From contig CANKQY010000015.1 in NCBI GenBank assembly GCA_947485745.1, positions 1 through 40,584 on the forward strand: a stretch of DNA of 40,584 nt, given 5' to 3'. The DNA is from Bacteroidota bacterium. GTDB taxonomy: Bacteria; Bacteroidota; Bacteroidia; UKL13-3. This document shows, piece by piece, positions 1-40,584 of the stretch. Position 1 is the stretch's first letter. Each line of letters starts with the position of its first letter. Under the pieces are notes generated by a model. That model worked only from the letters and a program-made list of their open reading frames with translations, was not told the DNA's origin and did not search any database. Both the position numbers and the translations under genes were made by a program.

Positions 1-297
1 CAACCCTTGTTGTATAATTCATCGTTGAAAGTATCTGATATTTCGGAAGCACAAAAGTACTACTTGGCACTAGGCTGGTACAATAGGTTTGAGATAGGAA
101 AGCTATTTTTACCATTTGGGATATACCATTATGTGGCTCAAATGAAATATGTACAAGAACCCGTTTACCTCAGATTTGGTCTAGGGTATCAATTCCATCC
201 TAAATTTTTTACAGGTTTATTTTTTAAGGGAACCATTAATAAAAAGCAACAACTACAATCTGATTTTATGGAATGGAGTTTTGGAATTAAGCTATAA
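1..297 (+). CDS. C-terminal fragment of an outer-membrane beta-barrel protein (possibly acyloxyacyl hydrolase/PagL-like); 5' end outside window
   Basis: Reading frame open from base 1 to stop at 297; alternating hydrophobic/aromatic strands ending ...DFMEWSFGIKL*, typical of a beta-barrel C-terminus. Confidence 0.5.
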   Translation, partial: QPLLYNSSLKVSDISEAQKYYLALGWYNRFEIGKLFLPFGIYHYVAQMKYVQEPVYLRFGLGYQFHPKFFTGLFFKGTINKKQQLQSDFMEWSFGIKL

Positions 298-1725
298 TTA
301 TTTATTTCCGTATCCTGCAAATTCAATGGTTTGAACCGAAATAAATTTGGTTTCCTTATTTTTCATTTGGAGCTTGTAGGTTTTTTCAGCTCCTTTTACA
401 CCCTCTTTGTTAAATGCTTCAAAGGTTATAGTTTGCAAGCCGGTATCAAGAGGAATTCTTGTATAGTTAATGGAATACGGCAATAATTGCCAATTGCGTG
501 TATCAGCTTGTTCAGAAATAACATTGTATAACATTGAAGCTGCAGCTAAAGCTTCTTGATCTTTATTTTGCTGTGCAGAGTAGGTAGCTAAATTTTTTAA
601 CGCTACCCTGCTTAATCCCATTGCCAACTCTTTACCCATTCTATCCTCTAAACTCTTAAAGGCAATGGCATTGACATCTTCGGCCAACTCTAACTCATAA
701 TTGTAATTATTTACAACTAATTGTGCTCTCTGGTAATAAGGTAATCTAGCAACGTATTTAGGCAAAGCAAGCTTAAAATACTTCATGTCTAAAAAGTCTT
801 TTCTTTGTTTATCATTTTCAACTCTAAAAGGAATAGCAATGCCTAACTCTGGGTTTATAAATTCCACCCAGCCATTATTATAAGGAATGATCATAATAGA
901 AATGGTTAATTGGTCCTTAATTGGGCCCATGCCATTATTCCATAAAAAAATAAGATTAGATTTTGTAGTTTCAATATCCTCGGCTTTGAGGAAAAATTCA
1001 GTTTCAAATGTCCTTACCTCATCATTAAAACCAACTAATTTTGCTGTTCTAATTAAATCCTTTTTTAGTTGGTTAGGAATACCTGTTCCAAAATTCTCGC
1101 GGTAATCCGATTTATAAATTTCATAGGCATTTTTATATGCAATGAAGGCATCGTTATACTCACCCTTTGAATCGTAAATAAGACCTATAAAATTATGTGC
1201 AAATGCATCACGTTTGTACTTGTTTTTGTTTTGATACTTATCAGTGATTTTCTGCATTTTCTCTAACATGCGTTTTCCTTCAACCAAAGCTTCATCTGAT
1301 TGACCTAAGCCTAAATAATTAAGCGCACCATAATAATGAAGGAGGATTTGTTCAAAATTTTCGCCTCCATAGGTACTCATATTAGCATTCACTAATAGGG
1401 TTAAAACCGCATCACTAACAGACTTATTGTAATCCTCAATAAAGAAATCGGCCTTATTAAAGTAAATATTGCTGTTTGCATAATCACCTTGCATCCATAA
1501 AACAGTTCCTTTATTGAGGTAAAATAAGAGCTTATTCCTAGCAGGTTTTTCCCATTTAGTGTCGTCCTCAAGCAAGTTGTTGGCAGCTTTAAAATTGCTG
1601 GTATATACTGCATTCATTAAGTCTTCACTGCGCTCGTAGTATGTTGCACAAGAAGGTAAAACGAAAACAAGAAATAAAAAAACGGCATAGTATGGTATGC
1701 CGTTTTTTGACTTAATAATTTTCAA
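298..1725 (-). CDS. Secreted lipoprotein with TPR-like repeats (COG3014-like)
   Basis: N-terminal signal with lipobox VLPSC; helical repeat-like body; adjacent to LpoB-like gene. Confidence 0.65.
   Translation of the reverse strand: MKIIKSKNGIPYYAVFLFLVFVLPSCATYYERSEDLMNAVYTSNFKAANNLLEDDTKWEKPARNKLLFYLNKGTVLWMQGDYANSNIYFNKADFFIEDYNKSVSDAVLTLLVNANMSTYGGENFEQILLHYYGALNYLGLGQSDEALVEGKRMLEKMQKITDKYQNKNKYKRDAFAHNFIGLIYDSKGEYNDAFIAYKNAYEIYKSDYRENFGTGIPNQLKKDLIRTAKLVGFNDEVRTFETEFFLKAEDIETTKSNLIFLWNNGMGPIKDQLTISIMIIPYNNGWVEFINPELGIAIPFRVENDKQRKDFLDMKYFKLALPKYVARLPYYQRAQLVVNNYNYELELAEDVNAIAFKSLEDRMGKELAMGLSRVALKNLATYSAQQNKDQEALAAASMLYNVISEQADTRNWQLLPYSINYTRIPLDTGLQTITFEAFNKEGVKGAEKTYKLQMKNKETKFISVQTIEFAGYGNK
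1676..1708. terminator. Intrinsic terminator AAAAAACGGCATA-ccatac-TATGCCGTTTTTTT (minus-strand sense) at the 3' end of the LpoB gene, inside the next ORF
   Basis: 13-bp perfect stem, 6-nt loop, T7 tract on minus strand, about 22 nt past the LpoB stop codon. Confidence 0.85.
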
Positions 1726-1730
1726 TGATT

Positions 1731-2318
1731 TTAGTTTTTAATAAACTTTTTGATTTCTTTTTCGCCAATCCAAACCTTTTCATTTGTTTCGAGATTGGTA
1801 AGCTCAAGATTAACTTGATACTTAACTGTTTTTTGGTTTTTGTATTGGTCTACAATGCTCATAATTACACCATTTAGCATGAAATCTGCGCCTTTTTCTT
1901 TACCCCATTTTTTTCGGGTTTCTTCGCTAGAAAATGTTTGTTGGTCGTTGCGCTCATCTCTCACTTCGTTTCTTTCTTCGCCACTCTGAACCACGCTCAC
2001 TGTTCCAGAATTAATAAATGATTTTTCAATATTTTTGATAAAAGTTCCAGCATCAATGTGTTCAGAGGTTTTATTTTTAACCTGACCAACAATAACGGTA
2101 GGTTTCTTGCTGTTTTTCATTTCAAAATTGGTTCTCCATGGCCTGTCCAGAACATCCTTGATCATTTCATCGGCCACTAATTTTGAATCGGTGTCGTTCC
2201 ATCTGCCGCTGATATCTGTTACGGTATTTGGATCCATGCGTTCAACCTTGCGAGAAGGACCACAATTACTAAATATTAATAAAGAGGCAATCCCTGAAGC
2301 TAAAAGTACTTTTTTCAT
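1731..2318 (-). CDS. Penicillin-binding protein activator LpoB-like lipoprotein
   Basis: MKKVLLASGIASLLIFSNCGPSRKV lipoprotein signal; DPNTVTDISGRWNDTDSKLVADEMIKDVL motif typical of LpoB family; ORF track start (2390) is likely too far upstream. Confidence 0.75.
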   Translation of the reverse strand: MKKVLLASGIASLLIFSNCGPSRKVERMDPNTVTDISGRWNDTDSKLVADEMIKDVLDRPWRTNFEMKNSKKPTVIVGQVKNKTSEHIDAGTFIKNIEKSFINSGTVSVVQSGEERNEVRDERNDQQTFSSEETRKKWGKEKGADFMLNGVIMSIVDQYKNQKTVKYQVNLELTNLETNEKVWIGEKEIKKFIKN

Positions 2319-2377
2319 TTTTGTATGTTTTATAGATTTATTTTTACAAATTACGTTCCAAAATAAAATAATCTGAA

Positions 2378-2908
2378 ATGACCCTTTCAAAAATAGTAAA
2401 AAATGGCAAATACTTGCTGTTAATGTTAGTTAATATCTATTTATTAGGCTGTAAAACAAATGAAACTTTTACCATAAGTAAAATTGGAAGTGACCAAGTT
2501 TTGAATGGAAGTGTCCAGAAAGAAATACTTTTGGATCAAAAAAAATTCCCTTGGTTCAATTACCAATACAATAGTTACAAGCCAGACAGTTCCCAAATAG
2601 CCTTATTGAAGCGTGAATCAAAAAATGTTTTTGTATTAGTATTTGCAGGTTCTTGGTGCAGCGATACCCAACAAGAATTACCACGTTTCTATAAAATCAT
2701 GGATTTATGTGAGATTTCTAAAAACCAATATGATGTAGTTATGTTGGATCAGACCAAAAAATGTAGGTATATAAATGTGGATGCCATGCAAATAAAGAAT
2801 GTGCCTACTTTTATTTTTTACAGAGAGGGCAAAGAAATTGGAAGAATTGTAGAAAATCCTAGTAATACTTTAGAATCAGATATTTATAATCTATATCGGC
2901 CCAATTAA
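2378..2908 (+). CDS. Thioredoxin-like fold lipoprotein/secreted protein
   Basis: FAGSWCSDTQQELPRFYKIMD and NVPTFIFYREGKEIGRIVE resemble the thioredoxin fold with a WCSD active site (second Cys absent). Confidence 0.7.
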   Translation: MTLSKIVKNGKYLLLMLVNIYLLGCKTNETFTISKIGSDQVLNGSVQKEILLDQKKFPWFNYQYNSYKPDSSQIALLKRESKNVFVLVFAGSWCSDTQQELPRFYKIMDLCEISKNQYDVVMLDQTKKCRYINVDAMQIKNVPTFIFYREGKEIGRIVENPSNTLESDIYNLYRPN

Positions 2909-3007
2909 AATTATCGCTTATCAAATTTATTTGCCGTTTATGCATTTCAACTAACATTCCTTGGAATCAAATTTGGCAGAATAGCTATTTTTTATACCTT
3001 GCACCTA

Positions 3008-5008
3008 ATGATTAAGAAACTATTTTTTGGCCTTTTAGCCGCGCTTTTTTTAATACCTGCCTATGCGAATGACAGCACAAAGGTAGCTTTAAAAACATTT
3101 TCTCCAGATACCCAACATCCTGTATTGTACCAATTAATTGGACAAATTTTAAACACCTATCATTACAGGAAATTGGCTATTGATGATAAACTATCATCGA
3201 CTCTATTTGATAATTACCTTGAAAATTTAGACCCAGCTAGGGTTTACTTTTTAAAACAAGACATTGATAAAATGGAAGCCTACCGTTATCAATTAGATGA
3301 TGATTTGATGAAAGGTAACGTAGATAAGGCTTTTGAAATATATAACCTTTATCAAACACGTTTGTATGATCGCATTCAATATACTTTTGACTTATTGAAC
3401 CAAGAGTTTGATTTTAATAAGAATGATTCTTTTGAATTAGACAGGGAAAAAGCACCTTGGGTTAAATCGCAAAAAGAATATGATGCCTTGTGGTTGCGCA
3501 AAACCAAAAGCGAAGCATTGCAACTAAAATCCGATGGCAAAGAATTTAAAACTTATAGTGAAGTGCTAAGAAAACGATATTACAATTTATTGAAGCAATT
3601 GGCAAAAACAAAGAACGAAGATGTGTTCTCATACTTTGCAAATTCACTCACAGAAATTGCCGATCCACATACCAATTATTTTTCGCCAAGAGCTGCCGAA
3701 GATTTTGCTACCAGCATGAGTTTAAGCCTAGAGGGCATTGGCGCAACACTCACCACAGAAAATGAATATACCAAAATCAGAGAAGTGGTAAAGGGTGGTC
3801 CGGCCGATAAGAGCAAGAAAATTTTTGCGAACGATAAAATTGCTGCCGTTGGCCAAGGTAAAGATGGTGAAATGGTTAGTATATTAGATTGGCGTTTGGA
3901 TGATGTAGTGAGTTTAATTAGGGGTAAAAAGGGCAGTATTGTTCGGCTAGAGGTAATTTCAACTGATGCAGTTAATAACAAATCAAAAATTATTGAAATA
4001 GTAAGAGAGAAAATAGTCTTGGAAGATCAAGGTGCAAAAAGCAGTGTAAAAATTGTTGAACGCAACGGTAAGAAGACCAAGGTTGGCGTAATTGTATTAC
4101 CAACATTTTACCTTGATGTGGCTGCATTGCAAAGAGGTGAAAAGAATTATAAAAGCACTACAAGGGATGTTAAAAAATTAATCAATGAGTTAAAGAATGA
4201 CACCATTAGTGCGTTGGTAATCGACTTAAGAAACAATGGTGGAGGTAGCTTACAAGAAGCTGTAGAATTAACGGGATTATTTATTAAGAATGGTCCGATT
4301 GTAGCAGTTAAGGACCATTTTGGCATTACCAAAGCAGAGGAGGATGAAGATGAAACCATAACCTGGGAAGGTCCAATGACAGTTCTTGTAAATAGATTTA
4401 GCGCATCGGCTTCGGAGATATTTGCGGCAGCTATTCAAGATTATGAAAGAGGTTTGGTTATAGGTGAAACCACCTATGGCAAAGGAACGGTTCAGAATTT
4501 ATTTGACCTAAATAGCTTTGTAAATATTGACGGCAAAAAATTGGGTCAGGTTAAATTGACCATTGCCAAATTCTACAGAGTATCTGGCGGAAGCACGCAG
4601 TTTAAGGGTGTAATTCCTGATATTGAATTCCCAAGTATATACTCAGATAAAGAGTTTGGTGAAGCGGCTAGTGAATTTGCATTGCCTTATGATGAAATAC
4701 CAGCTCAGAGCTATAATAAATTAAACCTTACTCAGGTGAGCTTGCCTATATTAAAGGAAAAACACAATCAAAGAATGGCTAATTCAGTTAGCTATAAATT
4801 CCTGAATGAAGACATCCAATCGATGAAGGAAATGAAGGATAAGAAGTATATAACTTTAAATGAAGCTAAATATAAAACGGAGCTTGAAATTGGTGAAAAG
4901 AAAAAGAAAGACCGCGAGGCTCAAAAAGCCAAATTAAAGGAAACCAACCCTGATGATAGCAACTTAATTTTAGATGAATGCATTCAAATCTTGTTAGATA
5001 ACCTCTAA
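3008..5008 (+). CDS. Carboxy-terminal processing peptidase (Prc/Tsp family, S41)
   Basis: DUF3340-like N-terminus, PDZ domain, S41 catalytic segment LVNRFSASASEIFAAAIQDYERGLVIGETTYGKGTVQ. Confidence 0.92.
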   Translation: MIKKLFFGLLAALFLIPAYANDSTKVALKTFSPDTQHPVLYQLIGQILNTYHYRKLAIDDKLSSTLFDNYLENLDPARVYFLKQDIDKMEAYRYQLDDDLMKGNVDKAFEIYNLYQTRLYDRIQYTFDLLNQEFDFNKNDSFELDREKAPWVKSQKEYDALWLRKTKSEALQLKSDGKEFKTYSEVLRKRYYNLLKQLAKTKNEDVFSYFANSLTEIADPHTNYFSPRAAEDFATSMSLSLEGIGATLTTENEYTKIREVVKGGPADKSKKIFANDKIAAVGQGKDGEMVSILDWRLDDVVSLIRGKKGSIVRLEVISTDAVNNKSKIIEIVREKIVLEDQGAKSSVKIVERNGKKTKVGVIVLPTFYLDVAALQRGEKNYKSTTRDVKKLINELKNDTISALVIDLRNNGGGSLQEAVELTGLFIKNGPIVAVKDHFGITKAEEDEDETITWEGPMTVLVNRFSASASEIFAAAIQDYERGLVIGETTYGKGTVQNLFDLNSFVNIDGKKLGQVKLTIAKFYRVSGGSTQFKGVIPDIEFPSIYSDKEFGEAASEFALPYDEIPAQSYNKLNLTQVSLPILKEKHNQRMANSVSYKFLNEDIQSMKEMKDKKYITLNEAKYKTELEIGEKKKKDREAQKAKLKETNPDDSNLILDECIQILLDNL

Positions 5009-5018
5009 TATCCTTATC

Positions 5019-5486
5019 CTATTTCTGTAACCCTTGCCCTGCTGGCTCAGGAACATGCTTTTGGGGCCAAGGTTGATCTTTTTTGGGTTGCTCTTCAATA
5101 ACAACCTTAGCATAACCTTTTCCTTGGGTCATGCCCAGGTGTTTGGCCGCTCTATAGGATAAATCTATGATGTACTTTCTGGAATAGGGGCCTCTATCGT
5201 TGATGGTTACAATAACCCATTTACCTGTTTTTTTATTGGTTACTTTAACCCTTGTACCTAAAGGCAAAGTAAGGTGTGCGGCAGTTAGTTTATTCTTATT
5301 GTATTTTTGGCCACTAGCAGTTCTTCTTCCATGTAAACTATTGGCATAATAACTGGCCTTTCCTTCACGGTAATAGAGAGCCGGTATTTGCGATGAGGTG
5401 TCCATTGGAATATTGGATTGCGCTCGCAAATTGGCCGCAAAAAGAATGGTCAGTAAAAAGTAAATAAGTGAAATCTTTTTTTGCAT
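5019..5486 (-). CDS. rlpA: Septal ring lytic transglycosylase RlpA family protein
   Basis: GKASYYANSLHGRRTASGQKYNKNKLTAAHLTLPLGTRVKVTN...VTINDRGPYSRKYIIDLSYRAAKHLGM double-psi beta barrel. Confidence 0.9.
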   Translation of the reverse strand: MQKKISLIYFLLTILFAANLRAQSNIPMDTSSQIPALYYREGKASYYANSLHGRRTASGQKYNKNKLTAAHLTLPLGTRVKVTNKKTGKWVIVTINDRGPYSRKYIIDLSYRAAKHLGMTQGKGYAKVVIEEQPKKDQPWPQKHVPEPAGQGLQK

Positions 5487-5529
5487 TATCTTAGCAAAGA
5501 TAAGCAATTCTTTTTTTTGAGGCTATATT

Positions 5530-6807
5530 ATGCAAATTTCAACTCCATTAAAACCTCTGGCAGAGCGCGTTAGACCACAAACTGTGGGTAACATGATTGG
5601 TCAGCAACATTTATTGGCACCTGGTGCGCCAATTTACCAAGCCATACAAAGCAAAAACATTCCTTCCATGATTTTTTGGGGACCTCCAGGTGTTGGTAAA
5701 ACCACTTTAGCCAGAATTATTGGAAATGAATTGGGATTAAATTTTTATTATTTAAGTGCTATTCAAGCAGGTGTTGCAGAGGTGAGGAAAGTAATTGAGG
5801 AAGCAAAGAAAATTGGCAAGGTATTATTGTTTTTAGATGAAATTCATCGGTTCAATAAAAGTCAGCAAGATGCATTATTGGGTGCAGTAGAAAATGGCAC
5901 TATTGTATTAATTGGAGCCACCACAGAAAACCCAAGTTTTGAGGTAAACAATGCACTTTTAAGTAGGTCGCAAGTATATGTTTTGAATGAATTGAGTAAG
6001 GATGAATTATTGGAATTAATGGCACAAGCCATTGCCAATGATGACTATTTGAAGCAATTTAACATTCAATTAAAAGAAAGCGAATTGCTCATTCAGCACA
6101 GTGAAGGAGATGGCAGGAAATTGCTGAACCTATTGGAATTACTGGTTAGTCAGGCGTCGGATCAAACCGAAATAATTATTACCAATGACTTTGTAGGGAG
6201 AATATTACAAAAGAAAACCACTAAATACGATAAAGGTGGAGAAGAGCATTACAATGTTATTTCTGCTTTCATCAAATCTATAAGAGGCAGTGATCCAAAC
6301 GCAGCAGTATATTGGTTGGCGCGCATGTTGAGTGGTGGCGAATCGGTTGAATTTATAGCGCGGAGGATGTTAGTTTTATCAAGTGAAGATATTGGCAATG
6401 CCAATCCAAATGCTTTACTAATAGCAAGCAATTGCTTTGATACAGTGCATAAAATTGGCATGCCAGAAAGTAGAATCATCTTATCGCAATGTGCCATTTA
6501 CTTGGCTACCTCTGTTAAAAGTAATGCCTCCTATTTGGCAATTAATGAAGCCATGGAAGTGGTAAATAAAACGGGTAATTTGTCTATACCATTGCATTTG
6601 CGCAATGCGCCAACCAAGCTGATGAAGAAATTAAATTATGGCAAAGATTATGCTTATGCGCATGTGTACGAAAATAATTTTGTGGAGTTAGAGTTTATGC
6701 CTGATAATTTAATTGGCAGAAAATTTTATGAACCGGGGAACAATACGAGAGAGTTGGAGCAGCGTAATTTTTTAAAGGCGAGGTGGAAGGGGAAGTATGA
6801 GTATTGA
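5530..6807 (+). CDS. rarA: Replication-associated recombination protein A (AAA ATPase)
   Basis: Walker A GPPGVGKTTLA, Walker B LFLDEIHRFNKSQQDALL, GATTENPSFEVN. Confidence 0.95.
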   Translation: MQISTPLKPLAERVRPQTVGNMIGQQHLLAPGAPIYQAIQSKNIPSMIFWGPPGVGKTTLARIIGNELGLNFYYLSAIQAGVAEVRKVIEEAKKIGKVLLFLDEIHRFNKSQQDALLGAVENGTIVLIGATTENPSFEVNNALLSRSQVYVLNELSKDELLELMAQAIANDDYLKQFNIQLKESELLIQHSEGDGRKLLNLLELLVSQASDQTEIIITNDFVGRILQKKTTKYDKGGEEHYNVISAFIKSIRGSDPNAAVYWLARMLSGGESVEFIARRMLVLSSEDIGNANPNALLIASNCFDTVHKIGMPESRIILSQCAIYLATSVKSNASYLAINEAMEVVNKTGNLSIPLHLRNAPTKLMKKLNYGKDYAYAHVYENNFVELEFMPDNLIGRKFYEPGNNTRELEQRNFLKARWKGKYEY

Positions 6808-7100
6808 GGCCCTTCGACAGGCTCAGGATGAGGCCCCCTTCGACAGGCTCAGGATGACGCTCTGCGGCAGGCTCAGGATGACGAGGTGGTTTTAACCTGG
6901 GGATGATCGTGGTGGTTGCCTGGTATCCCCAACCTGAAGGTTGGGGTTTGTTATGGAGGCCCTTCGACAGGCTCAGGATGACGCTCTGCGACAGGCTGGA
7001 TGACGAGGTGGTTTTAACCTGGGGATGATCGTGGTGGTTGCCTGGTATCCCCAACCTAAAGGTTGGGGTTTGTTAGGGAGGCCCTTCGGCAGGCTAAGTG
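6808..7100. repeat. Mixed intergenic array: TTCGACAGGCTCAGGATGA units plus CCCCAACC-TRAA-GGTTGGGG hairpins, organised as a ~122-126 bp tandem duplication (about 6832-6957 and 6958-7079) and a third partial unit
   Basis: Direct reading: gaggcccttcgacaggctcaggatgacgctctgcg...gaggtggttttaacctggggatgatcgtggtggttgcctggtatccccaacctRaaggttggggtttgttaNgga appears twice. Confidence 0.9.
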
Positions 7101-7637
7101 TGACGAGGATTTTTGGAGTTCTTGGATGAGGGGGGATTCGAGGGGGGATTTTAGGGCAACTATTGTATCGATGATGTTATTGGGAATGGTTGTGGAGAGC
7201 ACGTATTGTTGAATTTTCCAGCTTTGATTTTGTTTTATTAGGACACCAGAGCCACGACAAATTTTCATTTGGGTATTTAGGAGTTCATCGAACCAAGCAA
7301 TATTGCCATCTTCACTTAAATAAACTTGGCGTTGAAGAGCTGTAAAATTCCAGGTGCGTTTTTTATCGAAAAAAGGTTTAGACCAAACCATGAAATCATT
7401 TTTATTCCAACGCTCTGTAGCATCGGTACCAATAAAAATAGCGTCATCTGTATAAAAGGCAAAATACCTTTTGTAATCTGCATTAGCCGCTGCTACATTA
7501 AATGAATCTAGTATGGCTGCAATGATTACCTTTTGATCGTCTTGTGCTTTATTGTTTATAGCATTGTTTGAACCGTTGCCACATGCAAAAAGAAAAGGCA
7601 TGCAAGCAATTACAAATTGAATAGACTTTATTTTCAT
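7056..7637 (-). CDS. SnoaL/NTF2-like (DUF4440-type) lipoprotein
   Basis: MKIKSIQFVIACMPFLFACGNG lipoprotein signal; ILDSFNVAAANADYKRYFAFYTDDAIFIGTDATERW; C-terminal tail encoded by repeat. Confidence 0.75.
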   Translation of the reverse strand: MKIKSIQFVIACMPFLFACGNGSNNAINNKAQDDQKVIIAAILDSFNVAAANADYKRYFAFYTDDAIFIGTDATERWNKNDFMVWSKPFFDKKRTWNFTALQRQVYLSEDGNIAWFDELLNTQMKICRGSGVLIKQNQSWKIQQYVLSTTIPNNIIDTIVALKSPLESPLIQELQKSSSHLACRRASLTNPNL

Positions 7638-7674
7638 AGTTATTTAAATGATTACGAAGATGAATGATTTTTCT

Positions 7675-8946
7675 TTATAATTCATCAAACAAATAACCAC
7701 TATAGGCTAAACCTTTTGCAACGCTGATGAAATTATCGCCAGAATTTATGGGAATGTTAGGGAATTTTTGACGAAATAGTTGTTGAACGCCTTGAACCAA
7801 TGAACTGCCACCAGTTAAAAATAGGCTATTGATATCTGTAGGATTAATTTGGTATTGCAATAAAAAGGCATCAAGGTATTGGCTTATTTTATTTAGGTCT
7901 TTTTCGATTATTTGATTGTATAAATCCAAATTGATGTGGTCATTGATTTCAATACCAAGCTGCTTGTATTGAAATGCTGAGTGCAATGAATTTGATAATT
8001 CAACTTTGGTTTTTTCAATGGCTTGAAATACGGAGTAGCCAAGATTATGTTCTGTTAGGGTAAGAAGATTTTTAAATTTAGGATTATTTTTGCTCAGGTA
8101 AAAACACCTTCCTAAATCATTCTTGTTTTTTTGTCCGTTAAAGAAATTCATTTTTTCCCAAGAGCAAATATTGGTAAAAAAGGAAAGCGGTATATCGAGC
8201 ATTTTGCCTGGACTAGATTCATACAAAACGCCCCTACCAAAATGAGGTGTGCCTTGTTGATACATGAATGTAGAATCAAAACTATCGCCCCCGATATATA
8301 TACCTCCTGTTGCAAGAATATCGTCTCTCCTGTTCTTCTTTTCATTTCCATTTGGATTGAGTTCTATAAAGGTAAAATCGGTTGTACCTCCTCCTAAATC
8401 TGCCACTAGCACTCTTTCCTTTTTTTGAATTGTTTTCTCGTAGGCAAAGGCAGCACCAATAGGTTCAAACTGAAAGGCGATTTGCTCAAAGCCTGCTTTT
8501 TCTGCTGCTAGCCTTAAACGCTTTTGCGCTAATTCATCTTTGCTGGCATCATCATCGTCGAAAAAAACGGGGCGACCAAAGATGGCTTTTTTGCAATCCT
8601 CCCCTATCAATTCATCAGCTTTTTGCTTTAAATCTTTTATAATAAAGGATGCCAAATTTGCTGCAGTTAATTTATAAGAACCAACACGTGTATCGATAAA
8701 ACTACTCCTAGGCAACACTCGTTTAATTGATTTCATAAACCTGCCTTCCATGCCATCATTTACGTATTCCAAAATGGCTTGCTTGCCAACGGTGTATGTT
8801 ATTTCATCGGTTTGATCCAACTCTTTTGGAAAATATAAAATGGAAGGTATGGTGATGGTTTCAACAATTTCATTCTTCGTTTCATCAAAAATTGATAAAG
8901 CTGAATTGGAGGTGCCAAAATCGATTCCGTAGAGGTATTTGTTCAT
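7675..8946 (-). CDS. Hsp70 family ATPase (YegD-like)
   Basis: YGIDFGTSNSALSIFD phosphate-1 motif; VLVADLGGGTTDFTFIEL phosphate-2; LFLTGGSSLVQGV adenosine motif. Confidence 0.88.
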   Translation of the reverse strand: MNKYLYGIDFGTSNSALSIFDETKNEIVETITIPSILYFPKELDQTDEITYTVGKQAILEYVNDGMEGRFMKSIKRVLPRSSFIDTRVGSYKLTAANLASFIIKDLKQKADELIGEDCKKAIFGRPVFFDDDDASKDELAQKRLRLAAEKAGFEQIAFQFEPIGAAFAYEKTIQKKERVLVADLGGGTTDFTFIELNPNGNEKKNRRDDILATGGIYIGGDSFDSTFMYQQGTPHFGRGVLYESSPGKMLDIPLSFFTNICSWEKMNFFNGQKNKNDLGRCFYLSKNNPKFKNLLTLTEHNLGYSVFQAIEKTKVELSNSLHSAFQYKQLGIEINDHINLDLYNQIIEKDLNKISQYLDAFLLQYQINPTDINSLFLTGGSSLVQGVQQLFRQKFPNIPINSGDNFISVAKGLAYSGYLFDEL

Positions 8947-8973
8947 GTTAATTTTTCCTTTCAACTAGATAAG

Positions 8974-9145
8974 CCCTTCGACAAGCTGAGCCCTTCGACA
9001 AGCTAAGCCCTTCGACAAGCTCAGGGTGACGTTCCCGTTCGACAAGCTCAGTCCTCCGACAAGCTCAGGATGACGTTCCCGTTCGACAAGCTCAGTCCTC
9101 CGACAAGCTCAGGATGACGTTCCCTTCGACAAGCTCAGGGTGACG
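8974..9145. repeat. Array of 8 TTCGACAAGCTC-core palindromic repeats (CCCTTCGACAAGCTCAGGGTGACG type) with an internal higher-order duplication
   Basis: Direct reading; CGTTCGACAAGCTCAGTCCTCCGACAAGCTCAGGATGACGTTCC occurs twice in tandem. Confidence 0.95.
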
Positions 9146-9151
9146 GTAGGG

Positions 9152-9667
9152 TTATAATTTTTTTAATTGTTTTAGGGTTTTGTTAAGTCGGGATAAAATT
9201 CCTGAGGTGGAGAATGGGAGCATGTCTTCGAGGATTGGGATGAGTTCGTTTTTTAGGTCGGGTTCCTTAAGGCAAATTTTATAAAGTACGGTCATGGCAA
9301 ATGCTTTAACGGCAATTGGTTCAGACCTATTATTTAAATAGCCAAAACATTTATCGGCAAGTGTGCCCATTTCTTTTTTGGGAATATCAACTGTTTGAAA
9401 TAACCTGAGTACATTTCTTTTAACGGCCACATGAAGTGGTTTATCTAATAATTGAACGAGAAAGCCAATGTGTGGTTTAACCAATGCTGGATATGACTCG
9501 GTAATTAAACTCAGCGGCCAAGCACCTCTTTGAGTTAAGCGAATATCACCTTTGACAAAAACATCAATTAGTTCTTTAAACAAAATGAGGTCATCACCAA
9601 TATAATCAACTATTAATAGCGTATTTTTTTTTGAATGTTCGGCCGCAAGTTGTTTTTCAATGTTCAT
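9152..9667 (-). CDS. HEAT-like repeat protein, function unknown
   Basis: All-helical 171-aa protein with repeated LL..PLHVAVKRNVLRLFQ / PIAVKAFAMTVLYKI helices. Confidence 0.6.
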   Translation of the reverse strand: MNIEKQLAAEHSKKNTLLIVDYIGDDLILFKELIDVFVKGDIRLTQRGAWPLSLITESYPALVKPHIGFLVQLLDKPLHVAVKRNVLRLFQTVDIPKKEMGTLADKCFGYLNNRSEPIAVKAFAMTVLYKICLKEPDLKNELIPILEDMLPFSTSGILSRLNKTLKQLKKL

Positions 9668-9680
9668 TTAAAAGCTACTT

Positions 9681-10043
9681 TTACCCTTCTCTGTTTACCG
9701 AGTCAATAGAAAAAGCAGGAGTACAAATGCTCCAATAATTTACAGGTTCCTCAAAAGGGTTACTGTATTTTATCCTGCTTCCAGCTCTGGTAAATAGGGA
9801 TTCTCCGGCAGATAGTGTAATCAGTTCTCCATCAATTTCAATTTGTTTTTTTCCGCTAATCACAATGGTAACCTCATCAAATTGTGGCGTTTGGTGAGGC
9901 TCACTCCAACCTGGAGGTGCAACCATGTGGGCAACACTAAAGCGAGATTCGCCATTGCTAGCTAATCCTAAGTGCTCTTCTATTAATTTTCCATCTGTAG
10001 TAGGCACTACAAAAGGTTGTGTTTGATGAAAGTAATTTTTCAT
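9681..10043 (-). CDS. Cupin domain protein
   Basis: PGWSEPHQTPQFDEVTIVISGKKQIEIDGELITLSAGESLFTRAGSRIKYSNP. Confidence 0.8.
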   Translation of the reverse strand: MKNYFHQTQPFVVPTTDGKLIEEHLGLASNGESRFSVAHMVAPPGWSEPHQTPQFDEVTIVISGKKQIEIDGELITLSAGESLFTRAGSRIKYSNPFEEPVNYWSICTPAFSIDSVNREG

Positions 10044-10051
10044 GTTTAAAA

Positions 10052-10432
10052 CTATTTATAGAATACTGGATAAAATGCATCTTCAAAGTGTGCAATATCA
10101 ACTTTTCCATTGAAAAAATTGATGGCAATGATATCAAATCGAATTGGATCGGTGATATTATTTTTGTGTAAATAGCTGCTTGCCCCTCTTGCCATATTGC
10201 GTTGTTTGGCAAAATCAACTGCCATTTCGGGTTGAACCAAGGCATTAAATCTGCTCTTCACTTCCACAAATATCCATAGCTTGTTTTTCTTACATACAAG
10301 GTCAATTTCAACTTTTCCGGCAACATAATTTTTGGCCATAATTACATAGCCTTGTCGTTCCAAAAATTGGCAAGCTAAATCTTCCCCCAAACGTCCGGTT
10401 TCGAGATTATGTGTTTTTTCATTTTGTTCCAT
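10052..10432 (-). CDS. YraN family (UPF0102) endonuclease-like protein
   Basis: GRLGEDLACQFLERQGYVIMAKNYVAGKVEIDLVCKKNKLWIFVEVKSR. Confidence 0.93.
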   Translation of the reverse strand: MEQNEKTHNLETGRLGEDLACQFLERQGYVIMAKNYVAGKVEIDLVCKKNKLWIFVEVKSRFNALVQPEMAVDFAKQRNMARGASSYLHKNNITDPIRFDIIAINFFNGKVDIAHFEDAFYPVFYK

Positions 10433-10484
10433 TTATTGAAGATAGGAAAAAATAGACTTTGAGTTTTGGTCTTTGGTATTTTCT

Positions 10485-10668
10485 GGTCACTGAGCATGTC
10501 GAAGTGCGGTCACTGAGCGTGTCGAAGTGCGGTCACTGAGCGTGTCGAAGTGCGGTCACTGAGCATGTCGAAGTGCGGTCACTGAGCATGTCGAAGTGCG
10601 GTCACTGAGCATGTCGAAGTGCGGTCACTGAGCGTGTCGAAGTGCGGTCACTGAGCATGTCGAAGTGT
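10485..10668. repeat. Eight head-to-tail copies of a 23-bp unit GGTCACTGAGC(A/G)TGTCGAAGTGC
   Basis: Direct count; 8 x 23 = 184 bp; only variation is CAT/CGT at one position plus the last base. Confidence 0.97.
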
Positions 10669-10723
10669 TGTGCGGTTAGTAGGATTTTGTTGTTTTGGTG
10701 TAACTCATGCCAACATTGAAGCA

Positions 10724-10742
10724 GGCTTCGACAGCCTCAGCC
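10724..10742. repeat. Isolated hairpin-arm variant GGCTTCGACAGCCTCAGCC of the TCGACAnGCTC repeat
   Basis: Core TCGACAGCCTC flanked by complementary GGCT/AGCC arms. Confidence 0.7.
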
Positions 10743-10853
10743 ACCGGGCTATTAGACAAACTCCGAGTTTTTAGAAAGGTACTGCCACCGTTTTTTTTTG
10801 ATGTAGTTATAGCTGAAAAAGGTAGGCAAAAGCGACATCCTGCGCACGCAAAG

Positions 10854-10873
10854 AAACGCGATGAATCGCGTTT
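10854..10873. repeat. 20-nt hairpin AAACGCGA-TGAA-TCGCGTTT
   Basis: Perfect 8-bp stem, TGAA loop. Confidence 0.85.
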
Positions 10874-10936
10874 ATACCGGTGTTTAAAGTAACACCTGAC
10901 TAAGAAGGTTGAGGGCTAGAGGCCAGCAGCTAGAAG

Positions 10937-11917
10937 CTACTTCTCAGCTTGCCAAAACTTCTGGCGCCACTGCGTTTGTTCTGGACGCGTGAGGAAGGTC
11001 CAGGCGATGAAGCGACTTTGTTTTTGTCCTTGGCTCATATCAATAAGGCGGGTATCTTGAATGGGAAGCGACTTTATTCTTCTGCCTAAATCGTCGAGAG
11101 AACTGCCTTTAGAAACCAATGTAGAGAACCAAAAACACGACCTACCATATTCTATACTTTCTTCCATCATTTTTTTGATGAAATAGGTTTCGCCGCCTTC
11201 GCACCAAAGCTCATGGTTGCTGCCACCAAAATTAAGCACAGGTTCTTCTACTTGCCTTTTATTGAGGTTGCTGGTTTTACGAATAGAGGCATCTCTGGCT
11301 TCCTCTGCACTGCTGTGAAAAGGGGGATTACACATGGTAAAATCGAAATGTTCATCGGGAGTGATAATTCCTTTGAAATAGGAAGTACTTTTATATTGTC
11401 TGCGAAGGCTAATTTTATCTGCCAATCCGGGATTTTCTTCAATCAAATGATTACCATTTTCTAAGGCAACCTCATCGGTCTCGGTACCAACAAATTTCCA
11501 ATTATATATGGCTGAACCTAATAATGGATAAACAATATTAGAGCCAGTACCAATATCTAAACCTATGATATTTAAAGGCATAGCACCTTTATTAGACTCG
11601 GTTAGTATATCAGCCATGGCATGAATGTAATCGGCTCTGCCGGGTATGGGAGGACATAAATAACCATCTGGAATGCCCCAATAATCAACATTATAAAAAT
11701 GTTTGAGCAAGGCTGAATTTAGCGCTCTAACAGCTTTTGGGTCAGCAAAATCAATAGATTCATTGCCATATTTATTGGGAGCCACAAATGCTTTAAGGGA
11801 TGGTGATGTTACACACAAAGCGGCAAAATCATAACCATTTCTATGGGCATTGCGGGGATGCAAATTTGTTTTTTCTATGATAGCACCAGGTGAATTTTTA
11901 TTGGAAGAAGTGGGCAT
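10937..11917 (-). CDS. rlmF: 23S rRNA (adenine(1618)-N(6))-methyltransferase
   Basis: LHPRNAHRNGYDFAALC N-terminus, LDIGTGSNIVYPLLG SAM motif, FTMCNPPFHSSAEEA catalytic NPPF. Confidence 0.92.
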   Translation of the reverse strand: MPTSSNKNSPGAIIEKTNLHPRNAHRNGYDFAALCVTSPSLKAFVAPNKYGNESIDFADPKAVRALNSALLKHFYNVDYWGIPDGYLCPPIPGRADYIHAMADILTESNKGAMPLNIIGLDIGTGSNIVYPLLGSAIYNWKFVGTETDEVALENGNHLIEENPGLADKISLRRQYKSTSYFKGIITPDEHFDFTMCNPPFHSSAEEARDASIRKTSNLNKRQVEEPVLNFGGSNHELWCEGGETYFIKKMMEESIEYGRSCFWFSTLVSKGSSLDDLGRRIKSLPIQDTRLIDMSQGQKQSRFIAWTFLTRPEQTQWRQKFWQAEK

Positions 11918-12138
11918 GTTATAAGGATTGAATACTCGCAAGTAAATACAAATTATGCATAGTAGCCCGATTTAGTATTTATATTGAATGGTGAAAGGTG
12001 AATAGTATTAGTTTATTTTGGGTTCAAACAGTTAATTTAACATAAATATTATTTATACTATTGATAATAAATATAAATAAAACTAATCAATAAAAAGCAT
12101 ATATTATTGCAGGCATTTAAAAATATGCACCTATAAAT

Positions 12139-13098
12139 ATGAATTTAGATTTACTTTATACGAATTTAACCAATCCTGCATTCATGTTTTTTATTTTAGG
12201 CGTGCTTTCGGTACGTTTAAAAAGCGATTTAGAAATACCGCCTAACTCATCCAAATTCATTTCCTTGTATTTGTTGTTTTCAATTGGTTTCAAGGGGGGA
12301 CAGGAATTGGCGCATAGCTCCGTTGGGAGCGAAATTATTTGGTCGGTTATTTTGGGATTAGCTGCCGCCAGCGTTATTCCATTTTATACCTTTTTCATTT
12401 TAAAAAGAAAATTAAGTGTAGAAGATGCAGGTGCAATTGCTGCTTCCTATGGAAGTGTAAGTGCGGTAACTTTTGTAACAGCTGCCACGTTTTTGGAATC
12501 ACAACAATTAAACTTTGGCGGACACATGGTAGCGATTATGGCGTTAATGGAAGCCCCTGCAATTGTTATAGGAGTAATATTGATCAGGCAATTCAACAAA
12601 GGCGATAAACAGTCTAAGAGAATTGGCAGTATTATAGGTCATTCGTTTACCAATGGAAGTGTGCTTTTAATTTTAGGAAGTTTAGTTATTGGATTTATTG
12701 CCAGCGATCAACAGGCTCAAGGGATAAAGCCATTTACCACCGATTTATTTAAGGGTTTTCTAGCTTTGTTTTTATTGGATATGGGCATTCAAAGTGGCAG
12801 AAAGTTGAATGATTTCTTTAAACAGGGTTGGTTTCTGTTAATTTTTGCCTTAATAATTCCTTTGGTAAATGGCTGCTTTATTGCACTCATTAGCGGCACC
12901 ATTACAAGCGATATTGGCAATAGGTTTATGTTAGCAGTATTGGCTGCAAGTGCCAGTTATATTGCAGTGCCAGCTGCCATAAAAATTGCAGTTCCAAAGG
13001 CAAATCCAGGCCTTTTTCTTCCAATGGCCTTGGCAGTAACCTTTCCGTTTAACATTACGTTTGGCATGCCCATATACTTTTATCTTGTGAACTTATAA
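12139..13098 (+). CDS. Sodium-dependent bicarbonate transport family permease (SbtA-like)
   Basis: MNLDLLYTNLTNPAFMFFILGVLSVRLKSDLEIP...SIGFKGG; 10 TM-like segments. Confidence 0.88.
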   Translation: MNLDLLYTNLTNPAFMFFILGVLSVRLKSDLEIPPNSSKFISLYLLFSIGFKGGQELAHSSVGSEIIWSVILGLAAASVIPFYTFFILKRKLSVEDAGAIAASYGSVSAVTFVTAATFLESQQLNFGGHMVAIMALMEAPAIVIGVILIRQFNKGDKQSKRIGSIIGHSFTNGSVLLILGSLVIGFIASDQQAQGIKPFTTDLFKGFLALFLLDMGIQSGRKLNDFFKQGWFLLIFALIIPLVNGCFIALISGTITSDIGNRFMLAVLAASASYIAVPAAIKIAVPKANPGLFLPMALAVTFPFNITFGMPIYFYLVNL

Positions 13099-13115
13099 TT
13101 TTGGTTCAAACAGTT

Positions 13116-13997
13116 TTAGGAATTTTTGCTTACCAAAAAAACACCAATTATTGTTAAAACAACCGAGATAATAGTTGAAGTATCTAAAGCCTCATGCAAC
13201 CAAAACCAACCTAAAATAATAGCCACAATTGTATTGATATAGGCATAAGTAGATACAATGGTTGCAGGCAATTGTTTTATAACGTACATGTATGAACCAT
13301 AGGCTAGTATTGACCCAAAAACAATGAGGTAGGCTACAGCCCAAATTGCTTCGGAGGAAGGCGCAACATGTTGCATTTCGCCCCTGAAAAATGAGATGAT
13401 AAAAAGTAGCACTCCGCCTGGTATCATTTGCAAACCCGAGGCAAATAATGGGTGCTCACTGGTTTTGTGGTTCTTAGAATAAACGGTACCCAATGCCCAG
13501 AAAAAATTGGATAATACAACGGCCAAAATACCCCATATAAACATAGGATTCTCAAACAGTTTTATTTTATCTTTGAATAAAAAAAATTGTCCGCATAAAC
13601 AAATAATAAAACCTAAAACAGCCATTGGATGCAATTTTTCTTGATTGCCTGAAACTTTATTGATAATAACAATCCATACGGGTGTAAGTGCACAAATGAG
13701 CGCAGTTAGTCCTGAACCAACATATTGCATGCCCCAACTTATGATACCATTTCCACCTGCCAACATCAAAATTCCATTGAGACCATAGGTTTTTAATGAC
13801 TTCCAATTAGGAATTTTAAAGCCTTGAAGTAAGAAAAATGAAAGTAAAATAATTCCAGCAATGCTATGCCTAAACGCAGCCATGAGTATTGGTGGGAAAG
13901 TTTTAACGCCAACGCTAATTGCCAAAAAGGTGGTTCCCCAAAAAATGGAAACGGCTGCAAAGGCAAGCCAAGCAAAAAATTTAGGAGACCGAGTCAA
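13116..13997 (-). CDS. EamA/DMT family transporter (TTG start)
   Basis: AAVSIFWGTTFLAISVGVKTFPPILMAAFRHSIAGIIL; 10 TM segments. Confidence 0.9.
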   Translation of the reverse strand: MTRSPKFFAWLAFAAVSIFWGTTFLAISVGVKTFPPILMAAFRHSIAGIILLSFFLLQGFKIPNWKSLKTYGLNGILMLAGGNGIISWGMQYVGSGLTALICALTPVWIVIINKVSGNQEKLHPMAVLGFIICLCGQFFLFKDKIKLFENPMFIWGILAVVLSNFFWALGTVYSKNHKTSEHPLFASGLQMIPGGVLLFIISFFRGEMQHVAPSSEAIWAVAYLIVFGSILAYGSYMYVIKQLPATIVSTYAYINTIVAIILGWFWLHEALDTSTIISVVLTIIGVFLVSKNS

Positions 13998-14093
13998 ATT
14001 ATTAATTTAGGCATCAAATGTAAGCACAAGCAGTCAGTAAAAAAGTTATAAAATTTTTTCCATTTAAGGTTAAATGAGTAAATTCGCTCAGCA

Positions 14094-15431
14094 ATGAAAA
14101 CTACATTAATACGAAATGCAAAATTGATCAATGAGGGAGAAATCTTTCATGCGGATGTTTATATAAAAGGTAATTTTATTGAAAAGATTGCTAGACAAGG
14201 AATTAGTATGCCAGCCGATACGGTAATTAATGCCGAAGGCAAGTATTTATTGCCTGGATTAATTGATGACCAAGTGCATTTTAGGGAGCCCGGTTTAACG
14301 CATAAAGGAGAAATTTATACTGAAGCCAAAGCAGCAGTAGCTGGTGGAATAACTTCCTATATGGAAATGCCCAATACTTCGCCAAGTGCCACTACCATTG
14401 AGTTACTAGAGCAAAAATATAGTAGGGCTGCACAATGTAGTTTGGCAAACTATAGTTTCTTTATGGGCACCACCAATCACAATTTAGCAGAGTTATTAAA
14501 ACTAGATCAAAGCAAAATTTGTGGCGTAAAAATATTTATGGGTTCAAGCACTGGCGATATGTTGGTTGACAATCCTACATCGCTAGAGTCGATATTTAGC
14601 GAGGTTAAGACTTTAATTGCTACTCATTGCGAAGATGACCCTTTGGTAAAGAAAAACCAGGCTGAGGTGATTGCCGAATATGGAGAAGATATTGATGCCA
14701 CTTACCACTCTATGATAAGGAGCGAAGAAGCTTGTTATTTGTCGTCGTCTTTTGCCGTTGGCTTGGCTAAAAAGCATGGTACTCGTTTGCATATTTTACA
14801 TATTAGCACTGCTAAAGAATTAAGCCTTTTTGATAATACCATTCCTTTGGTTCAAAAGAAAATAACAGCAGAAGCCTGTGTGCATCATCTTTGGTTCAGC
14901 CAGGAAGATTATAAAACCAAAGGCAATTTAATAAAATGGAATCCTGCGGTTAAGCAAGCAAGCGATAGAGATGCCATATTACAAGCAGTAATTGACAACA
15001 GAATAGATGTATTGGCAACAGATCATGCGCCGCATACTTGGGAAGAAAAAAGCATGCCTTATTTAAAAGCACCTTCGGGCGGACCATTGGTTCAGCATAA
15101 CTTAAATGCTTTGCTGCAACTATACAAACAAGGAAAAATTACCTTAGAAAAAATAGTAGAAAAGGCTTGCCATAACGTTGCCATTTTATTTGAAATTGAC
15201 CGCAGGGGTTATATTAGAGAGGGCTTTTATGCAGATTTGGTATTGGTAGATTTGAACCAAAATTATACCGTTTCAAAAAGCAATATCCTATACAAATGCG
15301 GCTGGAGTCCTTTCGAAGGAACGCAATTTGACTCGGTGATCACACATACTTTTGTGAATGGTAACCTGGTTTATAAAGAAGGTAAATTTGATGAAAGTCA
15401 GTATGGAAAACGACTACTGTTTAATCGATAA
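14094..15431 (+). CDS. pyrC: Dihydroorotase
   Basis: GLIDDQVHFREPGLTHKGEIYTEAKAAVAGGITSYMEMPNT; DVLATDHAPHTWEEK. Confidence 0.92.
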   Translation: MKTTLIRNAKLINEGEIFHADVYIKGNFIEKIARQGISMPADTVINAEGKYLLPGLIDDQVHFREPGLTHKGEIYTEAKAAVAGGITSYMEMPNTSPSATTIELLEQKYSRAAQCSLANYSFFMGTTNHNLAELLKLDQSKICGVKIFMGSSTGDMLVDNPTSLESIFSEVKTLIATHCEDDPLVKKNQAEVIAEYGEDIDATYHSMIRSEEACYLSSSFAVGLAKKHGTRLHILHISTAKELSLFDNTIPLVQKKITAEACVHHLWFSQEDYKTKGNLIKWNPAVKQASDRDAILQAVIDNRIDVLATDHAPHTWEEKSMPYLKAPSGGPLVQHNLNALLQLYKQGKITLEKIVEKACHNVAILFEIDRRGYIREGFYADLVLVDLNQNYTVSKSNILYKCGWSPFEGTQFDSVITHTFVNGNLVYKEGKFDESQYGKRLLFNR

Positions 15432-15432
15432 T

Positions 15433-15891
15433 ATGAGGAATATAGAGGAATGGTTTAATGAATATGGTGAGAGTCACCAAAACCCAACTAATAAAATGGT
15501 ACATTGGATTTGTGTGCCTGTTATTTTCTTTAGTGTGGTTGCGCTTTTGTCGTTGTTGCAATTACCCATTTTTTTCGGTTTGAACCTAACTTTTGCGCAT
15601 GCGGTATTGTTGTTTGCTGCATTTTTCTACTTAAGATTATCTTTGAATTTAGGATTAGTAACAATCATGTTTGCTAGCTTGTGTTTATGGTTAAGTATGA
15701 CTATGCAAGGCTTGGAGTTGCCTGTATTTGCAATTGCTATAGGCTTATTTATTGCTGCATGGATTGGGCAATTTTGGGGACATCATATCGAAAAAAAGAA
15801 GCCATCTTTTTTAAAAGACATTCAATTTTTATTGATTGGTCCCTTATGGCTAATGGGATTTATTTTTAAAAGATTAAGAATAAAATATTAA
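15433..15891 (+). CDS. DUF962/Mpo1-like membrane protein
   Basis: MRNIEEWFNEYGESHQNPTNKMVHWICVPVIFFSVV...WIGQFWGHHIEKKKPSFLKDIQFLLIGPLWLMGF. Confidence 0.88.
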   Translation: MRNIEEWFNEYGESHQNPTNKMVHWICVPVIFFSVVALLSLLQLPIFFGLNLTFAHAVLLFAAFFYLRLSLNLGLVTIMFASLCLWLSMTMQGLELPVFAIAIGLFIAAWIGQFWGHHIEKKKPSFLKDIQFLLIGPLWLMGFIFKRLRIKY

Positions 15892-15923
15892 GGCAATTTT
15901 TTATTCCGCAAGTTTAAAAACGG

Positions 15924-16640
15924 CTAAGGCAATTGCATTGGAACTTCTATTATTAAAACTTCGGCATCTTGTGAAAGTGATTCAAGTGTAAAACTATTTA
16001 TATCTGTTAAAGCCAATGCATCTCTTTGGTTCAGCAATTGCTCATCAATTTTAACATCGCCAGTCAACACAAATACATAAACTCCATTGCCATCTTTTTT
16101 AAGGTGGTAGTTGGTTTTAAATCCTAGGTCGAATTTACCCATATGAAACCAAGCATCCTGGTAAATCCAAACGCCAGCATCTTCTGGGTTAGGCGACAAA
16201 ATTTGTTGCAGTTTGTTGTGTCTGTCTTTTAAATCAAGGGTAATTTGATCGTACCTAGGCGTTACATTTTGCTTATTAGGAATAATCCAAATTTGTAAAA
16301 ACTTGGTGAGCTTGTCTTTATTTTTATTGTATTCACTATGATAAATGCCTGTTCCCGCGCTCATTATTTGCACATCACCTTGTTTAATAACGGTGGTGTT
16401 TCCCATAGAATCTTTGTGTTCTAAATCGCCTTCCAAGGGAATGGAAATGATTTCCATGTTTTCATGAGGATGCGTTCCAAAACCCATTCCTTGGTTTACT
16501 CGGTCGTCGTTCAACACTCTGAGTACGCCAAAGTTCATTCTTTCGGGGTTATAGTAGGATGCGAAGCTGAAGCTATGATAGGATTCTAGCCAACCATGGT
16601 TTGCATGTCCGCGGGTATTTGATTTGTGTAGTGTTTTCAT
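15924..16640 (-). CDS. Pirin family protein
   Basis: GWLESYHSFSFASYYNPERMNFGVLRVLNDDRV...FGTHPHENMEIISIPLEGDLEHKDSMGN. Confidence 0.95.
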   Translation of the reverse strand: MKTLHKSNTRGHANHGWLESYHSFSFASYYNPERMNFGVLRVLNDDRVNQGMGFGTHPHENMEIISIPLEGDLEHKDSMGNTTVIKQGDVQIMSAGTGIYHSEYNKNKDKLTKFLQIWIIPNKQNVTPRYDQITLDLKDRHNKLQQILSPNPEDAGVWIYQDAWFHMGKFDLGFKTNYHLKKDGNGVYVFVLTGDVKIDEQLLNQRDALALTDINSFTLESLSQDAEVLIIEVPMQLP

Positions 16641-16656
16641 GGTTGTTTGTGTTAGT

Positions 16657-16849
16657 CCCCAACCTGAAGGTTGGGGTTGGTGGTTGCGTTTGTGGTCCCC
16701 AACCTGAAGGTTGGGGTTGGTGGCTGGTGGCTGCCGCTGGCGTTTGTGGTCCCCAACCTGAAGGTTGGGGTTGGTGGCTGGTGGCTGCCGCTGGCGTCTG
16801 TGGTCCCCAACCTGAAGGTTGGGGTTGGTATACCACAGCCTAAAGGCTG
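16657..16849. repeat. Array of four CCCCAACC-TGAA-GGTTGGGG hairpins (16657-16676, 16697-16716, 16751-16770, 16805-16824) plus a CAGCC-TAAA-GGCTG variant (16836-16849)
   Basis: Perfect inverted repeats read directly; spaced 40, 54 and 54 bp with repeated TTGGTGGCTGGTGGCTGCCGCTGGCGT linkers. Confidence 0.95.
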
Positions 16850-16851
16850 GG

Positions 16852-17553
16852 TTACTTTTTTTTGGGTTTGGAGGTTTTCATTTGGATAACGTCTACCATG
16901 AAAGCGAAGGCCATTGAGAAGTATATGTATGCTTTTGGTATATGTACATCTAAACCTTCAGCCATTAAAGAAATGCCAATAACAATTAAAAAACACAAAG
17001 CCAAAACTTTAAAAGAAGGATGATCATGTATAAATTTACTGATGGCGCCAGAAGCCAAAAGCATGATTAAAACTGAAATAACCACAGCTGCGTACATAAT
17101 CCAAATGTTTTCTACCATTCCAACAGCGGTAACAATAGAATCAATTGAAAACACAATGTCTATTAACAAAATTTGTATGAGTAAATCTCTAAAGCTTACT
17201 TTGGAAGTTTTAACATTAGTTTTCTCCTCATTATTTTCTGTTTTAAGGTAAATTTCTTTTGTACTTTTATAAATTAAAAACAAACCACCACTTATTAATA
17301 TCAAATCTTTCCCTGAAATATCAATCTCATTTATGGTGAATAAAGTATATTGTAACTTCATGATATAAGAAATTACTGTTAGCAAACCCAATCGCATAAT
17401 CATGGCGAGGGCTATACCTGTTTGCCTCAACTTTTTGCGCTGGTTTGGGGGAAGTTTATCCGACAAAATAGAAATAAAAATAATATTGTCAATTCCAAGA
17501 ATTACTTCAAGGGCAACTAGCGTAAATAAGGCAATTAATAGGTCAGTAGTCAT
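16852..17553 (-). CDS. TerC family membrane protein
   Basis: LFTLVALEVILGIDNIIFISILSDKLP; DIVFSIDSIVTAVGM. Confidence 0.94.
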   Translation of the reverse strand: MTTDLLIALFTLVALEVILGIDNIIFISILSDKLPPNQRKKLRQTGIALAMIMRLGLLTVISYIMKLQYTLFTINEIDISGKDLILISGGLFLIYKSTKEIYLKTENNEEKTNVKTSKVSFRDLLIQILLIDIVFSIDSIVTAVGMVENIWIMYAAVVISVLIMLLASGAISKFIHDHPSFKVLALCFLIVIGISLMAEGLDVHIPKAYIYFSMAFAFMVDVIQMKTSKPKKK

Positions 17554-17613
17554 AATGATAGGTTTGAACCAAATATAATTTGCATCAATAATAAGTTAAT
17601 TTTTGCAATAGGT

Positions 17614-17638
17614 AAAATGGCTTATCCACAGTAAGCCA
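17614..17638 (-). terminator. Possible weak intrinsic terminator of the GH1 operon: TGGCTTA(CTGTGGA)TAAGCCA followed by TTTT
   Basis: Perfect 7-bp stem 80 bp past the GH1 stop on the minus strand; short T tract. Confidence 0.45.
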
Positions 17639-17716
17639 CATTCAAAAGATTACAAGCTATTTAGCCAATAAATTAGTCGAGATTGTATTTTGATAAAATG
17701 AATAATACAATAGAAA

Positions 17717-19075
17717 TTAAGACTGTAAAAATTCTCTGTACCAAAACCCTGAATTTTTTATGATTCTTTCTTTAGAATCATAATCAATGTATACCAAGCC
17801 AAATCTTTGCTCATATCCTTCAGCCCATTCAAAGTTATCGGTGAGCGACCAAACAAAATAGCCTTCAATTTTATGATTTTCTAAAAATGCCTTGTGAACT
17901 TGCTCTAAGTATTTTTCTAAAAAGTGAATCCTATCCAAATCCTGTACCCTACCTAAAAAAACTTCATCGTTGAAAGATGCACCATTTTCTGTAACAATAA
18001 TTTTCTTCACTCCTTTATAGACACTTACTTTTTTAATTATTTCATAAATGGATGCGGGATAAACCTCCCAACTCATTTTAGTATGATGTACCCTTCTTTC
18101 ATTCACTGGAACTATTTTAGCCTTAACATAAGGCGTAAAAAAGCTATTTGCCACTACTTCTCTGGTATAAATTTGAATACCAATGAAATCGAAATCAGCT
18201 TTCAATAATGCTTCATCGCCTGGATTCATGTAGCGCTTCATTTTATTTAAAACAGGCAGTGATTCTATGGGATAACCCAAACCTAGGCTTGGCTCTATAA
18301 ACAACCTATTCAACAATGCATCCATTCTATGGGCAGCCTTCAAATCCTTTTCTTTGATGGAATAAGGAGTAATGTGCGAGCAACTAAAAGTTGTTCCTAC
18401 ATGGGAGTTGGGTTGAATTTCTTTAATAACCCTATAACCTAAAGCCTGGCATAGAGCGGCATGGTGAGCTGCTGGCAAAAAGTTTTTTAGGTGTTTTTTA
18501 CCTGGAGCATGAATTCCTGCAAAATATCCTGCGCCTGTAAATACTAATGGCTCATTTAAAACCATCCAATGTTTAACCTTGTGTTTGTAGGCATTGATAC
18601 AAACCCTAACATAGGCTTCAAACCATATAAGTATTTCTCTATTAACCCAGCCACCTTTGCGTTCTAAAGCCAATGGCAAATCCCAATGGTAAAGCGTTAT
18701 CCAAGGCACTATATTGCTTTCTATGCAATAATCAATTACCTGCATATAAAAATCTAAGCCTTTTGGGTTCACCTCACCATAACCATCAGGAATAATGCGC
18801 GCCCAAGAAATAGAGAACCTAAAATTTGTAATACCGAGTTCTTTTACTGTGTCAATGTCTTTCTTAAAATGTTGGTAAAACCCACTTGAGTGGTAATGTT
18901 TATCTTGGTTTTTAATTTTTTTTTCTTCTACAAATTCGTCCCATATGTTTGGACCCTTGCCGTCTGCTTTGTGGTGGCCTTCAGTTTGCAAAGCAGAGGT
19001 AGAAACGCCCCAAATAAACGATTTACCAAAATCACTACTTACTATTTTGTCTTTGCGGGTGAGGATTGGGTTCAT
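17717..19075 (-). CDS. Family GH1 beta-glucosidase-like protein
   Basis: KSFIWGVSTSALQTEG; acid/base LNEP; nucleophile VTENGAS; GYFVWSLTDNFEWAEGYEQRFGLVYID. Confidence 0.93.
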   Translation of the reverse strand: MNPILTRKDKIVSSDFGKSFIWGVSTSALQTEGHHKADGKGPNIWDEFVEEKKIKNQDKHYHSSGFYQHFKKDIDTVKELGITNFRFSISWARIIPDGYGEVNPKGLDFYMQVIDYCIESNIVPWITLYHWDLPLALERKGGWVNREILIWFEAYVRVCINAYKHKVKHWMVLNEPLVFTGAGYFAGIHAPGKKHLKNFLPAAHHAALCQALGYRVIKEIQPNSHVGTTFSCSHITPYSIKEKDLKAAHRMDALLNRLFIEPSLGLGYPIESLPVLNKMKRYMNPGDEALLKADFDFIGIQIYTREVVANSFFTPYVKAKIVPVNERRVHHTKMSWEVYPASIYEIIKKVSVYKGVKKIIVTENGASFNDEVFLGRVQDLDRIHFLEKYLEQVHKAFLENHKIEGYFVWSLTDNFEWAEGYEQRFGLVYIDYDSKERIIKNSGFWYREFLQS

Positions 19076-20112
19076 AAATGCTTATACCATTTAGAAGTGG
19101 GTTTATTCTCTGAGAATTCTTTTTTTTCTGCATGGTTGCGAACAATGGTTTCCACAATTTCTGCCGCATTATCTGGGTAATCAACTTTCACTATTGTTGA
19201 ATCGCTGAGCCAATTGGTAATGGCATCTCTATTTTTTTTATTGAGCTTTTTAATACTTGGCACTCCCATTGAATTTAACATAGCCACATTGCAATGTTGT
19301 TCATATTGGTTTTTCATAGGTATTACTAATAATTTCTTTTTCAAAAAAAGGGCTTCGCTTGTGGTACCAAAACCCGCATTGCATAAAACACCTTCACTTG
19401 ACGCCAAACTTTCAAGAAACTTATCCTTCTGAATAGGCATTATATTGATATTACCAATTTTGTATTTCTTCTTACTGTGCTTAGAAAAAACTTGCCATTT
19501 AATGGCTTCAAACTTTTTTAAATTCTTGATTATTTTTTCATCTGAGTAAGATGGAAGGTAAACAGTATAATGGCCTTGCTGGGTAACAATGGCTTCCCTA
19601 ACTTCTTCTCTAATAATGGGTGTATAAATATGCTGATCCAAAGATTTGAAGTGGTAGCCGTATTCATAAGTAACAGGGGCATAATGTGAGAGCACCATTT
19701 TACCCAATAAATCTGTTTTTTTGGGCAAAGGAGCCATCGGGTGTAAGGTGGCAACTTGGTTACTTAATCCAATACAAGTTTTGCCCGCTTTAAGCGCAGC
19801 CCAGCAAGAAACAGGTTCAAAATCGCTGATAATTAAATCGTATTTGGCTATAGGAAGAGATTTAATTTCCTTCATTAACTTGAAAGATTTCATTTTCCAG
19901 TAGGTATTCCAAATATCTACTCCGCCTTGCTTCCCAAATACAAATGAAAGTCCGTTGAAACGGTATTTAACCTTAAACGGAAGTTCAATATCAGATTGGA
20001 TTCCGCTAACCAAAATATCTAAATTGCCATACTTTTGAAGGTGTGGAATTATTTCAATAGCCCTTGTGATGTGGCCATTCCCGGTGCCTTGAACTGCATA
20101 TAAAATATTCAT
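19072..20112 (-). CDS. Glycosyltransferase (MJ1255/GT28-like)
   Basis: MNILYAVQGTGNGHITRAIEIIPHL; LCNAGFGTTSEALFLKKKLLVIPMKNQYEQHCNVAML. Confidence 0.85.
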   Translation of the reverse strand: MNILYAVQGTGNGHITRAIEIIPHLQKYGNLDILVSGIQSDIELPFKVKYRFNGLSFVFGKQGGVDIWNTYWKMKSFKLMKEIKSLPIAKYDLIISDFEPVSCWAALKAGKTCIGLSNQVATLHPMAPLPKKTDLLGKMVLSHYAPVTYEYGYHFKSLDQHIYTPIIREEVREAIVTQQGHYTVYLPSYSDEKIIKNLKKFEAIKWQVFSKHSKKKYKIGNINIMPIQKDKFLESLASSEGVLCNAGFGTTSEALFLKKKLLVIPMKNQYEQHCNVAMLNSMGVPSIKKLNKKNRDAITNWLSDSTIVKVDYPDNAAEIVETIVRNHAEKKEFSENKPTSKWYKHL

Positions 20113-20997
20113 TTAAGAAACCTTCTTTAATACGGTTGAAGCCGACATAAAATCGTTCAACATTTTATCAAAAATTTTATCATTGCTCATCATCACCAGA
20201 TCATCTAAATCTTCAGTTTCCTCCTGTTCAATATCAAAATCGGCCTCATTGTATTTATACAAACTCCAAGCACCATCTGCATATTCTAAAGCGGTAAGGT
20301 TTTCAATCCAATCACCCGAATTCAAATATTGTACACTGCCCTTTTCTGTGGTAATGGTTTTCATTTCGGGCTGGTGAATATGTCCGCAAAGCACATAATC
20401 ATACCCATTGGCAATGGCAATTTCGGCTGTGATTACTTCAAAATCATTGATAAATTTTACCGCTTGTTTAACGCTATTTTTGATATTCTTAGAAAGGGAT
20501 ATTTTACCCTTTCCCATTTTCTCTGAAATCAAATTGCAAAGTGCGTTTATGATAATGAGCAGATCATATCCGTGCGAGCCTAATTTTGTGAGCCACTTGG
20601 AATGTTTCATGGTTACATCAAACACATCGCCGTGGAATATCCAGGTCTTTTTGCCATCTAGCTCAAGAATGAGTTTATTTTCTATGTGCAAAGTACCCAT
20701 TTTGAATCCCGCAAATTTGCGCAAGAGTTCGTCGTGGTTACCAGTAATATAATGCACTTTCACACCTTGACTCACCCATTTAATTATTTTTTGAATAACC
20801 TTCATATGGGATTTTGGCCAATAGCGTTTGCTAAATTGCCACATGTCAATGATATCGCCATTGAGTACTACTGCTTTTGGCTTAATGCTGTCTAGGTAAT
20901 TCAATAGGGCCTTACTTTGGCAACCATAAGTGCCAAGGTGAACATCAGAAATAACCAGTAAATCAATCTTACGCTTTTTGTTTTTGCTTGTATTCAT
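20113..20997 (-). CDS. UDP-2,3-diacylglucosamine diphosphatase-like metallophosphoesterase
   Basis: LLVISDVHLGTYG, LNGDIIDMW, ITGNHDELLR, CGHIHQPEM. Confidence 0.88.
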   Translation of the reverse strand: MNTSKNKKRKIDLLVISDVHLGTYGCQSKALLNYLDSIKPKAVVLNGDIIDMWQFSKRYWPKSHMKVIQKIIKWVSQGVKVHYITGNHDELLRKFAGFKMGTLHIENKLILELDGKKTWIFHGDVFDVTMKHSKWLTKLGSHGYDLLIIINALCNLISEKMGKGKISLSKNIKNSVKQAVKFINDFEVITAEIAIANGYDYVLCGHIHQPEMKTITTEKGSVQYLNSGDWIENLTALEYADGAWSLYKYNEADFDIEQEETEDLDDLVMMSNDKIFDKMLNDFMSASTVLKKVS

Positions 20998-21204
20998 GAT
21001 GTAAGCAAAAATGCCTTTGGCGTGCAACTGCAAGGTTAATTTAATATAAAGGAATAGTTACTAAGGGGATAAAGCAAGTTGATATTCTGCATTAATGAAC
21101 AAGAAAAGGAAATCAGCAATAACGCAAAAACAAAAAACTTTAGAAATGCTTATTTTGAATTTAACCTGACTTATTTTCACATATGTAAAATACATGTATA
21201 ACAT

Positions 21205-21232
21205 AAAAAAAGCCGCTAAAAGCGGCTTTTTT
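21205..21232. terminator. Bidirectional intrinsic terminator AGCCGCT-AAA-AGCGGCT with A/T tracts, downstream of tRNA-Leu
   Basis: Perfect 7-bp GC-rich stem flanked by A7/T6. Confidence 0.9.
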
Positions 21233-21234
21233 CG

Positions 21235-21319
21235 TACTCGGGGCGGGACTTGAACCCGCACGTCTTTAAAGGACACAGGATTTTAAGTCCTGCGTGTCTA
21301 CCAATTCCACCACCCGAGC
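21235..21319 (-). tRNA. tRNA-Leu(UAA)
   Basis: 85-nt class II tRNA: GCTCGGGTGGTGGAATTGGTAGACACGCAGGACTTAAAATCC...GCGGGTTCAAGTCCCGCCCCGAGTA. Confidence 0.95.
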
Positions 21320-21342
21320 GCTAATTTACAGAACACTAAAAG

Positions 21343-21374
21343 AAAAAAGTTATAGGCTAACCTATAACTTTTTT
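21343..21374. terminator. Terminator-like hairpin AAAAAAGTTATAGG-CTAA-CCTATAACTTTTTT between the two tRNAs
   Basis: 14-bp perfect inverted repeat with T tracts. Confidence 0.8.
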
Positions 21375-21381
21375 GCTTTTG

Positions 21382-21454
21382 AGCAAGAGACGAGGCTCGA
21401 ACCCGCGACCTCAACCTTGGCAAGGTTGCGCTCTACCAACTGAGCTACTCTCGC
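21382..21454 (-). tRNA. tRNA-Gly(GCC)
   Basis: GCGAGAGTAGCTCAGTTGGTAGAGCGCAACCTTGCCAAGGTTGAGGTCGCGGGTTCGAGCCTCGTCTCTTGCT cloverleaf. Confidence 0.95.
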
Positions 21455-21502
21455 ATTTACCCAACTCGGTAATTACCTTGTTAGATTCCCTTTTGGGGAG
21501 TG

Positions 21503-21532
21503 CAAATATAAGGCTGAACCTAATATTTACAA
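21503..21532 (-). promoter_or_regulatory. Bacteroidota-type promoter TTG-N19-TATATTTG driving the tRNA genes
   Basis: Exact match to the TTG/TAnnTTTG (-33/-7) consensus upstream of tRNA-Gly. Confidence 0.75.
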
Positions 21533-21613
21533 GGGCTATTGATAAAAAAAAGTAAAAAAGTTGCTTATTAGCTGATTTTCAAACGAAAATTTGGGGAAAA
21601 GTGGTTGGGTATT

Positions 21614-21846
21614 AGCATCTGGCTACTGGCATCTGGCTGCTGGCATCTGGCTACTGGCATCTGGCTGCTGGCTGCTGGCTACTGGAGACGCGATAAATCG
21701 CGTCTTTACGGGCTGCAAGTAGCACTTATGACATAGTGCTAGAGGCTAGAAGCTAAAGGCCAGGTGCTAGAGGCGAGAGGCTAGAAGCTAGAGGCCAGAA
21801 GCTAAAGGCCAGATGCTAGAGTCCAGATGCCAGCAGCTACTTCTCA
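21614..21846. repeat. Composite repeat: (CTGGCATCTGGCTNCTGG)n arm, AGACGCGA-TAAA-TCGCGTCT hairpin (21686-21705), AGCACT..AGTGCT inverted repeat, then (CTAGAAGCTARAGGCCAG)n arm ending at mutS
   Basis: Direct reading; left and right arms are partly reverse-complementary (CTGGCATCTGG versus CCAGATGCCAG). Confidence 0.9.
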
Positions 21847-24440
21847 AATAACTTCTTCAACTCACTCAATTTAAGCAAGGCTTCAATGGGCGATATGGTG
21901 TTGAGGTCTAAGTATTGGAGTTGGTCTTTGATGCCTATTAAAACGGGGTCGTCTATTTGGAACATGCTGAGTTGGATGGGGCTTACTTTTACCTTTCCTA
22001 ATTCTTTGGCCGACATCTGCTCACGGCCTTTTTCGAGGTCTTTGAGTAGTTCGTCGGATCGGTTCAAAACGGTTTTAGGAATGCCAGCCATGCGTGCCAC
22101 GTGAATACCAAAACTGTGCTCACTGCCACCCGGTTTTAGCTTGCGCAAAAAGATAACTTTATTGTCTTGCTCCTTTACATTGACATGGAAATTTTTGATA
22201 CCATTGCCTGGCATTTCCAACTCATTTAACTCATGGTAATGGGTGGCAAATAATGTTTTGGGTTTATAAGGATGTTGGTTCAAATATTCTGTAATAGCCC
22301 AAGCCAAAGATATGCCATCATAGGTGGAAGTACCTCTGCCAATTTCATCTAATAAAATAAGGCTATTGGGCGAAAGGTTATTGAGAATACTGGCGGTTTC
22401 GGTCATTTCCACCATAAAAGTACTCTCACCAGAAGAAAGGTTATCGCTGGCTCCTACCCTGGTAAAAACCTTATCTACAATACCCATTTTAGCCACTGAG
22501 GCAGGCACAAAACAACCTATTTGTGCCATGATCACACACAAGGCAGTTTGCCTTAAAATGGCAGATTTACCACTCATGTTGGGGCCAGTAAGGATAATGA
22601 TTTGCTGGGTATCTTTGTCTAGGAAAATATCATTTGAAATATACGGAATACCAGGAGGCAATTGCTTTTCAATCACAGGATGCCTGGCATCTTTGATCAT
22701 CAAATCAAAGCCTTCATGGAGTTCTGGTTTGCAATAACGATTTGTTTCGGCCAATTGGGCAAAAGCAAACAAACAATCTACTTTACCCATCACATGGGCA
22801 TTGCTTTGGATGGGCGTAATCTCCTCTGCCAATGAGGTTACCAATTCATTGTAAAGACGATCTTCAATGGCCGAAATTTTTTCTTCGGCACCTAAAATTT
22901 GTTCCTCGTAATGTTTTAATTCTTCGGTTATATAGCGTTCGGCATTGGTGAGTGTTTGCTTGCGCATCCAATCTGCGGGCACCTTGTCTTTGTGCACATT
23001 GGTTACCTCTAAATAATAACCAAACACATTGTTGTAGGCAATTTTTAGACTTTGAATCCCTGTTCGTTCTTGTTCTTTTTTCTGCAATTGCAAGAGGTAA
23101 TCTTTGCCACCAAAAGCAATTTTTCTGAGCTCATCTAGGCCTGCATCCACGCCTTCCTTGATCACATTTCCTTTGTTGGCAAGCAAAGGAGGCTCGGGCA
23201 TGAGCATTTTATCTAGCTTTTCAACCACCCAAGTACAAAGGTGTATTTGATCTGCAATGGTATTGATTAATGCATGATTAAATTCTTTTAACAATTGCTG
23301 AATTACAGGCATCATTTTTAGGGAACGATTGAGCTGTTGCAATTCTCTGGGACCAATTCTGCGCATGGCTAATTTAGAGATAAGCCTTTCCAAATCGCCC
23401 ACTTGCCCGAGGGCCTCCATGGCTTTTTTGCGCAATTTTCCTTGTTGCTTGGCTTGTTCTACAATATCTAAACGTTCGGTAATGAGCACCAAATCTTTGA
23501 GTGGCATCACCAACCAGCGCTTGAGCATGCGGGCACCCATAGGGGTTACGGTTTGATCCAAAATTTGAATGAGGGGTACCCCATTTTCATTGGGTGAATT
23601 CAGCAATTCTAAGTTACGAATAGTGAACCTATCGAGCCACACATATTTCTCTTCGTTGATTCTAGAAATACTCAAGATATGGCCTACCTGCTCATGGTGT
23701 GTTTCGCTCAAGTAATGCAAGCAAATACCTGCACTGATGATACCCAATTGTAACTCTTGTATACCAAATCCCTTTAAGTTTTGTGTTTGAAAATGGTTCA
23801 GCAATTTATCATAGGTAAACGTGTGCTGAAAATTCCATTCATCAAGGGTATAGGTATAGAGTTTATCGCCAAATAATTGTTTAAATTGAGGCAATTGCTT
23901 TTTAGACACAAGGGTTTCGGAGGGTTTAAAACTCTGTAACAACTTGTCTAAATAGGCAATAGGACCTTCGGTAACCATAAACTCGCCAGTAGAAATATCT
24001 AAAAAAGCAATTCCACCTTTATCCTCTTGTAAAAAAACTGCAGCTAGGTAATTGTTGCTTCGGTTATCAAGTATTTTATCATTGTAGCTAACACCAGGGG
24101 TGATGAGTTCTGTTACACCACGCTTTACTATTTTCTTGGTAAGTTTTGGGTCTTCTAATTGATCGCAAATGGCAACCCTTTGCCCTGCCCTAACCAACTT
24201 AGGCAAATAGGTGTCTAATGAATGGTGCGGAAAGCCTGCCAATTCAATATGAGAAGCAGAACCATTGGCACGCTTAGTTAAAACAATGCCCAAAATTTGA
24301 GCGGTTTTAATGGCATCTTCGCCGAATGTTTCGTAGAAATCGCCGACTCTAAATAACAAAATGGCACCTGGATATTTGGTTTTAATATCCAAGTATTGTT
24401 TCATTAAAGGGGTTTCACTACTTTCGAGTTTCTTTGCCAT
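21837..24440 (-). CDS. mutS: DNA mismatch repair protein MutS
   Basis: FRVGDFYETFGEDA; GPNMSGKSAILRQTALCVIMAQIGCFVPA; LLDEIGRGTSTYDGISLAWAI. Confidence 0.98.
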   Translation of the reverse strand: MAKKLESSETPLMKQYLDIKTKYPGAILLFRVGDFYETFGEDAIKTAQILGIVLTKRANGSASHIELAGFPHHSLDTYLPKLVRAGQRVAICDQLEDPKLTKKIVKRGVTELITPGVSYNDKILDNRSNNYLAAVFLQEDKGGIAFLDISTGEFMVTEGPIAYLDKLLQSFKPSETLVSKKQLPQFKQLFGDKLYTYTLDEWNFQHTFTYDKLLNHFQTQNLKGFGIQELQLGIISAGICLHYLSETHHEQVGHILSISRINEEKYVWLDRFTIRNLELLNSPNENGVPLIQILDQTVTPMGARMLKRWLVMPLKDLVLITERLDIVEQAKQQGKLRKKAMEALGQVGDLERLISKLAMRRIGPRELQQLNRSLKMMPVIQQLLKEFNHALINTIADQIHLCTWVVEKLDKMLMPEPPLLANKGNVIKEGVDAGLDELRKIAFGGKDYLLQLQKKEQERTGIQSLKIAYNNVFGYYLEVTNVHKDKVPADWMRKQTLTNAERYITEELKHYEEQILGAEEKISAIEDRLYNELVTSLAEEITPIQSNAHVMGKVDCLFAFAQLAETNRYCKPELHEGFDLMIKDARHPVIEKQLPPGIPYISNDIFLDKDTQQIIILTGPNMSGKSAILRQTALCVIMAQIGCFVPASVAKMGIVDKVFTRVGASDNLSSGESTFMVEMTETASILNNLSPNSLILLDEIGRGTSTYDGISLAWAITEYLNQHPYKPKTLFATHYHELNELEMPGNGIKNFHVNVKEQDNKVIFLRKLKPGGSEHSFGIHVARMAGIPKTVLNRSDELLKDLEKGREQMSAKELGKVKVSPIQLSMFQIDDPVLIGIKDQLQYLDLNTISPIEALLKLSELKKLFEK

Positions 24441-24511
24441 TGGCTGCAAGATACTGCTTTGCGCTAGGCTCTTAAAGCGTGTTTATATTTTGTGCAGAAT
24501 TCTACCCTCGA

Positions 24512-25396
24512 CTAATTCCTATAGAACTTCCTTTTAAAAAAAGGATAGGTAAATACTGCGAATAATAATACGCTGGCGCCAAGGTAGAAGCCGGAGCTCA
24601 TCATTTCGCTTTGGCCAAAAATGAGGAGTGAAAAAACTACTCCGTATATAGGTTCAAGGTTATTGGTGATGATTACAGTAAGCGGATCAATCTTCTTGAG
24701 TATTTCTACACTGAGTGTAAAGGCCAAGGTGGTGCATGCAAGACTTAGGATCAGCAAGTAAATTAAATCTGTGCTCACTGGAAAGCGAATATTTACTATC
24801 TCGCCATTGAATGTTTGTAATAAACTGATGGTGACCAATGCGCCTAAAAATTCGTAAAAAGTAATTTTTCCTGCGTCGTGTTTTTGGATCAGCTTACCGT
24901 TATAAATACCAAATAAGGCAGCAGTAATTGCCGCAAAAATGCCGAAAACTATACCTATGGCATAAAACTTTTCAAATTGCAAAATTACAAGAAGTCCGGC
25001 CACAATAATTAGTCCGTACAATGCATCTCCCCAGAAAAATTTCTTCTTTAATAAGATAGGTTGAAGAATACTTGCAAACAAAGTAATGGTACTAAAGCCT
25101 GCTAAGGCAATTGATACATTAGAGACTTTGATGGCATGATAAAAGCAAAACCAATGAATTCCCACCACTGCACCCCAACCCATTAAATGTCCGAAATCTT
25201 TGGGTGTAATTTTGAGTGAAGCTCCTTTGTATTTTAGATAGATAAACAAACTGAGCAATGAAAATGTTAAGCGCCAAAAGACCAAATCGAGGGCTTGTAA
25301 CGAAATTAATTTACCTAAAACTGGTGTAAAGCCCCAGAGAAAAATAATGAAATGTAGCAGTAAATAATTACTTGTTTTTGGACTTAAATAAATCAT
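24512..25396 (-). CDS. EamA/DMT family transporter
   Basis: 10 TM segments, IIFLWGFTPVLGKLISL...LEPIYGVVFSLLIFGQSEM. Confidence 0.88.
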   Translation of the reverse strand: MIYLSPKTSNYLLLHFIIFLWGFTPVLGKLISLQALDLVFWRLTFSLLSLFIYLKYKGASLKITPKDFGHLMGWGAVVGIHWFCFYHAIKVSNVSIALAGFSTITLFASILQPILLKKKFFWGDALYGLIIVAGLLVILQFEKFYAIGIVFGIFAAITAALFGIYNGKLIQKHDAGKITFYEFLGALVTISLLQTFNGEIVNIRFPVSTDLIYLLILSLACTTLAFTLSVEILKKIDPLTVIITNNLEPIYGVVFSLLIFGQSEMMSSGFYLGASVLLFAVFTYPFFKRKFYRN

Positions 25397-26491
25397 TTAT
25401 TTGGGGGCCCTTTTTAGTAAAATTAAGGCTATAAAGAAAAATAGAACCGGTGGAATCCAAACGGCAATCCATGGGGTAAGCACTCCCGTGTTGCCTGCCG
25501 TGTTGAATATCTGAATGAGCAATAAATAGGTAAAGGTTAAAGCTAGACCTATGCCCAAATGAAAGCCCACTCCGCCCCTACTTTTGCCACTAGAAACGGC
25601 CACAGCCAAAAGAGTTAATACATAAAAAGCTACAGGAATTACTGTGCGTTTATAGAGTTCAACTTTAAAAATATTTACCTTGGGATTGCCTTTTTCTGTC
25701 TCCTTGCGGATATAGTTATTGAGCTCGGGATTGGTCATGGAAGAAACCACTTTTGTTTTCTCAAAAAACTCATCTGGCTTTAGGCTCAAAACGGTATCTT
25801 TTTTATTGCCTTTAAAGATAAACTCCCTATTATCTTTAAAAATTCTTTGGGTATATCCTTCTAGTGTCCAACATTGTTTTTCTCTGTTCCACAGCAACTT
25901 ATTGGCATAGATACGCTCTATCAATTTACCGTTAGAAAAACTCTCAAGGTTAAAGTTAAACCCAGAACTATCAACATAATTAAACGACTCAATGTGCAAT
26001 AGATTAGAATCATTGAGCATGTTGTAAATATTGTTGTTTTGGGTTTGCTTCTTTTCGCGTATCCAATTTTCTTCGAACTCTAGTCGGTATTTATCACAAA
26101 TAGGCAAAAACTGGGTGTTTAAAATAATAAAAGACACAAACAAAATAGTGGCGCCAATCATGTATGGTTTAAGAAAACGTCTATAACTTAATCCACTGTT
26201 TAAAATGGCAATGATTTCTGTATTTTGGGCGAGCTTACTGTTAAAAAATAGGGTCGACAAAAAGATAAAAACCGAGCTAAACAAGCCCATGAAATAGGGA
26301 ATAAAAAAGATATAATAATCAAAAATGAGAACATACAAGGATGGTTTCCGCTTAATGAAATCGTCCATCTTCTCACTGATATCAATAAAGATAGCGATGA
26401 AAGTAAATAGCAAAACAGAATAAAAAAAAGTTTGCAGGTACTTTTTTATGATGTACCTATCTAAAACGCCTATGCCTAATTTTTCTAACAT
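25397..26491 (-). CDS. LptF/LptG family permease
   Basis: LDRYIIKKYLQTFFYSVLLFTFIAIFIDISEKMDDFIKRK; C-terminal TM pair. Confidence 0.92.
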   Translation of the reverse strand: MLEKLGIGVLDRYIIKKYLQTFFYSVLLFTFIAIFIDISEKMDDFIKRKPSLYVLIFDYYIFFIPYFMGLFSSVFIFLSTLFFNSKLAQNTEIIAILNSGLSYRRFLKPYMIGATILFVSFIILNTQFLPICDKYRLEFEENWIREKKQTQNNNIYNMLNDSNLLHIESFNYVDSSGFNFNLESFSNGKLIERIYANKLLWNREKQCWTLEGYTQRIFKDNREFIFKGNKKDTVLSLKPDEFFEKTKVVSSMTNPELNNYIRKETEKGNPKVNIFKVELYKRTVIPVAFYVLTLLAVAVSSGKSRGGVGFHLGIGLALTFTYLLLIQIFNTAGNTGVLTPWIAVWIPPVLFFFIALILLKRAPK

Positions 26492-26533
26492 TGTTTATTC
26501 CGATTCTTGCAAATATGCGGCCAAAAAATCCTA

Positions 26534-27652
26534 TTACAATTTCTGCATCAGAATGGGCAAAATTTCTTTTTTCCAAGCCATGAAATTATCCTTCAAAATT
26601 TGCTCTCTAGCCTCAGCAACTAGCCACAAATAAAAGCTTAAATTTTGTATACTAGCTATTGTAGCACCAAGCATTTCGTTGCATTTTATTAAGTGCTTGA
26701 GGTAGGCTTTAGAGTATTCTGGTGTAAAAATTGGGTCAATCGCACTGTAATCGTGCTTCCATTTTTCATTTTTTATGTTGATGATACCTTGTGAGGTAAA
26801 CAAATATCCATGTCGTGCATTACGCGTTGGCAACACACAATCAAACATATCTATACCCAAGGCAATACATTCCAAAATATTTGCAGGTGTGCCCACACCC
26901 ATTAAATACCTTGGCTTATCGAGGGGCAAATGCTCACAAACCAGTTCGGTCATTTCGTACATTTGCTCTACTGGCTCACCTACGCTCAAGCCACCAATGG
27001 CATTGCCAGGCATATTTTGATCGGCAATAAACTTGGCCGAATCTTGGCGCAAATCTTTGTAAGTGCTTCCTTGCACAATAGGGAAAAGGTTTTGCTCGAA
27101 CCCATAAAGCGACTCGGTTTCGTTGAACCTGGTAATGCAGCGTTTGAGCCAACGGTGCGTGAGGTCCATTGAATCTTTGGCATACTTATAGTCGCTTGGG
27201 TAAGGCGGACATTCATCAAAAGCCATAAAAATATCGGCACCAATGGTTCTTTGAATATCGGTGGCAATTTCTGGAGAGAAAAATATTTTTGAACCATCTA
27301 AGTGGGATCGAAACGAAACCCCTTCTTCTTTAATTTTCCTGATTTCACTCAAGCTGAAAACTTGGTAGCCACCGCTATCTGTGAGCATGGGTTTATCCCA
27401 ATTGATAAATTTGTGGATGCCACCAGCTCTATTCACTACCTCTAAACCTGGCCTTAAAAAAACATGATAGGTATTGGCTAAAATAATTTGTGCTTTTACC
27501 CTTTCGGCCAAATCTTTTTGGGTAACAGATTTTACAGTTCCTTGAGTGCCCACAGGCATAAAAATTGGGGTAAGAATTTCGCCTCTACCCGTTGTAATTA
27601 TTCCAGCTCTGGCCTTAGATTCAGTATCGTTTTTTAGTAAAGAAAAATTCAT
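26534..27652 (-). CDS. tgt: tRNA-guanine (queuine) transglycosylase
   Basis: MLTDSGGYQVFSLSEIRKIKEEGVSFRSHLDGSK; MGVGTPANILECIALGIDMFDCVLPTRNARHG. Confidence 0.97.
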   Translation of the reverse strand: MNFSLLKNDTESKARAGIITTGRGEILTPIFMPVGTQGTVKSVTQKDLAERVKAQIILANTYHVFLRPGLEVVNRAGGIHKFINWDKPMLTDSGGYQVFSLSEIRKIKEEGVSFRSHLDGSKIFFSPEIATDIQRTIGADIFMAFDECPPYPSDYKYAKDSMDLTHRWLKRCITRFNETESLYGFEQNLFPIVQGSTYKDLRQDSAKFIADQNMPGNAIGGLSVGEPVEQMYEMTELVCEHLPLDKPRYLMGVGTPANILECIALGIDMFDCVLPTRNARHGYLFTSQGIINIKNEKWKHDYSAIDPIFTPEYSKAYLKHLIKCNEMLGATIASIQNLSFYLWLVAEAREQILKDNFMAWKKEILPILMQKL

Positions 27653-27663
27653 GCAATGCAGGT

Positions 27664-28356
27664 CTATTCAAAATGGAGTGAAAACTGAATCAATTGAGGG
27701 GAGATATTTTGAATGACATCCGTAAAGATATAACCATCTTTGTACATGGCATTGCCAATGGTATTGCAGATTTTAATTTCTGGCGAAAATTTAAAATACT
27801 CAAAATACACATCTAAACCAAAGCCAGCTTCCCAGCCATAAGTGATTGGCACCAAAGAAACCACTGGGTTTTGCAAGCCCCTGTTTTTATTAATGGTAGA
27901 AGCAAAATCATAGCTCATTCTTCCGCCTCCAATAACATAAACACGCGCATTTTTTCGGCGCATAGATTTGTATTTTACCAATAAACTTGCATCGCAATAA
28001 GCAGATTCTATTTTAACCTCTTTCTTCCCTGAGGGATAATCGAAGATTAAATTACGTTGTACGAATGAAATTACTGGAGTCATTAAACGAATATCCCAAT
28101 AGTCTCCTAACCGTATATTGGTAATGGCACCCAATCCAATTCCAGGGAAGTTTTTAACGGTAACATTTCTAATGGTATCATTTTGATAGGTATTGGTCAT
28201 ATCCAATAATAACCTACCAGAATTAGCCGCAAGGGTAAATCCAAAGTGGATTGGTTTTAAATCGTACTGCTCCAAATTAGGCTGAGCAAACAACTTAAAC
28301 ACCGAAAAAGCCAACAAGAGGCTTAAGATTATTTGTCGGCTATATACAGCGAGCAA
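27664..28356 (-). CDS. Outer-membrane beta-barrel protein, PorT-like (type IX secretion)
   Basis: Signal peptide ...SVFKLFAQPN; YDLKPIHFGFTLAANS; YFKFSPEIKICNTIGN; positioned after ubiE as in many Bacteroidota. Confidence 0.75.
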   Translation of the reverse strand: MLAVYSRQIILSLLLAFSVFKLFAQPNLEQYDLKPIHFGFTLAANSGRLLLDMTNTYQNDTIRNVTVKNFPGIGLGAITNIRLGDYWDIRLMTPVISFVQRNLIFDYPSGKKEVKIESAYCDASLLVKYKSMRRKNARVYVIGGGRMSYDFASTINKNRGLQNPVVSLVPITYGWEAGFGLDVYFEYFKFSPEIKICNTIGNAMYKDGYIFTDVIQNISPQLIQFSLHFE

Positions 28357-29057
28357 GTGCCAAAAGTTAAAGGTTTCACAATCATATTTTTGAACCCAGC
28401 ATCATGCAGGTAGGCAACAAATTCAGCACCTTCAGGGAAATGTTTCACGCTCTCGGGCAAGTAGGTATAGGCATTTTTGCTATTGCTTAGCATGTTGCCT
28501 AATACAGGCAAAATGTAAGTAAAATAAAAATTGTATCCTTGTTTAAATGGAAAGGTACTGGGTTTTGAAAACTCAAGCACCACAATGCGGCCACCAGGTT
28601 TTAGCACCCTATTCATTTCCTTTAATCCTTTTGAAAGGTTTTGAAAATTTCTCACACCAAAAGCAACGGTAATGGCATCAAAATTATTGTCGGGGAAAGG
28701 TAAGTTTTCGCTATCACCATTTACCATTTCAATTATATTGGCAAGGCCTTTATGGGCAATTTTCTCTCTCCCCACCACCAACATTTGCTCGGCAATATCG
28801 AGTCCAATAATCTTAGTAGGTTTTAACGACATGGCTTCAATCGCCAAATCGCCCGTACCTGTAGCCACATCCAAAATCAGTTTTGGGGCTAAAGGCTTAA
28901 GATACGAGATGGCTTTTTTACGCCAACCGCGGTCGATACCCAAAGAAAGGAATCTATTTAAAAAATCGTACCTACGGGCAATGCTGTTAAACATTTCCTC
29001 AACCTGCTCTTTCTTGCTGGTTTCTAGGCTACTATCAGGCTTTACTTCTTTTGTCAT
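28329..29057 (-). CDS. ubiE: Demethylmenaquinone/ubiquinone methyltransferase
   Basis: VEEMFNSIARRYDFLNRFLSLGIDRGWRKKAI; LDVATGTGDLAIEA; ITVAFGVRNFQNL. Confidence 0.95.
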   Translation of the reverse strand: MTKEVKPDSSLETSKKEQVEEMFNSIARRYDFLNRFLSLGIDRGWRKKAISYLKPLAPKLILDVATGTGDLAIEAMSLKPTKIIGLDIAEQMLVVGREKIAHKGLANIIEMVNGDSENLPFPDNNFDAITVAFGVRNFQNLSKGLKEMNRVLKPGGRIVVLEFSKPSTFPFKQGYNFYFTYILPVLGNMLSNSKNAYTYLPESVKHFPEGAEFVAYLHDAGFKNMIVKPLTFGTCSLYIADK

Positions 29058-29111
29058 CCGCGGGCGAAGATAGCTTTTTTGTTTAACTTTTTTCGCAAAA
29101 TTGGCGGCTGA

Positions 29112-29198
29112 CTGCTGGCATCTGGTTGCTGGCATCTGGCTTCTGGCATCTGGCTTTTTGCTAATAGCTATTACCGGTCACTGAGCCTGTCGAAGTGT
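29112..29198. repeat. (CTGGCATCTGGYT)n repeat joined to one GGTCACTGAGCCTGTCGAAGTG unit
   Basis: Both repeat families seen elsewhere in the window occur together here. Confidence 0.85.
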
Positions 29199-29367
29199 TA
29201 TTCGGGTTGAGTTGGAATAAACTAACTGCCTAAAATTTTTGAATTTACTGAAACATTGAAAAATGACCTTCAATATTTTTATTTCCTGCTTCTGCCAAAA
29301 GCCGTCCCCAACAAATTGACAATAATCATTGCCTGAAATAATAGAATACTTAACTTCGCGGGTTCAT

Positions 29368-30288
29368 ATGAAAAATAAGGGAAAGTTTTGGGTATTGGCG
29401 TTTTATTATTATACCCCCATTTTTGATGCGGATGAGTTTGTGATACAGCATTTGAGCTATTGCAAACAAATTGGAGTTAGAGGAAGAATTTATATTGCTA
29501 GAGAGGGAATTAATGGCACCATAAGTGGCACGCCTCAGCAAATAAATATTTATATGGACGACCTCAAATCTGATCCGCGGTTTGAAGGGGTGAGTTTTAA
29601 AATTGACGAATTTGACCACAATGCTTTTAACCGCATTCATGTGCGTTTGAAAAATGAAATTGTGCATTCGGGTTTAAAGAATGTGAGTCCAATAAGAAGA
29701 ACTGGCAAGCATTTGCATGGAAAAGAGTTTCAAGAAATGCAGCAAAGAGATGATGTGGTTGTGGTTGATGTGCGCTCTAATTATGAAACCAGGTTAGGCA
29801 AATTTAAGAATGCAGTGAGCTTTGACATCGAAACTTTTAGGGAGTTTCCGGAAAAGGTAAAAGAGCTAGAGCAATATAAAGACAAAAAAATCATCACCTA
29901 CTGTACTGGTGGTATTAAATGCGAAAAAGCTTCATCTTACCTTTTGGAACAAGGATTTAAGGATGTGTACCAATTGTACGATGGCATCATAGGTTATGCA
30001 AAAGAAACAGGTGGCAAAGACTTTGATGGGGTACTTTACGTTTTTGATGGCAGGGTTACTGTACCTGTTAATGATGTTAATCCTAGCGTTATTTCAACCT
30101 GCAAAAAATGCCAGGTGCCAGTTGCCAGAAGCCTAAATTGTGCCAACGTTGATTGCAACGAACAATTTACCATGTGTGAACTATGTGCCATTGAAATGGA
30201 AGGCTGCTGCACTAAGGAATGTATGGAAGCTCCGGGGAAGCGTGTTTATAATGGAACTGGGTTTTATGCTAGGCCTGTGGTGGAATGA
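29368..30288 (+). CDS. trhO: Rhodanese-related sulfurtransferase / tRNA uridine(34) hydroxylase TrhO (YceA)
   Basis: YYTPIFDADEFVIQHLSYCKQIGVRGRIYIAREGINGTISG; ITYCTGGIKCEKASSYLLEQGFKDVYQLYDGIIGY. Confidence 0.92.
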   Translation: MKNKGKFWVLAFYYYTPIFDADEFVIQHLSYCKQIGVRGRIYIAREGINGTISGTPQQINIYMDDLKSDPRFEGVSFKIDEFDHNAFNRIHVRLKNEIVHSGLKNVSPIRRTGKHLHGKEFQEMQQRDDVVVVDVRSNYETRLGKFKNAVSFDIETFREFPEKVKELEQYKDKKIITYCTGGIKCEKASSYLLEQGFKDVYQLYDGIIGYAKETGGKDFDGVLYVFDGRVTVPVNDVNPSVISTCKKCQVPVARSLNCANVDCNEQFTMCELCAIEMEGCCTKECMEAPGKRVYNGTGFYARPVVE

Positions 30289-30362
30289 AGTGTTAAGTAT
30301 GAAGTGTTAAGTATAAATTATAGATGTGGAGATTATACTCTATGATAGTATATCTCCACATC
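30286..30362. repeat. 14-bp tandem repeat TGAAGTGTTAAGTA x2 (30286-30313) followed by a long hairpin GATGTGGAGATtATACT-ctatgat-AGTATATCTCCACATC (30323-30362)
   Basis: Direct reading; 16 pairs with one bulged T. Confidence 0.85.
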
Positions 30363-30405
30363 ACCCCTTCTTCACATCTCCACTTCTCCACATCTCCACT
30401 TCTTC

Positions 30406-30966
30406 TTACTTAACTCTTTCTACGTAGTCGCCGGTGCGGGTGTCTACTTTTACTTTATCGCCAACGTTTACGAATAGCGGTACCATTACTTCGGCGCCGT
30501 TATCTAGTTTAGCTGGCTTTAGGGTGTTGGTTGCAGTATCTCCTTTAACGCCTGGTTCTGCGTAATCTATTGTTAAAACCACAAAAGTTGGCATCTCAGC
30601 TGTAAGGCAAGTATCGCCTTCGAAAGACACCTTTAAAATCATTTCTTCTTTTAAGAATTTAACAGAATCTCCTAACAAAACTTCTTCTACATAAATTTGG
30701 TCAAAGGTTTCTGGATCCATTAAAACCAAGCTATTGCCATCTTTAAACAAGTATTGCATTTCTTTGAACTCAACGCGAATCATTTCAATAGATTCGCCAG
30801 CACGGAAGCGGTGTTCCATTTGTTTGCCTGATTTTACGTTGCGCACCACTACTTGATAAAATGCTCTTAAATTTCCCGGTGTGCGGTGTTGGTATTCCAA
30901 TACCTGACATAATTCACCGTTGTGTCTGATAAAACAGCCTTTGAAAAGATCACCTGTATTTGCCAT
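30406..30966 (-). CDS. efp: Translation elongation factor P
   Basis: MANTGDLFKGCFIRHNGELCQVLEYQHRTPGNLRAFYQVVVRNVKSGK; 186 aa. Confidence 0.96.
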   Translation of the reverse strand: MANTGDLFKGCFIRHNGELCQVLEYQHRTPGNLRAFYQVVVRNVKSGKQMEHRFRAGESIEMIRVEFKEMQYLFKDGNSLVLMDPETFDQIYVEEVLLGDSVKFLKEEMILKVSFEGDTCLTAEMPTFVVLTIDYAEPGVKGDTATNTLKPAKLDNGAEVMVPLFVNVGDKVKVDTRTGDYVERVK

Positions 30967-31069
30967 GATTGTTTGTTTACTTTTTTGAGGCTGCGAAAAT
31001 AAGAAATTAGGGGCAATACAAACTATACTTTTAAAAAATGAAAGATTTTTGCATCTTGCCAACAGCACT

Positions 31070-33631
31070 TTGAAAATAAAATTTAGCATATTATTATTCT
31101 GTTTCTCTCTGTTTGCTGAGGCTCAGGGACTAAAAGGAACACTCACCAATGAAAAAGGAGAGCCGCTTCCTTTTGTTACAATTTACTGTATAACAGCCAA
31201 AATCGGCACCAATTCAAACTTAAAAGGTATCTATGAGTTAAAATTACCCAAAGGTACCCACCAAATTAGCTTCCAAAGTATTGATTATAAAACGTTGGTT
31301 AAAACCATAGAAATTTCCAATGATTGGCTTGAATTAAACCTCATTTTGCAAGAGCAAACCTATGCCCTAAAAGAGCTTACTGTTTCGAGCAACAATGAAA
31401 ACCCAGCCAACTTTATTATGCGCAAGGCCATTGCAGCTGCACCTTATTACCGCCGACAGGTATTGAGTTACAGCTCAAAAGTTTATGTAAAAGGTACAGG
31501 CAAAGTAGATGAAGCACCAAGATTATTAAGAGGCTTGATCAAAGACCAAGGTATAGAAGTCGGCCGATCCTATGTAACAGAAAGCATCAACGAATTGCAA
31601 TTTAAACAACCTAGCACTTACCAAGAAAAGGTGATCTCGGTAAAATCATCTATGCCATTTAAAGATGCACCAGAACCCATGCGCATGGCCAGAGGTAGTT
31701 GGTATGAGGTGGGAAATGGAGAAATTGTTTCGCCCCTTTCGCCGCAAGCTTTTAGTGTGTACAATTTTGTTTTAGAAGGTAGCTTTTACGAAAATGGTAA
31801 GGAGATAAATAAGATACAAGTGAAACCTAAAAGAAAAGGCAATGATGTTTTTACAGGCTACTTATACATTGTAGAAAATCTCTGGTGTTTGCATAGTTGC
31901 GTGTTAATTAGACAAGAGTCGGGCATGACAGTAAACATCAAAACAAGCTATAAAGCCATGCCTGATTATCCTTTTGTTTGGATGCCGGTAACTTACGACA
32001 TTGCTGCAATGGGCGATTACTTTGGGGTAAAAGGTAGCTTCAGGTATTTGGCTTCGGTGAGCAATTATAAAATAAAATTGAACCCAAATGTAGCTCATAA
32101 TTGGGTGCAGAAAGTTGCGGCACCACCTGCATTAGCGCAAGAGTCTTTGGTTCGAACCGAAAAAAAATTGCCTGAAAAAACCAAGAACCAATTGCAAATT
32201 GAGGCATTGATGGCCAAAGAAAAATTGAGCAAAGCCGAAATGTTGAAATTGGCCTCCAAAATGAAAAAAGAGGCAGAGCGCGAAACACAAACCTTGCAAA
32301 TAGAAAACGATAGCAGCGAATTGGTGATTGATTCATTGGCCTACCAAAGAGATTCGGCCTTTTGGAATAGCAACCGACCAGTTCCATTGTTAAAAGAAGA
32401 GCAACAAAGTTTCTCCATAAAAGACACCACCAAAAGAATTGGCAACGATAGTTTGAGTAAGAAAAAACATGCAAGCGTCAATTTTGGAGCCTTGTTTTTG
32501 AGTGGAGATAGTATCAACAACAAAGCAAAAACAAACTACATTTCTTATACAGGTTTATTGGCCAAACCAAGTGTAAATACTGTTGAAGGATTTGCCATTC
32601 AAAGCTTTGTTACCATTGGTAATTTAAAGCCCAATTTTTGGCGTTACAAACAGTTTTTAAAAATGCCATTGGAGCGTCTGGCGTTTCAAACAACTGGAGA
32701 ATTGACTTATCGGTTTGATCCAACACATTTTGGAAATATTTTATTTAGAGGTGGTACTATTATACAAGATTATAACCCCAAAGGAATTGGCGTTTATACA
32801 GATGCTTTTCAATTGTTGATTTTAAAAAACAACTTTTCTAAACTTTTCCAACAAGAATATTTTGGTATTGGAGCGCAAAGAGAAATAGCCAATGGCCTCA
32901 ATATGGATATTCAACTGATGGCTGCCAATAGGTTTTCATTGGAAAATATTAATCGTTATAAAAACCAAGAAGGAACAGATGGCATTACGGTCAATACGCC
33001 TATTGGTAATATTGCACAGCCATCATACAAAACTTTTCAATACCAAATATCCATGAGTTATAGGCCTTTTCAAACCTATAAAATGCGCAACAATAAAAAG
33101 CAATATTTGCAAAATCAGTGGCCAATTTTAAGCGCACAATACAAGGCTGGCATGGACCAAAAAATGCAGTTTCAGAAAATAGATATTGGATTGGATCAAA
33201 ACGTATATTTGAGACATTGGCTTATTTTAAGCTACCAATTGCATGCAGGTATTTTTTTAGATACCAGTAATGTTCATTTTGCCGACTACCAACATTTTGC
33301 AGGCAACCAATCGTTTATTTATGAAGGCAAACCTCAAGCAAGGTTTCAGCAATTACCTTATTATAATTACAGCACCACCGCTAATTACCAGAGCCTATTA
33401 CTTCAATTTCAATTCAAGAAATTATTGTTGCGCCAATTGCCTCACCTCAATTTAATGGATTTTAAAGAGCAGCTTTATTTCAATATCTTAAGAACTGGAA
33501 ATCACCCCCTCTATTATGAAACTGGCTACCGAATTGACCAAGTTGCGAATCGAATTTCTTTGGGAGTTAATTTTCATTTTATTGAGAATAGCTATAAAGG
33601 GACTAGCCTGATGATGACAGGGAGGTTTTAA
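31070..33631 (+). CDS. DUF5686 / carboxypeptidase-like regulatory domain outer-membrane protein (probable TTG start)
   Basis: CarboxypepD_reg-like GLKGTLTNEKGEPLPFVTIYCITAKIGTNSNLKGIYELKLPKGTHQISFQSIDY, long beta-barrel C-terminus. Confidence 0.88.
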   Translation: MKIKFSILLFCFSLFAEAQGLKGTLTNEKGEPLPFVTIYCITAKIGTNSNLKGIYELKLPKGTHQISFQSIDYKTLVKTIEISNDWLELNLILQEQTYALKELTVSSNNENPANFIMRKAIAAAPYYRRQVLSYSSKVYVKGTGKVDEAPRLLRGLIKDQGIEVGRSYVTESINELQFKQPSTYQEKVISVKSSMPFKDAPEPMRMARGSWYEVGNGEIVSPLSPQAFSVYNFVLEGSFYENGKEINKIQVKPKRKGNDVFTGYLYIVENLWCLHSCVLIRQESGMTVNIKTSYKAMPDYPFVWMPVTYDIAAMGDYFGVKGSFRYLASVSNYKIKLNPNVAHNWVQKVAAPPALAQESLVRTEKKLPEKTKNQLQIEALMAKEKLSKAEMLKLASKMKKEAERETQTLQIENDSSELVIDSLAYQRDSAFWNSNRPVPLLKEEQQSFSIKDTTKRIGNDSLSKKKHASVNFGALFLSGDSINNKAKTNYISYTGLLAKPSVNTVEGFAIQSFVTIGNLKPNFWRYKQFLKMPLERLAFQTTGELTYRFDPTHFGNILFRGGTIIQDYNPKGIGVYTDAFQLLILKNNFSKLFQQEYFGIGAQREIANGLNMDIQLMAANRFSLENINRYKNQEGTDGITVNTPIGNIAQPSYKTFQYQISMSYRPFQTYKMRNNKKQYLQNQWPILSAQYKAGMDQKMQFQKIDIGLDQNVYLRHWLILSYQLHAGIFLDTSNVHFADYQHFAGNQSFIYEGKPQARFQQLPYYNYSTTANYQSLLLQFQFKKLLLRQLPHLNLMDFKEQLYFNILRTGNHPLYYETGYRIDQVANRISLGVNFHFIENSYKGTSLMMTGRF

Positions 33632-33641
33632 TTCTGAATTC

Positions 33642-36113
33642 TCAACTCGGATCAACGTCTGCAAACACAATTACACTGCGGAAGATTTTGTCGGTGCTGA
33701 GTTCTTGGAATGAGGCGCGGATGGCGGATTTGATGGATTCTAAATCTGGATTTTGGCGGTTAACTTTTACTAAGATTTCTTTGATGTAGAAGTTGCGGAT
33801 TTTACTTACGTAAGGACTTTCTGGTCCGAGCAAAGTGGCCTTTACATTGCCTTGCATTAAATACTTTAAACGTAATGCGGCTTGCTCCGTAATTTTATAA
33901 TCCTTGTGTTTTAAAACAATTTTGATAAGCCTATAAAAAGGTGGGTAAGCAAACTTTTGTCGCTCCTCTAATTCCCTTTCCAATAAGGCTTCGTATTGGT
34001 TCATCAATAATGCTTGCAACACAAAATGATTGGGCATAGAAGTCTGAATAATTACCCTACCCTGTTGGTGTTTTCTACCAGCCCTTCCTCCTACTTGCAT
34101 CAATAGTTGAATGGCTCGTTCGTGGGCTCTAAAATCTGGAAACGACAATAAACTATCGGCATTGATTACACCCACCAAACTTACGTGTTCAAAGTCTAAT
34201 CCTTTGCTTAGCATTTGGGTTCCCACCAAAATATCGAATTGCCTTTCTTCAAAATTTCGAATGATTTCTTCGTGACCATGCTTGGTTCGGGCAGCATCTA
34301 AATCTAAGCGGGCCACTCTTGCCAATGGGTACAACTCATTCAATTCATCTTCTACTTTTTCTGTTCCTACACCCTTTAAAGTTAATTTTGTAGAAGAACA
34401 AGCGGCACAAGTTTTAGGAACTTGTTGGGTAAATCCACAGTAATGACATTTTAAAGAATCAATGTATTTGTGGTAAGTTAAACTGATATCGCAGTTCTTA
34501 CAAGTAGGAATCCACTCGCAATCATTGCAAGATAAAAAGGGTGCATAGCCTCTCCTATTTTGGAATAAAATTACCTGTTCGTTTTTTGCCAAGGCTGCCT
34601 CAATGGCTTGATGCAACTGCAAGCCAATGTCTTCCTTCACCATGGTTTTTATGCGGCGCTCCTCTGCAATATTGGCTGTTTCAATGGCAGGTAAAGCAAC
34701 TTCGTGGTAGCGTTTCTCCATTTTTACCCAGCCATATTTTTGTTGCTGCGCCATGTAATAAACTTCCAAGGAGGGTGTGGCCGAACCTAAAATAGTTTTA
34801 CAGTTATTGAGTTTTGCCAACATCATGGCAGCATCTCTTGCATGGTACCGTGGCGCAGGTTCGTGCTGTTTGTAACTGCCTTCATGCTCCTCATCTACAA
34901 TGCATAAACCTAGTTCTTTGAAAGGTAAAAAAACGGCACTTCTTGCACCAATCACAACTTGGTATTTACCTTCCTTAATTTTATGAAAAATCTCTACCCG
35001 CTCTTGGTCGTTGAACTTACTGTGATAAGATATACAAGCCTCACCAAAAAACTTGCGAATGCGTTTTACTATTTGCGAAGTGAGGGCTATTTCGGGCAAT
35101 AAAAATAGTACTTGTTTACCCAACAAAATTTGCTCTTGAATAAGCCTCACATACACATGTGTTTTACCCGAACCAGTTATGCCTTGTAATAACACAATAT
35201 CCTTATCTTCCCATTGCTCTTTTATTTGCTCAAGTGCCAATTCTTGATCGGGGTTCAACTCAAATTCTTGCAAAGGTGTGGCAGCAATTTGAATGCGATC
35301 CACAGAAATTTGATAGGTTTCAAATATCCCTTTTTTTATTAGCGTATTGAGCGGAGCAGCACTACCATTGCAGGTTTTCATCAATAGCGGTTTATCTATA
35401 TCTTGCTCCTGTGCTTTTAAATGTAGATAGGCCAACAAATAATTGAGTTGCTTTTCTTGCTTCTCTAGTTGTGCAAATAAGGCTTCTAAATTAGATTCAT
35501 CTTCATATACATTTGCCAGTTTAACACAAGTTATTTTCTTTTCCTTATAACGTTCCTCTAAGTCTTCTTTAATCAAAATCATTTCCTTTTTCACCATGCT
35601 TTTTAGCAAGGGGAAAACGTTTTTCAATTGAATGATTTCAGCAATTTCTGCAAGCGTTAATTCGTGTTTTATCTCCAAGGCTTCGTAAACCAAGTACTCT
35701 TTATCATCTAATACGGTTTGATCCAATAAAAATGAAGGATTGGCAATAATTCTTGTTTCGCTCTCCAATTTTAAAGCAGCCGGAAGGGCAGCATTCATTA
35801 CCTCTCCCAAGGAGCACAAATAATATTTGCTAACCCAATCCCAAAACAAAAAATGCTTTGGCTCAACAATGGGCATTTCATCTAAAACACTGTAAATATA
35901 TTTGGCCTCATAACCTTTTGGAGGTTGGTGGTGGATCTGGTAAATGAGTCCTGAGTAAACTTTTTTAGCCCCAAATTGAATGGCCACTCTTTTGCCAATA
36001 GCAATTTCTGGCTCCCATTCTAAAGGCACACGATAGGTGTATACCTGCTGCAAATGGAGCGGCAAAATTACATTCACAAAAGTCGCAAAAGTTTCCTCGG
36101 CCATTGGTAGCAT
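33642..36113 (-). CDS. priA: Primosomal protein N' (PriA helicase)
   Basis: LLQGITGSGKTHVYVRLIQEQI; DEEHEGSYKQHEPAPRYHARDAA; CNDCEWIPTCKNCDISLTYHKYIDSLKCHYCGF zinc cluster. Confidence 0.97.
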   Translation of the reverse strand: MLPMAEETFATFVNVILPLHLQQVYTYRVPLEWEPEIAIGKRVAIQFGAKKVYSGLIYQIHHQPPKGYEAKYIYSVLDEMPIVEPKHFLFWDWVSKYYLCSLGEVMNAALPAALKLESETRIIANPSFLLDQTVLDDKEYLVYEALEIKHELTLAEIAEIIQLKNVFPLLKSMVKKEMILIKEDLEERYKEKKITCVKLANVYEDESNLEALFAQLEKQEKQLNYLLAYLHLKAQEQDIDKPLLMKTCNGSAAPLNTLIKKGIFETYQISVDRIQIAATPLQEFELNPDQELALEQIKEQWEDKDIVLLQGITGSGKTHVYVRLIQEQILLGKQVLFLLPEIALTSQIVKRIRKFFGEACISYHSKFNDQERVEIFHKIKEGKYQVVIGARSAVFLPFKELGLCIVDEEHEGSYKQHEPAPRYHARDAAMMLAKLNNCKTILGSATPSLEVYYMAQQQKYGWVKMEKRYHEVALPAIETANIAEERRIKTMVKEDIGLQLHQAIEAALAKNEQVILFQNRRGYAPFLSCNDCEWIPTCKNCDISLTYHKYIDSLKCHYCGFTQQVPKTCAACSSTKLTLKGVGTEKVEDELNELYPLARVARLDLDAARTKHGHEEIIRNFEERQFDILVGTQMLSKGLDFEHVSLVGVINADSLLSFPDFRAHERAIQLLMQVGGRAGRKHQQGRVIIQTSMPNHFVLQALLMNQYEALLERELEERQKFAYPPFYRLIKIVLKHKDYKITEQAALRLKYLMQGNVKATLLGPESPYVSKIRNFYIKEILVKVNRQNPDLESIKSAIRASFQELSTDKIFRSVIVFADVDPS

Positions 36114-36150
36114 TCAACAAAGAGAAGAATAAATTTTGGTTCGAACCAAA

Positions 36151-37605
36151 TTATTTTGAAGGAATTCTTTGCAAGGTGGTTAATAAAAACTTCCAATATT
36201 TTTGAACCGAACTTATTTGAACACGCTCATCTGGAGAGTGCGCTCCTCTTATGTTTGGTCCGAATGAAATCATTTGCATGCCTGGATAATTGGCTCCCAA
36301 AATACCACATTCTAGGCCGGCATGACAAGCATTTACCATTGGTTCGGCACCAAAAACTTCTTTGTATAAATCGCTCATCAATTTCACAATAGCTGCATCT
36401 GGTTGTGGTGTCCAACCTGGGTAACTTCCTTTCATTTCTGTTGCAGCGCCCAACAAATGAAAAGCAGATTCAATCATATCTGCCAAATCCATTTTCTCGG
36501 AATCAAGGCTGCTGCGTGTGAGGCATTGAATGCTTACATCGCCATCCTTCACCAATATTCTGGATACATTGTTAGAGCTTTGAACCAAACCTTCAATGCC
36601 TGGAGTCATTCTAAAAATGCCATTTGGCAAAACATGAATTACTTGCAACAAATGAATTTGAAATTGTTTTTCCATCACCAATTCTGGGCAAGAAATGTCA
36701 TTTATTTCAACTTGCAAATTGGGATCAGTGATGCGGAATTCTGATTTAAAAACAGCTTCAATGGATTTTGCTTTGGCTATAAATTGTGATTTTAAATTAC
36801 TAATAACTGCCAAGTTAACTCTACTCTCGCGTGGAATGGCATTGCGCAAACCACCACCATCAATACTTACCACTTCGAAATGAATTTCTTTGTGAATCTC
36901 AATAAGCAAACGGTTCATCAATTTGTTGGCATTGCCTCTACCTAAGTGAATATCCATTCCAGAATGTCCGCCAGTTAAGCCTTTCACCACAATTTCTAAA
37001 CCAATACTTTCTTCTGTAACCGTCTTCTTGCTGTAATGCCTTGTGCCAGTAACATCAATGCCTCCAGCACAACCAATGGTCAATTCATGGTCGTCTTCGG
37101 TATCTAGGTTCAACAAAATTTTACCCTCCAACAAGCCACCTTTAAGTCCCATTGCACCTGTCATACCAGTTTCTTCATCAATGGTAAACAAGGCTTCAAT
37201 GGCAGGATGCGGAATATCTGAACTGGCTAAAAGTGTCATGATACTGGCAACACCTAAACCATTATCAGCACCAAGTGTGGTTCCTTTAGCTTTTACCCAA
37301 TCACCATCCACAAACATATCAATACCTTGGGTATCAAAATCAAAATGTGTATCGGCATTTTTTTGGTGCACCATATCGAGGTGACTTTGAATAACAACAG
37401 TTTGTTTGCCCTCCAAACCTGGCGAAGCGGGTTTTTTAATGATTACATTCCCAACCTCATCTTTGATGATTGGCAAGCCCAATGATTTTCCAAATTGCAT
37501 CATAAATTCTATGACACGTTCTTCTTTTTTGGAAGGACGAGGAACGGCGTTGAGAGCTGAAAAATTCTGCCATAGTTCTTTGGGTTCTAAATTTGAGAGA
37601 GACAT
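36151..37605 (-). CDS. pepD: Aminoacyl-histidine dipeptidase (Xaa-His dipeptidase)
   Basis: VVIQSHLDMVHQKNADTHFDFDTQGI; LGADNGLGVASIMTLLAS; CHAGLECGILGANYPGMQMISFGPNIRGAHSPDERVQI. Confidence 0.95.
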   Translation of the reverse strand: MSLSNLEPKELWQNFSALNAVPRPSKKEERVIEFMMQFGKSLGLPIIKDEVGNVIIKKPASPGLEGKQTVVIQSHLDMVHQKNADTHFDFDTQGIDMFVDGDWVKAKGTTLGADNGLGVASIMTLLASSDIPHPAIEALFTIDEETGMTGAMGLKGGLLEGKILLNLDTEDDHELTIGCAGGIDVTGTRHYSKKTVTEESIGLEIVVKGLTGGHSGMDIHLGRGNANKLMNRLLIEIHKEIHFEVVSIDGGGLRNAIPRESRVNLAVISNLKSQFIAKAKSIEAVFKSEFRITDPNLQVEINDISCPELVMEKQFQIHLLQVIHVLPNGIFRMTPGIEGLVQSSNNVSRILVKDGDVSIQCLTRSSLDSEKMDLADMIESAFHLLGAATEMKGSYPGWTPQPDAAIVKLMSDLYKEVFGAEPMVNACHAGLECGILGANYPGMQMISFGPNIRGAHSPDERVQISSVQKYWKFLLTTLQRIPSK

Positions 37606-37742
37606 ATTTTTATCTTAATAAATGGAATAATTTGTTTGAAATAATTTGATAAATGTAAGAATATTTATTTGATGGAAAAATGATTGAAAGCAAGTTTTAC
37701 TAATTTAGCCTAATTTTAATCTATTTAGGTTAATTATACCTA

Positions 37743-37772
37743 TTGTTTTTAAATCTTGTTAGCTTAAATTTG
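37743..37772 (+). promoter_or_regulatory. Promoter TTG-N19-TAAATTTG
   Basis: Exact Bacteroidota -33/-7 consensus 20 bp upstream of the 37793 start codon. Confidence 0.7.
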
Positions 37773-37792
37773 AAATTCATAGAAAACTATCA

Positions 37793-38842
37793 ATGACTTA
37801 TAAAACGTGCACTTCAAAGAAAATTTGTTTAACCCTACTCATAAGTTTAACGGCGGTATTGGTTCAGGCCCAAAATAATTATTTTACAACGGTAACATTG
37901 CAAATGGAAAACAACTTTGCTTTTCCCGTTTTCAATCATAAAGAAGACTCCTTTACCACAAAAAAAATGAATGCTTTTTTACAAATATCAGAGCTAGAAT
38001 TGATTAAAGGTTACGAGAAAAAAAATCCATTTGAAAGAGTAGCAATTGGACTCAAAAATCCTGTACCAGGTAAAGAAATGATTCAATACGTTTTGAACCA
38101 AAACAACGAGCGCTTATTGTCTGTAGCCTTCACAGAATCCTATTGTAATTGGGGCTGTAATTATTGGTGTACCTATTATAATTTCAATTCCAAAACCGGT
38201 GAATTGGTTTATTTAAAAGATTTGTTTACCCAAGAAGGGTATGTGGCATTTAGGCAAATGTTATCGTCAAAAAGATTGCAAGGTTATGAGGAAAGAAAAA
38301 GTAAATTGGATAGTACCTCAAGGGCCGACTATTTAAATTTACCTAATTGTTATGAAATAGACCCCTTACAAGACTTTACCATTAGGAACGATTCCTTATT
38401 AATAGATGGCACCAAATGTTTTGGGGAAGGTTTGGCAAAAATGGATTTGAATCCCATTAACGGATTTACCCTTAAAGAGCTCAAAAAATATTTGAATACT
38501 TATGGGATGATATTATTTGGATTTTCGAAAGGTGATTTAAAAATACAATCATCGCATCAATTACCTCAATTGTTTAGCGGCAATATTGGCAATGATAGCA
38601 TTTATTTGATCTTAAATGTAATGCCAGACATTAGCTTTACTGGTATTCATTTTAATAGGAATGATGGTGTGAGCAGGCAATTAATGGGTAAAATTGTGAA
38701 TGGGCAATTGCTATTAACAGAGATGGATGCCTCAGGCAAAGAACAAGGTTATTTAGAAGCAAATTTTAACGGTCCTATGCTAGAAGGAGTTCAATTAAAC
38801 AAGGAAAGAAGCATTAAAAAAACTTTCAAAGTTCATTTGTAA
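37793..38842 (+). CDS. Secreted hypothetical protein
   Basis: Signal peptide ICLTLLISLTAVLVQAQ; no recognised family; Cys-rich YCNWGCNYWCTYYNF segment. Confidence 0.75.
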   Translation: MTYKTCTSKKICLTLLISLTAVLVQAQNNYFTTVTLQMENNFAFPVFNHKEDSFTTKKMNAFLQISELELIKGYEKKNPFERVAIGLKNPVPGKEMIQYVLNQNNERLLSVAFTESYCNWGCNYWCTYYNFNSKTGELVYLKDLFTQEGYVAFRQMLSSKRLQGYEERKSKLDSTSRADYLNLPNCYEIDPLQDFTIRNDSLLIDGTKCFGEGLAKMDLNPINGFTLKELKKYLNTYGMILFGFSKGDLKIQSSHQLPQLFSGNIGNDSIYLILNVMPDISFTGIHFNRNDGVSRQLMGKIVNGQLLLTEMDASGKEQGYLEANFNGPMLEGVQLNKERSIKKTFKVHL

Positions 38843-38877
38843 ATTAATTTAAATCTGCAAAAAAAATCATTTTGCAT

Positions 38878-38909
38878 TTTGAAATTCAATAAATTATCTG
38901 TTAATTTCG
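38878..38909 (+). promoter_or_regulatory. Promoter TTTG-N20-TAATTTCG
   Basis: -33/-7 elements 16 bp upstream of ATG 38926. Confidence 0.6.
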
Positions 38910-38925
38910 ATAAAATAGAAAATTT

Positions 38926-40584
38926 ATGAAAGTAACTTTTACCAGATTTTTCCTTTTGAGTTTTTTTCTTTTAAACTTAGCTGGTGATAAAATTTTGGCT
39001 CAAACAGTCCAAAGTTTTTCTTCCACAATCATTAACAATTTACCGGTTCGGGCTCCAATTTTTACAGGCCATTTAGGATTAAAAAAAACAAGTAGCTGCG
39101 CTCCAGATACTGTTAATTATACCTATAACAAAACAACCCTTCTCAACACGCTTTCGTTGAACAATGTTACTAGCGGGAACGCATTTGCGCAATGGTATCC
39201 AGCTCCGCAAGCTATTACAGTTAGTGGGTTCGAATTTTTTGCGTGGCAAACTGCCATGAGCAGTGCAGTAGTTTCTATTACCTGTAGGATTTACAATGCT
39301 GGAATAGACTCAATGCCAAGCGGTACTGCTTTAGCTTCAGTTGTGGTTCCGGTTGATTCAACCTTTGGCGGAGGAGTATTAACTGCCTTGCGCAAGAAGG
39401 CAATATTTAGCACACCGGTTACCACCTCAAATGCTAATGGATATGTGATAACTCTAGAAACAAGCTCGGCAACCAATGTTGCGGTTGTTGCCAATTCTTG
39501 GACTGCCTCTCCCCCAAATGGAAGAAGTGAATGGTTGAGTTCGGTGAGAATTGGCACAACTTACAGTAGATCCTATAACATCAATATTGGCGGTATACCA
39601 TTAAATGCAGATTTTATTATACAGCCATTTGTTTCTTATAATTTAACCGCCAATTTTACCTCTTCTGCAAATTGCATGAATCCTGGAGTACCATTTAATT
39701 TTACCAATACATCGAGTGCGGTATTGTTTAATAGATTTTATAATACGAGGGCATTTTTTAATATACCTCAATTTAGCTGTTTGTGGGATTATGGTGATAC
39801 AACTGGCACCTACTGGGCAGTAAATGGATCTCGCACTTATAACTATAACAGCACTTATAGGGTTAAGTTATTGGATACCTTATTTGGATGGACAACAGGC
39901 TGTGGCGATTCCTATCAAAAAGATATTTTCCAATCACCAAGTGCTGCCGCTGCCAGCAATAATGGTCCGGTTTGTGCAGGTGGAACCCTCAAATTATTTG
40001 CAGATAGTATTGCGGGCGCAAGCTATCTTTGGAGTGGACCAAATGGTTTTAGTTCCACACAACGTAATCCAGAAATTGCAGCGGCAGGAATTTCAGCTAC
40101 TGGTTTATATTCGGTTCAAACCTTAATTGGGCAATGCTCTTCTACAGTGGTAAGTACCTATGCCTCTGTAGTAAGTACCTATTTTGCAACTGGCAATGGA
40201 CCATTGTGTGCAGGACAAAACATCAGTTTAAATGCTACAGAAATTAATGGTGCCACTTATTCATGGACTGGCCCTAATGGTTTTACTGCAATTGTAAGAA
40301 ACCCAATAAGAAGTGCGGCAAGTACTGCAGATTCTGGAAATTATGCCGTTACTATTTCTTTGAGTGGCTGCGGTTTACTAGGCCCCTTTAGTGTTTTGGT
40401 ACCGGTAAATGCAAACCCTGCACCACCTGTTACTAGCAACAATGGACCATTGTGCGTTGGGCAAAATTTAAGTTTAACAGCCATTGGTTCTAGTTTAGGT
40501 TCATACAATTGGATAGGGCCAAATAACTATTCATCTTCCCAACAAAATCCAGTTCGACCATCTGCCTTGAATACCTTTGCAGGA
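38926..40584 (+). CDS. Large secreted Ig-like/PKD-type repeat protein (probable T9SS substrate), C-terminus beyond window
   Basis: ATG 38926, signal MKVTFTRFFLLSFFLLNLAGDKILAQ, frame open for 553 codons to window end; three copies of NGP(L/V)C.G..(L/I)(K/S)L.A......Y.W.GPN.(F/Y) at 39958, 40192, 40438. Confidence 0.9.
   Translation, partial: MKVTFTRFFLLSFFLLNLAGDKILAQTVQSFSSTIINNLPVRAPIFTGHLGLKKTSSCAPDTVNYTYNKTTLLNTLSLNNVTSGNAFAQWYPAPQAITVSGFEFFAWQTAMSSAVVSITCRIYNAGIDSMPSGTALASVVVPVDSTFGGGVLTALRKKAIFSTPVTTSNANGYVITLETSSATNVAVVANSWTASPPNGRSEWLSSVRIGTTYSRSYNINIGGIPLNADFIIQPFVSYNLTANFTSSANCMNPGVPFNFTNTSSAVLFNRFYNTRAFFNIPQFSCLWDYGDTTGTYWAVNGSRTYNYNSTYRVKLLDTLFGWTTGCGDSYQKDIFQSPSAAAASNNGPVCAGGTLKLFADSIAGASYLWSGPNGFSSTQRNPEIAAAGISATGLYSVQTLIGQCSSTVVSTYASVVSTYFATGNGPLCAGQNISLNATEINGATYSWTGPNGFTAIVRNPIRSAASTADSGNYAVTISLSGCGLLGPFSVLVPVNANPAPPVTSNNGPLCVGQNLSLTAIGSSLGSYNWIGPNNYSSSQQNPVRPSALNTFAG

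Follow-up and report, generated by a model that had tools for sequence, protein, structure and literature searches.

The gene pair and the hairpin written into it

The window, meaning the whole stretch of 40,584 nucleotides that was analysed, makes up contig 15 in a genome of 2.75 Mb. Related genomes come from uncultured Bacteroidota and include many MAGs whose record names point to freshwater as their habitat. Two lipoprotein genes follow each other on its minus strand (Table 1). The first had been described as LpoB-like in an earlier note, and a profile search confirmed that it belongs to the LpoB family (Pfam PF13036, E = 3.8e-43), its NCBIfam match (TIGR02722) staying slightly below cut-off. 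Its start is probably the ATG at 2318, with the mechanical ORF extending to 2390, and its stop lies at 1731 (stop codon included). The start of this mechanical ORF overlaps a thioredoxin-like lipoprotein gene (2378-2908, plus strand), the divergent neighbour of lpoB. The second gene encodes a 475-aa lipoprotein for which no named Pfam or NCBIfam family was matched beyond weak TPR matches, and a literature search found no report pairing LpoB with COG3014. A distant paralogue of it (~30% identity) is located in the same genome (G000:C10:4232-5572). The two-gene unit ends with the second gene, the neighbouring gene being convergent, and no conserved Bacteroidota promoter motif was found between lpoB and the second gene.

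Table 1. Features of the lpoB locus, in positions of the window.
Feature	Positions	Strand	Basis
lpoB-family lipoprotein gene, first of the pair	1731..2318	-	PF13036; orthologues align from MKK...
Second gene, 475-aa TPR-like lipoprotein ("COG3014-like" in the earlier note), TTG start	298..1725	-	orthologues in 18/19 genus genomes
TTG start codon of the second gene	1723..1725	-	5 nt past the lpoB stop
Lipoprotein signal-peptide codons through the lipobox Cys, MKIIKSKNGIPYYAVFLFLVFVLPSC, with the predicted terminator written within	1648..1725	-	translation, alignment
Predicted terminator hairpin with a 13-bp stem, a 6-nt loop and the core GGCATA-N6-TATGCC (1701-1684)	1677..1708	-	fold, covariation
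U-rich tail that follows the final G-C pair, TTTTTTTATTTCTTG	1668..1682	-	U-tract score 6.08

The claim that a terminator hairpin lies about 22 nt past the stop of the LpoB-like gene and inside the second ORF was confirmed at 1708-1677 (minus strand), where the structure reads AAAAAACGGCATA-CCATAC-TATGCCGTTTTTT, followed by TATTTC and featuring a run of 7 U, and begins 22 nt past the lpoB stop. Its stem and loop fall within the ranges of intrinsic terminators (5-14 bp with G-C pairs, loop of 3-8 nt) and the U-tract follows directly, whereby the first six U of the tail pair with the A-tract. The hairpin is in frame and corresponds to residues 7-17 of the second gene (KNGIPYYAVFL), ahead of the lipobox VLPSC, whose Cys is codon 26. 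As the TTG at 1725 is the sole ATG, GTG or TTG from the in-frame stop to the lipobox Cys in the window, and as the n-region Lys precede the 5' arm or form part of it, the stem truly lies within the gene. A later start placing the hairpin outside the gene was considered and rejected, the window having no in-frame ATG, GTG or TTG from the hairpin to the Cys; the late TTG starts seen in some relatives would leave the signal peptide without an n-region. The following in-frame ATG is codon 37, past the lipobox Cys, so that the earlier statement that the hairpin is inseparable from the gene also held.

The fold energy amounts to -22 kcal/mol, shuffled sequences averaging -8.8 (z = -5.2), with 0/200 shuffles being as stable. 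When synonymous codons were resampled with the peptide kept fixed, 21/4000 sequences reached the energy and 7/4000 the stem length of the window, and in ten relatives 0-121/4000 gave an equal or better fold energy. Across a genomic background of 440 kb with 346 ORFs, taken from this genome, the hairpin is the sole canonical terminator (U-tract score >4.5) within a credible ORF start; the sole other strong in-ORF match (L126, near 6607) turned out to be intergenic once the real ATG was considered. That such a hairpin arises by chance from codon bias and signal-peptide composition is refuted here by the synonymous resampling and by the frozen codons and covariation described below, even though signal peptides naturally have A- and U-rich flanks. 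The hairpin is neither chance nor a product of protein constraint.

Conservation, covariation and loss within the genus

The search covered 19 genus genomes, and the second gene was found in 18 of them; one member (97% complete) is without any match, which is either a loss or an assembly gap. Among the 18 orthologues from the genus, twelve have the stem in an equivalent position, in frame and 16-18 codons ahead of the Cys; the hairpin starts 22-27 nt past the lpoB stop, and its core lies 28-30 nt past this stop. Close kin are found among these twelve (L001/L002, L004/L006 and L015/L027), leaving about eight independent cases. In eight representatives, the core codons are frozen, identical codons being used in all same-residue pairs (GGC 28/28, ATA 28/28, TAT 28/28 and GCC 21/21), whereas the gene-mean codon identity in such pairs is 0.49; other frozen columns number none for Gly (14), Tyr (22) and Ala (23) and one for Ile. 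The signal peptide outside the frozen codons has diverged. Double-sided changes were identified at 8/13 pairs with 2.3 expected, a value reached in 0/500 shuffles and compared with 2-4 in slid controls, in an alignment which is small and phylogenetically structured and in which both double-sided changes of the core (GGCATA/TATGCC) come from the L013 row. In this relative, whose stem is decayed, CAACATA/TATGTTG replaces CGGCATA/TATGCCG. The flanking pairs co-vary as well (AAC/GTT, AGC/GCT, AAGAAC/GTTCTT), with G.U pairs in L007 and L016. Orthologue alignment, named earlier as the check on the hairpin, hence came out in its favour and demonstrates, on the level of sequence comparison, that the hairpin is kept by selection on its nucleotides with compensatory pairing.

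The core GGCATA/TATGCC is intact in 11/12 stem-bearers, the twelfth having one G.U. The inner core is more sequence-frozen in these twelve than pairing strictly needs, which could point to specific recognition. The core being intact in 11/12 is what speaks for a DNA operator palindrome or a dispersed repeat that happens to fall within the gene, a reading which we regard as very improbable: the core pattern occurs in only 0-6 copies per genus genome, with unrelated loops and contexts, hence not in the many copies of a dispersed or REP-like repeat, and the G.U pairs of two species break DNA symmetry but suit RNA pairing. A covariance model returned the locus between lpoB and the second gene as the top match in the stem-bearing genomes searched, and three off-locus matches that were inspected are ordinary gene-end terminators. 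No Rfam cis-regulatory family matched at gathering score, the best reaching 23.9 bits with 50 needed. A frameshift product joining lpoB to the second frame was rejected, given that the last lpoB codons vary (AAA AAC vs AAG AAC), that the relative frame of the two genes varies and that the stem lies >20 nt from the stop.

Six members of the genus do without the stem. In the protein tree the stem-bearers fall into two groups, and a clade with a decayed stem (L010/L012/L013/L014) is nested in one of them; in L009 and L011 the stem is absent and the spacers are longer. Within the decayed clade an apparent decay series leads from 8 bp (L013) over 6 bp (L010) to none (L014), with GG/CC to AA/TT as common change. 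A single clade of stem-bearers is rejected by the AU test (p 0.002), fitting either one origin followed by losses or two origins, of which one origin would be favoured by a core that is identical and identically placed. In the sister genus g5, lpoB and the second gene lie farther apart, and the gap contains terminators 10-60 nt past lpoB which comprise four unrelated stems and are ordinary and intergenic, between the same two genes. Most other genera possess neither the hairpin nor a gap terminator. In one g5 member (L018, minus strand), the stretch 77-170 nt past the lpoB stop has no ATG, GTG or TTG from the in-frame stop up to the signal-peptide core, and the second gene may start there at a rarer codon; other g5 members are likewise without an upstream ATG and apparently start at TTG.

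Terminator quality and the possible role of translation

The U-tract score is 4.6-6.1 in 10/12 stem-bearers and 4.4-5.6 in the g5 terminators (one having 3.5); in the four relatives whose stem is decayed or absent (L010/L012/L013/L014) it is 2.5-3.3. The terminator D score, a composite according to the d'Aubenton-Carafa formula, is positive in 12/12 stem-bearers (6-41) and ranges from -39 to -66 in these four relatives. Stem and U-tract were thus lost together, as expected for a terminator, with L015/L027 as the exception: here, the U-tract score is 2.92, falling short of a terminator U-tract, despite a strong stem (-16 kcal/mol). These two have a GAAA loop and an open frame that, followed upstream, enters lpoB and has an ATG at -53; their stem may have changed its role and serve a function other than termination. 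The hairpin might throughout serve processing or stability, or act as a roadblock to translation, with the U-tract a by-product of hydrophobic codons, and the h-region codons do partly account for the U-richness. The strong stem kept in L015 and L027 without a good U-tract is consistent with this, but the score drops along with the stem in the decayed clade and true terminators occupy the same gap in g5, which makes this reading quite unlikely.

The mechanism originally put forward was translation-coupled antitermination, meaning that ribosomes ending lpoB or reinitiating at the TTG would melt the hairpin and that the second gene would need efficient translation. In accordance with this, all relatives with the hairpin have their TTG start in the same position, 1-6 nt past the lpoB stop, and the hairpin start is close to the reach of a terminating ribosome (PMC4824070); however, the TTG is also retained in relatives without the hairpin. 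An exact 5-6-mer search in eight species, covering 700 nt upstream, found no shared antiterminator partner for either stem arm but only isolated short complementary matches far upstream in three species; the mutually exclusive antiterminator of a ribosome-mediated attenuator was hence not found among exact matches. Further, translation lowered termination by only ~10% at an E. coli terminator located 30 bp past the start codon, i.e., 30 bp into the ORF, the reason being that the ribosome seldom catches the polymerase within the first ~100 bp (PMC4824070). The proposal was therefore not supported, and we consider it unlikely. In E. coli, terminators placed > ~27-30 nt past a stop act at full efficiency, the repression by ribosomes being over, and stop-less message ends approximately halved upstream-gene expression (PMC4824070). 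By analogy, effects of the lpoB ribosomes on the hairpin are possible, since its 22-27 nt distance is near the 27-30 nt limit, and with the stem at 22-30 nt past the stop much of the termination should survive the ribosomes. A cis sensor would take this further: the ribosome ending lpoB would reinitiate at the TTG and melt the terminator, so that transcription of the second lipoprotein would report lpoB translation. This is a doubtful proposition; if true, a single DNA stretch would serve as signal peptide, terminator and sensor.

A probable partial attenuator between two operon genes

The reading we favour, with a probability of roughly two in three, is that selection maintains the hairpin as an intrinsic terminator which partially attenuates transcription between the two operon genes. 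Its action in vivo, its partial efficiency, the lowered output of the second gene and the role of the TTG are what we infer from the sequence comparison. RNA polymerase would transcribe through lpoB and the hairpin would fold on leaving the polymerase at the U-tract; some transcripts would end there, yielding lpoB-only messages, and the remainder would read through to give the second lipoprotein. Given that the second gene is the last of the unit and that no conserved promoter motif precedes it, transcription should pass the terminator, which must then be leaky or regulated. The purpose is probably to make less message of the second gene. With only 1-6 nt separating the start of the second gene from lpoB, a terminator at this place must double as signal-peptide codons 7-17, and the Lys/Asn-rich n-region (A-tract) and the Phe/Leu-rich h-region (U-tract) are already terminator-like. 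The invariant weak TTG plausibly limits ribosomes loading on terminated, stop-less messages: such ends are costly in E. coli, and by analogy a strong start codon would carry a cost here, which the invariant TTG suits, though it is kept also where the stem was lost. On the E. coli analogy, we prefer a partial attenuator that acts constitutively to a switch that senses translation, as the former needs fewer assumptions.

Intrinsic terminators that lie within operons and tune gene ratios likewise place stem and U-tract between co-directional genes with partial read-through expected, no downstream promoter having been found here either; the present one differs by lying wholly within the downstream ORF and encoding part of a signal peptide. 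With ribosome-mediated attenuators (pyrBI, amino-acid leaders) it shares a terminator in or beside translated codons, but these codons belong to a structural gene instead of a leader peptide, and neither an antiterminator partner nor regulatory codons were found. The synthetic construct W48 has its terminator 30 bp past the start and ~48 bp past the upstream stop (PMC4824070), yet it is an engineered E. coli system using lambda tR2, whereas the hairpin described here is natural and genus-conserved. Transcript ends within coding sequence, as predicted here, are also reported for E. coli, where most ORF-internal 3' ends were attributed to RNase processing or Rho (PMC7815308), in contrast to an intrinsic signal under dual coding constraint.

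The hairpin is real and under selection and is probably a terminator, which would make it a known mechanism in an unusual dual-coding placement. Its meaning lies in natural, genus-conserved dual coding, in which the same bases are export signal and, very probably, transcription stop. With the stem being kept, decayed or, in the sister genus, replaced by terminators in the gap, the locus offers a comparative system for the survival of in-gene terminators and the evolution of intra-operon ratios, which also bears on a possible co-evolution of weak start codons with terminators that yield stop-less messages. Discarding predicted in-ORF terminators wholesale as false positives would hence be unwise.
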